64,000 nucleotides of DNA from assembly GCF_016863295.1 (NCBI RefSeq), contig NZ_BOOP01000015.1, positions 62,001 to 126,000 of the forward strand, written 5' to 3'. Within the stretch, counting starts at the first letter, position 1. Every line of letters begins with the position of its first letter. The notes beneath the pieces were generated by a model. It worked only from the letters and a program-made list of their open reading frames with translations, was not told the DNA's origin and searched no databases. Of this stretch, positions 1-64,000 are shown in pieces. This DNA is from Planotetraspora phitsanulokensis (GTDB taxonomy: Bacteria > Actinomycetota > Actinomycetes > Streptosporangiales > Streptosporangiaceae). The translations under genes were made by a program, and so were the position numbers.

Positions 1-1
1 G

Positions 2-244
2 CTGGCCGACCGCGTCGCGGTGATCGCCCAAGGGAAGATCGTGGCAGCGGGAGATCCGGCGACCCTGGGCGGCCGTGCGACGGCCAAGGCCCGGGTGAGC
101 TGGGCGGGCGGCTCGATCGAGACCGACACCCCGACGAAGACCGTGCTGGAGCTCAGCGGGCGCTTCGACGGCGAGATCCCCGAGCTGGCCGTGGTCCGCC
201 CCTCGCTGGAGGACATCTACCTCCGCCTGATCGAGCCCTCCTGA
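2..244 (+). CDS. ABC transporter ATP-binding protein, C-terminal part (truncated by window start)
   Basis: The reading frame is open from base 2 and ends at TGA 242-244, so only about the last 80 residues are present. The first residues (LADRVAVIAQGKIVAAGDP) are the segment that normally follows the H-loop of an ABC ATPase ('...ADRV.VI..G.IVA.G.P'). The rest is the C-terminal tail seen in drug-export (DrrA/CcmA-like) ATPases, ending in a 'SLEDIYLRLIE' segment typical of that group. Walker A, signature and Walker B lie outside the window. The next gene encodes an ABC-2 permease in the same direction, 75 bases away, so the two very probably form one exporter. The substrate cannot be read from the sequence. 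Confidence 0.85.
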   Translation: MADRVAVIAQGKIVAAGDPATLGGRATAKARVSWAGGSIETDTPTKTVLELSGRFDGEIPELAVVRPSLEDIYLRLIEPS

Positions 245-319
245 TCCGGATCCCGCCCATCTGCCGCCGGCGCGGGCCGGCGAACGGACATCATCCCTCA
301 CCACCCGATCGAGGCCCCC

Positions 320-1174
320 ATGGCTGAAACAGTCGAAACCGCCGGCACACGCCCCGCCACCGTCGTCTCCGGACCGATGCCGTCCACCGTCAAGGTGGGC
401 CTGGCCAGGGCGGTGGTGGAGACGAAGATGTTCTTCCGGGAGAAGGACGCGGTCGTGTTCACGTTCGCCTTCCCGATCGTCCTTCTCGTCTTGTTCGGCT
501 CCATCTTCGCCGGGGAGCTGGAAGGCACCGGCGTCACCGTCTCCCAGCTCTACACGGCGGGCCTGATCGGCGCGGGCGTCATGGGTGCGGGCTTCCAGAA
601 CCTCGGCATCGGCATCGCGACCGAACGCCAAGACGGCACGCTCAAGCGGCTGGCGGGCACGCCGATGCCGCCCAGTGCGTATTTCTTCGGCAAGGTCCTC
701 ATCGTTCTGATCATCGCGCTCCTCGAAGTGCTCATCCTGCTGGCCATCGGCGTCACGATGTACGACCTCGACCTGCCCTCCGAGGCGTCGAAGTGGGTGA
801 CGTTCGTCTGGGTGTTCGTGCTGGGCGTCTCGGGCTCGGCACTGCTCGGCATCGCGGCCAGCAGCCTGCCGAGGTCGGCCAAGAGCGCCGCGGCCGTGAT
901 CAGCATGCCCTTCGTGGTCCTGCAGTTCATCTCCGGGGTGTTCATCCCCTTCACGGCGATGCCCACGTGGCTGACGAACATCGCGTCGGTCTTCCCGCTG
1001 AAGTGGATGTGCCAGGGCTTCCGCTCGGTCTTCCTGGGGGACGGCGGAGCCGCCCTGGAGGCGGCGAAGTCCTACGAGCTGGACCGCGTCGCCCTGGTCC
1101 TCGGCGCCTGGCTGATCGGAGGCGCCGTTTTGTGCCTGACGACGTTCCGCTGGAAGAGCCGCCGCGACGGGTGA
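320..1174 (+). CDS. ABC-2 type transporter permease
   Basis: This 284-residue membrane protein is the likely partner of the ATPase that ends at 244. It has a soluble N-terminal stretch of about 40 residues, then a first hydrophobic helix (VVFTFAFPIVLLVLFGSIFAG), a long extracellular loop and further helices, including FGKVLIVLIIALLEVLILLAIG and VLGVSGSALLGIAASSL. The conserved ABC-2 segment FVVLQFISGVFIPF is near residue 200, and the chain ends in a last helix before a basic tail. The length and six-helix pattern fit DrrB/NodJ-like permeases that export drugs or lipids. No clear Shine-Dalgarno sequence precedes the ATG, and coupling to the upstream ATPase is plausible. Confidence 0.88.
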   Translation: MAETVETAGTRPATVVSGPMPSTVKVGLARAVVETKMFFREKDAVVFTFAFPIVLLVLFGSIFAGELEGTGVTVSQLYTAGLIGAGVMGAGFQNLGIGIATERQDGTLKRLAGTPMPPSAYFFGKVLIVLIIALLEVLILLAIGVTMYDLDLPSEASKWVTFVWVFVLGVSGSALLGIAASSLPRSAKSAAAVISMPFVVLQFISGVFIPFTAMPTWLTNIASVFPLKWMCQGFRSVFLGDGGAALEAAKSYELDRVALVLGAWLIGGAVLCLTTFRWKSRRDG

Positions 1175-1212
1175 TTGCGGACGCCGGGCGGACCGGATCA
1201 GCCCGGCGGGAG

Positions 1213-1233
1213 GCGACCACGATGTGTGGTCGC
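1213..1233 (+). terminator. Hairpin downstream of the ABC permease
   Basis: GCGACCAC at 1213-1220 and GTGGTCGC at 1226-1233 form a perfect 8-bp stem with a 5-base loop, 39 bases after the permease stop codon. There is no run of T, which is common for actinobacterial terminators. It probably separates the exporter genes from the TetR gene. Confidence 0.45.
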
Positions 1234-1302
1234 GGCAACGCGGACCGGTTATGACAGAGTGACCGGTTTATCCGGATGTCAAGCCTTCTGGCCACCTCGG
1301 CA

Positions 1303-1339
1303 TATACGGAAAGTGCCCGTTTCGTGGCACTTCCGTATA
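1303..1339. promoter_or_regulatory. Long inverted repeat, probable TetR operator
   Basis: TATACGGAAAGTGCC (1303-1317) and GGCACTTCCGTATA (1326-1339) are complementary arms around an 8-base spacer; the only irregularity is one extra A in the left arm. The right arm overlaps a possible -35 (TTCCGT 1331-1336), 17 bases ahead of a good -10 (CATAAT 1354-1359). The TetR gene starts at 1377. A repressor bound here would block its own promoter, the usual autoregulation of TetR genes next to exporters. Confidence 0.65.
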
Positions 1340-1376
1340 AAGGATCTTGCCTTCATAATGGAGAATTCCGGGGGGT

Positions 1377-2003
1377 ATGACGGCGCGAGGTGGAACATTG
1401 ACGGGACGTGACTACCGGGGCATGTCTGCCGCGGAGCGGCTCGCCGACCGGAGGGAACGGCTGATAACGGCGGCCTACACCCTCTTCGCCCACCCGGGGT
1501 TCCACGCCACGACCATCGAGAAGTTGTGCACCACCGCACGCATCTCCAACCGGGCGTTCTACGAGTGCTTCTCGAGCCGCGAGGATCTGATGCACGCGGT
1601 CTACTACCGGTGCGTGGAGGAGACCCTCACCTCGGTCAACCAGGCCATCGACAAGGCTCCGCCGATTTTGGACGAGCGGATCGTCGCCGGCATCGCGGAG
1701 TACGTCCGGTTCGTCACCAAGGACGTCCGGCGCGCCCGCGTCATGCACTTGGAGGTGCGCCGGGCCGGGAACGTCCTGACCGCCGCCCGCCAGCACACGG
1801 TGAAGGCGTTCTCGGAGATCATCGAAGGCGTCGTCCAGGACGTGCCGCAGCGCCACTCCCTCGACACGCACCTGCTGTCCCTCGGCCTGATCGGGGCGAT
1901 CACGGAGTTGCTGATCGAGTGGGTGCTCGCCAACCCCGCCCCGCCCACCGACAAGGTGATCGACGCCGCCGTGCACATCTTCCGCTGCGCCTTCGGCGCG
2001 TGA
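1377..2003 (+). CDS. TetR/AcrR family transcriptional regulator
   Basis: This is a 208-residue protein. The N-terminal DNA-binding domain (about residues 20-70) shows the classic TetR order: ERLITAAYTLFAHPGFHATT, the helix-turn-helix around IEKLCTTARISNRAFYECF, then the 'S.EDLMHAVY' segment. The C-terminal half is helical, has no ligand motif I recognise, and should bind the inducer. The gene follows an exporter in the same direction and has a long palindrome just upstream, so it probably represses itself and perhaps the exporter. The ATG at 1377 is used because GGAG lies at 1361-1364; the next in-frame ATG (1422) would also keep the whole DNA-binding domain. Confidence 0.9.
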   Translation: MTARGGTLTGRDYRGMSAAERLADRRERLITAAYTLFAHPGFHATTIEKLCTTARISNRAFYECFSSREDLMHAVYYRCVEETLTSVNQAIDKAPPILDERIVAGIAEYVRFVTKDVRRARVMHLEVRRAGNVLTAARQHTVKAFSEIIEGVVQDVPQRHSLDTHLLSLGLIGAITELLIEWVLANPAPPTDKVIDAAVHIFRCAFGA

Positions 2004-2053
2004 GCCGTCCCGGCTCGACGACCCGGGGAACGAGGGGCCTGCGTGGATCTGGT

Positions 2054-2059
2054 TACGCT
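2054..2059 (+). promoter_or_regulatory. Putative -10 box (TACGCT) giving a leaderless adenosyltransferase mRNA
   Basis: TACGCT fits the actinobacterial TANNNT -10 pattern and ends 7 bases before the ATG at 2067, so transcription would start at or next to the start codon. There is no Shine-Dalgarno sequence, which agrees with a leaderless message. No convincing -35 is visible. Confidence 0.4.
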
Positions 2060-2066
2060 GAACGAC

Positions 2067-2678
2067 ATGACGCGAGCCGATGACGACAAGCCGGTCGTGC
2101 TGTCGAAGATCTACACCCGAACGGGTGACGACGGGACGACCACTCTCGGCGACATGAGCCGGACCCACAAGACCGACCCCCGCCTCGCGGCCTACGCCGA
2201 CGTGGAGGAGGCCAACGCCGCCCTCGGCGTCGCCATCTCCATCGGAGCCGTCTCCACCGGCGTCCGCGGTCTACCGGACGACGTCGTCGCGGTGCTGACC
2301 CGGGTGCAGAACGAGCTCTTCGACGTGGGGGCGGACCTCTGCACCCCGGTGACAGAGAACCCGGAGTTCCCCCCGCTGCGCGTGGAGGAGTCCTACATCG
2401 TCTGGCTCGAGGAGCAGTGCGACCGGTTCAACGCGTCGCTGAAGCCGCTGCGCAGTTTCATCCTGCCGGGCGGCGCCCCCGCCACCGCGTTCCTCCACGT
2501 CGCCCGTACGGTCGTACGGCGTGCGGAGCGGACGACCTGGGCGGCGCTCGAGGCGCACGACGACGTCAACCCGCTGACGGCGAAGTACCTGAACCGGCTC
2601 TCCGACCTGCTGTTCATCCTCTGCCGGATCGTGGCCGACGGCGAGGAGATCCTCTGGAAGCCCGGCGGCACCCGCTGA
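2067..2678 (+). CDS. PduO-type cob(I)alamin adenosyltransferase
   Basis: The 203-residue protein transfers the adenosyl group of ATP to cob(I)alamin to make coenzyme B12. The ATP-binding N-terminus reads YTRTGDDGTTTLGDMSR, the signature of the PduO/MMAB family. The helical core carries ARTVVRRAER and LNRLSDLLFILCR, both typical of the trimeric enzyme. The ATG at 2067 is preferred over the in-frame GTG at 2043 because family members start a few residues before VVLSKIYTRTGDDG and because a TANNNT box sits just upstream. In M. tuberculosis the homologue (Rv1314c) lies at the same place, beyond the end of the ATP synthase genes and convergent to them. Confidence 0.93.
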   Translation: MTRADDDKPVVLSKIYTRTGDDGTTTLGDMSRTHKTDPRLAAYADVEEANAALGVAISIGAVSTGVRGLPDDVVAVLTRVQNELFDVGADLCTPVTENPEFPPLRVEESYIVWLEEQCDRFNASLKPLRSFILPGGAPATAFLHVARTVVRRAERTTWAALEAHDDVNPLTAKYLNRLSDLLFILCRIVADGEEILWKPGGTR

Positions 2679-2691
2679 GCTGTGTTTGCTG

Positions 2692-2710
2692 GCCTCGCCT
2701 TCGGCGAGGC
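2692..2710 (+). terminator. Hairpin at the left end of the inverted repeat
   Basis: GCCTCGCC-TTC-GGCGAGGC is a perfect 8-bp stem with a 3-base loop, 13 bases after the adenosyltransferase stop codon. It probably ends that transcript. No T run follows. Confidence 0.55.
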
Positions 2711-2975
2711 AAGTTCGGGGCGCCCCTTTTGGCGGAGCCTTCCCTCGTCGTTCGGAGTCGCTCGTTCCTCGCTCCCCGCTCACTCCTCAGTCCAGGCACC
2801 GCCGCGCCCCTCACATGACCGTGAGGGCCGGGAACGGCCATGGATACGCCGGCCTTGGGGTGAGCGACGTGGAACGCGAGGGGCGCGGCCGGGATCTGGA
2901 CTGAGGAACGCCCGCAGCGAGGAACGAGCGAGGACGTGACGAGGGAAGACCCGGCCAAAAGGGCGCCCCGAGCCC

Positions 2976-2994
2976 GCCTCGCCGGAGGCGAGGC
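2976..2994 (-). terminator. Hairpin at the right end of the inverted repeat
   Basis: GCCTCGCC-GGA-GGCGAGGC forms a perfect 8-bp stem, the twin of the hairpin at 2692-2710. On the minus strand it lies about 40 bases after the DUF2550 stop codon and is a probable end point for the ATP synthase operon transcript. Confidence 0.5.
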
Positions 2995-3033
2995 AAGAAA
3001 ACACAGAGCACGCGCGAGCGAAGCGAGTGCCAT

Positions 3034-3432
3034 TTACACAGCGTCGAGGTGGGCGCTGGGCGGGGCCGACTCCAGCCAGGCCAGGAAGCCGGTCAGCGCG
3101 TCCTCACTCATGGCGAGCGAGAGCGGTCCCCGTTCCGCCGAGCACACGACCGCCCAGTACCCCGCGGGGCCTTCGCCCGACGCCAGCCGCCTACGGCTGG
3201 AAACAGTGAGGCCGCGCCTCGCAATCGCGTGGCGCGGCCTCAGTCGCAGTCCGATGAAGGGGATCCAGTGGAGCTCTCCTCCGACGTAGCGGGCTACCCC
3301 GCTTTGCCAGGCCCTGTCCCCTCGGCGTACCCGACAGACGACAGAGCCCCGGCTCCGAGCCAGGGCAATGCCGCGAAACAGCAGGAGTGCGGCCACGGCA
3401 CAGACGCCGAGAAGTATCGTCAGCGCCGCCAT
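3034..3432 (-). CDS. DUF2550 membrane-anchored protein downstream of atpC
   Basis: This is a 132-residue protein with one N-terminal membrane helix (MAALTILLGVCAVAALLLF) and a basic soluble domain that includes GDRAWQSGVARYVGGELHWI. The layout and position match the DUF2550 protein that follows atpC in actinobacteria (Rv1312 in M. tuberculosis). Its function is unknown. The ATG at 3430-3432 is preceded by AAGGGGGG and lies 19 bases after the atpC stop codon, so it is co-transcribed with the ATP synthase genes. The frame stays open upstream through atpC, but that part is a shadow of atpC. Confidence 0.85.
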   Translation of the reverse strand: MAALTILLGVCAVAALLLFRGIALARSRGSVVCRVRRGDRAWQSGVARYVGGELHWIPFIGLRLRPRHAIARRGLTVSSRRRLASGEGPAGYWAVVCSAERGPLSLAMSEDALTGFLAWLESAPPSAHLDAV

Positions 3433-3451
3433 AGCCGCCCCCCTTACAAGA

Positions 3452-3853
3452 TCAGACCTCTTCGCCGGCCGCACGCAGCCGGGCGGCGGCACGCTTGGCT
3501 TCCAGCCGTGCGTCCGCGTCCTCCTGATCGGCCTCGATCGAGGCCTGGGCGCGCTGCAGCGCGTCCTTCGCGGCCGCGACATCGACCTCCGAGCCCAGCT
3601 CGGCGGCCTCCGCCAGGACCGACACGTCGTTGTCCGCGACGGAGAGGAAGCCACCGTGCACGGCCGCGACGAGGTCGGACTCGCTGTCACGCTTGACGCG
3701 GAGCACCCCGCCCTCGACGAGGACGCCGAGAACCGGAGCGTGTCCCGGCATAATACCGATCTCGCCGTCGACGGTCTTGGCAATCACCATGTCGGCTTCG
3801 CCCGACCAGATCTCACGTTCCGGCGATACAACGCCTACGCGAAGCTTTGCCAC
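3452..3853 (-). CDS. atpC: F1Fo ATP synthase subunit epsilon
   Basis: The 133-residue epsilon subunit is part of the central stalk and regulates ATP hydrolysis. The N-terminal beta-sandwich shows MAKLRVGVVSPEREIWSGEA, GEIGIMPGHAPVLGVL and VHGGFLSVADNDVSVLAEAAE, all standard for AtpC. The C-terminal helical part (AAKDALQRAQASIEADQED...) is shortish and rich in Ala and Arg. It is the last structural gene of the operon, 68 bases after atpD. Confidence 0.97.
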   Translation of the reverse strand: MAKLRVGVVSPEREIWSGEADMVIAKTVDGEIGIMPGHAPVLGVLVEGGVLRVKRDSESDLVAAVHGGFLSVADNDVSVLAEAAELGSEVDVAAAKDALQRAQASIEADQEDADARLEAKRAAARLRAAGEEV

Positions 3854-3921
3854 TTCTCAGCTCCTCCTTCCAAGGAGACTGGAGACGCCGGTACGGCTTG
3901 CCGTACCGGCGTCCCGGGCGA

Positions 3922-6250
<2,329 letters not shown>

Positions 6251-6253
6251 ACG

Positions 6254-7903
<1,650 letters not shown>

Positions 7904-7927
7904 CTCTCTTTCGTCTCCCTATTCGCC

Positions 7928-8737
7928 TCAGCCGGCCAACCGGCGGCGGACTTCTTCGATACGTCCAGCGATGGTGGTGTCGATGAGGTCGTCTCCGATC
8001 TTGACGGAGAACCCTCCGAGCACCTCCGGGTCCACCTCGACGTTCAGGTGGACGTCGCGCCCGTACGTGGCTCGCAACGAGGCGGCGAGCCGCTGCTTTT
8101 GCGCCTCAGTAAGCGGAATGGCACTGCGGACGACACCGACCAGGCGCTCGCGCGTCCTGGCGACGATCCAGCCGAACTCCTCCAAGCCCGTCTCCAGGCT
8201 ACGTCCCCGCGGGTGCACGACCAGCTGCGTCACCAGACGGAGAGTGGAGGACGCGACCTTGCCGCTGATGAGGCCGGCCAGCAGCTCCTGCTTGCGCTCC
8301 CCCGGGATCGCGGCGTCGACCAGCGCACGCCGCAGCTCGGGGTTGGCCGACAGGATCCGCCCGAAGCGGAACAACTCGTCCTCGACGTCGTCGAGCTTGC
8401 CCGCCGACTCGGCCTCGGCCGCGGCGGCCGTGACGCCGACACGCTCGACGGCGTCCGCCACGTCGCCGGACCTCGACCACTTGGCGCGGACCGCGGCGAC
8501 GGCGACCTCGAGGGCGGCCTCGACGACCTTGCCCTGGAGCAGGCCACGGACGGCCTGCTCCTTCTGCTCGGCGGGACGCGAGGGGTCGGAGAGGTTCCGC
8601 CGAAGCCCGTGCTCCCGATCGAGCAGATCGGCGATGGCGAACAGCTCATCGGCCAGCGCGCCGAGGTCGGCGGACGCCGCGACGGCGTTGAACCGCTCCT
8701 CGACCTCCGCCAGCGCGATCCTGCTCAGACCCCTCAT
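7928..8737 (-). CDS. atpH: F1Fo ATP synthase subunit delta
   Basis: The 269-residue peripheral-stalk subunit ends with the family signature segment VEVDPEVLGGFSVKIGDDLIDTTIAGRIEEVRRRL. It is longer than the roughly 180 residues of E. coli delta because of an extra N-terminal helical part, a usual feature in streptomycete-type actinobacteria. It is not fused to a b-type subunit, unlike mycobacteria. It lies between atpF and atpA in the expected order. Confidence 0.96.
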   Translation of the reverse strand: MRGLSRIALAEVEERFNAVAASADLGALADELFAIADLLDREHGLRRNLSDPSRPAEQKEQAVRGLLQGKVVEAALEVAVAAVRAKWSRSGDVADAVERVGVTAAAAEAESAGKLDDVEDELFRFGRILSANPELRRALVDAAIPGERKQELLAGLISGKVASSTLRLVTQLVVHPRGRSLETGLEEFGWIVARTRERLVGVVRSAIPLTEAQKQRLAASLRATYGRDVHLNVEVDPEVLGGFSVKIGDDLIDTTIAGRIEEVRRRLAG

Positions 8738-8819
8738 CTGTCACTCACCGCTTCTCGTCCGGCCATGCCGGAGACGCGCTCCGACGAGGCGAAGCACACC
8801 GAACCGGCTCGGCCCGGCA

Positions 8820-9368
8820 TCAGCGGACCGCTTCCGGACGGGCCTCGAGCTCCTCGAGGAACCGGTCGATGGTGCGACGCTGACGGGCTTCGTCCTCCAG
8901 CGACTCACCGACGATGCGTCCGGCGAGCTCGACCGACAGGCGGCCGATCTCGGCGCGCAGCTGGGCGACCGCCTGCTGGCGGTCGGCCTCGATCTGCGCG
9001 TGGGCGGCCTCGACGAGGCGACGCGCCTCGGCCTGGGCCTCCTCGCGGAGCTCGGCCTTGATCTGGGCGCCCTGCTCGCGCGCCTCTTCCCGCAACCGGG
9101 ACGCCTCCTGGCGGGCCTCCGCCAGCTGGGTCCGGTACTGCTCCAGGGTCTGCTGAGCTTCGGCCTGAAGGTCCTCGGCCTTCTTGATGCCGCCCTCGAT
9201 CACCTCGGTCCGCTCAGCCAGGGTCTTCTGGATGCGCGGGGTGAGGATCTTGCCGACGACGATGAAGACGACGAGGAAGGCGAAGCTGCCGACGACCAGC
9301 TCGGCGGCGTGCGGGAGCAGAGGGTTGTTCCCTTCAGCCGCCAGGAGCGTAGTAGCTGCGATGCTCAT
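8820..9368 (-). CDS. atpF: F1Fo ATP synthase subunit b
   Basis: The 182-residue stator subunit has one membrane helix (ELVVGSFAFLVVFIVVGKIL, about residues 21-40). A long charged coiled coil of Ala, Glu, Gln and Arg follows, and the chain ends in the delta-binding region SVELAGRIVGESLEDEARQR. The order c, b, delta is conserved, with 28 bases to atpE and 82 bases to atpH. Confidence 0.97.
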   Translation of the reverse strand: MSIAATTLLAAEGNNPLLPHAAELVVGSFAFLVVFIVVGKILTPRIQKTLAERTEVIEGGIKKAEDLQAEAQQTLEQYRTQLAEARQEASRLREEAREQGAQIKAELREEAQAEARRLVEAAHAQIEADRQQAVAQLRAEIGRLSVELAGRIVGESLEDEARQRRTIDRFLEELEARPEAVR

Positions 9369-9396
9369 GAGTGCAGCCTTCCGTCAGAGGGATTCA

Positions 9397-10475
<1,079 letters not shown>

Positions 10476-10610
10476 GTGACCACCTCGGTTACCTGCTCGG
10501 ACTGTGACATCCGAGACATGCCATGGTTGTTCGTCCGCTCGCTACGCTCGCGCACGGGCGTTCCCTTCAACGTGATTGATCAACAGAAGAGCGTGGGAAG
10601 CCGGCAGCTT

Positions 10611-10826
10611 TCAGCGGCCGTACTTCAGGTACACGAGGTAGACCGCGAGTACCGCGCCGAGAATGACGCCTATGGGGATGAACGCGTGCACACCGGTCCA
10701 ATGGCTCAGCAACCAGCCGAGGCCGCCCCAAACCAGGATCCCTGACAGCAGATAGCTGGGGACCGACCAGGCGGCGTCGGCGAAGTCGCGGCCGTCGCTC
10801 TCGGGCCTGCGCTCCTGTTCGCTCAT
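10611..10826 (-). CDS. AtpZ/AtpI-like small membrane protein of the ATP synthase operon
   Basis: This 71-residue protein (MSEQERRPESDGRDF...) has two predicted membrane helices (about PSYLLSGILVWGGLGWLL and AFIPIGVILGAVLAVYLVYL) and ends KYGR. Size, topology and place ahead of atpB fit the AtpZ-like 'F0F1-ATPase subunit' family, a putative assembly or ion-handling accessory. The ATG at 10824-10826 is chosen over a GTG nine bases earlier. The 135-bp gap to atpB holds a GC-rich GCTCGCTACGCTCGC stretch of unknown use. Confidence 0.75.
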   Translation of the reverse strand: MSEQERRPESDGRDFADAAWSVPSYLLSGILVWGGLGWLLSHWTGVHAFIPIGVILGAVLAVYLVYLKYGR

Positions 10827-10876
10827 CGCGCGCACGACGATAGCAGGAGGCGTGGGGACTAGTCATATCGGGCTGA

Positions 10877-10899
10877 CCCGCGAGCATGATCATCGCGGG
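10877..10899 (-). terminator. Hairpin over the atpI stop codon (attenuator candidate)
   Basis: CCCGCGA (10877-10883) and TCGCGGG (10893-10899) form a perfect 7-bp stem around a 9-base loop. The atpI stop codon (10890-10892) lies in the loop. Placed inside an operon it may tune the ratio of AtpI to the subunits made from downstream genes, or protect the 3' end. It carries one of the TGATCA-containing motifs seen elsewhere in the window. Confidence 0.4.
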
Positions 10900-11312
10900 C
10901 TCCGGCCGGGAACCTCGGCTCCGGGCTCGACGTACAGCAACTTCAGCTTCATGAATCCGCGCATCTCACCGATCGTCCACGTCAGGGTGCACGCGATGAC
11001 GCTGAGAGCGAACACTCGGGAGTTGAACGCGGTCGTCCCCTCGAAGGCGGTCAGCATCGCCATGATCGCGAGCACCTTCACGACGTATCCCACGACCGCC
11101 GCGGCCATCATGGCCATGGGCGAGACCCGGCCGGCCCATGAGACGACGATCAGCCCGAGCGTGAAGAAGACAGCGACCAGAACAAGCCCGATTCCGGCGC
11201 CCAGTGCACCCTTGACTCCGGTCAGGATCGCCGCGAGAACAACGGCGACGAGACCCACCGCGAGGGTCGGCACGGCGGCGCCCTTGAGCACGCGCACGTC
11301 GTTGGCCTGCAT
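10890..11312 (-). CDS. atpI: ATP synthase protein I homologue
   Basis: This 140-residue protein has four hydrophobic helices (about PTLAVGLVAVVLAAILTG, IGLVLVAVFFTLGLIVVSW, MMAAAVVGYVVKVLAIMAML and FALSVIACTLTWTIGEM). It corresponds to the AtpI/Rv1303 protein at the head of actinobacterial atp operons, thought to help c-ring assembly. The ATG at 11310-11312 has GGAG five bases ahead and is preferred over a TTG 24 bases upstream. Confidence 0.8.
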   Translation of the reverse strand: MQANDVRVLKGAAVPTLAVGLVAVVLAAILTGVKGALGAGIGLVLVAVFFTLGLIVVSWAGRVSPMAMMAAAVVGYVVKVLAIMAMLTAFEGTTAFNSRVFALSVIACTLTWTIGEMRGFMKLKLLYVEPGAEVPGRSPR

Positions 11313-11357
11313 CGGAACTCCAGAATCGGTTGTCAAACGAGCGATTGCTACCTATAA

Positions 11358-11377
11358 GGACGCGATAAGGTGCGTCC
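11358..11377 (-). promoter_or_regulatory. Hairpin in the leader of the atp operon
   Basis: GGACGC (11358-11363) and GCGTCC (11372-11377) pair around an 8-base loop, 45-65 bases ahead of the atpI start. The surrounding AT-richer 115-bp gap between the wecA-like stop and atpI is the likely promoter region of the ATP synthase operon. I could not fix a convincing -35/-10 pair. Confidence 0.35.
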
Positions 11378-11428
11378 CTGTTAGTGAAAGCTATCACAAG
11401 CTCCGCGGTGCCGCCTTTACCAGCCCTT

Positions 11429-12814
11429 TCAGGAGACTGTGCCGGTCGTCACGTTCGCAGGTCGGGCGGGCGGCTGAGGAGGTGACTGGTGCTGAGCCGG
11501 AGTCCGCCCGGAACCCGGGGGCTGGTTCGGAATCTGAGGCCGGCCCGCGACCAGGACATCGGCCGGAGGCGAGATCCGGGACTGGCTGGGGATCTGACCG
11601 GCGGACTGCGGATAGGGGTGGGCCCGGACCGGCGCCGCGGGCTCGGCCGCTTCCGGAAAGACGGGGACCACGATCTGCGTGGCGGCCTTGCGCTGGCGCA
11701 GCTCCTCACGCTGGCGCCGCCACCGGGGCAGCCCCATCAGCACGAGCACGCCGACCGCGAGCAGGATCGTGAGCGGGAACACGATGAGCGGGACGCCGCC
11801 GATCGACAGGCCGACGATGGTGAAGGCGAACAGGAACGTCCACGCGTACATGATCAGGACGCTGCGACGCTGCGAGTGCCCGATGTCGAGCAGGCGGTGG
11901 TGCAGGTGGCCGCGGTCGGGCGCGAAGGGCGACCGTCCGGCGGACGTCCGGCGGACGACCGCCAGGATCAGGTCCGTCAGGGGCAGCACCATCACCGCGA
12001 TCGGCAGGATCAGCGGCAGCATGACGGGGAACTTGTTGATCCCGACCGCGCTCGGCTCGACCGAGGAGGTGATGGTGATCAGCGACGTCGCCAGGAGCAG
12101 GCCGATCAGCATCGACCCGGTGTCACCCATGAAGATCTTGGCCGGGTTGAAGTTGTGCGGCAGGAAGCCCAGGCACATCCCGATCAGGATGGCGGCGATC
12201 GCGGCCGTCATGTTGATCCGGGAGCCGCCGCTCATCTGGGAGAGCGCGATGGAGTAGGCGAAGGTGGCCATGGCGGCGATGCCCACGATGCCGGCGGCCA
12301 GGCCGTCGAGGCCGTCGACGAAGTTCACCGCGTTGATGACGATGACCACGATCATGATCGTGATGACCGTGCGCAGCGTGGTGTCCAGGCCGGTGGATCC
12401 CCCGAGGAACTGGGGAAGCGGAAGCCACGGGAGGTACATGCCGAAGTAGACGAGCAGGCCGCCCGCCCCGATCTGACCGCCGAGCTTGACCAGCGAGTCC
12501 ATGCCCAGCCAGTCGTCCAGGAACCCGGTGACGACGATCAGGCCGCCGGCCGCGAGCAGGGCGATGGTCGTCTGCCCGTTCAGGCCGTGGGCGAAGGCGT
12601 CTCCGACGTAAGGCAGATGGTTGGCCATCAGCAGCCCCGCGCCCAGCCCGCCGAACATCGCCAGACCGCCCAGCCGAGGGGTCGGCACCTTGTGCACGTC
12701 TCGTTCCCGCACTTCAGGGGCCGCGCCGATGCGCACGGCGAAGACTCTGACCGGGGGCACGAGCAGGAAGGTGACCGCTGCCGCCACGAGCGCCAAGAGG
12801 AGATATTCGCGCAC
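11429..12814 (-). CDS. WecA/Rfe-type polyprenyl-phosphate GlcNAc-1-phosphate transferase
   Basis: The 461-residue integral membrane enzyme moves a sugar-1-phosphate from a UDP-sugar to polyprenyl phosphate and starts cell-wall linker or glycan synthesis (GlcNAc-1-phosphate by homology to Rv1302). About ten membrane helices occupy residues 1-365. The family motifs are present: NAVNFVDGLDGLAAG (Asp-rich, Mg2+), KIFMGDTGSM, and the HLHHRLLDIGHSQR loop. The last 90 residues form a Pro/Gln/Arg-rich cytoplasmic tail with no recognised domain. The start is GTG 12812-12814. The place between tsaC and atpI is conserved across actinobacteria. Confidence 0.92.
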   Translation of the reverse strand: MREYLLLALVAAAVTFLLVPPVRVFAVRIGAAPEVRERDVHKVPTPRLGGLAMFGGLGAGLLMANHLPYVGDAFAHGLNGQTTIALLAAGGLIVVTGFLDDWLGMDSLVKLGGQIGAGGLLVYFGMYLPWLPLPQFLGGSTGLDTTLRTVITIMIVVIVINAVNFVDGLDGLAAGIVGIAAMATFAYSIALSQMSGGSRINMTAAIAAILIGMCLGFLPHNFNPAKIFMGDTGSMLIGLLLATSLITITSSVEPSAVGINKFPVMLPLILPIAVMVLPLTDLILAVVRRTSAGRSPFAPDRGHLHHRLLDIGHSQRRSVLIMYAWTFLFAFTIVGLSIGGVPLIVFPLTILLAVGVLVLMGLPRWRRQREELRQRKAATQIVVPVFPEAAEPAAPVRAHPYPQSAGQIPSQSRISPPADVLVAGRPQIPNQPPGSGRTPAQHQSPPQPPARPANVTTGTVS

Positions 12815-12871
12815 GGACCTAGTTTCCTGTAAGGGCGAACCGTATGTGACGAGAAATCAGCACAGACCGCC

Positions 12872-14140
12872 TCATTCCACGCGGGGATATGTCGGATGCG
12901 TGGCGGTCAGCACCTTTACCCGTTGGAGCACCGACGTTACCGCACCGGGGTCGAGGACGGCGCGGGCGACGAGAGACGCGATCTCTTTCATTTCACCCAC
13001 GCCCATCCCCTGGGTGGTCACGCAGGGAGTGCCGGCCCTGATGCCGGAGGTCACGGTGGGCGGTTCGGGATCGTAGGGGATCACGTTGCGGTTGAGCGTG
13101 ATCCCGGCTTGCGCGCAGCGGCGCTCGGCCTCGGCGCCGCTCACCCCCAGGTCACGCAGGTCGATGAGGGTGAGATGGGTGTCCGTGCCGCCGGACACCG
13201 GCCGCATCCCCTCGGCCGCCAGACCCTCGGTCAGTGCGGCCGCGTTCTCGACGGTCCTGGCCGCGTAACGCTTGAACTCCGGCCGCAGCGCCTCGCCGAA
13301 GGCCACCGCCTTGGCCGCGATCACATGCATGAGCGGCCCGCCCTGCGTGAACGGGAACACCGCACGGTCGATCCGCTCCGCCAGTTCCTCCGTGCACAGC
13401 AGCCCGCCTCCGCGCGGCCCGCGCAACGTCTTGTGCGTGGTGAAGGACACGACGTCCGCGTACGGCACGGCGGACGGGATCGCCTCCCCCGCCATCAGGC
13501 CGATCGTGTGCGCGGCGTCGACGAACAACCACGCGCCGATCTCGTCGGCGATCCCGCGGAACACCGAATGGTCGATCAGCCGCGGATACGACGTGGCGCC
13601 ACAGATGATCATCTTGGGGTTGTGCCGGATCGCAAGTTCGCGCACCTCGTCGTAGTCGATGAGCTCCGTGTCGCGGCGGACGCCGTAGGAGACGACGTCG
13701 AACCACCGGCCGGAGAAGTTGACGTGGGAGCCGTGCGTGAGGTGACCGCCGTGCTGGAGGGCCATCGCCAGGACCGTGTCCCCCGGCTGGAGCAGCGCCG
13801 CGTACGCCGCGAGGTTCGCCGAGGCACCGCTGTGCGGCTGGACGTTGGCGTGGTCGGCCTTGAACAGCGCCTTCGCACGATCGATGGCCAGGGTCTCGGC
13901 CCGGTCGACCACCTCGCACCCGCCGTAGTACCTGCGCCCCGGATAGCCCTCGGCGTACTTGTCGGTGAGGGTCGACCCGAGCGCCGCCATCACCGCGCCT
14001 GAGGTGAGGTTCTCGCTCGCGATCAACTGGAGGCCTCCGCGCAGTCTGGCCACCTCATCCAGCAGGACCTGGGCGACCTCTGGATCCTCCCGCGCCAGCT
14101 GGGAGAAATCTGGCCCGTAGAACGGCTCCGACTTGTCCAT
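12872..14140 (-). CDS. glyA: Serine hydroxymethyltransferase
   Basis: This 422-residue PLP enzyme interconverts serine and glycine with tetrahydrofolate. The motifs are intact: GLQLIASENLTS near residue 37, YAEGYPGRRYYGGCEVVD at 62-79, HSGASAN, and the PLP lysine Lys237 in VSFTTHKTLRGPRGG. The length is normal. The ATG at 14138-14140 follows GGGCGGA. It lies where actinobacteria often carry a glyA between tsaC and the wecA-like gene. A TACATT box near 14178 (minus strand) may be its -10. Confidence 0.94.
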   Translation of the reverse strand: MDKSEPFYGPDFSQLAREDPEVAQVLLDEVARLRGGLQLIASENLTSGAVMAALGSTLTDKYAEGYPGRRYYGGCEVVDRAETLAIDRAKALFKADHANVQPHSGASANLAAYAALLQPGDTVLAMALQHGGHLTHGSHVNFSGRWFDVVSYGVRRDTELIDYDEVRELAIRHNPKMIICGATSYPRLIDHSVFRGIADEIGAWLFVDAAHTIGLMAGEAIPSAVPYADVVSFTTHKTLRGPRGGGLLCTEELAERIDRAVFPFTQGGPLMHVIAAKAVAFGEALRPEFKRYAARTVENAAALTEGLAAEGMRPVSGGTDTHLTLIDLRDLGVSGAEAERRCAQAGITLNRNVIPYDPEPPTVTSGIRAGTPCVTTQGMGVGEMKEIASLVARAVLDPGAVTSVLQRVKVLTATHPTYPRVE

Positions 14141-14246
14141 TGAAATCCGCCCGCATACCGGGGACGACACTCCTCTCAATGTAGACCCCGCGTCGCGGCC
14201 GGGCTCTCGACGAGCGGTCCTTTACCCAAGCTGTAGGCAAGGGAGA

Positions 14247-14633
14247 TCAGGAGAATGCGTGTGGAACCCCCACTCCGCCAGGAACCCAGCGGGGGGTGTC
14301 GGCGGCCTCGTCGCTGATCGCGGTGAGCACCGCCTGGCGGTACATGCCCAGGCGGCCCCGCCATTCGGCCAGGTCGCGGACGTAACGCTCCGCGACGGGC
14401 GCGTCCCAGACGTCCCTGCTCCTGGCCTGCTCGTACGGCCTGTCCAGCGCGCCGGTCAGCCGGTCCATCAGCGGGACCACCTGCAGCCACAGGTCCACGA
14501 GCCGCTGGTATTCCGGGTTGAACACCCACGCGGTCGGCTGGCCGCCGGGGCTGAGCAGGTCAGTCCCTGACGGGGCCGGCGGCAGCTCTCCGGGCTGCAG
14601 CGGAACCGGTGCGGGCGGGTCGACATACGTCAC
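14247..14633 (-). CDS. Small helical protein of unknown function, partner of the KPGD-repeat protein
   Basis: This 128-residue protein starts at GTG 14631-14633 behind GGGAGG; the longer frame runs into its neighbour and is not used. It has a Pro-rich N-terminus (about 35 residues) and then a mostly helical domain with conserved-looking Trp/Tyr residues (EYQRLVDLWLQVVPLMDRL, AERYVRDLAEW). I do not recognise a family. The 37-base gap to the upstream gene suggests one operon. The helix-loop-helix size recalls WXG100-type secretion substrates, but the WXG turn itself is missing. Confidence 0.65.
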   Translation of the reverse strand: MTYVDPPAPVPLQPGELPPAPSGTDLLSPGGQPTAWVFNPEYQRLVDLWLQVVPLMDRLTGALDRPYEQARSRDVWDAPVAERYVRDLAEWRGRLGMYRQAVLTAISDEAADTPRWVPGGVGVPHAFS

Positions 14634-14670
14634 GATCGCGCCTCCCGTGTGCTCTGTCCCCCGGACGCCT

Positions 14671-16155
14671 TCACGGCCGGCCTTCCCAGGGGCGTCCCTG
14701 CACGTCCGCCGGTCCCGGCGAGCGGTGACGGCCGCCTCCGTAGGAGCCTCCCGGCCCGTCCTGTCCGTACGGCTCCGCCCGGGAGTGCTTCCCGGACGGC
14801 TGGAGCGGATCGCCGGACTGCTCCGCGCGAGCCTCGCCGTGTCCCTCCGGGTAGAGCCGGTCGCCGTAGGGCCCGGCCGTCCCGGGCGCCCATCGGCCAC
14901 CCTCAGGAAGCGTCCCTGCCGGAAGGGTCACATCAGGAATCTGGATCGGCCCGGTCTCACGGCGGCGGTCGACCACGACCCACAACGTGTCGTCGCCCGA
15001 CCGGCCGGTGGGATAGGAGACCACGTCGACCGGCTGGACCGCGGACGGCAGCGGGATGTCCTGCCAGATCCCGGCGGCGGCCGGCGCCCGGGGATCGACT
15101 CCCACGGGGGGCCGCCCGCCGAGGTCGCCCGGACCGTTGAGCGGTCCGTCGGGCACCGGCGCGCCCAGCACCAGGTACGGCTCACGCGCGGCGGCGGAAG
15201 GCCGTGCGGCGGCTGAGGGGTCGAACGCGGGGCCGAACGCGGTGGCCGGACCCGGGTCGCGCGCCGCCGCCGCGTCCGCCGGGACGGTCCCGGACCGTGG
15301 ACCGGTGGGGCAGGCCGCGCCGGGACCTCCCGGCGTTCCCGCCCGATCCGGCGAGACGGGCCTGTGGGAGCGGGGATCGTGGGTCGCGTCGCCGTGCGGG
15401 GACCTGCCCGGCCCTGTATAGGGCCTACGGCGGTGTTTCCCGGGATCTGAGACACGTCCATGCGGTGTGCCGCTCCAGCCGCTCTGAGGGCCGTCGCGGT
15501 CGCCGGATCGGGAGTCTCCGGGCGGGCAGCCACCCGCCTTGGCGTCACCCGGCTTGGCGTCACCGGGCTTGGCGTCACCGGGCTTGGCATCACCGGGCTT
15601 CGCGTCGCCGGGCTTGGAATCCCCCGGTTTCGCGTCTCCCGGCTTGGAGTCGCCCGGTTTCGCGTCCCCCGGTGTGGAATCCCCCGGCTGCGCTCCGCCG
15701 CGGACGCCGTCACCCGGCTTGACGCCCAATTTCGTGGGATCGTGCTCGCGCTTCGGCCTGACAGGCTCACGCTTTTCCGGAGAAGGCGTGACATGCTCTC
15801 GCCCGGGGCCTGCGGCCTTGTCCTTCTCACGCTCCGTCTCACGCGGGCCGTCGCCGGTGACGACTCGCCTCGGCGCGGGCGTCGAGACGATCGTCATCAG
15901 GGACTCGTGGCCGCCCTGCCGCCGCTGCTTCTCCTGCTTCTCGAGGAGGGTCAGACGGTCGGTGACGTCCTTGACCATCCCCCTGCACGCGTCGGCCACC
16001 TCCGACGGGTGATGCGTGGCCTGAACGGCGACACCGGCGCCGCGGGTCAGCTGCGCGATCCGCGCGTCGAGCGTGTCCAGCCGCTTCGCGGCCCGCTGGA
16101 GACCTGCCAGCATCTCGCGGACGAGCTTCGGATCCATCCCATCGAGCTTGGCCAT
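14671..16155 (-). CDS. Low-complexity protein with KPGDA/KPGDS repeats and an N-terminal coiled coil
   Basis: This 494-residue protein has three parts. Residues 1-80 form a helical, coiled-coil-like segment (AKLDGMDPKLVREMLAGLQ, then DTLDARIAQLTRG, then RLTLLEKQEKQRR). A long disordered Pro/Gly/Arg region contains about ten KPGDA/KPGDS pentapeptides (DNA 15528-15690). The C-terminal part, also Pro/Gly-rich, has one ordered stretch, PVDVVSYPTGRSGDDTLWVVVDRR. The ATG at 16153-16155 is set by GGAGG seven bases upstream. I recognise no family. The N-terminus resembles the size and pattern of type VII secretion (ESX) proteins, but that is only a guess. Confidence 0.7.
   Translation of the reverse strand: MAKLDGMDPKLVREMLAGLQRAAKRLDTLDARIAQLTRGAGVAVQATHHPSEVADACRGMVKDVTDRLTLLEKQEKQRRQGGHESLMTIVSTPAPRRVVTGDGPRETEREKDKAAGPGREHVTPSPEKREPVRPKREHDPTKLGVKPGDGVRGGAQPGDSTPGDAKPGDSKPGDAKPGDSKPGDAKPGDAKPGDAKPGDAKPGDAKAGGCPPGDSRSGDRDGPQSGWSGTPHGRVSDPGKHRRRPYTGPGRSPHGDATHDPRSHRPVSPDRAGTPGGPGAACPTGPRSGTVPADAAAARDPGPATAFGPAFDPSAAARPSAAAREPYLVLGAPVPDGPLNGPGDLGGRPPVGVDPRAPAAAGIWQDIPLPSAVQPVDVVSYPTGRSGDDTLWVVVDRRRETGPIQIPDVTLPAGTLPEGGRWAPGTAGPYGDRLYPEGHGEARAEQSGDPLQPSGKHSRAEPYGQDGPGGSYGGGRHRSPGPADVQGRPWEGRP
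15528..15690 (-). repeat. 15-bp tandem repeats coding KPGD(A/S)
   Basis: About ten copies of a 15-base unit (on the plus strand CTTGGCGTCACCGGG and close variants) lie in frame in the gene at 14671-16155. Alternating GCG/GAG-type variants give Ala or Ser at the fifth residue. The five-residue period can expand or contract without a frameshift, so copy number may vary between strains. Confidence 0.9.
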
Positions 16156-16167
16156 GGGCATGCCTCC

Positions 16168-16191
16168 GCAGAGATATCGGCAGAGATATCG
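16168..16191. repeat. 12-bp tandem duplication ahead of the KPGD-repeat gene
   Basis: GCAGAGATATCG occurs twice in direct tandem (16168-16179 and 16180-16191), ending next to the ribosome site of the gene that starts at 16155. GATATC inside each unit is self-complementary. It may be a regulator site or simple slippage. Confidence 0.6.
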
Positions 16192-16328
16192 GCGCACCTC
16201 ACGGTAGCCCGGAAGGACCCGTAACCCCATGGTCGATAGCCAGACGGCATGATTCGCCATCGGAGCAGCTCCCCGGGGCGCATGGCCGTGCCAGCGGGAG
16301 CCCAGAACCCCCGCTCAGTCCCCCGTAC

Positions 16329-16976
16329 TCAGTCCTCTGTGGCGAGATAGCCGACGATTCCGCGGAGCTTGTCGGCGGGGATGGCCCCCTTGCGGAGGAT
16401 CCGGGGCACCGCGGTGGTGAGGTCGAGGATCGTCGACGGCACGTTGTCGGCGCACGGCCCGCCGTCGAGGTAGACGGAGACCGAGTCCCCCAACTGCTCC
16501 TCGGCCTCAGCGGCGGTGGTCGCCGGCGTGGCGCCCGACCGGTTCGCGCTGGAGACCGCCATCGGGCCCGTCTCCTTGAGGAGGTCGAGGGCCACGGGGT
16601 GCAGCGGCATGCGGACGGCGACCGTCCCCCTCGTGTCGCCGAGATCCCACGACAACGACCGGTTGGCCCGCAGGATGAGCGTCAAGGGGCCGGGCCAGAA
16701 GGCGTCGGCGAGGTCCTGGCCATAGGTGCCGAGGCTCTCGACCAGGGCGTTCGCGGCCCGGACGGTGCCGACGAGCACGGGGACGGGCATGTCCCTGCCG
16801 CGCCCCTTGGCCTCGAGGAGGGCGTTCACCGCGGAATGGGTGAAGGCGTCGGCGCCGATGCCGTAGACGGTGTCGGTGGGGAGGACCACCAGCTCGCCCC
16901 GCCGTACGACCGAGGCGGCGTCGATAAGCCCCGAGACCCGTTCACCCTGATTGGCACAGTCATACCGTCGACTCAC
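16329..16976 (-). CDS. tsaC: L-threonylcarbamoyladenylate synthase (YrdC/Sua5 family)
   Basis: This 215-residue protein makes threonylcarbamoyl-AMP, the first step of the t6A37 tRNA modification. The YrdC fold is clear: VVLPTDTVYGIGADAF, the KGRGRDMPVPVLVG basic segment that binds nucleotide and bicarbonate, FWPGPLTLIL, GTVAVRMPLHP and GPMAVSSANRSG. It is short, without the extra Sua5 domain. GTG 16974-16976 is the chosen start. The gene lies directly after prmC, as in M. tuberculosis (Rv1301). Confidence 0.93.
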   Translation of the reverse strand: MSRRYDCANQGERVSGLIDAASVVRRGELVVLPTDTVYGIGADAFTHSAVNALLEAKGRGRDMPVPVLVGTVRAANALVESLGTYGQDLADAFWPGPLTLILRANRSLSWDLGDTRGTVAVRMPLHPVALDLLKETGPMAVSSANRSGATPATTAAEAEEQLGDSVSVYLDGGPCADNVPSTILDLTTAVPRILRKGAIPADKLRGIVGYLATED

Positions 16977-17043
16977 ATGCCTATCCTGCCACGTGCCCCG
17001 CCCCACTCCCTCCCCGGCGATCACATACGGGGAAGGACCGAGG

Positions 17044-17898
17044 TCAGTCCTGGTTCAGGCGGGCGGTGACGTAGCGATCGCGGCCGGTCAGGTCCTGGCG
17101 GAGCCGGACATCGCGCCAGCCCTTGTCCTCGGGGAACAGCCAGTACACCGAGTTGCCCTGCTCGTCCGCGTGCTCGACCGCCACGAATCCCCCCGGCCGC
17201 AGCAGCCGCCTGGCCGTCCGCTCCACGGCCCTGACCTCGTCGAGGCCGTCGTCTCCCGAGCCGTAAAGCGCGCGGGACGGGTCGTAGTCGCGCACCTCGG
17301 GATCGCGCGGGATCGCGCCCGGCGGGATGTACGGCGGGTTGGAGATCACCAGGTCGACCCGCCCGTCGAGCTCCGGCAGGCAGTCGGCGAGATCCTCCGG
17401 GTGGAGCGAGGTCCGGCCCTGGCCGTGTTCGAGGATGTTCTTCTTAGCCCAGCCGTACGCCACGGGGTCGATCTCGACGGCGTGCACCTGCGCGAGCGCG
17501 ACCTCCTGGGCGATCGACAGCGCGATCGCCCCCGACCCCGTGCCGAGATCGACGACGACCGGCGAGGTGACGTCCATCTCCCGCAGGCGGTCGATGGCCC
17601 AGCCCGCCACGACCTCGGTCTCCGGCCTGGGCACGAAGACCCCCGGGCCGACCTCGAGCGACAGGTATCGGAAGTAGGCGCGGCCGGTGATGTGCTGGAG
17701 CGGCTCCCTGGCCTCCCTGCGGGCGATGCCCTCCCAGAAGAGCGCGTCGAAGTCGGCGTCCTTCACCGTGTGCAGCGTTCCTCGCGACACACCATGCACA
17801 AAAGCCGCAATTTCCTCGGCGTCAGTGCGCGGTGACGGAACGCCCGCCTCGGCGAGCCGGGCGGTTGCGTGGGCGATCTCGTCGAACAGGAAGGTCAT
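17044..17898 (-). CDS. prmC: Peptide chain release factor N5-glutamine methyltransferase
   Basis: This 284-residue SAM-dependent enzyme methylates the Gln of the GGQ motif in release factors. An N-terminal helical domain recognises the factor. The Rossmann domain has VVDLGTGSGAIALSIA (SAM site), HAVEIDPVA and the catalytic VISNPPYIPPG motif (NPPY). It follows prfA, its substrate gene, by 47 bases on the same strand. Confidence 0.96.
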   Translation of the reverse strand: MTFLFDEIAHATARLAEAGVPSPRTDAEEIAAFVHGVSRGTLHTVKDADFDALFWEGIARREAREPLQHITGRAYFRYLSLEVGPGVFVPRPETEVVAGWAIDRLREMDVTSPVVVDLGTGSGAIALSIAQEVALAQVHAVEIDPVAYGWAKKNILEHGQGRTSLHPEDLADCLPELDGRVDLVISNPPYIPPGAIPRDPEVRDYDPSRALYGSGDDGLDEVRAVERTARRLLRPGGFVAVEHADEQGNSVYWLFPEDKGWRDVRLRQDLTGRDRYVTARLNQD

Positions 17899-17945
17899 GG
17901 TCTCTTACGGCATGGGCTCACGGGCGGGTCTGGAACGAGACGCCT

Positions 17946-18995
17946 CTACGACGAATGAGCGGCGAGCTTCTCCGACAGTTCGGCGTCCAGCAAAGCCTGT
18001 ATCACCGCATCGAGCTCGCCGTCCAGCACTTGGTCGAGGTTGTACGCCTTGAAGCCGACACGATGATCGGAGATGCGGTTCTCCGGGAAGTTGTAGGTCC
18101 TGATGCGCTCGGAGCGGTCGACCGTGCGCACCTGGGACTTGCGCTCCGCCATGGCGGCGGCCTCGGCCTCCTCCTGGGCGATGGCGAGCAGCCGGGCGCG
18201 CAGGATGCGCAGCGCCGACTCCTTGTTCTGGAGCTGGCTCTTCTCGTTCTGGCAGGAGACGACCACACCGGTCGGAAGGTGCGTGATCCGGACGGCGGAG
18301 TCGGTGGTGTTGACGCTCTGACCGCCGGGGCCGCTGGACCGGAAGACGTCGATCCGCAGGTCGTTCGGGTCGATCTGGACGTCGACGTCCTCGGCCTCGG
18401 GGTAGACGAGAACCCCGGCCGCCGACGTGTGGATACGGCCCTGCGACTCGGTCACCGGCACCCGCTGGACCCGGTGGACGCCGCCCTCGAACTTGAGCCG
18501 GGACCAGACGCCCTCCCTGCCCTTGATCGCGACCGTGACGTCCTTGTAGCCGCCCAGATCGGAGTGCTGGGCGTCGATGACCTCGGTCTTGTAGCCGGCG
18601 CGTTCCGCGTACCTCAGGTACATCCGCAGGAGGTCCCCGGCGAACAGCGCGGACTCCTGCCCGCCCTCTCCCGCCTTGATCTCCATGATGATGTCCTTGT
18701 CGTCGTTCGGGTCGCGCGGGACGAGGAGGTGCGTCAGCTTCTCCTCCAGAACCGGGATGCGGCCCTCGAGTTCGGCCGCCTCCTCCGCGAAGGCCGGATC
18801 CTCCGCCGCCAGCTCCCTGGCCGCGGTCAGGTCCTCCCGGACGCTCTCCAGCTCGCGGTAGGTCCCGACGATCGGGGTCAGGACCGCGTAGCGCTTCCCG
18901 TACGTCCTGGCCTTCGCCTGGTCGGCGTGCACGGCGGGATCGGCGAGCCGCTGCTCCAGGTCCGCGTACTCACTGATGATCTCATCGAGGTTCAC
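17946..18995 (-). CDS. prfA: Peptide chain release factor 1
   Basis: The 349-residue factor reads UAA and UAG stop codons. The codon-recognition tripeptide PVT is in [10 protein letters not shown], and the hydrolysis motif GGQ is in [18 protein letters not shown]. The start GTG (18993-18995) has AAGGAG upstream; the longer frame to 19010 is not needed. The gene lies in the conserved rpmE-prfA-prmC order. Confidence 0.97.
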
Positions 18996-19096
18996 CGCAC
19001 ACTCCTTCACTCAGAAATCGCCCGTAATCGCCAAGGACGCCGGCTCCGGCGCGCTCCTGATCGACCGAGCGCGCCCGAACCGGCGTCCTGAAAGAG

Positions 19097-19315
19097 CTAC
19101 TTGCTCTGAGCCTTCTTCCCGAAACGCGCCTCGAAGCGCGCCACCCGGCCGCCGGTGTCCAGGATCTTCTGCTTGCCCGTGTAGAACGGGTGGCAGGCCG
19201 AGCAGACGTCGGCGTGGATCACGCCGCTCGTCGCGGTGCTGCGAGTGGTGAAGGAGTTCCCGCAGGCGCAGGTCACCTGGGTGACCACGTACTCGGGGTG
19301 GATGTCGGGCTTCAT
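19097..19315 (-). CDS. rpmE: 50S ribosomal protein L31 (zinc-binding form)
   Basis: The 72-residue protein begins [20 protein letters not shown]. Cys16, Cys18, Cys38 and Cys41 form the zinc site of the 'C+' form of L31, used when zinc is plentiful. AGGAAA lies nine bases before the ATG. It is flanked by rho and prfA as in other actinobacteria. The roughly 220-bp gap to rho holds the rho terminator and the probable rpmE promoter, including a GCACA-CTCA-TGTGC hairpin at 19381-19394. Confidence 0.97.
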
Positions 19316-19493
19316 GTCTGTTTCCTAACGCTCAGTGCGGTCGCCGGGTCGCTTCTGCCGTGGACGGCTTGCGCGCATCGGCACACTCATGTGCGCGCGG
19401 CGGGAACCGGTACCGCTGCGGTTCGGGTTCCAGTGTGCCAGATCCTGCAACCTTCCCAGGCCATCGGCTATTCCTCCGCACGCTCCGCATGAC

Positions 19494-19525
19494 GACGCCC
19501 CAGGCGGCAGGCCGCCCAGGGCGTC
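19494..19525 (-). terminator. Terminator of rho
   Basis: GACGCCCCAGGCGGC (19494-19508) and GCCGCCCAGGGCGTC (19511-19525) pair over 15 positions with two adjacent mismatches. It lies 13 bases after the rho stop codon. No T run follows on the minus strand. Confidence 0.55.
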
Positions 19526-19538
19526 GATCATGTGAGAA

Positions 19539-21548
19539 CTAGTCGCGGTCGTTGCTGACCGTGGTCTTCTGGACCTGGAGCAGGAACTCGGCGTTCGACT
19601 TGGTCTCCTTCATCTTCTCGAGAAGGAGTTCCAGAGCCTGCTGCATGTCCAGGGCGTGCAGCACGCGCCGCAGCTTCCAGACGATCGACAGCTCGTCCTT
19701 GGCCATCAGGATCTCCTCCTTGCGGGTGCCGGACGCGTCGACGTCCACCGCAGGGAAGATGCGCTTGTCGGCCAGGGACCGGTTGAGCTTGAGCTCCATG
19801 TTGCCGGTGCCCTTGAACTCCTCGAAGATGACCTCGTCCATCTTGGACCCGGTCTCGACGAGGGCCGTGGCGAGGATCGTCAGCGAGCCGCCGTTCTCGA
19901 TGTTGCGGGCGGCGCCGAAGAACCGCTTCGGCGGGTAGAGCGCCGTGGAGTCGACACCACCGGACAGGATGCGGCCGCTCGCGGGCGCCGCGAGGTTGTA
20001 GGCGCGACCCAGACGAGTGATCGAGTCGAGCAGGACGACCACGTCGTGACCCAGCTCGACCAGGCGCTTGGCCCGCTCGATGGCGAGCTCGGCGACCGTG
20101 GTGTGGTCCTCGGCCGGGCGGTCGAAGGTCGAGTGGATGACCTCGCCCTTGACCGACCGCTGCATGTCGGTGACCTCTTCAGGACGCTCGTCGACGAGAA
20201 CGACCATCAGGTGGCACTCGGGGTTGTTGTGGGTGATCGCGTTGGCGATCGACTGGAGCACCATCGTCTTGCCGGCCTTCGGCGGCGAGACGATCAGACC
20301 ACGCTGGCCCTTGCCGATCGGCGAGACGAGATCGATGATCCTGGTGGTCAGGACGTTCGGCTCGGTCTCCAGGCGCAGGCGCTCCTGCGGGTAGAGCGGC
20401 GTCAGCTTGTTGAAGTCGGGCCGCTGCCTGGCCTGCTCGGGATCCATCCCGTTGACCGTGTCGAGCCGGACGAGCGCGTTGAACTTCTCGCGCCGCTCCC
20501 CGTCGCGCGGCTGGCGGACCGCGCCGGTGATGACGTCGCCCTTGCGAAGGCCGTTGCGGCGGATCTGGGCGAGCGAGACGTAGACGTCGTTGGTTCCCGG
20601 CAGGTAGCCGCTCGTCCGGACGAACGCGTAGTTGTCGAGGATGTCGAGGATTCCGGCGATCGGGATGAGGACGTCGTCCTCGCTGATCACAGGCTCGTTG
20701 CCGTCGAAACGGTCACGCCCGCGGCGGTTGCGCTCGCGGAACCGCCCGCGGCGGCCACGGGGGTCGTCACCCTGCTGGTCGCCCCGGTCCCCGCCGCGGC
20801 CCTGCTGGTCACCGCGCTCCCCGCGGCTCTGCTGGTCGCCCCGCTCTCCGCGGCCCTGCTGGTCACGGCCGGGCTGGTCGCCCCGGCCCTGCTGGTCGCG
20901 GTCACGGCCACGGCCCTGGCCGTCACCGGCGTCCGCGGCGCGCTGGTCGGCGCGGCCGTCACGGTCGCCCCTGCGGTCACCGCGCTCCCCGCGGTCGCGG
21001 TTGCGACGCTCACGGCGGTCGCCCCGCTCGCCACGACCTTCGCGGACCTCGCCCTGGGCGGCGTCGGACTGCGGGTCGGCGGCGGAAGCGGATGCGGCGT
21101 TCAGGGTCTCGGCAGGAGCGACGGCGGCCGGAGCGCTGTCCACGCGCTCCGCCTGTACCCGCTCCTCGCGCGTCACGACGGCGGGCGCCGCGGCCACGGG
21201 GTCGCCGGCCGGAGCCGCGACGGGCTCGGCGGCGGACGCGGTGGAGCGGGTACGTTCCCGGCGACCGCGAGTGGGGCGCTCGGCGGCGACGGCGGTCTCC
21301 GCCGGCGCCTTGGGCTCGGCGGCGGTCTCCCCCGAGCCGCCCTGCTTCTCCTGGATGGCCGCGATGAGCTGGCTCTTTCGCATCCTGCCCGTCCCGCTGA
21401 TGCCGAGACCGCTGGCCATGGCCTGCAGTTCGGGAAGCACCATGCCGGCCAGGCCGGTGCCGGAGCGACGACGCTGTCGGGCCGGGGCGGTATTGGGGGT
21501 GTCGCCGGCGGCCTGGCCGTCGGAGAGGAGTTCGGTGGTGTCGCTCAA
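19539..21548 (-). CDS. rho: Transcription termination factor Rho with a large Arg/Gly/Asp-rich insert
   Basis: The 669-residue protein is an RNA-dependent hexameric helicase that ends transcription. An N-terminal Rho_N-like part ([22 protein letters not shown]) is followed by a disordered insert of roughly 250 residues, dense in RGDR/GRGDQ repeats. Next come the RNA-binding OB fold ([20 protein letters not shown]) and the ATPase domain with the P-loop [10 protein letters not shown] and [15 protein letters not shown]. The insert is typical of actinobacterial Rho but long here. The start is a rare TTG (21546-21548), with GAAGGA ahead of it. A leader of about 350 bases may carry autoregulation. 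Confidence 0.97.
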
Positions 21549-21961
21549 CTAAAGGTCCTTCCCAGGGGTCGGGCGCCAGACTTTTGCGTCCATGCGTCCC
21601 GGTGGTGCGACCCGGCGGGACAGACCGGGTCGGAATTCGCGAATCTCATGTGTCCATGACCCTCGGGACTCGCGAGCGGTAGGTGCCCGGGGATCAGCCC
21701 CCGGATCGTCGCCACCGACCAGGTGTCTTGGTGGAACGAACTCGCATGTCTCCGAGAACCCCGCCTCTGGCCAGGCCACCCGGAGGTGTGCCGACTGGAG
21801 GAAACGGTTTCAGGGAAATCGCCCTGCCCGCGTCGAAAGACGCGAGGCGAAGTGCAGCGATGTGCGAATGACAAGCACGCACCCAACACGGGGGCACCTG
21901 GTGCGGCTATCAGCCTAACATCACCAGCGCGCACAGCTATTCCCTGAAGGTCGAAGAGGCA
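21549..21961 (-). promoter_or_regulatory. Long 5' leader and promoter region of rho
   Basis: This 413-bp gap between thrB and rho contains no convincing gene; frames on both strands are short and lack codon bias. On the minus strand TAGGCT at 21917-21912 fits a TANNNT -10, which would give a leader of roughly 350 nucleotides. Rho leaders commonly contain sites for premature termination by Rho itself, which is inferred here from the length only. Confidence 0.45.
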
Positions 21962-22921
21962 TCAGCGTGTCTCGGGAAACAGAACGCCCGCACCAACCGT
22001 GTCGACGTTCATTGGCTGGATTAGCCACTCCGTACCCACTTCTGGCGCGATCAAATCCTGCGTATCCCGTGTCGAAAACACAAGGACGGTCGGACCGGCT
22101 CCCGAGACGACGGCGGGCACGCCCGCCGATCGAAGCCGGTGCACCAGATCGGCGGTCCGCGGCATCGCGGGCGCCCGGTAGTCCTGGTGCAGCCGATCCT
22201 CGGTGGCGGCCATGAGCAGGCCGGGCTCCGGCGTCTGCGTCAACGCCGCGATCAGCAGCGCCGCCCGCCCCGCGTTCGCCGCCGCATCGGAGTGCGGGAC
22301 GTCCTTCGGAAGCAGTCCCCGGGCCTCCTCCGTGGAAAGGCGGAAGCCGGGGATCAGCACGACAGGCCGCACGTCTTCGTGCGGTGTCAACTTGACCATA
22401 CGCGCAGGTCCGGACTGGTCCGACCACGCGATCGTCAGGCCGCCCGCCAGGCAGGGGGCCACATTGTCGGGATGCCCCTCGAGCTCTGTGGCGAGCGCGA
22501 AGACGTCGGCGTCCGTCAGATCGCCGGGCCCCGTCGCCTCCGCGCCTCGCGGGCCTGCCGTACCGGCGAGGGCGCGGGCCGCGAGGATGCCCGCGCAGAT
22601 CGCGGCCGAGGAGGACCCGAGGCCGCGGGCATGCGGGATGCGGTTGAGGCAGCGCAGCCGGATGCCCGCCGGCTGGGCGGCGCCCATGCGGTCGAACGTG
22701 GCCCGCATCGCCTTGACGATCAGGTGGCCTTCGCCCAGGTCCAGCTCACCCACGCCCTCACCCTCGACGTGGACGCGCACGCCGCCGTCGGCGAGCAGCG
22801 TCGCCTCGACCTCGTCGTGCAGGTCGAGCGCGAGACCGAGGCTGTCGAAGCCGGGACCGAGATTGGCGCTGGTCGCCGGGACGCGCACGACGACGCCGGG
22901 ACGGTCGTTGTCAGTTGTCAT
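21962..22921 (-). CDS. thrB: Homoserine kinase
   Basis: The 319-residue GHMP-family kinase phosphorylates homoserine on the way to threonine. It shows VRVPATSANLGPGFDSLGLAL near the N-terminus, the ATP-binding loop HARGLGSSSAA (about residue 100), and the C-terminal GVPAVVSGAGPTVLVF motif. It follows thrC on the same strand, separated by 141 bases that contain a strong hairpin. Confidence 0.96.
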   Translation of the reverse strand: MTTDNDRPGVVVRVPATSANLGPGFDSLGLALDLHDEVEATLLADGGVRVHVEGEGVGELDLGEGHLIVKAMRATFDRMGAAQPAGIRLRCLNRIPHARGLGSSSAAICAGILAARALAGTAGPRGAEATGPGDLTDADVFALATELEGHPDNVAPCLAGGLTIAWSDQSGPARMVKLTPHEDVRPVVLIPGFRLSTEEARGLLPKDVPHSDAAANAGRAALLIAALTQTPEPGLLMAATEDRLHQDYRAPAMPRTADLVHRLRSAGVPAVVSGAGPTVLVFSTRDTQDLIAPEVGTEWLIQPMNVDTVGAGVLFPETR

Positions 22922-22983
22922 TCATCACCTGAGCCCGCTGAGCATGATCACGAACAGTATCCTGGCTGGCCGGACCGACATTT

Positions 22984-23016
22984 CGCGAATCCGGGTGCGA
23001 TCACGCCGGATTCGCG
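22984..23016 (-). terminator. Strong hairpin between thrC and thrB
   Basis: CGCGAATCCGG (22984-22994) and CCGGATTCGCG (23006-23016) form a perfect 11-bp stem around an 11-base loop, itself partly self-complementary (GTGCGATCACG). It lies 46 bases after the thrC stop codon. It may separate thrC from thrB transcripts or lower thrB expression. An ATGATCACGAAC motif is 35 bases further on. Confidence 0.6.
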
Positions 23017-23062
23017 CAGGGCGTACCGGAATCTACGCGCGACCACCTGGATGAAGGCGGCG

Positions 23063-24121
23063 TCAGGCCAGCTCGAGAGCGGAAGCGGCCGCGAAGGCGT
23101 CGACGGGGATCGTCACCGGCGCCGGCGCACCGGAGATCGCCCAGTCGGGGTCCTTGAGCCCGTTCCCGGTCACCGTGCACACCACGCGCTGCCCCGGAAC
23201 GAGCATCCCCTGCTCGTGGGCCTGCAACAGGCCCGCCACGCTCGCGGCGGAGGCGAGCTCCACGAACACGCCCTCCTCCTGGGCCAGCAGCTTGTAGGCG
23301 GCGGCGATCTGGCGGTCGGTGACGGCCTGGATGGCCCCGCTCGACTCGTCGCGCGCGGCCTCGGCGAGCCGCCACGACGCCGGGTTGCCGATCCTGATGG
23401 CAGTGGCGATCGTGTGCGGATGCGTGACCGGGGCACCGCTGACCAGGGGCGCCGCCCCGCTGGCCTGGAATCCCAGCATTCTGGGCCGCTTGGTGGCGAT
23501 GCCCTCTTCCGCGTACTCCTTGTATCCCATCCAGTAGGCCGAGATGTTGCCCGCGTTGCCGACGGGGATGCAGTGCACGTCCGGGGCGTCGCCGAGCTCG
23601 TCCACGATCTCGAAGGCGGCGGTCTTCTGGCCCTGGAGACGGTGCGGGTTGACCGAGTTCACCAGGGCGATCGGGTAGTTCTCCGCCAGCTTCCTGGTCA
23701 TCTCCAGGCAGTCGTCGAACGAGCCCTCCACCTGGAGCAGCTTGGCGCCGTGCACCAGCGCCTGGGCCAGCTTGCCCATCGCGATCTTCCCGCGCGGCAC
23801 GAGGACGGCGCAGGTCAGCCCGGCCCGTACGGCGTATGCGGCCGCGGAGGCGCTGGTGTTGCCCGTCGAGGCGCAGATGACCGCCTTCGCGCCCTCCTCG
23901 AGCGCCTTGCTGATCGCCACGGTCATGCCGCGGTCCTTGAAGCTGCCCGTCGGGTTGAGCCCCTCGACCTTGAGATGGACGTCGCATCCGGTCAACTGGG
24001 AGACGCGCCGGGCCGGCACGAGAGGCGTTCCGCCCTCGAAGAGCGTGACCACCGGCGTCGTCGCCGACACCGGAAGCCGGTCACGGTACTCCTCGATGAG
24101 GCCACGCCAAGCCCTGGACAT
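23063..24121 (-). CDS. thrC: Threonine synthase
   Basis: The 352-residue PLP enzyme turns O-phosphohomoserine into threonine. The PLP lysine is Lys62 in [12 protein letters not shown], and the phosphate-binding glycine loop is in [17 protein letters not shown]. Length and sequence fit the short, monomer-type ThrC of actinobacteria. The ATG at 24119-24121 has GGGAG ahead and is preferred over the longer frame to 24172. In relatives, hom lies directly upstream; here four glycan genes intervene. Confidence 0.96.
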
Positions 24122-24871
24122 GATTACTCCCTTCACGCGCCGAGTACGCGTGCCACCTGGGGTATTGGCCACCGAGTCTACGGCCTCCCGTTCGCCATGT
24201 GGGAAGAATTGTCCAATTGCTGGACAGGCCGAGCATCAGGGCGGAACTTCCCAAGCTCCCGTCCGCCGAACCTCGCGGATGGGGCCCCGAGGAGGCCGCC
24301 CCAGGAATCGACGGCCGCGCCCGCCCACCGCTTCCGGGATCGACTTCCGGGATCGACGACGCCGTCATCAAGGATCTTGTCCCGGGCACTCAGAGTCGAT
24401 ACATGACCGAGGGCCCGTGGTGTACTGTCTCGCCCGGAGAGGTGGGTTTCGCCGTTATTTGACCGCACATTTCTGGTTCCAGTTTGCCAGGCGAGGTCGA
24501 TATCAGGCCCCGGACCCTCGTAGATCATTAGGGTGACTGTGCGATGAGGGGTCAGGCTGCGAGGCGGAGTCCTCCGTGCTCAGACGCCGTCCGCCACTCG
24601 GCCCCGCCCGTTCGCCCCGCGAGGACCTCGCCGGCGAGGCGCGGCGGAATCCCCGCTCGCCCCCGGACAGAGAGGATGCCGCGCCACCTCCCCACAGCAC
24701 GGCGGAGGCGAGCCGATTCCGGCGAGGGACGGGCTCCTTTCCTCCCCATCAGGCCTTCGGTTCTCGACCTCCGGACAGTCGGTCGCCCCTTCGCCCACCA
24801 CTGACGGAGGGGTACGCGGCGGGCCAGGACTACGTAAGTCAAATGGGAGATATCACTAACGATGTGGCCTA
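24122..24871. other. 750-bp divergent intergenic region between thrC and the acyltransferase
   Basis: I see no convincing gene. Open frames here (for example 24178-24528 on the minus strand and 24576-24872 on the plus strand) have no recognisable domain. The region must hold the thrC promoter (left) and the promoter of the glycan module (right). It contains a TGTCCA/TGGACA palindrome at 24210-24226 and a perfect 14-bp palindrome CCTCGCCGGCGAGG at 24626-24639. A TAGGGT box near 24528 is a weak -10 candidate for rightward transcription. Confidence 0.6.
24210..24226. promoter_or_regulatory. Palindrome upstream of thrC (operator candidate)
   Basis: TGTCCA (24210-24215) and TGGACA (24221-24226) are perfect arms around ATTGC, about 90-105 bases ahead of the thrC start on the minus strand. 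The position suits a regulator of thrC. Confidence 0.4.
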
Positions 24872-27070
24872 ATGAGCGTCTCTGAGTTCCCCACGCCCGT
24901 GACGAAGCAGGCAACCGCGACCGACGACCTCCCCGCGTCCTCCGACCGGCGTCGAGTCTCGGCCCAGAACGGGGCGCCGTCGGGCGAAACTCGGCATCGT
25001 CAGCGCGGCGACATCGAGGGCCTCCGGGCGATCGCCGTCGCCCTCGTCGTCCTGTACCACGCGGGAGTCCCCTTCCTTCCCGGCGGATATGTCGGCGTCG
25101 ACATCTTTCTGGTGATCTCCGGATTTCTGATCACATCGCAGCTCGTCTCCGAATTGGAACGCACCGGCTCGGTGTCGCTGACGCGGTTCTACGCCCGCAG
25201 GGCCAAGCGCCTGCTGCCGGCCGTGGCCACCGTCCTCATCGTGTCGGCCGCACTGACGCGCTTCTTCATACCGAAGACGCAGTGGGAGGCCGTCGGCGGC
25301 GACATCGTCGGCTCGGCGCTCTACGTGGTGAACTGGCGCTTCGCGGCCAGGTCCGTCGACTACCTGGCCGAGGGCACGGCGCCGTCGCCGGTCCAGCATT
25401 TCTGGTCGCTGGCGGTCGAAGAGCAGTACTACGTCGTGTGGCCACTGCTGATCATCTTGGCGGCTCTCGTGGCGAGGATGTTGCGCAGGCGCGCCAAGCC
25501 GCTGGTCTGGACGCTTCTCCTCCTGGTCGCGGTGCCGTCGGTCGTCTACTCGGTGATCGCGACGGCGCACTCCCCCGAGAGCGCCTTCTTCGTGACGCCC
25601 ACCCGCGTATGGGAACTGGCGATCGGCGCGGGGCTCGCCCTCAGCGTGTCCCAGTGCGCCAGGCTCCCCCGGGTGTGGGCGATCGTGCTCGGATGGGCCG
25701 GGGTCGTGTGCATCGCGGCGTCCGCGCTCGTCTTCAGCAGCGAAACGGCGTGGCCGGGCTACAACGCCGCCCTGCCCACTCTCGGCACCGCGGCCGTGAT
25801 CGCGGCAGGGTGCTCGACCCTGCGCAGGGGGCCGGAGCTGGTGCTGGGAACCGCCCCGTTCCGCTGGGTCGGCGGGCTCTCCTATTCGCTCTACCTGTGG
25901 CACTGGCCGTTGCTCGTGGCGGCGACCGCCCACTGGGACGGCACTCTCACGGTCGGCCACGGACTGCTCGTGGCACTGGTCTCCGTCATCCCGGCCTGGC
26001 TCACGCATCGCCTGATCGAAAACCCCCTGCGGTACTCCGCGGCGGTGTCCGGCTCTCCCCGGCTGGCACTCAGCCTGGGCGCCAACTTCACCTTCGTGGG
26101 CGTCGTGGCGGGCATGGCGATCCTGCTGGGGGTGACGAGCTCCACAGCGGCCGCGGGCGGCCCGGCCCGGCAGGCGCCGGGGGCCGCCGTACTGGCGGCC
26201 GACCCTCGCGACGACCCCGCCGGGGCTCCCCCCGACCACGTCGAGTACATGGTGCCGGATCCGCTGCAGGCGACGAAGGACCTGCCCGACGCCTACGCCG
26301 ACGGCTGTCACCAGAACGCGGACGACGCGAAGGTGCTGTCCTGCACGTACGGCGACCCGAACTCGAAGATCAGGGTCGCCGCGGCCGGAGACTCCAAGAT
26401 CGCGCAGTGGCTTCCCGCACTCCAGTTGCTCGCGACCCAGAACAACTGGCGCCTCACGATCTTCACGAAGTCGGGCTGCACCCTGACCTCCGCGAAGACG
26501 ATGAAGACGGACGGCACGAAGCAGCCCTATACGTCGTGCGCGGAGTGGAACTCCCGGCTTCTCCCCTATCTCATCAACACCGAGAAGCCCGACTACGTCA
26601 TCACGTCCCAGGTGTCGTCCAGTGCGATCGACACCGACGGCCGGACCACCCCCGGGGCGATGGTGGCCGGATTGCGGAAGTCATGGTCGGCCCTCACCCG
26701 CGCCGGCATGCGGGTCATCGTCCTCGCGGACAATCCGGATCCCGGCATGGAGGTCTACGAGTGCGTCGCGAAGAACCCCGACCGGCTGTCGGCCTGCGCG
26801 TTCGACCGGGACAAGGCGTGGAGCGCCGCACCGATCCAGAAGAGGGCCGCGGCCGGGATGGCCCACGTGTCGGTCGTCGATCTCCACGACGCCATCTGCC
26901 CGACGGCGCGCTGCTCTCCCGTCATCGGCAACGTCCTCGTCTACCGGCAGGGATCTCATCTCACGGCGACATACGTCAAGACGCTCACGCCGCGCCTCGC
27001 GAAGGCGCTTCCCAAGGCGGGTCTGCGGGCGAAGTTCGACGCGGCCGCCGTGTCCGGGCCCACCAGTTAG
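24872..27070 (+). CDS. Membrane acyltransferase (acyltransferase 3) fused to an SGNH domain
   Basis: The 732-residue protein is of the OafA/YrhL type, which O-acylates cell-surface glycans. The N-terminal 45 residues are cytoplasmic. The acyltransferase-3 domain (about 45-430) has the catalytic His63 in VVLYHAG, then GGYVGVDIFLVISGFLIT and FYARRAKRLLPA, with about ten membrane helices. The extracellular C-terminal half (about 455-732) is an SGNH-like domain with AAAGDSKIAQW near residue 505 and a late QGSHLTATY. The block I residue after GDS is Lys. The ATG overlaps the stop of a tiny upstream frame (TAATG). Confidence 0.9.
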   Translation: MSVSEFPTPVTKQATATDDLPASSDRRRVSAQNGAPSGETRHRQRGDIEGLRAIAVALVVLYHAGVPFLPGGYVGVDIFLVISGFLITSQLVSELERTGSVSLTRFYARRAKRLLPAVATVLIVSAALTRFFIPKTQWEAVGGDIVGSALYVVNWRFAARSVDYLAEGTAPSPVQHFWSLAVEEQYYVVWPLLIILAALVARMLRRRAKPLVWTLLLLVAVPSVVYSVIATAHSPESAFFVTPTRVWELAIGAGLALSVSQCARLPRVWAIVLGWAGVVCIAASALVFSSETAWPGYNAALPTLGTAAVIAAGCSTLRRGPELVLGTAPFRWVGGLSYSLYLWHWPLLVAATAHWDGTLTVGHGLLVALVSVIPAWLTHRLIENPLRYSAAVSGSPRLALSLGANFTFVGVVAGMAILLGVTSSTAAAGGPARQAPGAAVLAADPRDDPAGAPPDHVEYMVPDPLQATKDLPDAYADGCHQNADDAKVLSCTYGDPNSKIRVAAAGDSKIAQWLPALQLLATQNNWRLTIFTKSGCTLTSAKTMKTDGTKQPYTSCAEWNSRLLPYLINTEKPDYVITSQVSSSAIDTDGRTTPGAMVAGLRKSWSALTRAGMRVIVLADNPDPGMEVYECVAKNPDRLSACAFDRDKAWSAAPIQKRAAAGMAHVSVVDLHDAICPTARCSPVIGNVLVYRQGSHLTATYVKTLTPRLAKALPKAGLRAKFDAAAVSGPTS

Positions 27071-27235
27071 AACTCCGCTCACGGAACAGCCACGAGGTGG
27101 GGGCGGGACGCCGAGTGGGGGCCGTGTTCGTCAGGACTCGGAGCACCTGAGGAGGCCGGTCAGCTCGACGGAAAGGCGGGAGCCGACGCTACGATTCATC
27201 AGGTATTCGACCAGAACCGGCGAGGAGTGGCCATC

Positions 27236-28774
27236 GTGACGGGCAACGGATCCCGCCCGCGGATCAGGCAAAACAATTATTCCCCGCTGGAGGCCCCCGC
27301 CGTGGGCCACTGGACGCCTGAGCTCCAGGTCAGCGTCGTCATCCCCGCCCATGGCGGCCAGTACGTGCTGGATCTCGCCCTCGCGGCTCTGTCCGCGCAG
27401 ACCTACCCCGGACACCTCACCGAGGTCATCATCGTCGACGACGGCAGCGAGCCGCCCGTCCGGTTGCCCCCCATCAGGCCGGAGAACACCCGGCTGATCG
27501 TCGCCGACTCCAGCGGATGGGGCCCGGGACACGCCGTGAACGCCGGCGTCAAGGCGTCGGACGGCACGGTGATCCAGCGCTTCGACGCCGACATGGTCGT
27601 GTTCCGCGAGCATCTCGAGGCGCTCATGCGCTGGCACCACCTGACCGACTACGTGGTCGCGATCGGGGGCAAGCGCTTCATCGAGGAGCCCGTCGTGGCG
27701 GTCGAGGACATGCGCCACGCCGTGTTGCACGACGCCCTGGGCGAGATCACCGACCTTTCCAAGGCCGTTCTCCACTCGACCGAACAGGTGGTCATCAACC
27801 TCGACGGTCTCCGCCGGAGCAAGGCGCCCTACCACGCGCTCACCGGCCCCACGGTGTCGTTCCATCGTGCGATGTTCGATGCCGTAGGCGGCTTCGATCC
27901 GGCCGTGATCCGGGGTGAGGACACCGAGCTGGGCTACCGGTTCGCTCAGTACGGAGCCGTGTTCGTGGCGGATCTGGAGGCGAGGGGCCTTCACATCGGC
28001 CTGTCCACCCAGGGGATCAATCCGACGGAGACGGTCCGGGTGGTGGCGCCCTACCTCGCCCACCGCATCCCGCTCCGCCGCGATCTTCGTGAGCACGGCG
28101 GCCGGAGCTGGCTCGTGCCGTACGTCGACGTGGTGTTCGATGTGAGCGACGCGACGGAGCAGCAGGTGCACGAGGCCGTGGACGCCGCTCTGTCGGGGAC
28201 GTTGCCCGACGTACGGGTCACGCTCGTCGCGCCTTGGTCGACGCTTCCCCGGGGCCGCCATTCCACCCTGAACGAGCCGGCGTTCGAGCTGCGGATGCTC
28301 CGGGAGGCGTACCGGCACGATCCCCGCGTCCGTCTCGTCGACGAGGTGTCTCCGACGTCGTTCCCCAGCCCCTACCGGTACGTCGGCCCACTCGACGTGC
28401 TTCTGGAGCCCGCCTCGCTGGAGACCATGATCGAGCAGGTCTCCGAGGGAGGACCGGGCCTGCTCGAGATCACCTTCGACGACGGCCGCGAGGCCCGGCT
28501 CGAGCGAACCGAGGCCGTCGGCCGCGCCCTCCTGCTCGCCGCTCCCGACGAGCCGCTCGCCGATGTGATCAGGGAGACCCACGGCGTACGGCAGGAGGCC
28601 TCGGCGGCGTTCTGGCCGCCCCGCGAGCTCGAGCAGGACGAGAGCACGCAAGAGGATGACGGTCAGGGGACGGACTCGGCGCAGGCCCCCGTCACCGGCG
28701 AGGTCGCACGACCCGCCGGACGGCGATCGGGGAGGTGGCCCGGGCTGGGCGGCCTGCGGCCCTCGTCCCGGTAA
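27236..28774 (+). CDS. Family 2 glycosyltransferase
   Basis: This is a 512-residue cytoplasmic protein. The GT-A fold begins at QVSVVIPAHGGQYVLDLAL. VIIVDDGSEPPVRLP follows, the metal-binding DxD is in IQRFDADMVVF, and the acceptor-side segment includes FDPAVIRGEDTELGYR (the ED motif). The C-terminal 200 residues are a second alpha/beta part of unknown role and a charged tail. GTG 27236 is preferred because GAGGA lies nine bases ahead; a GTG at 27227 is too close. Its paralogue at 28791-30509 points toward it tail to tail, and the donor sugar is unknown. Confidence 0.88.
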   Translation: MTGNGSRPRIRQNNYSPLEAPAVGHWTPELQVSVVIPAHGGQYVLDLALAALSAQTYPGHLTEVIIVDDGSEPPVRLPPIRPENTRLIVADSSGWGPGHAVNAGVKASDGTVIQRFDADMVVFREHLEALMRWHHLTDYVVAIGGKRFIEEPVVAVEDMRHAVLHDALGEITDLSKAVLHSTEQVVINLDGLRRSKAPYHALTGPTVSFHRAMFDAVGGFDPAVIRGEDTELGYRFAQYGAVFVADLEARGLHIGLSTQGINPTETVRVVAPYLAHRIPLRRDLREHGGRSWLVPYVDVVFDVSDATEQQVHEAVDAALSGTLPDVRVTLVAPWSTLPRGRHSTLNEPAFELRMLREAYRHDPRVRLVDEVSPTSFPSPYRYVGPLDVLLEPASLETMIEQVSEGGPGLLEITFDDGREARLERTEAVGRALLLAAPDEPLADVIRETHGVRQEASAAFWPPRELEQDESTQEDDGQGTDSAQAPVTGEVARPAGRRSGRWPGLGGLRPSSR

Positions 28775-28790
28775 CCCCCTCCCCCAACGC

Positions 28791-30509
28791 TCACCGCCGC
28801 TTGTTGTCGCCCAGCAGCGACTGGAGGCGGCGGAGGCTGCCGAGCCTGCGGGTGATGCGGGTGATGCCCCGGCCGCGTTTGAGCGCGTTCACCTGCCGGC
28901 GAAGCGTGCCGACCTCACGGCGAAACTGCACGGCGCTGGCGCGCCAGCGCTTGGACTCGTCACGCCACTCGTTGACCTTGCCTTTGAGCCGCTCGACCTC
29001 CTTGGTCAGGCGGACCACCTCGGCCTTGGAGTGGGCGTCGGTCCGTGCCTGATAGGTGGCACGGCGTCCGGCCGGAGGCCGAGCCGACGCCGCGGGCAGG
29101 AACTCGTAACTTTCCGCGTCCACCCACATCGAGCCGAACACGTCGGTCACGGCGTCGTCGAGGTTCTCGCCGTCGCGCGCCACGATCTCGGCCCGCGCGA
29201 AGGCGGCCGTCCGCTCCAAGCGGGCCACCGTGAGCCCGTCGCCGGTCTCGTCGAGCAGCACGGACATCAGGCCGAGGTCGCGCTCGACCATCAGCTCGAG
29301 CATTCGGGACAGGGAGTTCTCTCCCGGCACCCATCCGGCGGGCACGCGCAGCACGTACGGCGCCGCGCCGGACCGGCCGCCGAGCCGGACCCGTCCCTCG
29401 TGGCGATAGAAACCGTGGACCAGCACCATGTCGAGGTCCGGGTCCTTCAGCGGGGCTCGGCGGTCGGGCTCGAGCTGGTCCCAGGGACCCAGCAGCAGCA
29501 CCGACACGTCGGCGATGGTGCCCGCCAGCACGCCGTCGACGGTCCCACGGACGTCCTCGTAGGAGGCCCCGGTGGCGACGACCTCCACCTCGACATAAGG
29601 CACCAGGTACTGGCGGAACGGATGCGCCCGGAGCCACCGGTACTGCGGGATGCGGTCGGGGATGAACGCGTAGTTGGAGCGGCTGATCGCCTTCGCGTCG
29701 CGCATCTGCATCGTGGGGCCGAGGTGATAGCCGATCGACGCCGGCTCGGGGACGAAGACCGCTCCCGCCTCGGCCAGCCGGTAGCCCATCTCGGTGTCCT
29801 CGCCGAGGATCAGCCCCTCGTCCATGGGGCCCGCCGCCTTGATCAGCCGGGCGTTCACCGACGTCGAGCCGCCGATGTGGATGCCGAACGCGTTCGTCCC
29901 GCTGGCGCGGAGCCCGTCCGTGCGCTCGACCAGGTTCACGATCCACTCGTGCGGTTCCGTGGGCTCGAACAGCTTCGCCCGCTCGTCGACCTCGACGATC
30001 TGCGCCGGAGCCGGCAGCGGCACGGTCGTGAACCGCAGGTAGCTGGTGACGACGAGGTAAGGCGCGAGGTGGTGCCAGCGCATGTGGGCTTCGAGCGCCG
30101 TGCGCTCGAGCACGATGTCGGAGTCGAGCCAGTAGACGACGTCGCCCTCGGCGGCCGCGAGGCCGGCGTTGCGCGCGTTGGACCTTCCCGGGGTCGGGCA
30201 GGCGATCAGCCGGGTCCGCTCGGGACGGATCTCGGGCAGCCGCAACGGCGGCACACTGCCGTTGTCGACGACGATGACCTCGATCAGCTCGGGTGGATAG
30301 GTCTGCTGGACCAGCCCGGCGAGCGTGAGATCGAGTTTCTCCTGCCCGTTGTACGCCGGAACGATCACGCTCACCCGCATGGCGGGGGTCCACTTCCCGA
30401 ACTCTGGCGGGACGAGGGTCGAGTAGTCGTTGCCGCGGATCCTGGCCGGGGCGAAGGTCACATCCGGCGTTGACGCCTGCGGCATGACCGGCGTCGGGGG
30501 GCGGTTCAC
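28791..30509 (-). CDS. Family 2 glycosyltransferase with C-terminal coiled coil
   Basis: This 572-residue paralogue of the gene at 27236 shares the same lead-in (IRGNDYSTL...G.WTPAMRVSVIVPAYNG), VIVVDNGSVPPLRLPEIRPE, the DxD in VYWLDSDIVLE, and GEDTEMGYRLAEAGAVFV. Residues about 500-550 form a heptad-patterned coiled coil (AEVVRLTKEVERLKGKVNEW) with a very basic C-terminal tail, perhaps for membrane or partner binding. GTG 30507-30509 follows GGAGGGATC and overlaps the stop of the preceding gene by GTGA, so translation is coupled. Confidence 0.88.
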   Translation of the reverse strand: MNRPPTPVMPQASTPDVTFAPARIRGNDYSTLVPPEFGKWTPAMRVSVIVPAYNGQEKLDLTLAGLVQQTYPPELIEVIVVDNGSVPPLRLPEIRPERTRLIACPTPGRSNARNAGLAAAEGDVVYWLDSDIVLERTALEAHMRWHHLAPYLVVTSYLRFTTVPLPAPAQIVEVDERAKLFEPTEPHEWIVNLVERTDGLRASGTNAFGIHIGGSTSVNARLIKAAGPMDEGLILGEDTEMGYRLAEAGAVFVPEPASIGYHLGPTMQMRDAKAISRSNYAFIPDRIPQYRWLRAHPFRQYLVPYVEVEVVATGASYEDVRGTVDGVLAGTIADVSVLLLGPWDQLEPDRRAPLKDPDLDMVLVHGFYRHEGRVRLGGRSGAAPYVLRVPAGWVPGENSLSRMLELMVERDLGLMSVLLDETGDGLTVARLERTAAFARAEIVARDGENLDDAVTDVFGSMWVDAESYEFLPAASARPPAGRRATYQARTDAHSKAEVVRLTKEVERLKGKVNEWRDESKRWRASAVQFRREVGTLRRQVNALKRGRGITRITRRLGSLRRLQSLLGDNKRR

Positions 30510-31609
30510 GATCCCTCCAGGATCCGGGTCGGGCGGAAACCACGCCATTGGTTGGCCGCAGCCTTGACGAATGCGGCTAGCGGTGACCGCCACGTGTGCT
30601 GTTCGATAGGGGAACGCCGGGCCAGGAAGGCCAACCCGTGCGTGCGGTAGATGGATCCGCCCGCGGCGTCGACCGCGGCGAGCAACTTGCCGTCGACGGC
30701 CGTGGGCACAGGTTCGAACCCGCCGACTGAGGCCAGCCCGGTGCGCTCCAGCAGGATCGTCCCCCCGGCCACGTGGGTCGAGACGATCTCGCTGTGGTGG
30801 CCCGCCCTGCGGATCGTGAGGTTCAGCGGTTCGAGGTAGAAGTACTCGGCGGACGTCCCGACCAGGTCGGCCCCGGAGTAGGCCTTGGCGAGCAGTAGAT
30901 CGGAAAGGTAATCAGGGCCGTACCAGTCGTCGTCGTCCCATTTCGCAATATAGTCACCGCTCGCCCGCCGTACCGCCTCGTTGAGCACGTCGCCGAAGAC
31001 GGTCTCGTCCGTCAGCTCGACCGCCTGGATCGGGAACGGGAAACCCTGGTCGGCCGCCGCCTGCCGTACCACGTCGGCGGGGAAACCATGGGCAGCGAAG
31101 ATCACTTCCAGGTTCACGTGCCGCTGCCTGGCGATCTGCTCGAGCGTCGCGCCCGCGAGCCACGGCCGCTTGCTGGCCACGACCACGCTGACCGGCCGCG
31201 ACTGGACGGCCACCGCGTTCGCGTCGTGCAGGAGGCCGCGTCGGCGTAACCGCACGCTGTGCTCCTCGCGCCGGAGGTCGGTGACCGAGACGCCCGCGCT
31301 GTCGGTCTCGGGTTGCAGCCACCGGGTGTCGGTGACCAGGGCTGCCAGCGGGTCATCGGTGAGCCAGCCCGGCGTCGTCTCCGAGTGCAGCGGAACCCCG
31401 GCCGCGGCGAGTTGCAGGATCACGTCCAACGGGACGGCGGAGGAGGGCCAGTCAATGTGGATCCCGCGCAGATCACGCAAGCCTGCCACGTCCGTATCGG
31501 TGAGCCCGTCGGGGACGGGCGTTTCCGCGATGATCCACTGGCCCCCCTCCCAGCGGGCCTCCGCCATCTCCGCGCTCCCCGCGCGGAGGAAGCCCTTAGG
31601 GCTGGTCAT
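30506..31609 (-). CDS. GT2-like glycosyltransferase with an uncharacterised N-terminal domain
   Basis: The 367-residue protein has about 155 N-terminal residues that match nothing I know. A GT2-like domain then starts at PVSVVVASKRPWLAGATLEQI and carries the acidic metal motif GDYIAKWDDDDWYGPDYL near residue 245. The ATG at 31607-31609 follows GGAGG; the frame extends further upstream without a better start. It lies first in a two-gene operon, overlapping the coiled-coil GT2 gene by four bases. The substrate is unknown, but surface polysaccharide synthesis fits the neighbours. Confidence 0.8.
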   Translation of the reverse strand: MTSPKGFLRAGSAEMAEARWEGGQWIIAETPVPDGLTDTDVAGLRDLRGIHIDWPSSAVPLDVILQLAAAGVPLHSETTPGWLTDDPLAALVTDTRWLQPETDSAGVSVTDLRREEHSVRLRRRGLLHDANAVAVQSRPVSVVVASKRPWLAGATLEQIARQRHVNLEVIFAAHGFPADVVRQAAADQGFPFPIQAVELTDETVFGDVLNEAVRRASGDYIAKWDDDDWYGPDYLSDLLLAKAYSGADLVGTSAEYFYLEPLNLTIRRAGHHSEIVSTHVAGGTILLERTGLASVGGFEPVPTAVDGKLLAAVDAAGGSIYRTHGLAFLARRSPIEQHTWRSPLAAFVKAAANQWRGFRPTRILEGS

Positions 31610-31712
31610 GCCACCTCCACTGTGCACCACCATCGAAATGCCGCTCAATAAGAACCGCATTCTGGCACAGCACAGACCAAAAGCGCTCTTCACCCTATTT
31701 GGCAAAATACAG

Positions 31713-33020
31713 CTACGGAGTGTCGTCGCCTTCGACGCGCATCACGCTCGCTACCGCGCGCACGATGTCGAGATCCTGCAGGTCTTCGATCGTCGCCGAC
31801 AGGGCCGCGTCGTTGGCCCGATGGGTCACCAGGACGAGCTGGGCGTCGTCCCCCCGGCCCTCCTGCCTGACCGTCTGGATCGAGACGTCGTGGGTGGAGA
31901 AGACCTCGGCGACCTTGGCGAGCACGCCGGGCTTGTCCGCCACGTCCAGGGAGACGTGGTAACGAGTGATGGTGTCGCCCATCGGATGGACCTTCAGGTC
32001 GGCGTACGTCGACTCCTCGGGCCCGCGGGTCTTGGCGATGCGGTTGCGCGCGACCGCCACGATGTCCCCGAGGACCGCCGAGGCCGTCGGAGCCCCGCCG
32101 GCGCCGGCGCCGTAGAACATCAGCCGTCCCGCCGACTGGGCCTCCACGAACACCGCGTTGTACGCCTCCCGGACGCCCGCGAGGGGATGCGTCCTCGGGA
32201 TCATCGCGGGATGCACCCTGACGCCGATCGAACCGCCGTCGTCGGAGCGCGCGCAGATGGCCAGGAGCTTGATGACGTACCCCATGCCCTTGGCCGAGGC
32301 CACGTCGGTGGCGGTGATCTCCGTGATGCCCTCGCGATGCACGTCCGCCGCCGTCACGCGGCTGTGGAAGGCGATGCCCGCGAGGATGGCGGCCTTGGCC
32401 GCGGCGTCGAAGCCCTCCACGTCGGCCGTCGGGTCGGCCTCCGCGTACCCGAGCGCCTGGGCCTCCTCCAGGGCGTCGGTGAACGAGGCCCCCGTGGAGT
32501 CCATCTTGTCGAGGATGTAGTTGGTCGTGCCGTTCACGATGCCGAGCACGCGGTGGACGTGGTCGCCGGCCATCGACTCGCGCAGCGGGCGCAGCAGCGG
32601 GATCGCACCCGCGACGCTCGCCTCGAAGTACAGGTCGGCGCCGTTCTCCCTGGCCGCGGCGTGGATGGTCGCGCCGTCCTCGGCCAGCAGGGCCTTGTTG
32701 GCGGTCACCACGGACTTGCCCCGGGACATCGCGGCGAGGATCAGCGACCTGGCCGGCTCGATCCCGCCGATCACCTCGACGACGATGTCCACGTCGTCGC
32801 GGGTCACCAGTCCTTCGGCGTCGGTCGTGAGCAGCGCGGGGTCGATCTCCGTGTCGCGCCTGCGGCCCAGACGCCGTACGGCGACGCCGGCCAGCTCCAG
32901 GGGAGCGCCGATCCGCGCGGCCAGGTCGTCGGCCTGCTCGCCCAGCAGCCGCACGACCTGCGACCCGACGACGCCACAGCCCAGCAGCGCCACCCTGAGC
33001 GCCGGTTTGCCGTCAGTCAC
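31713..33020 (-). CDS. hom: Homoserine dehydrogenase
   Basis: The 435-residue NAD(P)H enzyme reduces aspartate semialdehyde to homoserine. It has VALLGCGVVGSQV (nucleotide loop), NGTTNYILDKM, GFDAAAKAAILA (the catalytic Asp/Lys region) and a C-terminal ACT domain (YHVSLDVADKPGVLAKVAE) for threonine feedback. GTG 33018-33020 follows GGAGGG, 45 bases after lysA, so lysA and hom are one operon. thrC is 7.5 kb away, beyond the glycan genes. Confidence 0.97.
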   Translation of the reverse strand: MTDGKPALRVALLGCGVVGSQVVRLLGEQADDLAARIGAPLELAGVAVRRLGRRRDTEIDPALLTTDAEGLVTRDDVDIVVEVIGGIEPARSLILAAMSRGKSVVTANKALLAEDGATIHAAARENGADLYFEASVAGAIPLLRPLRESMAGDHVHRVLGIVNGTTNYILDKMDSTGASFTDALEEAQALGYAEADPTADVEGFDAAAKAAILAGIAFHSRVTAADVHREGITEITATDVASAKGMGYVIKLLAICARSDDGGSIGVRVHPAMIPRTHPLAGVREAYNAVFVEAQSAGRLMFYGAGAGGAPTASAVLGDIVAVARNRIAKTRGPEESTYADLKVHPMGDTITRYHVSLDVADKPGVLAKVAEVFSTHDVSIQTVRQEGRGDDAQLVLVTHRANDAALSATIEDLQDLDIVRAVASVMRVEGDDTP

Positions 33021-33065
33021 GAGCCCTCCTCGTCTCCCCGCCGCGTGGTCCCGCGCCGATTCCGG

Positions 33066-34448
33066 TCACAGTTGCCCCCGCAACAGATCTTCCTCGGTCT
33101 CCCCGCGCACGATCACGCGGGACCGGCCCCCGGACACCGCGACCACCGCGGGCTTCGGGAGGTAGTTGTAGTTGTTCGCGAGCGAGCGGCAGTAGGCGCC
33201 GGTGGCGGCCACCGCGATCAGGTCGCCCGGCGCGATGTCCTGAGGCAGCCACAGGTCACGGACGATCATGTCGCCGCTCTCGCAGTGCTTGCCGACCAGG
33301 CGGGACAACATCGGCCCGGACGTCGTGTCGCGCGAGGCCATGACGGCCGTGTAGTCCGCCCCGTAGAGCGCGGTCCTGATGTTGTCGCTCATTCCGCCGT
33401 CGACGCTGACGTAGGTACGCAGGCCCTCGACGTCCTTGACCGTGCCGACCTCGTAGAGCGTCACTCCGGCGAGACCGGCGATCGCCCGGCCCGGCTCCAC
33501 CGTGAGACGCGGCACGGGCAGCCCCGCCGCCCGGCAGGTCTTGGTGACGATCTCCGCCAGGCTGTCGGCGATGACCTTGATGTCCGGCGCCTCGTCGCCC
33601 GCGACGTAGGGGATGCCGTAACCGCCGCCGAGGTCGAGCTCGGGCAGGATCACCCCGTGCTCGTCCCTGATGTCGACGAGCAGTGCGGCCAGGCGCCGCG
33701 CGGCGACCTCGAAACCCGCGGTGTCGGTGATCTGCGATCCGATGTGCGAGTGCAGTCCCACGAGCTCGAGTTGCGGCAGGGCGAGGATGCGCCGGACGGC
33801 CTCCGCCGCCGCACCGCTGCTCAGCGACAGGCCGAACTTCTGGTCGTCGTGGGCGGTCGCGATGAACTCGTGAGTGTGCGCCTCAACGCCCACCGTCACC
33901 CGGATCATGACCTTGGGCCGCCGGCCGTGCCGTTCCGCGAGGAAGCCGAGCCGGGCGATCTCCTCGAAGGAGTCGACCACGATGTGCCCGACGCCCACCT
34001 CGACCGCGCGCTCGAGCTCGGCGAGCGACTTGTTGTTGCCGTGCATCGTGATCCGCTCGGGCGGGAACCCCACGCTGAGCGCGACCGCGAGCTCGCCCGC
34101 GCTGCACACGTCGAGGCCGAGGCCCTCCTGGTCGATCCAGCGCGCGACCTCGCGGCACAGGAACGCCTTGCCCGCGTAGTGGACCTCGCCGTCGTGGAAG
34201 GCGGCCTTGTGGTCGCGGCAGCGGGAGCGGAAGTCCTCCTCGTCGATCACGTAGAGGGGCGTGCCGTACTCTTTCGCCAGGTCCCGGACGTCGACACCGC
34301 CGATCGTGATCACACCGCCAGTTCGGCCGGACGTTCGCGGCCAGATCGCGGGGTCGAGGGTGTTGAGGTCGGCCGGCGCGTGCGGAGGGCGCTCCTCAGG
34401 CAGCACCTCGGCATGCCTGTCACCGGCGGGATGGGCGAATCGACTCAC
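33066..34448 (-). CDS. lysA: Diaminopimelate decarboxylase
   Basis: The 460-residue PLP enzyme makes lysine from meso-diaminopimelate. The PLP lysine is Lys94 in [13 protein letters not shown]. Further marks are the HGNNKS motif, [23 protein letters not shown] and the CESGD segment. The start GTG at 34446-34448 ([19 protein letters not shown]) matches the usual N-terminus of actinobacterial LysA; an ATG at 34514 with GGAG ahead is an alternative. Confidence 0.96.
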
Positions 34449-34535
34449 CCGAACGAGGCTATCCGACCACGCCGCCCCTATGAGACGGCCGCCCACGTGG
34501 CGAGACAGGCTCATCGGACACTCCAGGACCATCCA

Positions 34536-35219
34536 TCACAATTTGCTCGGCAACTCACCGTAAAGGTCCCTCAGCACGGCCTGGACGGCTCTCGCCAGCC
34601 AGACCCGGGCGGTGTGCACCTCGTCCGCGCGCCGGTCTCCGGCCGGGACGGCGGGAGCGTGTTCGTGCGCGTCGTGATAGGCCAGGGCCAGTCGCTCGCC
34701 GTAGGCCTCCCACGCCGGCTCACGGCCGGCCGCACGGCTGGGCAGTTCGGCGAGGACGCGCAGGACGGCCCGGTCCCGGGGATCGTCCAGCGCCTCGGGG
34801 CGGAAGCCCTCCCCCGGGACGCCCAGGTCGCGGGCCCACCTGAGCACGGCGGCCGCGCGCGCGTGCGCGAACCGCACGACGAAGCCCGGGTTCTCCCAGG
34901 TCCTGGGGAAATCCGGCAGGCCTGGGAGCGAAACGCGCGGGGTTCCCGGAGATCCCGCCGTCACGATCTCACGGGCGATCTCTCCGGGGACGGCCAGCAC
35001 GATCTCCAGGAAGGCGTTGGGCCGGACCCGGACACCGGCGACTCCGTCGTGACCGCGCAACCCCTCCGCGATCTCCTCCGCCGCGTCCCGCGGCGGGCGG
35101 CCGCGGGCGGCCTTGAGAGCGGCCGCGGACACCACGACGGCCTCGCGGTCCCACGGCCCCTGAGGCACGGGCGGCGCCCCCAGGAGCGGGCCGAGCCGGG
35201 CGGGTGTCACGCCGCTCAC
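34536..35219 (-). CDS. ArgS-related anticodon-binding protein (NrtL-like), no synthetase core
   Basis: The protein is about 227 residues. The N-terminal part resembles the additional N-terminal domain of arginyl-tRNA synthetase (AEEIAEGLRGHDGVAGVRVRPNAFLEIVL). The C-terminal part is a DALR-type helical domain (FVVRFAHARAAAVLRWARDL and a final AVQAVLRDLYGELP). The Rossmann core with HIGH and KMSK motifs is absent, so it cannot charge tRNA. This fits the streptomycete NrtL family, and M. tuberculosis has argS itself at the matching place. The start is uncertain: GTG 35219, GTG 35210 or ATG 35252. Confidence 0.8.
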   Translation of the reverse strand: MSGVTPARLGPLLGAPPVPQGPWDREAVVVSAAALKAARGRPPRDAAEEIAEGLRGHDGVAGVRVRPNAFLEIVLAVPGEIAREIVTAGSPGTPRVSLPGLPDFPRTWENPGFVVRFAHARAAAVLRWARDLGVPGEGFRPEALDDPRDRAVLRVLAELPSRAAGREPAWEAYGERLALAYHDAHEHAPAVPAGDRRADEVHTARVWLARAVQAVLRDLYGELPSKL

Positions 35220-35282
35220 CCTAGGCCGCGGAAGGCCCTGCGGCACATTCACTCAGTCGCACTCGGTGATCATTCGAAAACA

Positions 35283-35319
35283 GGTAAAAAGTTACCCTTA
35301 CCAGGAAGTAAGCAATTAC
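35283..35319. promoter_or_regulatory. GTAA/TTAC palindromes between nrtL-like gene and treS
   Basis: GGTAA-AAAG-TTACC (35283-35296) and GTAA-GCAA-TTAC (35308-35319) are two short inverted repeats in the AT-rich gap between the divergent genes. The spacing of about two helical turns suggests a regulator site for treS, the nrtL-like gene or both. Confidence 0.4.
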
Positions 35320-35542
35320 GGTCAGACGTTAAGCAGTGGTAGGTTTGAGTCAAATAAGGCCAAACAAGACGGCGTGAGCTTCAAGGCTCGGGCGTGATCT
35401 GGCCGCACGCCCCATTCTTTTCCTCAAGTGAGACCAGATGAACGCTGCTTCGCCATGCCCAGAGCCGGCTCCGCCGGTGTCTGCAGCCGATATGGCCGGC
35501 GACCTGACGCCGGACACCCAGATCATCATGTCCGGAGATCTC

Positions 35543-37219
<1,677 letters not shown>

Positions 37220-37321
37220 GCCGTCGGGTTCTGAGGCGGGCGCCGGGCCGGCCCGGTTCAGAGCCCGGGTCTCAAGCTGGCACCCGACTCAGGGCCCGGG
37301 TTTCATCGGACGCCCGGGGTT
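37220..37321. other. Convergent junction with palindrome and CCCGGGTTTCA repeats
   Basis: The 102-bp gap between the treS stop and the permease stop holds a perfect 14-bp palindrome CCGGGCCGGCCCGG (37243-37256). Three degenerate copies of a CAGGGCCCGGGTTTCA-like unit follow (about 37259-37274, 37289-37304 and 37310-37324). Together they probably stop transcription from both sides. Confidence 0.45.
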
Positions 37322-39601
37322 TCAGCGGGCCGTGACGGGCACCCGTGCCCGCGCGGCCCGCCGCGCGGGGATCAGTGCGACCAGCAGCGTCGCGCCGATC
37401 GCGACGAGCAGGGCGCCGGCGAGCATGCCGGGCGTGGGCGCCCGGCCGATTCCCGCCCCCACCCCGCTGCCGCGGCCCTCCAGGTCGATCAGGCCCTTCG
37501 ACAGGAACGCCCCCGCCGAACCGCCCAGCACCACGCCGGCCATCGCGACGAGCCCGGTGCCCGTCACCAGCGTGGCCATCACCTGCCGCGGGGTCAGCCC
37601 CATCGCCTTCAGCACGGCCAGGTCGAGCAGGTGGTCGCGCAGGCCGAGCGCACTCGCCGTCAGCAGGTTCGCCAGCCCGATCAGGGCGAGGACCACGACC
37701 AGCGCGACGATGATGACGCGGATGACCGACAGCCGGTCGGCCGGATTCACCGCCTGGTCCACTTCGAGCGCCTGCGCCTGCAACCGCGCGCGCACCTCGC
37801 CGGCGTCGGCGCCCGGCCGCAGGACCAGGCTGTAGAACTGCGGCGGCGTCGCATCCTTTGCCGCCAGGCTGTCGACGCCGAACGAGAGCACCTCGCCGTC
37901 CTGCTCCGGCTCGATCACCCGGCCGACGATCTTGACGATGAGCGGCGTGCCGCCGATGGTCATGCGGACCCGGTCGCCGATGCGCAGCCCGAGAAGGTCG
38001 AGCAGGCCCTGTCCGGCGACGGCCTCGCCGCGGTCCCGGAACATCCTGCCCTCCGCCACCGGGAACGGGTACGGGTCGGAGGACAGGCCGAGCGCCCGGG
38101 TGCGTACCGTCCTGGTCTGCCAGGGCACGAGGGCGTCCAGCTCCACCCCCGGATAGGCGGTCACCACGTCGGGGTCGGCCATCGCACGGCCGAGCGCCTC
38201 GCTCGCCGTCAGGTCGCCCGGCCGTACGGACAGGGCGGCCGCCTGGCCGACCTGCTCCGGATGGCGGATGAACCCGTCGAGGGTGGCCCAGCAGCCCAGC
38301 CCGATGGTGATCATCATCATGGGGATGGCCACACCGGTCAGCGTGAGGATGGCCGAGGTGGGGCGGGTGAAGGCGTCCCTGGCCCCGAGGACGAGTGCGG
38401 GCGGGAGCCGTACGAGGAGGGCGACCCTGGCCAGCCGCGACAGGCGGCCGTGCGGAGGCGCCGCTGGGGCCGCCGGGATGGGCGGCGTCGCGCCGCCCCG
38501 CCAGGCGGGCAGCCAGACCGCGACCAGCACCACGAGTGCCGTGCCCGCCGTGATCGCCACGAGCGGGCCGGAGGATAGCGGCACGACCACGGTGTCGGAG
38601 AGCGCGTAGGCCGTGATGACCCGCCCGGCGACGAGGCCCAGGGCGATGCCGAGCAACCCCAGCGTTCCGTGCTCGGCGACGAGCATGCGCGTCACCTGTT
38701 CCCGGGTGAACCCGAGCGACTTCAGCGTGGCGATGTCGCGAAGCTGGGTGAGCACCCGGCCGCCTGTGGCGTTGGCGAGGGCGAGGGCGGCGGCGACCAG
38801 CCCGGCGAGGCCGAACAGGGCGAGCAGCAGGCCGAGCAGCCTGTTGTCGAGCTCCATGGAGGCCCGGACCTCGCGCCAGGTGGACACCCGCTGGACCTGG
38901 TTGCGCAGTGTGATGACGGCCTGCTGCACCACGATGTCCGTATATCCGGCGTCGGCCAGCCGGAGGCCTGTGACGGACTCGGTGCGGCCGGGCGCCGGTT
39001 CGACCATGGTGAGGGTCGAGGAGAGGGTCCAGGCGAGCCCCGGCGTCCACTCGGGATAGAAGCCCTGGTCGCCGCTCTCGGCCAGCCCCGCCACGGTCAG
39101 CGTGTGCGTGGCACCGTTCAGTCCGGTGACGGGGAACGGGCTGCCGGGGTGGAGCCCCAGCGCCTTGGCGAACGACTGCTCGACCACGACGCCGTCGGGG
39201 TGACGCACGTCGAGCCAGCGGCCTTCTCGAAGGAGCGGCCGGGCGACGGAGGGGAGGGCCGCCGTCGTCTCCTGGAGGGCGATCGGGACCTTCCTGCCGT
39301 GGTCCGCGAGCGTGGCGGGAGCGCTTCGGTAGGGCCCGGCGACGTCGGTGACCCCGCCCAGTGCCCGGAGTGCCGGGACGTTCGGCGCGCCCTTGGTGTG
39401 GATCCAGACATGGGCGCCCCGCCCGCGTTCGAACAGCCCCCGCCAGGGGTTGGTGCCGTCCTCGAGCAGGGTGGCCGCCGTGATGAGAGCGGTGACGATC
39501 CCCGCGACCGCGATGACGGTCAGCAGAGCCTGCCCCCGGCGCGCCCGGAGATCGGCCCGCACCCACCTGACCTCAGCCCGCACGCCCACCCCCGTGATCA
39601 T
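37322..39601 (-). CDS. FtsX-like ABC transporter permease
   Basis: The 759-residue membrane protein of the MacB/LolC (FtsX) superfamily has an N-terminal helix (about 25-45), a large extracellular domain, three central helices (about 270-380) followed by a second membrane start (ILTLTGVAIPMMMITIGLGCWA), another extracellular domain, and three C-terminal helices. The duplicated architecture suggests one polypeptide holding two FtsX units. It pairs with the ATPase at 39662. Such systems export lipids, peptides or drugs, or act on the envelope. The ATG at 39599-39601 lies inside an ATGATCAC motif, and GTG starts 12-18 bases further in are possible. Confidence 0.88.
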   Translation of the reverse strand: MITGVGVRAEVRWVRADLRARRGQALLTVIAVAGIVTALITAATLLEDGTNPWRGLFERGRGAHVWIHTKGAPNVPALRALGGVTDVAGPYRSAPATLADHGRKVPIALQETTAALPSVARPLLREGRWLDVRHPDGVVVEQSFAKALGLHPGSPFPVTGLNGATHTLTVAGLAESGDQGFYPEWTPGLAWTLSSTLTMVEPAPGRTESVTGLRLADAGYTDIVVQQAVITLRNQVQRVSTWREVRASMELDNRLLGLLLALFGLAGLVAAALALANATGGRVLTQLRDIATLKSLGFTREQVTRMLVAEHGTLGLLGIALGLVAGRVITAYALSDTVVVPLSSGPLVAITAGTALVVLVAVWLPAWRGGATPPIPAAPAAPPHGRLSRLARVALLVRLPPALVLGARDAFTRPTSAILTLTGVAIPMMMITIGLGCWATLDGFIRHPEQVGQAAALSVRPGDLTASEALGRAMADPDVVTAYPGVELDALVPWQTRTVRTRALGLSSDPYPFPVAEGRMFRDRGEAVAGQGLLDLLGLRIGDRVRMTIGGTPLIVKIVGRVIEPEQDGEVLSFGVDSLAAKDATPPQFYSLVLRPGADAGEVRARLQAQALEVDQAVNPADRLSVIRVIIVALVVVLALIGLANLLTASALGLRDHLLDLAVLKAMGLTPRQVMATLVTGTGLVAMAGVVLGGSAGAFLSKGLIDLEGRGSGVGAGIGRAPTPGMLAGALLVAIGATLLVALIPARRAARARVPVTAR

Positions 39602-39654
39602 GCGCAGATTCGGGGAGACGCCCGCGACCAGCCCTCTCCCCCGGCGTGATCATG
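39594..39654. repeat. Two GTGATCATG motifs between the ABC permease and ATPase genes
   Basis: GTGATCATG occurs at 39594-39602 and 39646-39654. These are reverse complements of the CATGATCAC motif found four times at 40422-40539, so the ATPase gene is bracketed by them in opposite orientation. Confidence 0.7.
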
Positions 39655-39661
39655 TACATGC

Positions 39662-40405
39662 TCATCCACGCAGCTCGACGATGTCGCCCGCCGTACCGCC
39701 CGGACGGCGCTGGATCCTGGCGATGGGCGCGTCGTCGACGATCTGGCCGTCCAGGAGACTGACGACGCGATCCGCCATGCTCGCGACCCTGGCGTCATGG
39801 GTGACCAGCACGATCGTCTGGCCCTGCCGATGGACCTTGCCCAGCAGTTTGAGCACGTCACGGGTGTTGCGGCTGTCGAGGTTGCCGGTCGGTTCGTCGG
39901 CGAGGAGCAGGCGCGGCTGGTTGGCGAGGGCTCGGGCGAGCGCGACGCGCTGCTGCTCGCCGCCGGAGAGCTGGCCGGGCGCGGCGCTCGCCCGCTCCTC
40001 GAGGCCGAGTTCCGCCAGCAGGTATTCGCGCCGCTCCCGTGCGTGCTTCGGCGACGCCCCGCCGAGCAGGGCGGGCAACTCCACGTTGTCGGCCACGGTC
40101 ATGTTGGTGACCAGATTGAAGAACTGGAAGACGAATCCGACCTTCTGCCTCCGGAGCACCGCCCATCCGCTCTCCGAGAGCGTGTCGGCGCGCTTGCCGT
40201 CCAGCCAGATCTCGCCGCTGGTCCGCGTCTCCAGGCCGCCGAGCATGTGGACGAAGGTGGATTTCCCCGACCCGGACGGGCCCATGATCGCGACGAACTC
40301 CCCCGGTTCGACGACGAGGTCGACGCCGCGTACGGCCGGCACCGGCAGGCCGCCGGTCTGGTAGATCTTCACGAGGCCGATCGCTCTGATCACAGGGGTC
40401 CTCAT
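39662..40405 (-). CDS. ABC transporter ATP-binding protein (MacB/LolD type)
   Basis: The 247-residue ATPase has Walker A GPSGSGKST, Q-loop VGFVFQFFNLV, signature LSGGEQQRVALARALA, Walker B LLLADEPTGNLD and H-loop VTHDARVA. The DEPTGNLDS wording is typical of the LolD/MacB branch that works with FtsX-like permeases, in line with the adjacent gene (about 60 bases apart). A PadR gene lies upstream on the same strand and may control the pair. Confidence 0.94.
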   Translation of the reverse strand: MRTPVIRAIGLVKIYQTGGLPVPAVRGVDLVVEPGEFVAIMGPSGSGKSTFVHMLGGLETRTSGEIWLDGKRADTLSESGWAVLRRQKVGFVFQFFNLVTNMTVADNVELPALLGGASPKHARERREYLLAELGLEERASAAPGQLSGGEQQRVALARALANQPRLLLADEPTGNLDSRNTRDVLKLLGKVHRQGQTIVLVTHDARVASMADRVVSLLDGQIVDDAPIARIQRRPGGTAGDIVELRG

Positions 40406-40421
40406 CGCGGACCACTTCCCT

Positions 40422-40539
40422 GCATGATCACGAACGGCATCGCCGCAGGTCGAGCGTCATGATCACGAACCTGCGCATGATCACAACACGAGAAGGTGCA
40501 GGTCCGGCCGCGAACCGGGAATCCGTGCATGATCACGAC
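40422..40539. repeat. Cluster of four CATGATCAC motifs
   Basis: CATGATCACGAAC-like motifs lie at 40423-40435, 40458-40470, 40476-40487 (CATGATCACAAC) and 40528-40539 (CATGATCACGAC), filling the gap between the PadR and ATPase genes. The TGATCA core is self-complementary. Further copies are at 22943-22955 and, inverted, at 39594, 39646 and 60226. No gene is present here. Confidence 0.75.
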
Positions 40540-40568
40540 GAAGGATGGGGTGGGGGGTGGGGAGAGCA

Positions 40569-41075
40569 TCAGTTCAGGTCCTCCTGGCAGCGTTCGAGCC
40601 AGTCCAGGTCGGCTTGGAGGTGGAGCATGGCGCCCTCGATGAGCAGGCGGGCGACACGGTTCCCCGGGTCCGTGCGCTCGGCCAGCTCGTCGAGGTCTCT
40701 CATCAACGACAAATAATGCCTGCGCTGCCGGTTGACCAACGCCATCCGGTCGGAGATGCCCGTCAGGGGGGCCAGCACGAGCTTCATGAAGAACTCGTCC
40801 CGCACGCGCGGGCCCTCGGTCGGTTCGTCGACCCAGGCCTCCAGCGCCTCACGGCCGGCGGCGGTGAGGTAGTAGACCTTCTTGTTGGGCCGGTTCGACT
40901 GCTCGACGTCGACGGCCCGGACGAACCCGTCCTTCTCCAGACGCCCCAGCGTCACGTAGATCTGACCGATGTTGGGTGAGGGATAGGCGCTGCCGAACGT
41001 CACCTCGAGCGCTTGTTTGAGCTCGTACCCGTGGGCAGGTTCCTTTGCCAGGAGTGCCAGCAACGGCAGCCGCAC
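40569..41075 (-). CDS. PadR family transcriptional regulator
   Basis: The 168-residue winged-helix protein has the PadR N-terminal domain: LLALLAKEPAHGYELKQALE, then NIGQIYVTLGRLEKDGFV and the wing KKVYYLTAAGREAL. A C-terminal helical dimer domain follows (residues about 90-168), as in PadR subfamily members that sense hydrophobic compounds. The GTG start (41073-41075) has GGAGG ahead. It precedes the FtsX-type ABC pair on the same strand and is divergent from the sugar importer. It may regulate either one. Confidence 0.92.
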   Translation of the reverse strand: MRLPLLALLAKEPAHGYELKQALEVTFGSAYPSPNIGQIYVTLGRLEKDGFVRAVDVEQSNRPNKKVYYLTAAGREALEAWVDEPTEGPRVRDEFFMKLVLAPLTGISDRMALVNRQRRHYLSLMRDLDELAERTDPGNRVARLLIEGAMLHLQADLDWLERCQEDLN

Positions 41076-41174
41076 TCGCCCACCTCCATGCCAGTCGAGA
41101 TGCCAGTCGAGATGTCGCCGCGAAGCCCCCGGGCGACCACCGAAGCAGTTACCGGAGCGTTACGGATCCAGCCG

Positions 41175-41209
41175 TTGACTCCCACATTATCGCTATGCAT
41201 AACATGCAT
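41175..41209 (+). promoter_or_regulatory. Promoter of the sugar importer with an ATGCA/TGCAT palindrome
   Basis: TTGACT (41175-41180), a 17-base spacer and CATAAC (41198-41203) form a fair sigma-70-type promoter for the gene starting at 41256. ATGCA-TAACA-TGCAT (41195-41209) is a perfect palindrome covering the -10 and would suit a repressor such as the divergent PadR protein. Confidence 0.5.
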
Positions 41210-41255
41210 GCATCTACCTAACACGTATGTAACTACGACTTAATCCGGAGGTCAC

Positions 41256-42518
41256 GTGGTCCGCCGAGCCGCCGCACTCCTGACCGCCCTCCTGGTGGCC
41301 GGATGCACAGGGCTGGGCGACTCCGCGGGCCGTACCACGGAGGGCACGAGCGGCACGGGGCCGATCACCTTCGCGACGGGCCGCGACACCACCGCCTATC
41401 TCCGCCCGCTGCTCGACCGCTGGAACCAGACCCATCCGACCGAGCCGGTCACGCTGCTCGAGCTCCCCGAGGCGGCCGACGAGCAGCGCGCCCAGATGGT
41501 CGCCAATCTCCAGGCCCACAGCGAGGTCTACGACGTGCTCGGGCTCGACGTGGTCTGGACGGCGGAGTTCGCCGACGCCGGGTGGATCGTGCCGCTCGAC
41601 CGGAGCGTGGTCCCGCTGGACAAGATGCTCAAGGGGGTCGCGGACACCGCGATCTACCGCGACAGGCTGTGGGCCGCGCCGTACACGAGCAATGCCGGGC
41701 TCCTCTACTACCGCTCCGACCTGCTGAAGAAGGAGCACCTCAAGCCGCCCACGACGTGGGCCGAGCTGCGCGACGAGGCCTCTCACCTGAGCGCTAAGTA
41801 CCACATAGGTGGATATGCCGGACAGCTTCTGCCGTACGAGGGCCTGACCGTCAACTTCGCGGAAGCCGTCCAGTCCGCCGGCGGCCAGATCCTCAGCCCC
41901 GACGCACGCCGGGTGACGATGGACCTCGGCGCCACCCGCACCGCACTCGACTTCCTGGTCGGCGGCGTCGAGGAGGGCTGGATCCCGCAGGAGGCGCTCA
42001 CCTACAAGGAGGAGGAGTCCCGGCTCGCGTTCCAGGAGGGCCGGCTGGTCTTCGCCCGCAACTGGCCCCACGCGTACGGCCCGGCGACCCATTCCGCCCT
42101 CGCGGGCAAGTTCGAGGTGACCAGGCTGCCCGGGCTGACCGGACCGGGATCGAGCTCGCTGGGCGGGCTCAACCTCGCGATCAGCGCGTATTCCAAGCGG
42201 CAGAAGACGGCCCTCGACTTCATCCGCTACTTCACGAGCCCCGAGATCCAGCGCCTCGTCCTGACCGAGGGCTCCTTCCCGCCGGTCTGGGCCGAGCTCT
42301 ACGACGATCCCGCCCTGATCAAGCGCTTCCCCTACCTGCCCGTGCTGAAGGAGGCGATCCTCTCCGCCCGTCCCCGGCCGGTGACCCCCAACTACAACCA
42401 GGTCAGCCTGGTGATCTCCAGCGCCGTGTCCGGCGCGCTCAACCTCAGCAAACCCGTCGACGAAACCGTCGCCGATCTCAAACAGCAGCTCGGCGAGGTC
42501 GTCCAGCCCGGAGGATAG
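41256..42518 (+). CDS. Sugar ABC transporter substrate-binding lipoprotein (first)
   Basis: The 420-residue lipoprotein has a short basic start and a signal peptide ending in the lipobox LVAGC (Cys17). The mature part is a family 1 extracellular solute-binding protein, with LYYRSDLLKKEHLKPPTTWAEL and GRLVFARNWPHAY resembling the LpqY/ThuE trehalose-maltose binding proteins. The GTG has GGAGG five bases ahead. It is the first gene of a four-gene importer. The ligand (trehalose or other alpha-glucoside) is inferred from homology and from the trehalose genes nearby. Confidence 0.9.
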   Translation: MVRRAAALLTALLVAGCTGLGDSAGRTTEGTSGTGPITFATGRDTTAYLRPLLDRWNQTHPTEPVTLLELPEAADEQRAQMVANLQAHSEVYDVLGLDVVWTAEFADAGWIVPLDRSVVPLDKMLKGVADTAIYRDRLWAAPYTSNAGLLYYRSDLLKKEHLKPPTTWAELRDEASHLSAKYHIGGYAGQLLPYEGLTVNFAEAVQSAGGQILSPDARRVTMDLGATRTALDFLVGGVEEGWIPQEALTYKEEESRLAFQEGRLVFARNWPHAYGPATHSALAGKFEVTRLPGLTGPGSSSLGGLNLAISAYSKRQKTALDFIRYFTSPEIQRLVLTEGSFPPVWAELYDDPALIKRFPYLPVLKEAILSARPRPVTPNYNQVSLVISSAVSGALNLSKPVDETVADLKQQLGEVVQPGG

Positions 42519-42521
42519 ATC

Positions 42522-43838
42522 ATGCGCAAACTCCCCCTGACGGTGGCGGTGCTCGCACTCGCGACGGCCGCGTGCGGCGGCAACTCCGCCATCGGCCCCA
42601 CTCAGAGCAGCAGCGGCGGCGCCGCCGCCGCCAAGCCCCTCTCAGGCGTCAAGATCGAGGTCGCCGCCAAGTGGACCGGCGACGAGCAGGGCAACTTCGA
42701 GAAGGTCCTCAAGGCGTTCCAGGACAAGACGGGCGCCACCGTCACCTACGCCTCGACCGGCGAGGACACCGGCGCCTACCTGGGCCCGCGCATCCAGGGC
42801 GGCAACCCGCCGGACGTGGCGATCCTGCCCCAGCCGGGCCTCGTCCAGCAGTACGCCGACCAGAACGCGCTCAAGCCGCTGGCCCCCGAGGTGCAGGCGC
42901 AGATCGACCAGAACTACACGCCGTACTGGAAGGAGCTCGGCTCGGCCGGCGGCCAGGTCTACGGCGTGCTCGTCAAGGCGGCGCACAAGTCGCTCATCTG
43001 GTACCGGCAGACCGCCTTCGCCGACGCCGGCGCCCAGCCGGCGGAGACGTGGGACGACCTGATCGGCAAGACCGCGCAGACCCTGTCGGACTCGGGCACC
43101 GCGCCGTTCGCGCTGTGCGCCGCCTCGGGCTGGACGCTGACCGACCTGTTCGAGAACGTCTACCTGTCCTCGGCCGGACCGGAGAACTACGACAAGCTCG
43201 CCAAGCACGAGATCCCGTGGACCGACCCCTCGGTCGCCACCGCCCTGCAGAAGATGGGGCAGATCTTCGGGAAGCAGGAGTTCATGCTCGGCGGCTCGTC
43301 CGGCGCGCTGCAGACCGACTTCCCGACCTGCGTGACCCAGGCCTACGCCCAGAAGAAGGCCGCCATGGTCATCGAGGCCGACTTCGTGGCCGCGTCCCTG
43401 GGCCAGACGGGCGCCCAGGTCGGCCAGGAAGCGAAGATCATGCCGTTCCCGAAGGCGGGCGACACCGCTCCGGTCGTGCTCGGCGGCGACGTCGCTGTGG
43501 TGATGAAGGACTCCAAGGGCGCGCAGGCGCTGGTGGAGTACCTGGCCTCCAAGGAGGGCGGCGAGGTCTGGGCCAAGCAGCCCGGCTACCTCTCGCCCAA
43601 CCGCAACGTCTCCCCCGACAACTACCCGGACGACCTGACCAAGCAGCTGGCGCAGACGATCATCTCCGCGGGCGAGTCGGTCCGGTACGACATGTCGGAC
43701 CTCGCGCCCAGCGCGTTCGGCGGCACGGACGGCAAGGGCGAGTGGAAGGACCTGCAGGACTTCCTGCGCAACCCCTCCGACGTCAAGGGCGCCCAGGAGA
43801 AGCTCGAGGCGGACGCCGCCAAGGCCTTCACGAAGTAG
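42522..43838 (+). CDS. Sugar ABC transporter substrate-binding lipoprotein (second)
   Basis: The 438-residue lipoprotein has lipobox ATAAC (Cys18) and a Ser/Gly/Ala linker. The solute-binding domain starts at IEVAAKWTGDEQGNFEKVLK and includes YASTGEDTGAYLGPRIQGG and SLIWYRQTAFADAGAQPAETWDDL, closest to AglE-type alpha-glucoside binding proteins. It is quite different from the first binding protein three bases upstream, whose stop codon lies within its ribosome site GGAGGATAG. Two binding proteins may widen the substrate range. Confidence 0.9.
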   Translation: MRKLPLTVAVLALATAACGGNSAIGPTQSSSGGAAAAKPLSGVKIEVAAKWTGDEQGNFEKVLKAFQDKTGATVTYASTGEDTGAYLGPRIQGGNPPDVAILPQPGLVQQYADQNALKPLAPEVQAQIDQNYTPYWKELGSAGGQVYGVLVKAAHKSLIWYRQTAFADAGAQPAETWDDLIGKTAQTLSDSGTAPFALCAASGWTLTDLFENVYLSSAGPENYDKLAKHEIPWTDPSVATALQKMGQIFGKQEFMLGGSSGALQTDFPTCVTQAYAQKKAAMVIEADFVAASLGQTGAQVGQEAKIMPFPKAGDTAPVVLGGDVAVVMKDSKGAQALVEYLASKEGGEVWAKQPGYLSPNRNVSPDNYPDDLTKQLAQTIISAGESVRYDMSDLAPSAFGGTDGKGEWKDLQDFLRNPSDVKGAQEKLEADAAKAFTK

Positions 43839-43850
43839 GGAGACGCGGCC

Positions 43851-45257
43851 GTGACCGAACGGTTGGACGGCCCGCAGGCCCCCGGCGGCGACATCCCCGC
43901 CGCCGGGGCCACCTCCGGCCCGATTGAGACCCGATCCGCGCCGGCTCCGGCCGCGCGTGTGGACAGCAGCACCCCCCATCGGCTCGGACCCTCCCCGAGG
44001 ATGGCGGCGCTCTTCCTCCTGCCCGCCGTCCTCCTCCTGGCCGCGTGGGTGGTCTACCCGATCATCTACTCGATCTTCAGGAGCCTGTACGACTCCGTCG
44101 GGGACCGCTTCGTCGGCCTCGGGAACTACGGCTCGATCTTCACGGACTCCGCCACGCTGACCACGATCAGGAACAACGTGATCTGGGTCGTGGTGGCTCC
44201 GCTGATCGTGACCGTGCTCGGCCTGATCTTCGCGGTGCTGACCGAGCGCATCCGATGGGCGACGGCGTTCAAGCTCATCCTGTTCATGCCGATGGCCGTC
44301 TCCCTCCTCGCGGCCGGAGTGATCTTCCGCCTCGTCTACGAGCAGGACCCCGACAAGGGCGTGGCCAACGCGGTGATCACCGTCGTCCACGACACGTTCT
44401 CCTCCAGCGCCGGGTATCCGGGGGCGCGGCCGCGCGAGAACGACCAGGCGCCCGCGGCCGTCCAGAACGGCGCCGTGGTGACCAAGCAGCAGGTGCAGGA
44501 TGGTCAGCCGGTGCTCATCCCGCTGGTCGGCCTCCCTCCCGACGTCGTCAAGGACGCCGCTCCCGCGAAGGCGGCCCCCGCCGGCGGTGTGAGCGGCACG
44601 GTCTGGCTCGACGTCGTCCGGGGCGGCGGCGGCACGCTCAACCAGATCGACCCGCAGGAGAGGGGCCTGGCCGGGATCACGGTCGAGGCGGTCTCCGGCG
44701 GCGTGGTCAAGGGCACCACCGAGACGACCGCCGACGGCAGCTTCCACTTCACCGGGCTGCCCGCCGGCTCTTATGTCGTACGGCTTCCGCAGTCGAACTT
44801 CCAGGCGCCCTTCAACGGGATCACCTGGCTCGGCCCGGGCCTGATCACGCCCGCGATCATCGGCGCGTACATCTGGGTGTGGGCCGGCTTCGCCATGGTG
44901 CTGATCGCGGCCGGGTTGTCCGCGATCCCCCGCGACGCTCTCGAGGCGGCGCGGATCGACGGCGCGACCGAGTGGCAGGTGTTCCGGCGGATCACCGTGC
45001 CCCTGCTCTCCCCGGTCCTGCTCGTCGTCTTCGTCACGATGGTCATCAACGTGCTGAAGGTGTTCGACCTGGTGTTCATCATCGCGCCGGGGTCGGTGCA
45101 ACCGCAGGCCAACGTGATCGCGCTCGAGATGTGGCGGGTCTCGTTCGGCGGCGGCGGCAACCAGGGCATGGGCAGCGCCCTCGCCATCTTCCTGCTGGTG
45201 CTGGTCCTGCCGTTCATGATCTTCAACATCCGCCGGTTCAGGAGGGACGAGCGATGA
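43851..45257 (+). CDS. Sugar ABC transporter permease (MalF/AglF type) with an inserted extracellular beta domain
   Basis: The 468-residue permease is far longer than the usual roughly 300. Helices are at about 51-76, 108-130 and 140-163. Residues about 165-328 are then an insertion with a linker (DQAPAAVQNGAVVTKQQ) and a Cna-B/prealbumin-like unit (GVSGTVWLDVV, GLAGITVEA, ETTADGSFHFTGLPAGSYVV). The membrane part resumes at GLITPAIIGAYIWVWAGF, and the EAA loop EAARIDGATEWQVFRRITVP sits at 365-384. The insert lies where MalF also has a large periplasmic loop. The gene overlaps the next by ATGA. Confidence 0.9.
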   Translation: MTERLDGPQAPGGDIPAAGATSGPIETRSAPAPAARVDSSTPHRLGPSPRMAALFLLPAVLLLAAWVVYPIIYSIFRSLYDSVGDRFVGLGNYGSIFTDSATLTTIRNNVIWVVVAPLIVTVLGLIFAVLTERIRWATAFKLILFMPMAVSLLAAGVIFRLVYEQDPDKGVANAVITVVHDTFSSSAGYPGARPRENDQAPAAVQNGAVVTKQQVQDGQPVLIPLVGLPPDVVKDAAPAKAAPAGGVSGTVWLDVVRGGGGTLNQIDPQERGLAGITVEAVSGGVVKGTTETTADGSFHFTGLPAGSYVVRLPQSNFQAPFNGITWLGPGLITPAIIGAYIWVWAGFAMVLIAAGLSAIPRDALEAARIDGATEWQVFRRITVPLLSPVLLVVFVTMVINVLKVFDLVFIIAPGSVQPQANVIALEMWRVSFGGGGNQGMGSALAIFLLVLVLPFMIFNIRRFRRDER

Positions 45258-46141
45258 CAACCCTGACCGAACCGAGGGCCGCCCAGCCGGTCGAACGCGG
45301 TCTCCTCGGGCGCGTGGCCGACCGCCTCGGCGGCGGCGCGGTCCAGGTCGTCCTCGTCCTGGTGGCGGTGTTCTGGCTGGTGCCGACGTTGGGCCTGCTG
45401 GTGGTGTCGCTGCGCGGCGAGGCCCAGAACAACGCCTCCGGCTGGTGGACCCTGTTCACCAAACCCGCCGAGATCACCTTCCAGAACTACTCGAGCCTGC
45501 TGGCGGCCGGCTTCAGCTCGTCGTTCTGGAACACCGTGCTCATCACGGTCCCCGCGACGGTGCTGGTCATCGGCATCGCGGCGATGGCGGCCTACGCCTT
45601 CGCCTGGATCGAGTTCCCGGGCAGGGACGCGGTGTTCCTCGTCGTCATCGCCCTGCTGGTGGTGCCGGTCCAGATCGCGCTCATCCCGATCGCCAAACTG
45701 TACGGATTTTTCGGGATATTCGGCTCGATCGCGGGAGTCGTACTGTTCCATGTGGCGTTCGGCCTGCCGTTCGCCATCTTCCTGCTGCGCAACTTCTTCG
45801 TCGGCATCCCCCGGGAACTGCTGGAGGCGGCCAGAATGGACGGCGCGCAGGAGTGGCGGATCTTCGCGACCGTGGTGTTCCCGCTGGCCAAGCCCGCGAT
45901 CGCGTCGCTCGGCATCTTCCAGTTCCTGTGGGTCTGGAACGACCTGCTCGTCGCCCTGGTCTTCGCCGACACCGAGAACCAGCCGATGACCAAGGCGCTG
46001 CAATCTCAGATGCGACAGTTCGGCACCAACGTGGACATCCTCGCGCCAGGCGCCTTCCTGTCACTCATCATCCCCCTTGTCCTGTTCTTCGGCTTCCAGC
46101 GGTATTTCGTCCAGGGACTGCTCGCGGGCTCCGTGAAATAG
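45254..46141 (+). CDS. Sugar ABC transporter permease (MalG/AglG type)
   Basis: The 295-residue protein has six membrane helices and the EAA loop EAARMDGAQEWRIFATVVFPL, and ends GLLAGSVK like many MalG homologues. The ATG overlaps the stop of the first permease (ATGA) and has GGAGGG upstream, so the two are made together. No ATPase gene follows. Importers of this class in actinobacteria are commonly energised by a shared MsiK-type ATPase encoded elsewhere. Confidence 0.93.
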   Translation: MTTLTEPRAAQPVERGLLGRVADRLGGGAVQVVLVLVAVFWLVPTLGLLVVSLRGEAQNNASGWWTLFTKPAEITFQNYSSLLAAGFSSSFWNTVLITVPATVLVIGIAAMAAYAFAWIEFPGRDAVFLVVIALLVVPVQIALIPIAKLYGFFGIFGSIAGVVLFHVAFGLPFAIFLLRNFFVGIPRELLEAARMDGAQEWRIFATVVFPLAKPAIASLGIFQFLWVWNDLLVALVFADTENQPMTKALQSQMRQFGTNVDILAPGAFLSLIIPLVLFFGFQRYFVQGLLAGSVK

Positions 46142-46174
46142 CCCCTCATGAACCGGCATGACCGCACAGAAAGG

Positions 46175-46217
46175 GCCCGGACGCGCGCTTCACGGGGGGA
46201 AAAGCGCGCATCCGGGC
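46175..46217 (+). terminator. Large hairpin after the sugar importer operon (first of a pair)
   Basis: GCCCGGACGCGCGCTT (46175-46190) pairs with AAGCGCGCATCCGGGC (46202-46217) with one G-T mismatch. The loop contains six G on this strand, that is six C on the other. Outer ACAGAA (46166-46171) and TTCTGT (46227-46232) could extend the stem. It lies 34 bases after the last permease stop codon and is the likely operon terminator. On the minus strand the C-rich loop recalls 6C-type small RNAs. Confidence 0.7.
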
Positions 46218-46359
46218 TAGGCCCCATTCTGTACGGCTAGAGCCGCCGATGTCACCGCATTGACAAGTTTGTCCTCGATCTCATGCCAACTCCTGATATT
46301 TCGCCGAGTTCCACCCATGTCGCGATGGTGAGGCGTACAAGGTCGGCATGACCCCGGAC

Positions 46360-46398
46360 ATCGGATGCCCGCTTCACGGGGGTAAGCGGGCATCCGAT
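46360..46398 (+). terminator. Second hairpin, perfect 15-bp stem with T tract
   Basis: ATCGGATGCCCGCTT (46360-46374) and AAGCGGGCATCCGAT (46384-46398) are perfectly complementary around CACGGGGGT, followed by CTTTTGTCT. This is a good intrinsic terminator in the plus direction. It repeats the plan of the hairpin at 46175 (same CACGGGGG loop and GCATCCG arm), so the two are related copies. Confidence 0.75.
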
Positions 46399-46437
46399 CT
46401 TTTGTCTCCGGCGGCCTTGGCCACTCGCGAAAGCCGA

Positions 46438-46443
46438 TAGAGT
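46438..46443 (+). promoter_or_regulatory. Putative -10 box (TAGAGT) for a near-leaderless ung mRNA
   Basis: TAGAGT fits TANNNT and ends 8 bases before the ung ATG. No Shine-Dalgarno is present. A TTGGCC at 46417-46422 is a weak -35 with short spacing. Confidence 0.4.
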
Positions 46444-46451
46444 TCGCGACC

Positions 46452-47129
46452 ATGGCAGGGCGTCCGTTGCACGAAGTAGTGGAAGCCGGATGGGCCACGG
46501 CCCTCGAACCCGTCGCCGAGCGGATCTCCGCCATGGGCGACTTCCTCCGGCAGGAGATCACGGAAGGTCGGCAGTACCTTCCCGCGGGGGCGAACGTCCT
46601 CCGCACGTTCCAGCAGCCTCTCGGTGAGGTCCGCGTGCTGATCGTGGGACAGGACCCCTATCCCACGCCCGGCCACCCGGTGGGCCTGAGCTTCTCGGTC
46701 GCGCCCGATGTCCGGCCGATCCCCGCGAGCCTGGTCAACATCTACAAGGAGTACATGGCCGACCTCGGCTACCCTCAGCCGACCAACGGCGACCTCACCC
46801 CGTGGACCGAGCAGGGCGTGTTCCTGCTCAACAGGGTCCTGACGGTGATGCCGGGCAAGCCCGCCTCCCACCGGGGCAAGGGCTGGGAGGAGGTCACCGA
46901 GCAGGCCATCAAGGCGCTCGTCGCCCGCGGAGGCCCGCTCGTGGCCATCCTGTGGGGCCGAGATGCGCGTAACCTCCGGCCGATGCTCGGTCAGGTGCCG
47001 TGCATCGAGTCGGCCCACCCCAGCCCTCTCTCCGCGCGCAGCGGCTTCTTCGGCTCCCGGCCGTTCAGCAGGGCGAACCAGTTGCTCGCCGAGCAGGGCG
47101 CCCCACCAGTCGAGTGGAAGCTCCCCTGA
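46452..47129 (+). CDS. ung: Uracil-DNA glycosylase (family 1)
   Basis: The 225-residue enzyme removes uracil from DNA and starts base-excision repair. Motif A is [19 protein letters not shown] with catalytic Asp68. LLNRVLTV and the DNA-reading loop [20 protein letters not shown] with His189 complete the active site. Length and motifs are normal for family 1. The stop codon overlaps an ATG (TGATG) of the next frame. Confidence 0.97.
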
Positions 47130-47152
47130 TGGCTGCCGATAGGATCACCACC

Positions 47153-47506
47153 ATGAGCGATACAACGGACACGGGACGCTATCTGCGTCTCACCGTCGAC
47201 CTCGTCGTCGAGGTCATGGACGTGGGCGCCCTTCAGGCGGCGGCTCTCGCGGAGATCCGCGACCCCGAGACGGAGCTGGAGCAGGACGAGCGTCAAGAGC
47301 AGATCGAGCTGGTCAACACCGATGACACCGGCGCGGCGGCCCTGCAGTGGCTGATCGAGCCGGACCATGTTCTGGGTCTAGTCGAGCATCTCAGCGACAT
47401 CGAGCCGCGTGAGGCCATGCTCGGCGTCGAGCCGTCGGACGGCGTCCTCGAGGACGAGGGCGACGAGGACGACCACGACCACGATCACGACGGTCACCAG
47501 CACTGA
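47153..47506 (+). CDS. Small acidic protein with His/Asp-rich tail, unknown function
   Basis: The 117-residue protein is very acidic (many DE pairs) and ends in a DEDDHDHDHDGHQH tail that could bind metal ions. A central stretch reads AAALQWLIEPDHVLGLVEHLSD. I recognise no family. The ATG at 47153 has AGGA eight bases ahead; an in-frame ATG at 47129 overlaps the ung stop codon and would add eight residues by coupled translation. Co-transcription with ung is likely. Confidence 0.7.
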   Translation: MSDTTDTGRYLRLTVDLVVEVMDVGALQAAALAEIRDPETELEQDERQEQIELVNTDDTGAAALQWLIEPDHVLGLVEHLSDIEPREAMLGVEPSDGVLEDEGDEDDHDHDHDGHQH

Positions 47507-47521
47507 CCCGCCCGCCAGGGC

Positions 47522-48070
47522 TCACACAGGTTCGAGGCGGTGAAGGGGTCCGGCCGGGAGCTCGACGACGATCGGGTCTCCGGGCCGCACCTCACCGCCA
47601 TCGACGACGATCCCCATGATCCCGGCCTTCCTGACCAGGCCTCCGTCCTCGTCCCGGTCCAGAACCGCTTTCAGCAGTCCGTTCTGGAAGCCGTCGAGCT
47701 GCAGGCAGGGATTGCGCAGGCCGGTGATCTCCACCACAGCCGTGTCACCCAGATGAAGCCGCGCGCCCACGGGAAGGCCGAGAAGGTCCAGACCGCGCGT
47801 GGTGACGTTCTCCCCCATGTCCCCCGCCCGTACGGCGAAGCCCGCCGCACGCAGTTCGTCGTGCAGCTCCTCGTGGATCAGATGCACCTGCCGCAGATTC
47901 GGCTGACCGGGGTCCCGGGCCACCCGGGACCGGTGCTTGACCGTGACCCCCATGTGGGCGTCGCCTTCCACCCCCAGGCCTGCCAGCAGCCGGATGACGT
48001 CCTGGTTGGGTTTGCTGAAGGTATGTGCCCCGCTGAGGCTTACCGCCGCCACTGACGCGCTCTGTGCCAT
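47522..48070 (-). CDS. MOSC domain protein
   Basis: The 182-residue protein belongs to the MOSC family (molybdenum cofactor sulfurase C-terminal domain and YiiM-like proteins). Key features are GVEGDAHMG near residue 33, RQVHLIHEELHDELRAAGF, GDMGENVTTRGLDLLGLPVG and EITGLRNPCLQLDGF with the conserved Cys that would carry sulfur. It probably handles sulfur or molybdenum-dependent reduction. It is convergent with the small acidic gene, with only 15 bases between the stop codons. Confidence 0.9.
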   Translation of the reverse strand: MAQSASVAAVSLSGAHTFSKPNQDVIRLLAGLGVEGDAHMGVTVKHRSRVARDPGQPNLRQVHLIHEELHDELRAAGFAVRAGDMGENVTTRGLDLLGLPVGARLHLGDTAVVEITGLRNPCLQLDGFQNGLLKAVLDRDEDGGLVRKAGIMGIVVDGGEVRPGDPIVVELPAGPLHRLEPV

Positions 48071-48148
48071 CCGCTCCTCCTCATCACCAGACGAGCATCA
48101 TCTCCCGGCCTCTCGAGTGCGCCGAGCATGCGGACCCGCCGACCCTGG

Positions 48149-49090
48149 TCAGGGACCGAGCAACTCCTCCCGCTTACCGACCAGCCCGTCGCGCTGACGA
48201 GTGAGCTCGCCGGCGCGGGCGGCCAACTGGTTCACCATGCCGTGCACCCACTCGGCCACCTGCTGCACCGCCGTCGCCGTCTGGGCGATCCGCTGATACT
48301 TGAGCGCGTCGGTGACGATGTTGTCGAAGAAGGCGTCCGCGAACCAGCGGGTGTCCACCTCCGGCAGCCGTGGAGCGGCCTCCACTCTGACGTCCGCGAG
48401 CTCCCTCGCGAACACGTCGAGCGCGCGTTGCGCGTGCCACGCCGCCTCGTCCGCCTTGAGCAGGTGCCCTCGCTTCATCATGTCGGCGAGGCCGCCTCCG
48501 CCCAACACGTCCCACGTGGCCGCTCCACGAGCACCCGAGAGATGCCGGAGGAGGTCGCCCACGGCCTGGCCAGCGGCGACTCCCGCCTGATGCGCCTCCT
48601 CGTGCTCTCGTAAGTCGGCACGCACACCGGCGAGCCTCGCCGCCACGTCGGCGAGCTCCCGTCCGCGCGGGTCGCCCGACTCGACCAGCATCCGCTCCTT
48701 GCGGGCGAGCAGCAGATCGAGCTCCTGATGAGGGCTTCCCTGCTCGACGAGGCCCTCCTCCGCGATCCTGAGGTCGGCGGTCAGCCATTCGAGCCTGACC
48801 CGCTGGCCGTCCACCCGCTGTCGCACGGCCGCAGCCTCGGCCCGCTCCCGGGTGAGCCGGTCCTCCCTCCCGCCCGTGAGGCCGGCGATGAAGGAGGCGA
48901 AGCCGCCGTGTTCCAGCCGGGCGACGTCGCGATCCTCCTTGGCCGACTCGCGTTCGAGCTCGGCCAGCAGCGCGCGGACCTCGTCGATCTGCCCGATCAG
49001 CGTGACGCGTTGGCGGGCGTGCCGCTCACGACGGCGCGCCCGATCCCGGGTCTCGCGCATCTCTTCATCGATCGCATCGAACAGGGTCAT
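48149..49090 (-). CDS. Coiled-coil protein of unknown function (MoxR/vWA set)
   Basis: The 313-residue cytoplasmic protein has an N-terminal half that is one long charged coiled coil (RDRARRRERHARQRVTLIGQ, then AELERESAKEDRDVARLE and a later LTRERAEAAAVRQRVDGQRV). A glycine-rich break (GARGAATWDVLGGGGLADMM) leads to a helical C-terminal part. The ATG at 49088-49090 is chosen because the upstream frame is the shadow of a low-complexity stretch. No family is recognised. It is the last of four same-strand genes that begin with a MoxR ATPase. Confidence 0.7.
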   Translation of the reverse strand: MTLFDAIDEEMRETRDRARRRERHARQRVTLIGQIDEVRALLAELERESAKEDRDVARLEHGGFASFIAGLTGGREDRLTRERAEAAAVRQRVDGQRVRLEWLTADLRIAEEGLVEQGSPHQELDLLLARKERMLVESGDPRGRELADVAARLAGVRADLREHEEAHQAGVAAGQAVGDLLRHLSGARGAATWDVLGGGGLADMMKRGHLLKADEAAWHAQRALDVFARELADVRVEAAPRLPEVDTRWFADAFFDNIVTDALKYQRIAQTATAVQQVAEWVHGMVNQLAARAGELTRQRDGLVGKREELLGP

Positions 49091-49158
49091 ATTCCACGAG
49101 ACGTACGGCAGGGCAGGAAAGTTGCCGCCGCTCGGAAGAGTGTCCGTGAGATGTGGAT

Positions 49159-50040
49159 TCACGCGACGCGGAGCGCGGGCGTACGGCACAGCCATTCGCT
49201 GACGGTCCCCTCGAAATCCGCCGGCGGACCGACCCGCAGGCACGACCGGTCGGCCGCGTCGCGCGTCAGCCGTACGTGGAAGGGCTCACGCCCGAGCTCG
49301 GGAGAGCCGGAGAAGACGGCGAAGTCGGTGCCCTCGATCCGCAGGTGATCGCCGATCGTGCGGCACCGCGAGCCCGGTTCGCCCCCGAGCCAGGCGAGAT
49401 GGCCGGCGAGCAGCCGCTCGGCAACGGTGCGGAGCACGTTGACCGTGCACAGGCGGTGGGCGCAGGCCGCGCCGTCCAGCATGACCTCGGGGAGCCCGAA
49501 CCGCGTGAGCCCCCGCGTCGTCACCCGCAGGCACGTGCAGACGTCGGTGCCGTCCGGGTCCCACGGCGGGCACGAGCGGTCGTCGTCGATGTCGACGGTC
49601 CACCCCAGCCAGTCGTCGCCCAGGCGGAAGTCCTGACGTTCGCCCGGGCATGAGGCGCAGTGATAGACGGCTGAGCCGGTCAGCCTGTCCACGATGACCC
49701 CACGGTAGGCCTCCGCGACACCGCGCGCCGCCGCGCGGGCGACCTGGGCGGCCTCCGGCTGCGCCTCGACCGGCGCGGTGCTGGAGACCACGACATGATG
49801 GCGGGCTCTGGAGACCCGTCTCAGGTCGTCGTCCTTGAGGCCGGTTCGCCGCCAGAGCGAGCGGTCTGCCCTGACCGCCTCCAGTTCCAGGCGCGGCGTG
49901 CCGAGCACTTCCATCGCTCTCTTCCGATGTGGTTTTCCCATACGCCACGGGACGATCGACGACAGCTCCACCGGCGCACGGTCCACGGCCACGACGAACA
50001 CCGACGTCGTCTCCGCGGGAACGGAATAGGTGATCTGCAT
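49159..50040 (-). CDS. Uncharacterised Cys-containing protein (MoxR/vWA set)
   Basis: The 293-residue protein has an N-terminal half including RARHHVVVSSTAPVEAQPEA and a GVAEAYRGVIVDRLTGSAVYH stretch reminiscent of DUF2314/DUF4026-like folds (a weak impression). The C-terminal half has scattered Cys/His (CASCPGE, DVCTCLRV, CAHRLC) that might bind zinc. The ATG at 50038-50040 has a strong GGAGGACCC site. The 174-bp gap upstream holds a DnaA-box palindrome, so this gene and the coiled-coil gene may have their own promoter. Confidence 0.7.
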   Translation of the reverse strand: MQITYSVPAETTSVFVVAVDRAPVELSSIVPWRMGKPHRKRAMEVLGTPRLELEAVRADRSLWRRTGLKDDDLRRVSRARHHVVVSSTAPVEAQPEAAQVARAAARGVAEAYRGVIVDRLTGSAVYHCASCPGERQDFRLGDDWLGWTVDIDDDRSCPPWDPDGTDVCTCLRVTTRGLTRFGLPEVMLDGAACAHRLCTVNVLRTVAERLLAGHLAWLGGEPGSRCRTIGDHLRIEGTDFAVFSGSPELGREPFHVRLTRDAADRSCLRVGPPADFEGTVSEWLCRTPALRVA

Positions 50041-50110
50041 GGGTCCTCCTGGGGGATCTCGGAAGCCCCACCATGGACGACCCGCCGGGGCGGCCTCCCG
50101 CCAGAACCCG

Positions 50111-50142
50111 GTTCTGTGGATAACGCGCGTTGTCCACAGAAC
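50111..50142. promoter_or_regulatory. Palindromic pair of DnaA boxes
   Basis: GTTCTGTGGATAAC (50111-50124) and GTTGTCCACAGAAC (50129-50142) are inverted arms around GCGC with one mismatch. They contain TTATCCACA (on the minus strand, 50115-50123) and TTGTCCACA (50130-50138), both good actinobacterial DnaA boxes. It lies 70-100 bases ahead of the gene starting at 50040. It could be a DnaA-controlled promoter or a DnaA-titrating site. Confidence 0.65.
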
Positions 50143-50214
50143 ATGCTTCGCCGGACGACGAGACACCGTCGCGGCAGAAGAGATCGCTGTACGGATCGTC
50201 GTCGCCCGGGCCGG

Positions 50215-52029
50215 TCATGTCATACGGAAGACCGGCCCACGGGGACGGAAGGGGAGGGATGCCCCCGCAGGAATCAGGAAGGCGTGCTCGCGCCGAATTC
50301 TGACCACGTCACACTCACCGTCGGTGATGACCAGGATGGGCCCGTCTCGGGGAAAGTCGTCGGCCCCTTCGAGCAGACTGATACCCGGCTGGAGAATCGT
50401 GCCGCCGCGGCCCCGGACGCGGACCTTCTGGGCTATGTCCTCGACGGGGAGATATCCGGCGTCGTAGGCGGCGGCGTCGCAGAACACGACACGTGCGCGC
50501 GGGACGTCCCGGGCCATGGCGTAGGAGGCGATGGCGCCGAGAGCCTTGCCCAGGAGTTTCACGTTCATCGACCCGGAGGTGTCGAGCACCACGCCGAAAG
50601 TGGCCTGCCGTACCCGCTCATCGGGACGGGCCCAGCCCGGACGCGGGATGTCGGGTGTGGCCGACTGCCGCCGGGAGGCCCGCGCATACGATCTGCGCCT
50701 CTCAACCACTGGGACGTGCGCCTCGAACCATTTGGCGAGTTGGGCGTCCCATTGCAGCGGCGGCTGGTCCAGTGCGCGGATCTCCTCCTCAAGACCGGTC
50801 GGGATGTCGCCACGGCCCCCGTCGCGGTGATAGGTGAGTCCGATGGCCAACGCGTTCCGGTAGTACTCGTCGAGATCCACGTATCGACCGGGAGCGCCCG
50901 GACGGGGCAACGGCTCCCCCAGGACGTCACCGAGCCCGCGGCCGCGAAGAGTCGCGATCTTCCGGAGCCGGCGCAGGTCTCCGGCGAGTCGCTCGTAAAC
51001 CGCCTCAGCGGACGACCCGCGCAGCGCCGGGTCGTAGAGCAGACCGTCCGGCATCTCGCCGACGCCCATCTCGACCAGCCAGCCGTTGATGACGTAGTCA
51101 CACGCCACGTTCCAGAGGTATGGCTCCCGCCAATCGGCCCTGTCGGCGTGACGGAGCGCGGCGTGCAACATCTCGTGAGCCAGCACGAACCGCCATTCGG
51201 CGTGCGTCATGGAAACCAGCGGGTTGATGTAGATCTCCGCTGCATGTGCGTTGACCGCGGCGACCGAGATGTCCCAGCCGCGGGCGAGATCGGCGTCCGC
51301 GACGATGGTCATCCCGGCCGCCAAGGCACCCAACAATGGATACGAGGAGACGAACCAGCCAAGGGCGACGTCCCAGGGCTTCTTGGCCTGCATCCCTTCG
51401 GAACTCCGGGCCCCGCCTACCATCTCGATCGCCCGCGTGGCCGAGGCCGATACTCCGATCGCGAACGATCTCGGGAAATCAAGGCGTTTGGCGACGTCCT
51501 CCGAGCCCACGAAGAAATCCGGAAATTTCGGTACTCCTAACTCTGCTGGAATCGCCGTTCGGCGCCACCTGCCGGCCAGTGTTCCCTCGTCCTCACTCGG
51601 GAAGTCCAGTGGTAGCGGTTCGGGCGGCCGACCGACCTTGACAGTGCTGAGGAACCGGTCGACGGTCAGGCAACACGCCACGCGATACGCGTGATCCGGG
51701 ACGCGCTGCCCCGCCATGCGCCCCGTGCCGACGTCGCGCCCCACGTCCCCGGCGGCAGCCGTACGCGGATCGAGATGCCCGAACGCGGCGTGGAGCAGGC
51801 AGTGGGCGAACACCCACGCCCACTGATCCACCTCGGCCCGTCGCTTCGGGTGATGGTGCACGGAGCCGTCGGGGGTGATGTATGCCCAGCCGTCCCCGGA
51901 AAGCTCTCCGTCAGGAGCGGCGGAGAGCTGACTGCGAAGCGGCTGGAACAGCGGGTGGGCCCGCACCTGGTTCCAGCCCTTCAGTACGGCGTCGCGCCAC
52001 GGATCGGCCTTGGGCTTCTTGGAGACCAC
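50215..52029 (-). CDS. Metallopeptidase-like and vWA domain protein (DUF2201-like)
   Basis: The 604-residue protein has a zincin-like helix HEMLHAALRHAD with HExxH near residue 285. Nearer the N-terminus a related but degenerate helix VFAHCLLHAAFGHLD (HxxxH) suggests a duplicated domain. The C-terminal third is a von Willebrand factor A-like domain with the metal site DTSGSMNVK near residue 481 and VITDGECDV. Such proteins pair with MoxR-type ATPases, as here: the gene starts one base after the ATPase gene ends. It is probably a cytoplasmic partner of the AAA+ protein. The GTG start is at 52027-52029. Confidence 0.88.
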   Translation of the reverse strand: MVSKKPKADPWRDAVLKGWNQVRAHPLFQPLRSQLSAAPDGELSGDGWAYITPDGSVHHHPKRRAEVDQWAWVFAHCLLHAAFGHLDPRTAAAGDVGRDVGTGRMAGQRVPDHAYRVACCLTVDRFLSTVKVGRPPEPLPLDFPSEDEGTLAGRWRRTAIPAELGVPKFPDFFVGSEDVAKRLDFPRSFAIGVSASATRAIEMVGGARSSEGMQAKKPWDVALGWFVSSYPLLGALAAGMTIVADADLARGWDISVAAVNAHAAEIYINPLVSMTHAEWRFVLAHEMLHAALRHADRADWREPYLWNVACDYVINGWLVEMGVGEMPDGLLYDPALRGSSAEAVYERLAGDLRRLRKIATLRGRGLGDVLGEPLPRPGAPGRYVDLDEYYRNALAIGLTYHRDGGRGDIPTGLEEEIRALDQPPLQWDAQLAKWFEAHVPVVERRRSYARASRRQSATPDIPRPGWARPDERVRQATFGVVLDTSGSMNVKLLGKALGAIASYAMARDVPRARVVFCDAAAYDAGYLPVEDIAQKVRVRGRGGTILQPGISLLEGADDFPRDGPILVITDGECDVVRIRREHAFLIPAGASLPFRPRGPVFRMT

Positions 52030-52030
52030 A

Positions 52031-53116
52031 TCAAATCCGGGCGGTGGCCAGGCGGGGCAGGTCCCGGCTTATCTCGACCAGGAACCACGAAGGCAGGACC
52101 GGAGCGCCGTCGTCGTCCGTGGCGATCACCAGCTGGGCACACTCAAGGGAGATCTCGGCCAGTTCGATGAGCAACGCCTTGGCGCGGAACGCCAGCTGCC
52201 TGCCCACAGGCGACGCGTTGTCCTTGGAAGTCGGCAACCCCTTGATGAGCCTCGCCCGAAACGTCTCAGACAGGAAATAGAGCAGGTCGCGATCGCCGGG
52301 GCCGCGCGGCCAGCTCGCGTCGCCCTTGAGCACTGCGTCCAAGTCGTACGCGTGCCGCACGGTCTTGACGTAGGCGCGGAACGCCGACGCGTGCGCCGCC
52401 GTCAGTGTGCCGAAGGCCAGGATGGACAACGTCTCATCGTCGATACTCTCGCCGTACGACCAGATGGCGTCCGACAACATGTGCCAGCCACGGGGGGTTG
52501 AGAAGGGCTCCTCGGTCTTGGGAGGCGGACTCCACAGATGGTCGGGCCTCTGGACCAGGTAGTCGACGACCCACTGGTGGATGCCGTGATCCGCCGCCCA
52601 CTTCAGCCAGTCAGTGGCCGATGCCCGCAGATGGATGTGGATCATGCGATTGACGAGCGCGGACGCCATGGGTCTCGCGAGCGCGTTGTCAGTCGCGCGA
52701 TTGCCGGCGCCGATGACGACCGAGCCGACCGGCAGTTCGTACGTTCCGATCCGCCGGTCGAGGATGAGCGAGTAGAACGCTTTCTGCACCTCGGGCGAGG
52801 ACGCGTTCAGCTCGTCGAGGAACAGGCAGTACGGCTCGTCCCTGGCGATGGTCTCCGGCGGGGCGAACCTGCTCCGGTCGCCGACGATCTGCGGCACGCC
52901 GATGAGGTCCTCTGGGGCGAGCTGGGTGCCGAGGAGCGTGACGCAGTGCAGGCCCAGCGACTCGGCGAACGACTGAACGAGCGAGCTCTTACCGATTCCC
53001 GGAGCACCCCAGAGGAACACTGGGCGGACCACTGCGACATGCAGCAGCACGTTGGGAAGCTGCGCCGGGGTGACGGTGAGAGGTGCCTGCACGGCACCGA
53101 GATTGCCCGACGGCAA
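52031..53116 (-). CDS. MoxR-type AAA+ ATPase
   Basis: The 361-residue protein (353 if the GTG at 53092 is used) has Walker A VFLWGAPGIGKSS, Walker B YCLFLDELNASSPEVQ, a sensor 1 segment VVIGAGNRATDNA and the arginine-finger region ALVNRMIHIHL. The C-terminal lid is helical. MoxR ATPases act as chaperones that remodel or insert metal into vWA-partner complexes, and the partner gene follows immediately. The first start in the frame is TTG (53114-53116) without a clear ribosome site. Confidence 0.9.
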   Translation of the reverse strand: MPSGNLGAVQAPLTVTPAQLPNVLLHVAVVRPVFLWGAPGIGKSSLVQSFAESLGLHCVTLLGTQLAPEDLIGVPQIVGDRSRFAPPETIARDEPYCLFLDELNASSPEVQKAFYSLILDRRIGTYELPVGSVVIGAGNRATDNALARPMASALVNRMIHIHLRASATDWLKWAADHGIHQWVVDYLVQRPDHLWSPPPKTEEPFSTPRGWHMLSDAIWSYGESIDDETLSILAFGTLTAAHASAFRAYVKTVRHAYDLDAVLKGDASWPRGPGDRDLLYFLSETFRARLIKGLPTSKDNASPVGRQLAFRAKALLIELAEISLECAQLVIATDDDGAPVLPSWFLVEISRDLPRLATARI

Positions 53117-53189
53117 GCGTGCATCGCCACTCGATTTATGGCGAAACGACCCCCGCGCGGCCAGCGGAAAGGCCTACCCGTTCGAACAT

Positions 53190-53711
53190 CTACAGGTCGT
53201 TGAAGGGTTGTGCGTAGACGAAACGGCCGCGGATCGACGGGTGGTACCCGGTCAACGGCCTGACCTGGAAGTGCGGGGCCCACTCGGCGACCGGCGGGAC
53301 GATCCCGTACTCCTCCGCGAGGCCGAAGCCGAACCGCGGGTAGTAGTCAGGATGGCCAAGGAGCACCACCATGGGCTCTCCGAGCGCGTCGGCCGCTCCG
53401 AGCACGGCATGCATGAGAGCGTGACCCACACCCTGACGTTGGACGCGTGGAAGCACGCCCAGGGGCCCGAGACCCAGGACGGGCGTCCCGTCGACGTGGG
53501 CCCGCGAGCACACCACGTGCCCCACGACGTCGCCGTCCGGTCCGGTCGCGACGAACGACAGCGCGGGCAGCCACGCGTCGCAGGCGCGCAACGCGTCCAC
53601 CAGGTCCGCCTCGACGACCTGACCGCCGGGGGCCGCCATCGGGGCGAACGCCGCGGTGTGCACCGCGCGGACGGACTCGGCGTCGGCCGCCGTCTCACTT
53701 CTGATCAGCAT
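53190..53711 (-). CDS. GNAT family N-acetyltransferase
   Basis: The 173-residue protein has acetyl-CoA loop PRVQRQGVGHALMHAVL, preceded by LGLGPLGVLP, and a C-terminal YYPRFGF motif. This is the pattern of YhbS/putative acetyltransferases, with MLIRSETAADAESVRAVHTAAF at the start. The acceptor is unknown. It is not obviously linked to treZ, which lies 48 bases upstream on the same strand. Confidence 0.9.
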   Translation of the reverse strand: MLIRSETAADAESVRAVHTAAFAPMAAPGGQVVEADLVDALRACDAWLPALSFVATGPDGDVVGHVVCSRAHVDGTPVLGLGPLGVLPRVQRQGVGHALMHAVLGAADALGEPMVVLLGHPDYYPRFGFGLAEEYGIVPPVAEWAPHFQVRPLTGYHPSIRGRFVYAQPFNDL

Positions 53712-53759
53712 CGGTTCAGACTGCTCGTGCCGATCCGGCCAGTCAATCGAATAACCGGG

Positions 53760-55463
<1,704 letters not shown>

Positions 55464-55532
55464 GCCCCTCCAGGTGTCGGGGCGGCCGCGAGGCCGCCGT
55501 CCAGCAAGAGTCTCCCCGCCCCCGGCCGGGAT

Positions 55533-57713
55533 TCACCGTTCCAGGATCGCGACGGGGTATCGGGACAGCAGGTGCCCCAGGGGGATCCGGCCGGTGTGCC
55601 GCCACCCTGTGAGCAGATCACGCCAGTTCCCCGGCGGCAACATCAGCGTGTCGGCCCCCCAGCCGCCTCGCCGTTCGAGCCTGGCGGGCAGCCGGGTCGC
55701 CACGGTCACCGCCCGGTCTCCGCGGGCGAAGGCCACCGCGTGCTCCCCGGCCTCGATCGGCTCGTACGGCAGGGCAGGATCGAGCCGCCTCCTCAGGTTC
55801 AGCGCGGTGGTGGTGACGAGCATCTTCTGGCCGTCCCAGCTGTCGTCGGGGCGCTCGAGGAGCGCACGCCGTCTCTCGAAGTCGACCGGCCGCCGGTTGT
55901 CCGGGTCGACGAGCGAGAAGTCGGTGATCTCGGAGCCCTGGTAGACGTCCGGGATGCCCGGCATCATCAGCTGCACGAGCTTCTGCCCGAGCGAGTTGAT
56001 TCGGGCGTACCGGTCGACCACCGCGGTGAAGGACGCCACGGAGGCACCGCAGACGTCGACGGCCCGCTGCGCGAACTCCCTGATCCCCGCCTCGTACGCC
56101 GGGTCGCGGTTCTGCCACGAGATGGAGGTCTTGGCCTCGCGGGCGGCCTTGAGCAGGTAGCCGGTGAACCGCTCGGTCGTGATGGGCCACGACGCCATGA
56201 GCGTCTGCCAGGCGAGGTAGTCGAGCCGGGGGTCGAACGCCACGGACGAGGTCCACGAGGCCACGGCGCGGGCCCACTCCTCCGGCATCTCCGACAGCAC
56301 GGCCAGCCTGGCCCTGACGTCCTCCGACCGTTTGGTGTCGTGGGTCGACAGGGTGGTCATGGTCGTCGGCGGCAGGCTCGCGCAGAACGCGTGGAACTCG
56401 GCCGGGGAGACCCCGAACCTGTCGGGCTCGCCGCCCACCTCGTTGAGGGCGGCGAGGGGATACCACCGGTAGAGCGCGGTGTCCTCGACGCCCTTGGCCA
56501 TGACCGGGCCGCAGGTCTGCTGGAACCTGGTCACCGCCTCGGCGGGGCCGTACAGGACGAGGTTGGCCGTCTTCTCGACGGCGTCGGGGTCGGTGTGGGC
56601 GGCCGCGTGCGACGCCGCCGACTGGACGATCGCGACCGACTCGGCGGACGGCTGCTCGCCGGGGTTCACATACGCCCGGTAGACGGGCATGGCGGCCAGC
56701 AACTCGACGGCGGCGTCGCGCAGGCCCGGGTCGCCGAAAGCCGCGACCAGCCGGTCGACCTCGCCCCGGAAGAACAATTCGATGACGTGCTTCTTCGCCT
56801 CGTACCGGACCGACTCGTAGGACGCGGACACACCGGTGTGCCGGGTGAAGGTCTCGACCAGCGAGTCCCGGCCGGCCGGGTCGACGAACAGCCGCGTGAT
56901 CATGTTGAGAGCGTCGTAGCCCGTGGTGCCGTCGCACGGCCAGTCGCCGGGCAGCCGCTCGTCGTCAATGAGGATCTTCTCCACCCACAGCGGGCCGGGC
57001 ACGCGCGGGCGGAGCCGCTCCAGATAGCCGCGCGGGTCGGCAAGGCCGTCGGGGTGGTCGACCCGCAGGCCCTCGATGACGCCCTCGCCGACCAGCGACA
57101 ACATCAGGGCGTGGCTGGCCTCGAAGACCTCGGGGTCCTCCACTCTCAGGCCGATCAGGGAGGAGACGTCGAAGAACCGCCGGTATCCGGGGCTCTCGCG
57201 CCAGTTCACGAGCCGGTAGTGCTGGGCCTCCAGCAACTCGGGCAGCGGCAGGTGCTCGGTGCCCGGGCGGATCGGGAACTCGTGGTCGTGGTAGCGCAGG
57301 ACGGACCCGTCGGCCACGAGCCCGTCGGGTTCGTCGCCGAGGACCGGAAGGGCGACGGGCCACTGCACGTCGAACCACCGTGCGAACGGAGAGTCCGGGC
57401 CGTCCCGCAGGGCCGCCCAGAGCGGGGCGTTTCCGGACTCGGGCTGTGGCACGGTCATGTGGTTGGGCACGATGTCGGCGATCAGCGGAAGGCCCTGTGC
57501 TGCGAGGTCGCGCAGGGCGTCGGCTCCGCCGAACTCGGCCCGGATCCGGCCGTGGTCCACGACGTCGTAGCCGTGCTGGGAATCGGGGACCGCCTGCAGG
57601 ACGGGCGACAGGTAGAGCCGGCCCACTCCCAGATCCCGGAGATACCCCGTCAGCCGGGCCACCTCCGGGAAGCCGAGATCAGGTGTGAGCTGCACACGAT
57701 AGGTCGACGTCAC
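55533..57713 (-). CDS. treY: Malto-oligosyltrehalose synthase
   Basis: The 726-residue GH13 enzyme turns the reducing-end maltose unit of a glucan into trehalose. It starts STYRVQLTPDLGFPEVARL, shows GVGRLYLSPVLQAVPDSQHGY, PLIADIVPNHM, GLRVDHPDGLADPRGYL, VEKILIDDERLPGDWPCDGTTGYD and VEDTALYRWYPLAALNEVGG, all TreY signatures. GTG 57711-57713 is the chosen start; the longer frame to 57845 reads through a 12-bp tandem repeat. It lies between glgX and treZ. Confidence 0.96.
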   Translation of the reverse strand: MTSTYRVQLTPDLGFPEVARLTGYLRDLGVGRLYLSPVLQAVPDSQHGYDVVDHGRIRAEFGGADALRDLAAQGLPLIADIVPNHMTVPQPESGNAPLWAALRDGPDSPFARWFDVQWPVALPVLGDEPDGLVADGSVLRYHDHEFPIRPGTEHLPLPELLEAQHYRLVNWRESPGYRRFFDVSSLIGLRVEDPEVFEASHALMLSLVGEGVIEGLRVDHPDGLADPRGYLERLRPRVPGPLWVEKILIDDERLPGDWPCDGTTGYDALNMITRLFVDPAGRDSLVETFTRHTGVSASYESVRYEAKKHVIELFFRGEVDRLVAAFGDPGLRDAAVELLAAMPVYRAYVNPGEQPSAESVAIVQSAASHAAAHTDPDAVEKTANLVLYGPAEAVTRFQQTCGPVMAKGVEDTALYRWYPLAALNEVGGEPDRFGVSPAEFHAFCASLPPTTMTTLSTHDTKRSEDVRARLAVLSEMPEEWARAVASWTSSVAFDPRLDYLAWQTLMASWPITTERFTGYLLKAAREAKTSISWQNRDPAYEAGIREFAQRAVDVCGASVASFTAVVDRYARINSLGQKLVQLMMPGIPDVYQGSEITDFSLVDPDNRRPVDFERRRALLERPDDSWDGQKMLVTTTALNLRRRLDPALPYEPIEAGEHAVAFARGDRAVTVATRLPARLERRGGWGADTLMLPPGNWRDLLTGWRHTGRIPLGHLLSRYPVAILER

Positions 57714-57767
57714 GGCACCGCCCTTCCACGAGTCCCCGGGGCATGTCCCATAGTGCCCGCCACCGGG

Positions 57768-57791
57768 ACACCCCGCCATACACCCCGCCAT
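57768..57791. repeat. 12-bp tandem duplication upstream of treY
   Basis: ACACCCCGCCAT occurs twice in direct tandem, 55-78 bases ahead of the treY start, in the 151-bp gap after glgX. The role is unknown. Confidence 0.55.
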
Positions 57792-57864
57792 ACACGACGT
57801 CGGCCGGACGGCCCCGGCCGGTCGCGGCTCCGGGCACGCGCTCACACGCGGAAGCGGGCACGAG

Positions 57865-60009
<2,145 letters not shown>

Positions 60010-60258
60010 GCGACCTCCTCGCCCGCTGGGCCGGCGGGACGGGGAGAGGGCTCCCCGCGCGGTTCACCGGCCCAGCCGCGGCGGCCGCTCACACGACCAC
60101 CGACATGACACTCGTTCACAAGACATCGTGCCTGCCCACAGAAGGCTCTGACAGTCCCTCCGCGTTAACGTCGCGTATGGGGAGGGGTGAAACACGCCAC
60201 CTGGCCGCAAAGTCCCCCACAGTTGGTGATCATGCACCATGACTCGGCCGTACCCGTA

Positions 60259-61575
60259 TCAGTGGGCCCGGCCACGGCGCAGCAGGCGCCGGGGGCGCGA
60301 CTGGGCGGGCCTGCTCTCGGTCCGGAGCCACAGGTTCACGCACACTCCGCCGAGCGCCGAAGGCTCGATCCTGACGTTGCCCCCGGTCGACTCGGCGAGG
60401 CGGCGGACGATGTCGAGACCCAGGCCGGTCGAGCCGGCGCCGCTGTGCCCGCGCCGCAAGGCGCCCTGCGGGTCGGCGATCCCGGGCCCCGCGTCCGCCA
60501 CCAGGATGCCGACCATTCCGCTGCCCTGGTGGAGGGTGACGCGGAACCCCGCCCGCTGCGGCGTGTGCCGGAAGACGTTGCCGAGGATCGCGTCGACCGC
60601 CGCCCCGAGGTCCGCCGCGGCCACCGGCACCCTGCTCGGCACGTCCGCCCCGACCAGTTCCCAGCTGCGTTCCTGGTCCTCGGCCAGTGCCGACCAGAAG
60701 GCGAGCCGCTCCCGCAGCACTTCGGCCGCGTCGCATCCGCTCTGAATCGGCCGGGTCGGCCGGCGGGCGGCCTCGATGATCTCGTCGACGGCCCGTTCCA
60801 GCCGGTCGATGGCGAGCCTGCTCTGCTCCGCCTCCGGGCCGTCGCCCCCGACGTTGAGCCGCAGCGCCGTCAGGGGCGTGCGCAGCCGGTGGGACAGGTC
60901 TGCCGCCATCTCCCGCTCGGCCGACAGGAGCCCGGCCACCTGGTCGGCCATCGTGTTGAACGCCCTGCCGAGCGCGACCAGTTCCGGCGGCCCGTCCGGC
61001 GTGACGCGTACGGACAGGTCACCGGAGCCGAGGGACGCCGCCGCGTCGCCCAGCCGCCGGGCCGACCGCACCACGCGGGCCGCGAGCCGGTCGCCGACCG
61101 CCACAGAACCCGCGACCAGGGCGACGGCGACGCCGGTCAGCGCGGTCCACGACGTCGCCACGCCCCGCGTCACGTCCTTGTCCGGCGCGTAGGCCTCGAT
61201 GACGACCCGGCGTCCGCCGGCGAGGGCGACGGGTTTGAGCAGCGCGTATCCGCCGGGCACCGGGACCGTCCTCGGCCGCTCGCCCGCCCCCGCGACCTCT
61301 CCCGCCGCGACCCGGGAGAAGCCGACGGTCCTGCCGCCGGACAGGTGCACGGCGAGCCGTTCCGCACCGGCCGGCGTGCTGGCCAGCGCCCTCTGCAGCG
61401 CCTCGGCGTCGTCGGTGACCACAAGTGCGGGGACGATCGCGGCGGCCTGCCGTTCGGCCTCGGCGATGGCTCGGGTCTCCGCGATCTCCTTGACCGCCAT
61501 GGCGAGCGGGATGAGGAACGCCAACGCGACCATCGCGGTCACGGCCACCGCCACGAGGGCGATGCTCCGCCTCAC
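60259..61575 (-). CDS. Two-component sensor histidine kinase
   Basis: The 438-residue membrane kinase has a first helix at residues 4-25 and a second at about 145-165 that enclose an extracellular sensor. A HAMP domain (ARVVRSARRLGDAAASLGSGD) is followed by the H-box MAADLSHRLRTPLTALRL with the phosphorylated His near residue 226. The ATPase part has AILGNVFRHTP, VADAGPGIADP and GSTGLGLDIVRRLAE. GTG 61573-61575 lies ten bases after the regulator gene. The signal is unknown. Confidence 0.92.
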   Translation of the reverse strand: MRRSIALVAVAVTAMVALAFLIPLAMAVKEIAETRAIAEAERQAAAIVPALVVTDDAEALQRALASTPAGAERLAVHLSGGRTVGFSRVAAGEVAGAGERPRTVPVPGGYALLKPVALAGGRRVVIEAYAPDKDVTRGVATSWTALTGVAVALVAGSVAVGDRLAARVVRSARRLGDAAASLGSGDLSVRVTPDGPPELVALGRAFNTMADQVAGLLSAEREMAADLSHRLRTPLTALRLNVGGDGPEAEQSRLAIDRLERAVDEIIEAARRPTRPIQSGCDAAEVLRERLAFWSALAEDQERSWELVGADVPSRVPVAAADLGAAVDAILGNVFRHTPQRAGFRVTLHQGSGMVGILVADAGPGIADPQGALRRGHSGAGSTGLGLDIVRRLAESTGGNVRIEPSALGGVCVNLWLRTESRPAQSRPRRLLRRGRAH

Positions 61576-61585
61576 CTCCGGCCCC

Positions 61586-62275
61586 TCACTCCGGGTCCGC
61601 GGGCGGCGGGCTGAGCCGTACCCCGACTCCGCGGACCGTGTGCAGGTAACGCGGCCGTGACGCGCTCTCGCCGAGTTTGCGCCGCAGCCAGGACAGGTGG
61701 ACGTCGATCGTCTGGTCGTCTCCGTAGGACTGCCGCCACACCTCGGCGAGCAGTTCCTTCCTCGACACCACCCGGCCGGGCCGGGCGCACAGGTAGGCCA
61801 GCAGGTCGAACTCCCGCCGGGTGAGGTCGAGGGGAGCTCCGTCCAGGCCCGCCTCCCGCCGGTCGGAGTCGACGGTGAGACCTCCGACGCGGATGACGGC
61901 CGGCGAGGAGCCCGGCCTGGCCCGCCGCAGCACCGCCTCGAGCCGGGCGTTGAGGTGGTCGCCGGAGAAGGGCTTGACCAGGTAGTCGTCGGCCCCGTCC
62001 CGGAGCAGCCGCACGATCTCGGCCTCGTCGTCACGGGCCGTCGCCACGATGACCGGCACGTCCGAGACGGCCCGGAGCATCTTGAGCGCCTCGGCCCCGT
62101 CGAGGTCGGGCAGCCCCAGATCGAGGATCACCACGTCGGGCGCGGAGTGGGCGATCTCCCGCAGGGCGTCCAGCGCACGGCCCGCGCTGCGGACCGCATG
62201 GCTGCGACCAGTCAGGTCGCGAATGATCGCGGAACGGACGAACTCATCGTCCTCCACCAGCAGAACGGTCGCCAT
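61586..62275 (-). CDS. OmpR/PhoB family response regulator
   Basis: The 229-residue protein has a receiver domain with LLVEDDEF, the phosphorylated Asp52 in VVILDLGLPDLDG, Thr/Ala at TARDD and Lys101 in YLVKPFSG. The C-terminal winged helix is LTRREFDLLAYLCARPGRVV...VDVHLSWLRRKLGE-like, ending YLHTVRGVGVRL. It is the first gene of the pair with the kinase. It is divergent from the anchored protein at 62424, a possible target. Confidence 0.95.
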   Translation of the reverse strand: MATVLLVEDDEFVRSAIIRDLTGRSHAVRSAGRALDALREIAHSAPDVVILDLGLPDLDGAEALKMLRAVSDVPVIVATARDDEAEIVRLLRDGADDYLVKPFSGDHLNARLEAVLRRARPGSSPAVIRVGGLTVDSDRREAGLDGAPLDLTRREFDLLAYLCARPGRVVSRKELLAEVWRQSYGDDQTIDVHLSWLRRKLGESASRPRYLHTVRGVGVRLSPPPADPE

Positions 62276-62408
62276 GGGCCAGAAACGTACACGTCTCCGA
62301 GGTAATCACGTCCGTTTTCGTCTGCCCGATATCTGTTTTGTCCAGTTATTTCGCTTGTCAGACGCTGATGATGGCGAATATCCCCCTCTCGGAATGAACA
62401 GGTGCCGC

Positions 62409-62414
62409 TAGAGT
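62409..62414 (+). promoter_or_regulatory. Putative -10 box (TAGAGT) for the anchored-protein gene
   Basis: TAGAGT ends nine bases before the ATG at 62424, with no Shine-Dalgarno between, so the message may be leaderless. The same box with similar spacing precedes ung. Confidence 0.4.
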
Positions 62415-62423
62415 GAGCGCCCG

Positions 62424-62951
62424 ATGAAACGGGCCCTCGGTTACCTGCTCGCCTGGTGCGGGGCGACCGCGCTCGCCGTCGGCATCTCCTGGCTCGGCGT
62501 GCGCGACGTGCTTCGCAACACGGTCATGGACGAACCGCCGCTCGCTCCGGTCGTGGCCGAGGAGGTGGGCGGCACCTCGCGCCCCATGCCCTCCGCCGTG
62601 CGCTCCTCACCGGCCGAGCGGCCCGCCACGCCGCGTCCCTCCTCTTCCGCCGTACGGCGTCCGCCTTCGCCCTCACCGCACGTCTCCGCTCACCCCAGCC
62701 CCAGGTCGAGCCCGAAGAGTCAGGCGGACGAGACCTTGCGGACGTTCACGCTCAAGGGCGGCCGGGCGACCATCGCGGTCACCGCCCACGACTGCCGGAT
62801 GGTGACCGCGACGCCCAACGACGGCTACCGGCTCGGGGTGTGGGAGACCTCGACCTGGATCCGCGTCGCGTTCCTCCAGGAGCCCCACGAGTCGTCGGCG
62901 TTCTGCACCTGGAACGGCACGCCGCCCCGGCTCGAGACGTACGAGAACTGA
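62424..62951 (+). CDS. Membrane-anchored or secreted protein of unknown function
   Basis: The 175-residue protein has an N-terminal hydrophobic helix (LLAWCGATALAVGISWLGV), an extracellular linker of about 70 residues rich in Pro/Ser/Arg, and a small C-terminal domain from TFTLKGGRATIAVTAHDCRM to the end, with two Cys (DC..., FCTWNG) that could form a disulfide. I recognise no family. It is divergent from the response regulator and may be regulated by it. Confidence 0.75.
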   Translation: MKRALGYLLAWCGATALAVGISWLGVRDVLRNTVMDEPPLAPVVAEEVGGTSRPMPSAVRSSPAERPATPRPSSSAVRRPPSPSPHVSAHPSPRSSPKSQADETLRTFTLKGGRATIAVTAHDCRMVTATPNDGYRLGVWETSTWIRVAFLQEPHESSAFCTWNGTPPRLETYEN

Positions 62952-63055
62952 CCTCGGAAAACGGCGCCTGGACGCCCTCGACCGGGTCGGAGTCGCGCTC
63001 GCCTGAGCGTGATTTCCCGGTGCCCTCAGAAAAAGTTCCGTCAGGATGTAGAGGA

Positions 63056-63082
63056 CGTCGAGCCGTGCTTCGACCTACCGGT
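63056..63082 (+). promoter_or_regulatory. Candidate ECF promoter ahead of the YciI gene
   Basis: CGTCGA (63056-63061) and CGGT (63079-63082) are 17 bases apart, close to the TGTCGA / CGA-TC pattern described for ECF42-type sigma factors, which usually control their DGPF/YciI neighbour. GTCGA and TCGAC also form an inverted repeat here. This is a weak match. Confidence 0.3.
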
Positions 63083-63086
63083 GGAA

Positions 63087-63102
63087 GCGCCCTCGAGGGC
63101 GC
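63087..63102. promoter_or_regulatory. Perfect 16-bp palindrome upstream of the YciI gene
   Basis: GCGCCCTCGAGGGCGC is fully self-complementary, followed by a TTGGCCAA palindrome, and lies just ahead of the ribosome site of the gene at 63124. It could be a regulator site or an RNA stem. Confidence 0.45.
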
Positions 63103-63123
63103 CTTGGCCAAAGGAGACCGCAC

Positions 63124-63522
63124 GTGAAGTACATGATGCTCATGCAGTTCGGCCCGCTGTCCGGCCTCCCGCCGATGGACACCTGGCCGGCGGAGGACGT
63201 CAGCGCCCACATCCAGTTCATGCACGACACGAACAAGACGCTCACCGAAGCCGGAGAGTTCGTGGACGCGCAGGGGCTGGCCGATCCCGGACAGGCCAAG
63301 ATCGTGCGCGCCGGCGCCGACGGCAAGCCGGTGATCACCGACGGCGTGTTCCCGGAGACGAAGGAGTTCCTGGTCGGCTACTGGATCATCGACGTGGAGA
63401 GCCCCGAGCGGGCCGTCGAACTCGCCGCGTACGTCTCGGCGGCGCCTGGGCCCGGGGGCAGACCGTTGAACATGCCGATCGAGGTCCGCCAGGTGATGTC
63501 CGTCGAGACCGGAGAGCTCTGA
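63124..63522 (+). CDS. YciI/DGPF-domain protein
   Basis: The 132-residue dimeric alpha/beta protein of the YCII superfamily starts MKYMMLMQFGPLSG and has the DGPF-like segment TDGVFPETKEFLVGYWIIDV and ending MPIEVRQVMS. Such proteins are regular neighbours and targets of ECF42-type sigma factors, as here; their chemistry is unknown. GGAG lies nine bases ahead of the GTG. The stop codon overlaps the start of the sigma gene. Confidence 0.9.
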   Translation: MKYMMLMQFGPLSGLPPMDTWPAEDVSAHIQFMHDTNKTLTEAGEFVDAQGLADPGQAKIVRAGADGKPVITDGVFPETKEFLVGYWIIDVESPERAVELAAYVSAAPGPGGRPLNMPIEVRQVMSVETGEL

Positions 63523-64000
63523 CCCTGGACGAGACCGCCATCGACGGCCTGCTGCGCGAACTTGTGCCGCAGGTCGTCGGCGTGCTCACCCGGCGCTTCG
63601 GCGACTTCGACGCGGCCGAGGACGCCGTCCAGGAGTCCCTGATCGACGCCGCCGCCCAGTGGCCGGAGCAGGGCGTGCCCGCCAACCCACGGGGCTGGCT
63701 CATCCAGGTCGCCTACCGCCGCATGATCGAGCAGGTGCGCAACGAGCAGTCGCGGCGCCGCAGGGAAGAGCTCGTGGCCGCCCAGGAGCCGGCGGGCGAG
63801 CGGACGGCACCGGCGGCGGACGACGCACTCGAACGGGAACGGGACGACACGCTGACCACGCTGTTCCTGTGCTGCCATCCGGCGCTCAGCCCGGCCTCGG
63901 CCATCGCTCTCACGCTGCGTTCCGTCGGCGGTCTCACGACGGCGGAGATCGCCCGGGCGTTCATGGTGCCCGAGGCGACGATGGCGCAACGGATCAGCCG
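63519..64000 (+). CDS. ECF42-like RNA polymerase sigma factor, N-terminal part (cut by window end)
   Basis: About 160 residues are visible. Region 2 reads RRFGDFDAAEDAVQESLIDA, then NPRGWLIQVAYRRMIEQVR and SRRRREEL. Region 4 starts LTTLFLCCHPALSPASAIAL and continues LRSVGGLTTAEIARAFMVPEATMAQRISR. The wording and the YciI neighbour point to the ECF42 group, which carries a C-terminal TPR-like extension, not seen here. No ATG, GTG or TTG fits the N-terminus; CTG at 63519 (CTGA overlap with the YciI stop) or CTG 63525 is the likely start. Confidence 0.85.
   Translation, partial: MTLDETAIDGLLRELVPQVVGVLTRRFGDFDAAEDAVQESLIDAAAQWPEQGVPANPRGWLIQVAYRRMIEQVRNEQSRRRREELVAAQEPAGERTAPAADDALERERDDTLTTLFLCCHPALSPASAIALTLRSVGGLTTAEIARAFMVPEATMAQRIS

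Follow-up and report, generated by a model that had tools for sequence, protein, structure and literature searches.

The question raised by this locus is whether four consecutive genes of Planotetraspora phitsanulokensis form one molecular machine, as the initial annotation supposed, or a smaller unit with unrelated neighbours. The window, i.e., the whole stretch of DNA that was analyzed, comprises 64,000 nucleotides (contig NZ_BOOP01000015.1, positions 62,001 to 126,000), and the four genes are real and lie on its minus strand, at positions 48149-53116. Likely starts were taken from a codon-usage caller and the N-termini of homologues. Gene 1 (52031-53092), encoding a MoxR-like AAA+ ATPase (P0001), has a likely GTG start at 53092 in a frame that is open to 53116; several relatives begin with MQA. 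Gene 2 (50215-52029) encodes P0002, a vWA partner of 604 amino acids that we describe as double-zincin on the basis of PF13203, alignment and hhalign. Its GTG start is at 52029 and the MoxR frame ends at 52031, so the single base originally reported between the two genes agrees with the coordinates. Gene 3 (49159-50040, likely ATG start at 50040, preceded by aggagg) and gene 4 (48149-49090, likely ATG start at 49090) encode uncharacterised proteins, one 'Cys-rich' and one coiled-coil, which neighbourhood comparison marks as passengers 1 and 2; with these starts adopted, the overlap between genes 3 and 4 disappears. Elsewhere in the window (44001-45257), we observed an ABC-type permease whose matched transport domain is preceded by a CarboxypepD_reg/SdrD_B-type domain.

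We compared the surroundings of the pair formed by genes 1 and 2 in the best 80 of 354 loci encoding a P0002 relative, a choice that under-represents the more distant members. The MoxR gene is immediately followed by the zincin-vWA gene in all 80 relatives, with a spacing of at most 60 bp in 74 and, according to the gene caller, a 4-base overlap in 45; the MoxR gene is full length or nearly so in 79. At one locus (L058, 6801-6989), a MoxR remnant of 62 amino acids adjoins an intact double-zincin vWA gene, which is either a natural loss or an assembly error. The gene after the zincin-vWA gene is of 31 kinds (cluster plus strand) among the 80 loci, and at two of them (L054 and L060) the stretch ends at the pair. 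The commonest downstream kind, found at 23 loci, comes from Streptomyces and one 'Actinobacteria bacterium' (L093). No conserved third core component was found among these 31 kinds, no one kind of neighbour recurs beside the pair outside a single group of genera in the 80 loci, and the flanking families are mixed (first 25 of 148 families). The MoxR-like gene and the DUF2201 zincin-vWA gene are a conserved two-gene unit in changing surroundings, and their constant adjacency bears out the suggestion that a MoxR/vWA pair acts as a module.

The distribution of this unit was surveyed at several levels. The zincin-vWA gene is matched in 26 of 150 genomes of the order, partially or with a stop in G032, G070, G127 and G128, and at the level of the phylum PF13203 is present in 19 of the 246 genomes searched. 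Searching the 296 genomes of the class with a profile of the double form gave matches in 40: full-length matches account for 16 rows, two further genomes (G556 and G595) are covered in two pieces, and the remaining rows are short matches to the vWA end. Stretches around PF13203 genes contain a MoxR-like match in 19 of 20 cases (the exception is L191) and the double form in 4. A motif survey yielded 114 'double' rows, many of which are repeat fetches; two of its rows (L001 and L176) are partial copies of the window itself, and L035 has an additional chance motif.

Neither gene 3 nor gene 4 stands directly behind the pair in any of the 80 relatives (best 80 of 354); this arrangement is seen only in the window. 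The flanks compared extended to 7 kb at most and were shorter where contigs ended; within them, gene 3 was found at three loci (L026, L027 and L061) and gene 4 at one (L061), with other genes intervening. Both genes belong to a Streptosporangiaceae synteny block, and among the 150 genomes of the order gene 3 matches 58 and gene 4 matches 37. In one genome of the same genus (G060) the block consists of alpha-amylase-family genes, GNAT, gene 3, MOSC and UDG; a zincin-vWA match is absent there, and gene 4 gives a partial match only. In another (G104) the block includes genes 3 and 4, and the pair sits on a different contig; at L111 the block includes both genes without the pair. DNA homology to G060 and G104 breaks off at the stop codon of GNAT (53190) and picks up again shortly before gene 3, at 50139 and 50051, respectively. 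The slot between GNAT and gene 3 holds other genes in these two genomes; together with the break in homology, this indicates that the pair occupies a variable slot. It should be noted that a palindrome, TGTGGACAACGCGCGTTATCCACA, lies at 50115-50138, about 75 bases ahead of gene 3, and presumably represents two inverted DnaA-box-like nonamers. With as many as 2 mismatches allowed, the genome contains it at this place only; versions with 1-3 mismatches precede gene 3 at L110, L111, L112/L026 and L114/L027, and it is absent from the other gene-3 loci compared. The palindrome is a possible operator of gene 3, and its retention in four other genomes suggests that gene 3 has its own control region.

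Two observations favour a functional tie of the downstream genes to the pair: the common strand and tight spacing within the window, and the co-occurrence of gene 4 with the pair (15 observed versus 6.4 expected, p 7e-5, in 150 genomes, ignoring kinship). The corresponding numbers for gene 3 are 12 and 10.1 (p 0.39, again ignoring kinship). However, a gene 4 match is also present in 7 of the 9 genera that have a pair match, so that shared ancestry can explain the excess. Moreover, the pair and gene 4 lie within 20 kb in only 2 of the 15 genomes with both (G000 and G082); in most of the others the two are on separate contigs and could conceivably still be near each other. According to the initial annotation, genes not conserved next to the pair in relatives would be passengers only. 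Genes 3 and 4 are not so conserved, and the block exists without the pair; we therefore consider it nearly certain that they are passengers.

Searches of the passenger proteins agree with the absence of recognised families noted at the outset: Pfam returned nothing up to E 1 for gene 3 and nothing over cut-off for gene 4, and PHROGs gave nothing better than E 0.02 for either. NCBIfam and PADLOC gave weak matches only to all four proteins. Family-name scans of aligned members (alignment A3, 25 of 30 gene-3 members; alignment A4, 18 of 20 gene-4 members) returned only weak coiled-coil or DUF matches. The coiled-coil character proposed for one of the genes is consistent with the weak SMC/ASRP-type matches of gene 4. 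A zinc role for gene 3, which has 10 Cys counted from its likely start, was rejected because no Cys column is conserved in all 25 aligned members, each column being kept in 6 to 20 of them; the proposal of a 'possible zinc protein' is thus unsupported.

The remaining question is what the pair itself does. Gene 1 passed the Pfam cut-off for AAA_5 (PF07728, 42.9 bits, cut-off 22) and scored below that of AAA_3 (PF07726, 23.5 bits, cut-off 27), which we take to be the MoxR profile; 'MoxR-like' is therefore a working label. Its presumed motifs are Walker A GAPGIGKSS, Walker B CLFLDELN, sensor 1 GAGNR, an Arg-finger candidate R157 and a sensor-2 candidate R209 (P0001 numbering), and the 11 ATPase motif positions are each invariant in 13 of 13 sequences (alignment A5, 13 of 81 MoxR genes). 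P0001 also matches PHROGs phage family 1297 (E 3e-70). Gene 1 encodes a MoxR-like protein whose ATPase motifs are intact.

P0002 passed the cut-off of DUF2201_N (PF13203, 66.8 bits, cut-off 23.2) and matches PHROGs family 1314 (E 9e-42). It remained below the cut-off of the vWA-like family PF09967 (20.0 bits, cut-off 26.4); despite this shortfall, the vWA fold and the MIDAS are supported by alignment and model matches. Conservation was assessed in alignment A2, which contains 70 sequences, i.e., 69 of the 80 relative loci plus the window (L036, L040, L053, L054, L057, L058, L059, L082, L086, L101 and L104 are excluded). The middle domain (residues 216-400; 50830-51384) contains the PF13203 match with H285ExxH289xxxxH294 and N307xxxD311xxxN315. 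The His and Glu residues of HExxHxxxxH are kept in 70/70 sequences, as are N307, D311 and N315, and the profile of this domain matches MJ1213 (selecase) chains; we predict that it is a zincin with an intact motif. The vWA domain (about residues 474-604; 50218-50610) carries the MIDAS, D483TSGS, T544 and D570, of which D483, S485, S487, T544 and D570 are likewise invariant (70/70). Mean identity to the window protein is 42% for the N-terminal, 72% for the middle and 80% for the vWA domain. The combination of a zincin-like helix and a vWA domain in one protein, proposed initially, is thus supported by the PF13203 match and both invariant motifs.

P0002 appears to carry a second zincin domain, which the initial annotation overlooked. 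The N-terminal domain (residues 1-215; 51385-52029) is zincin-like without the Glu: its H76xxxH80xxxxH85 has a spacing identical to that of the middle-domain motif. Profile comparison by hhalign aligned residues 22-139 with residues 227-330 at 97.1% probability (score 73.0; N-domain set of 65 of the 70 A2 sequences), compared to a score of at most 22.9 in 60 column shuffles and to 0.1% probability for the comparison with the vWA domain. The His triad is present in 70/70 sequences, and a catalytic Glu at position 77 in 0/70 (C27 L24 A15 G2 V1 S1). Only 8 of the 215 columns are invariant, three of them being the His triad. Cys120 is found in 67/70 sequences (Asp in the other 3) and is aligned opposite the invariant Asp311 of the middle domain. 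The N-terminal domain, folded alone, gave an AlphaFold model with pLDDT of 93.8, whose best solved structure matches are small zincins with modest Z; the matches listed for the full-length model are vWA rows. These observations point to a diverged duplicate of the zincin that has lost the Glu and kept the His triad across the clade, down to 43% identity. We consider it a speculative, rather doubtful possibility that the domain is a pseudo-protease kept for metal, with a His3-Cys site carrying or sensing metal or anchoring clients. If true, a single partner subunit would have three different metal sites (pseudo-zincin, active zincin and MIDAS), a layout not found in the available portions of the open-licence literature.

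The best template for the mechanism of the pair is, by analogy, NorQ/NorD. In the available parts of the two papers, a finger of the vWA protein enters the MoxR pore, ATP turnover twists the partner, and the MIDAS is proposed as the binding site of an acidic client residue (PMC13036017, PMC9976466). The reading that we favour, with a probability of about 45%, is that the pair is a self-contained, ATP-driven two-gene AAA+ remodelling metalloprotease. The two genes would be co-translated, and the MoxR protein would assemble into a hexameric ring. Following the NorQ/NorD template, the vWA domain is expected to dock on this ring and to grip a client by way of the metal in its MIDAS; movement driven by ATP might then pull or twist the client and bring a segment of it to the middle zincin, which would cleave it. 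As a metal-stabilised docking domain, the N-terminal pseudo-zincin would bind without cutting, and genes 3 and 4 would take no part.

It is conceivable, although unlikely, that the pair instead acts as a chaperone for metal insertion or maturation, in the manner of NorQD or CobST: metal would be kept at, or passed on from, the two zincin-like sites, and the ring would open up a client metalloenzyme. The excerpt of the NorQD paper describes the same MoxR plus vWA/MIDAS logic in the service of iron insertion (PMC13036017), and three His without Glu, with a near-invariant Cys opposite Asp311, are what a metal-binding, non-hydrolytic site might keep. However, metal carriage would not need the HExxH that the middle domain keeps in all 70 sequences, and the mixed neighbour families, with no kind accompanying the pair beyond a single group of genera, argue against this alternative.

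The relationship to phages bears on another, improbable reading, according to which the pair is a captured module that descends from, or shares its origin with, a pair of the N4 gp24/gp25 type and serves assembly or processing of a large complex. Relatives of P0002 were found in 207 phage records, including Pollock (noted as N4 gp25-like), phiFa, phage G gp576 and Phosso. In N4 the genes for gp24 and gp25 adjoin; E values of 4e-33 and 5e-15 show their products to be homologues of the two window proteins, and a similarity to 'S. coel.' proteins 1 and 2 is annotated in the record. The window MoxR is nearer to phage ATPases (phiFa 147 bits, N4 117, Phosso 112) than to the MoxR of a single-zincin MoxR/DUF2201 pair in its own genome (77 bits; G000, contig C4 ~70291-72454, L177). 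For the jumbo-phage pair, virion assembly plus proteolysis is proposed in the part of the paper available (PMC7824862). On the other hand, HExxH lies near residue 70 in the N4, phiFa, Phosso and phage G proteins, which leaves no room for a second zincin in these four. The phylogenies also disagree. We used 24 MoxR rows (excluding L178, L185, L194 and L195) and 27 zincin-vWA rows (excluding L194, L195 and L196), and the double form is one clade with a long stem in both trees (100/100). The MoxR tree splits the double and phage forms from the single-zincin bacterial form (100/100), whereas the zincin-vWA tree splits the double and single-zincin bacterial forms from the phage form (97/93); given as they are with long branches and warnings, the differing attachment points of the phage proteins are unsure. 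The last member of the double-zincin clade, at 43% identity, is an unverified 'Bacteriophage sp.' scaffold (L197, MT835968.1) that has the double-zincin pair; its DNA is perhaps bacterial rather than phage. In Pollock (L143, 3118-4906), the gp24-like ATPase frame is split by an HNH homing endonuclease.

A conflict or anti-phage system is likewise improbable. It would fit the patchy occurrence of the pair, with its partial or stop-containing copies, and the filling of its slot by other genes in two genomes of the same genus; MoxR-vWA conflict systems are known in multicellular bacteria, as stated in the excerpt of PMC7159879. Isolated strong PADLOC matches also occur among neighbours (HEC-01A 5e-121, AriA 2e-26, IetA 8e-18). 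For this count, 309 flanking genes were grouped into 122 clusters, of which 8 over 700 aa were dropped, leaving 114 representatives of one cluster each, with matches counted per representative and not per locus. However, none of the 25 PADLOC families listed of 32 occurs in more than 2 of these 114, a fixed third component is missing from the 80 loci, and PADLOC gave no match to the four proteins at E <=0.01; the defence link was rejected. The weakest alternative, that all four genes constitute one machine, was rejected on the neighbourhood data (80 relatives; G060 and G104) and is, despite the layout of the window and the co-occurrence of gene 4, extremely unlikely.

The pair matters beyond this locus. 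In N4-like phages gp24 and gp25 belong to the core genes, with the entries 'Unknown' and 'vWFA domain', respectively, in the available part of PMC4193335. The chromosomal relative, with its duplicated and disarmed zincin, provides a system outside phages whose ATPase, grip, protease and pseudo-protease can be disabled separately, each through a single residue, so that the function of the whole class becomes testable.

As to known systems, the description 'undescribed molecular machine' holds in part: the accessible portions of the open-licence literature contain neither the double-zincin bacterial subfamily nor, in our search, a paper on DUF2201 together with MoxR, but the kind is in print from phages (PMC4193335, PMC7824862). 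The single-zincin bacterial MoxR/DUF2201 pair, with a copy in the same genome, shares both proteins; it differs in having one HExxHxxxxH (HEVAHLLRDH) and falls outside the double clade in both trees. Selecase MJ1213 and jannalysin, which we take to be minigluzincins, differ in being small stand-alone proteins of about 110 residues. Midasin, which among solved structures is the closest in sequence to the MoxR profile (E 4.4e-12), is a giant eukaryotic protein that combines ring and vWA in a single chain. NorQ/NorD share the MoxR ring, the vWA with MIDAS and an additional N-terminal domain; they are encoded in the nor operon alongside their target, and the excerpts available mention no zincin. 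The nearest published description found, likened by description, is the jumbo-phage pair, in which the vWA partner of a MoxR ATPase carries a metallopeptidase at its N-terminus; the excerpt concerns group 2.2 jumbo phages and mentions neither a second zincin nor a bacterial form (PMC7824862). The gp24/gp25 pair of N4-like phages (Schitoviridae) differs in its single zincin, its length of 380 aa, its phage origin and the lack of the N-terminal Glu-less domain, and it shares the neighbouring ATPase and zincin-vWA genes, the HExxHxxxxH motif and DTSGS.
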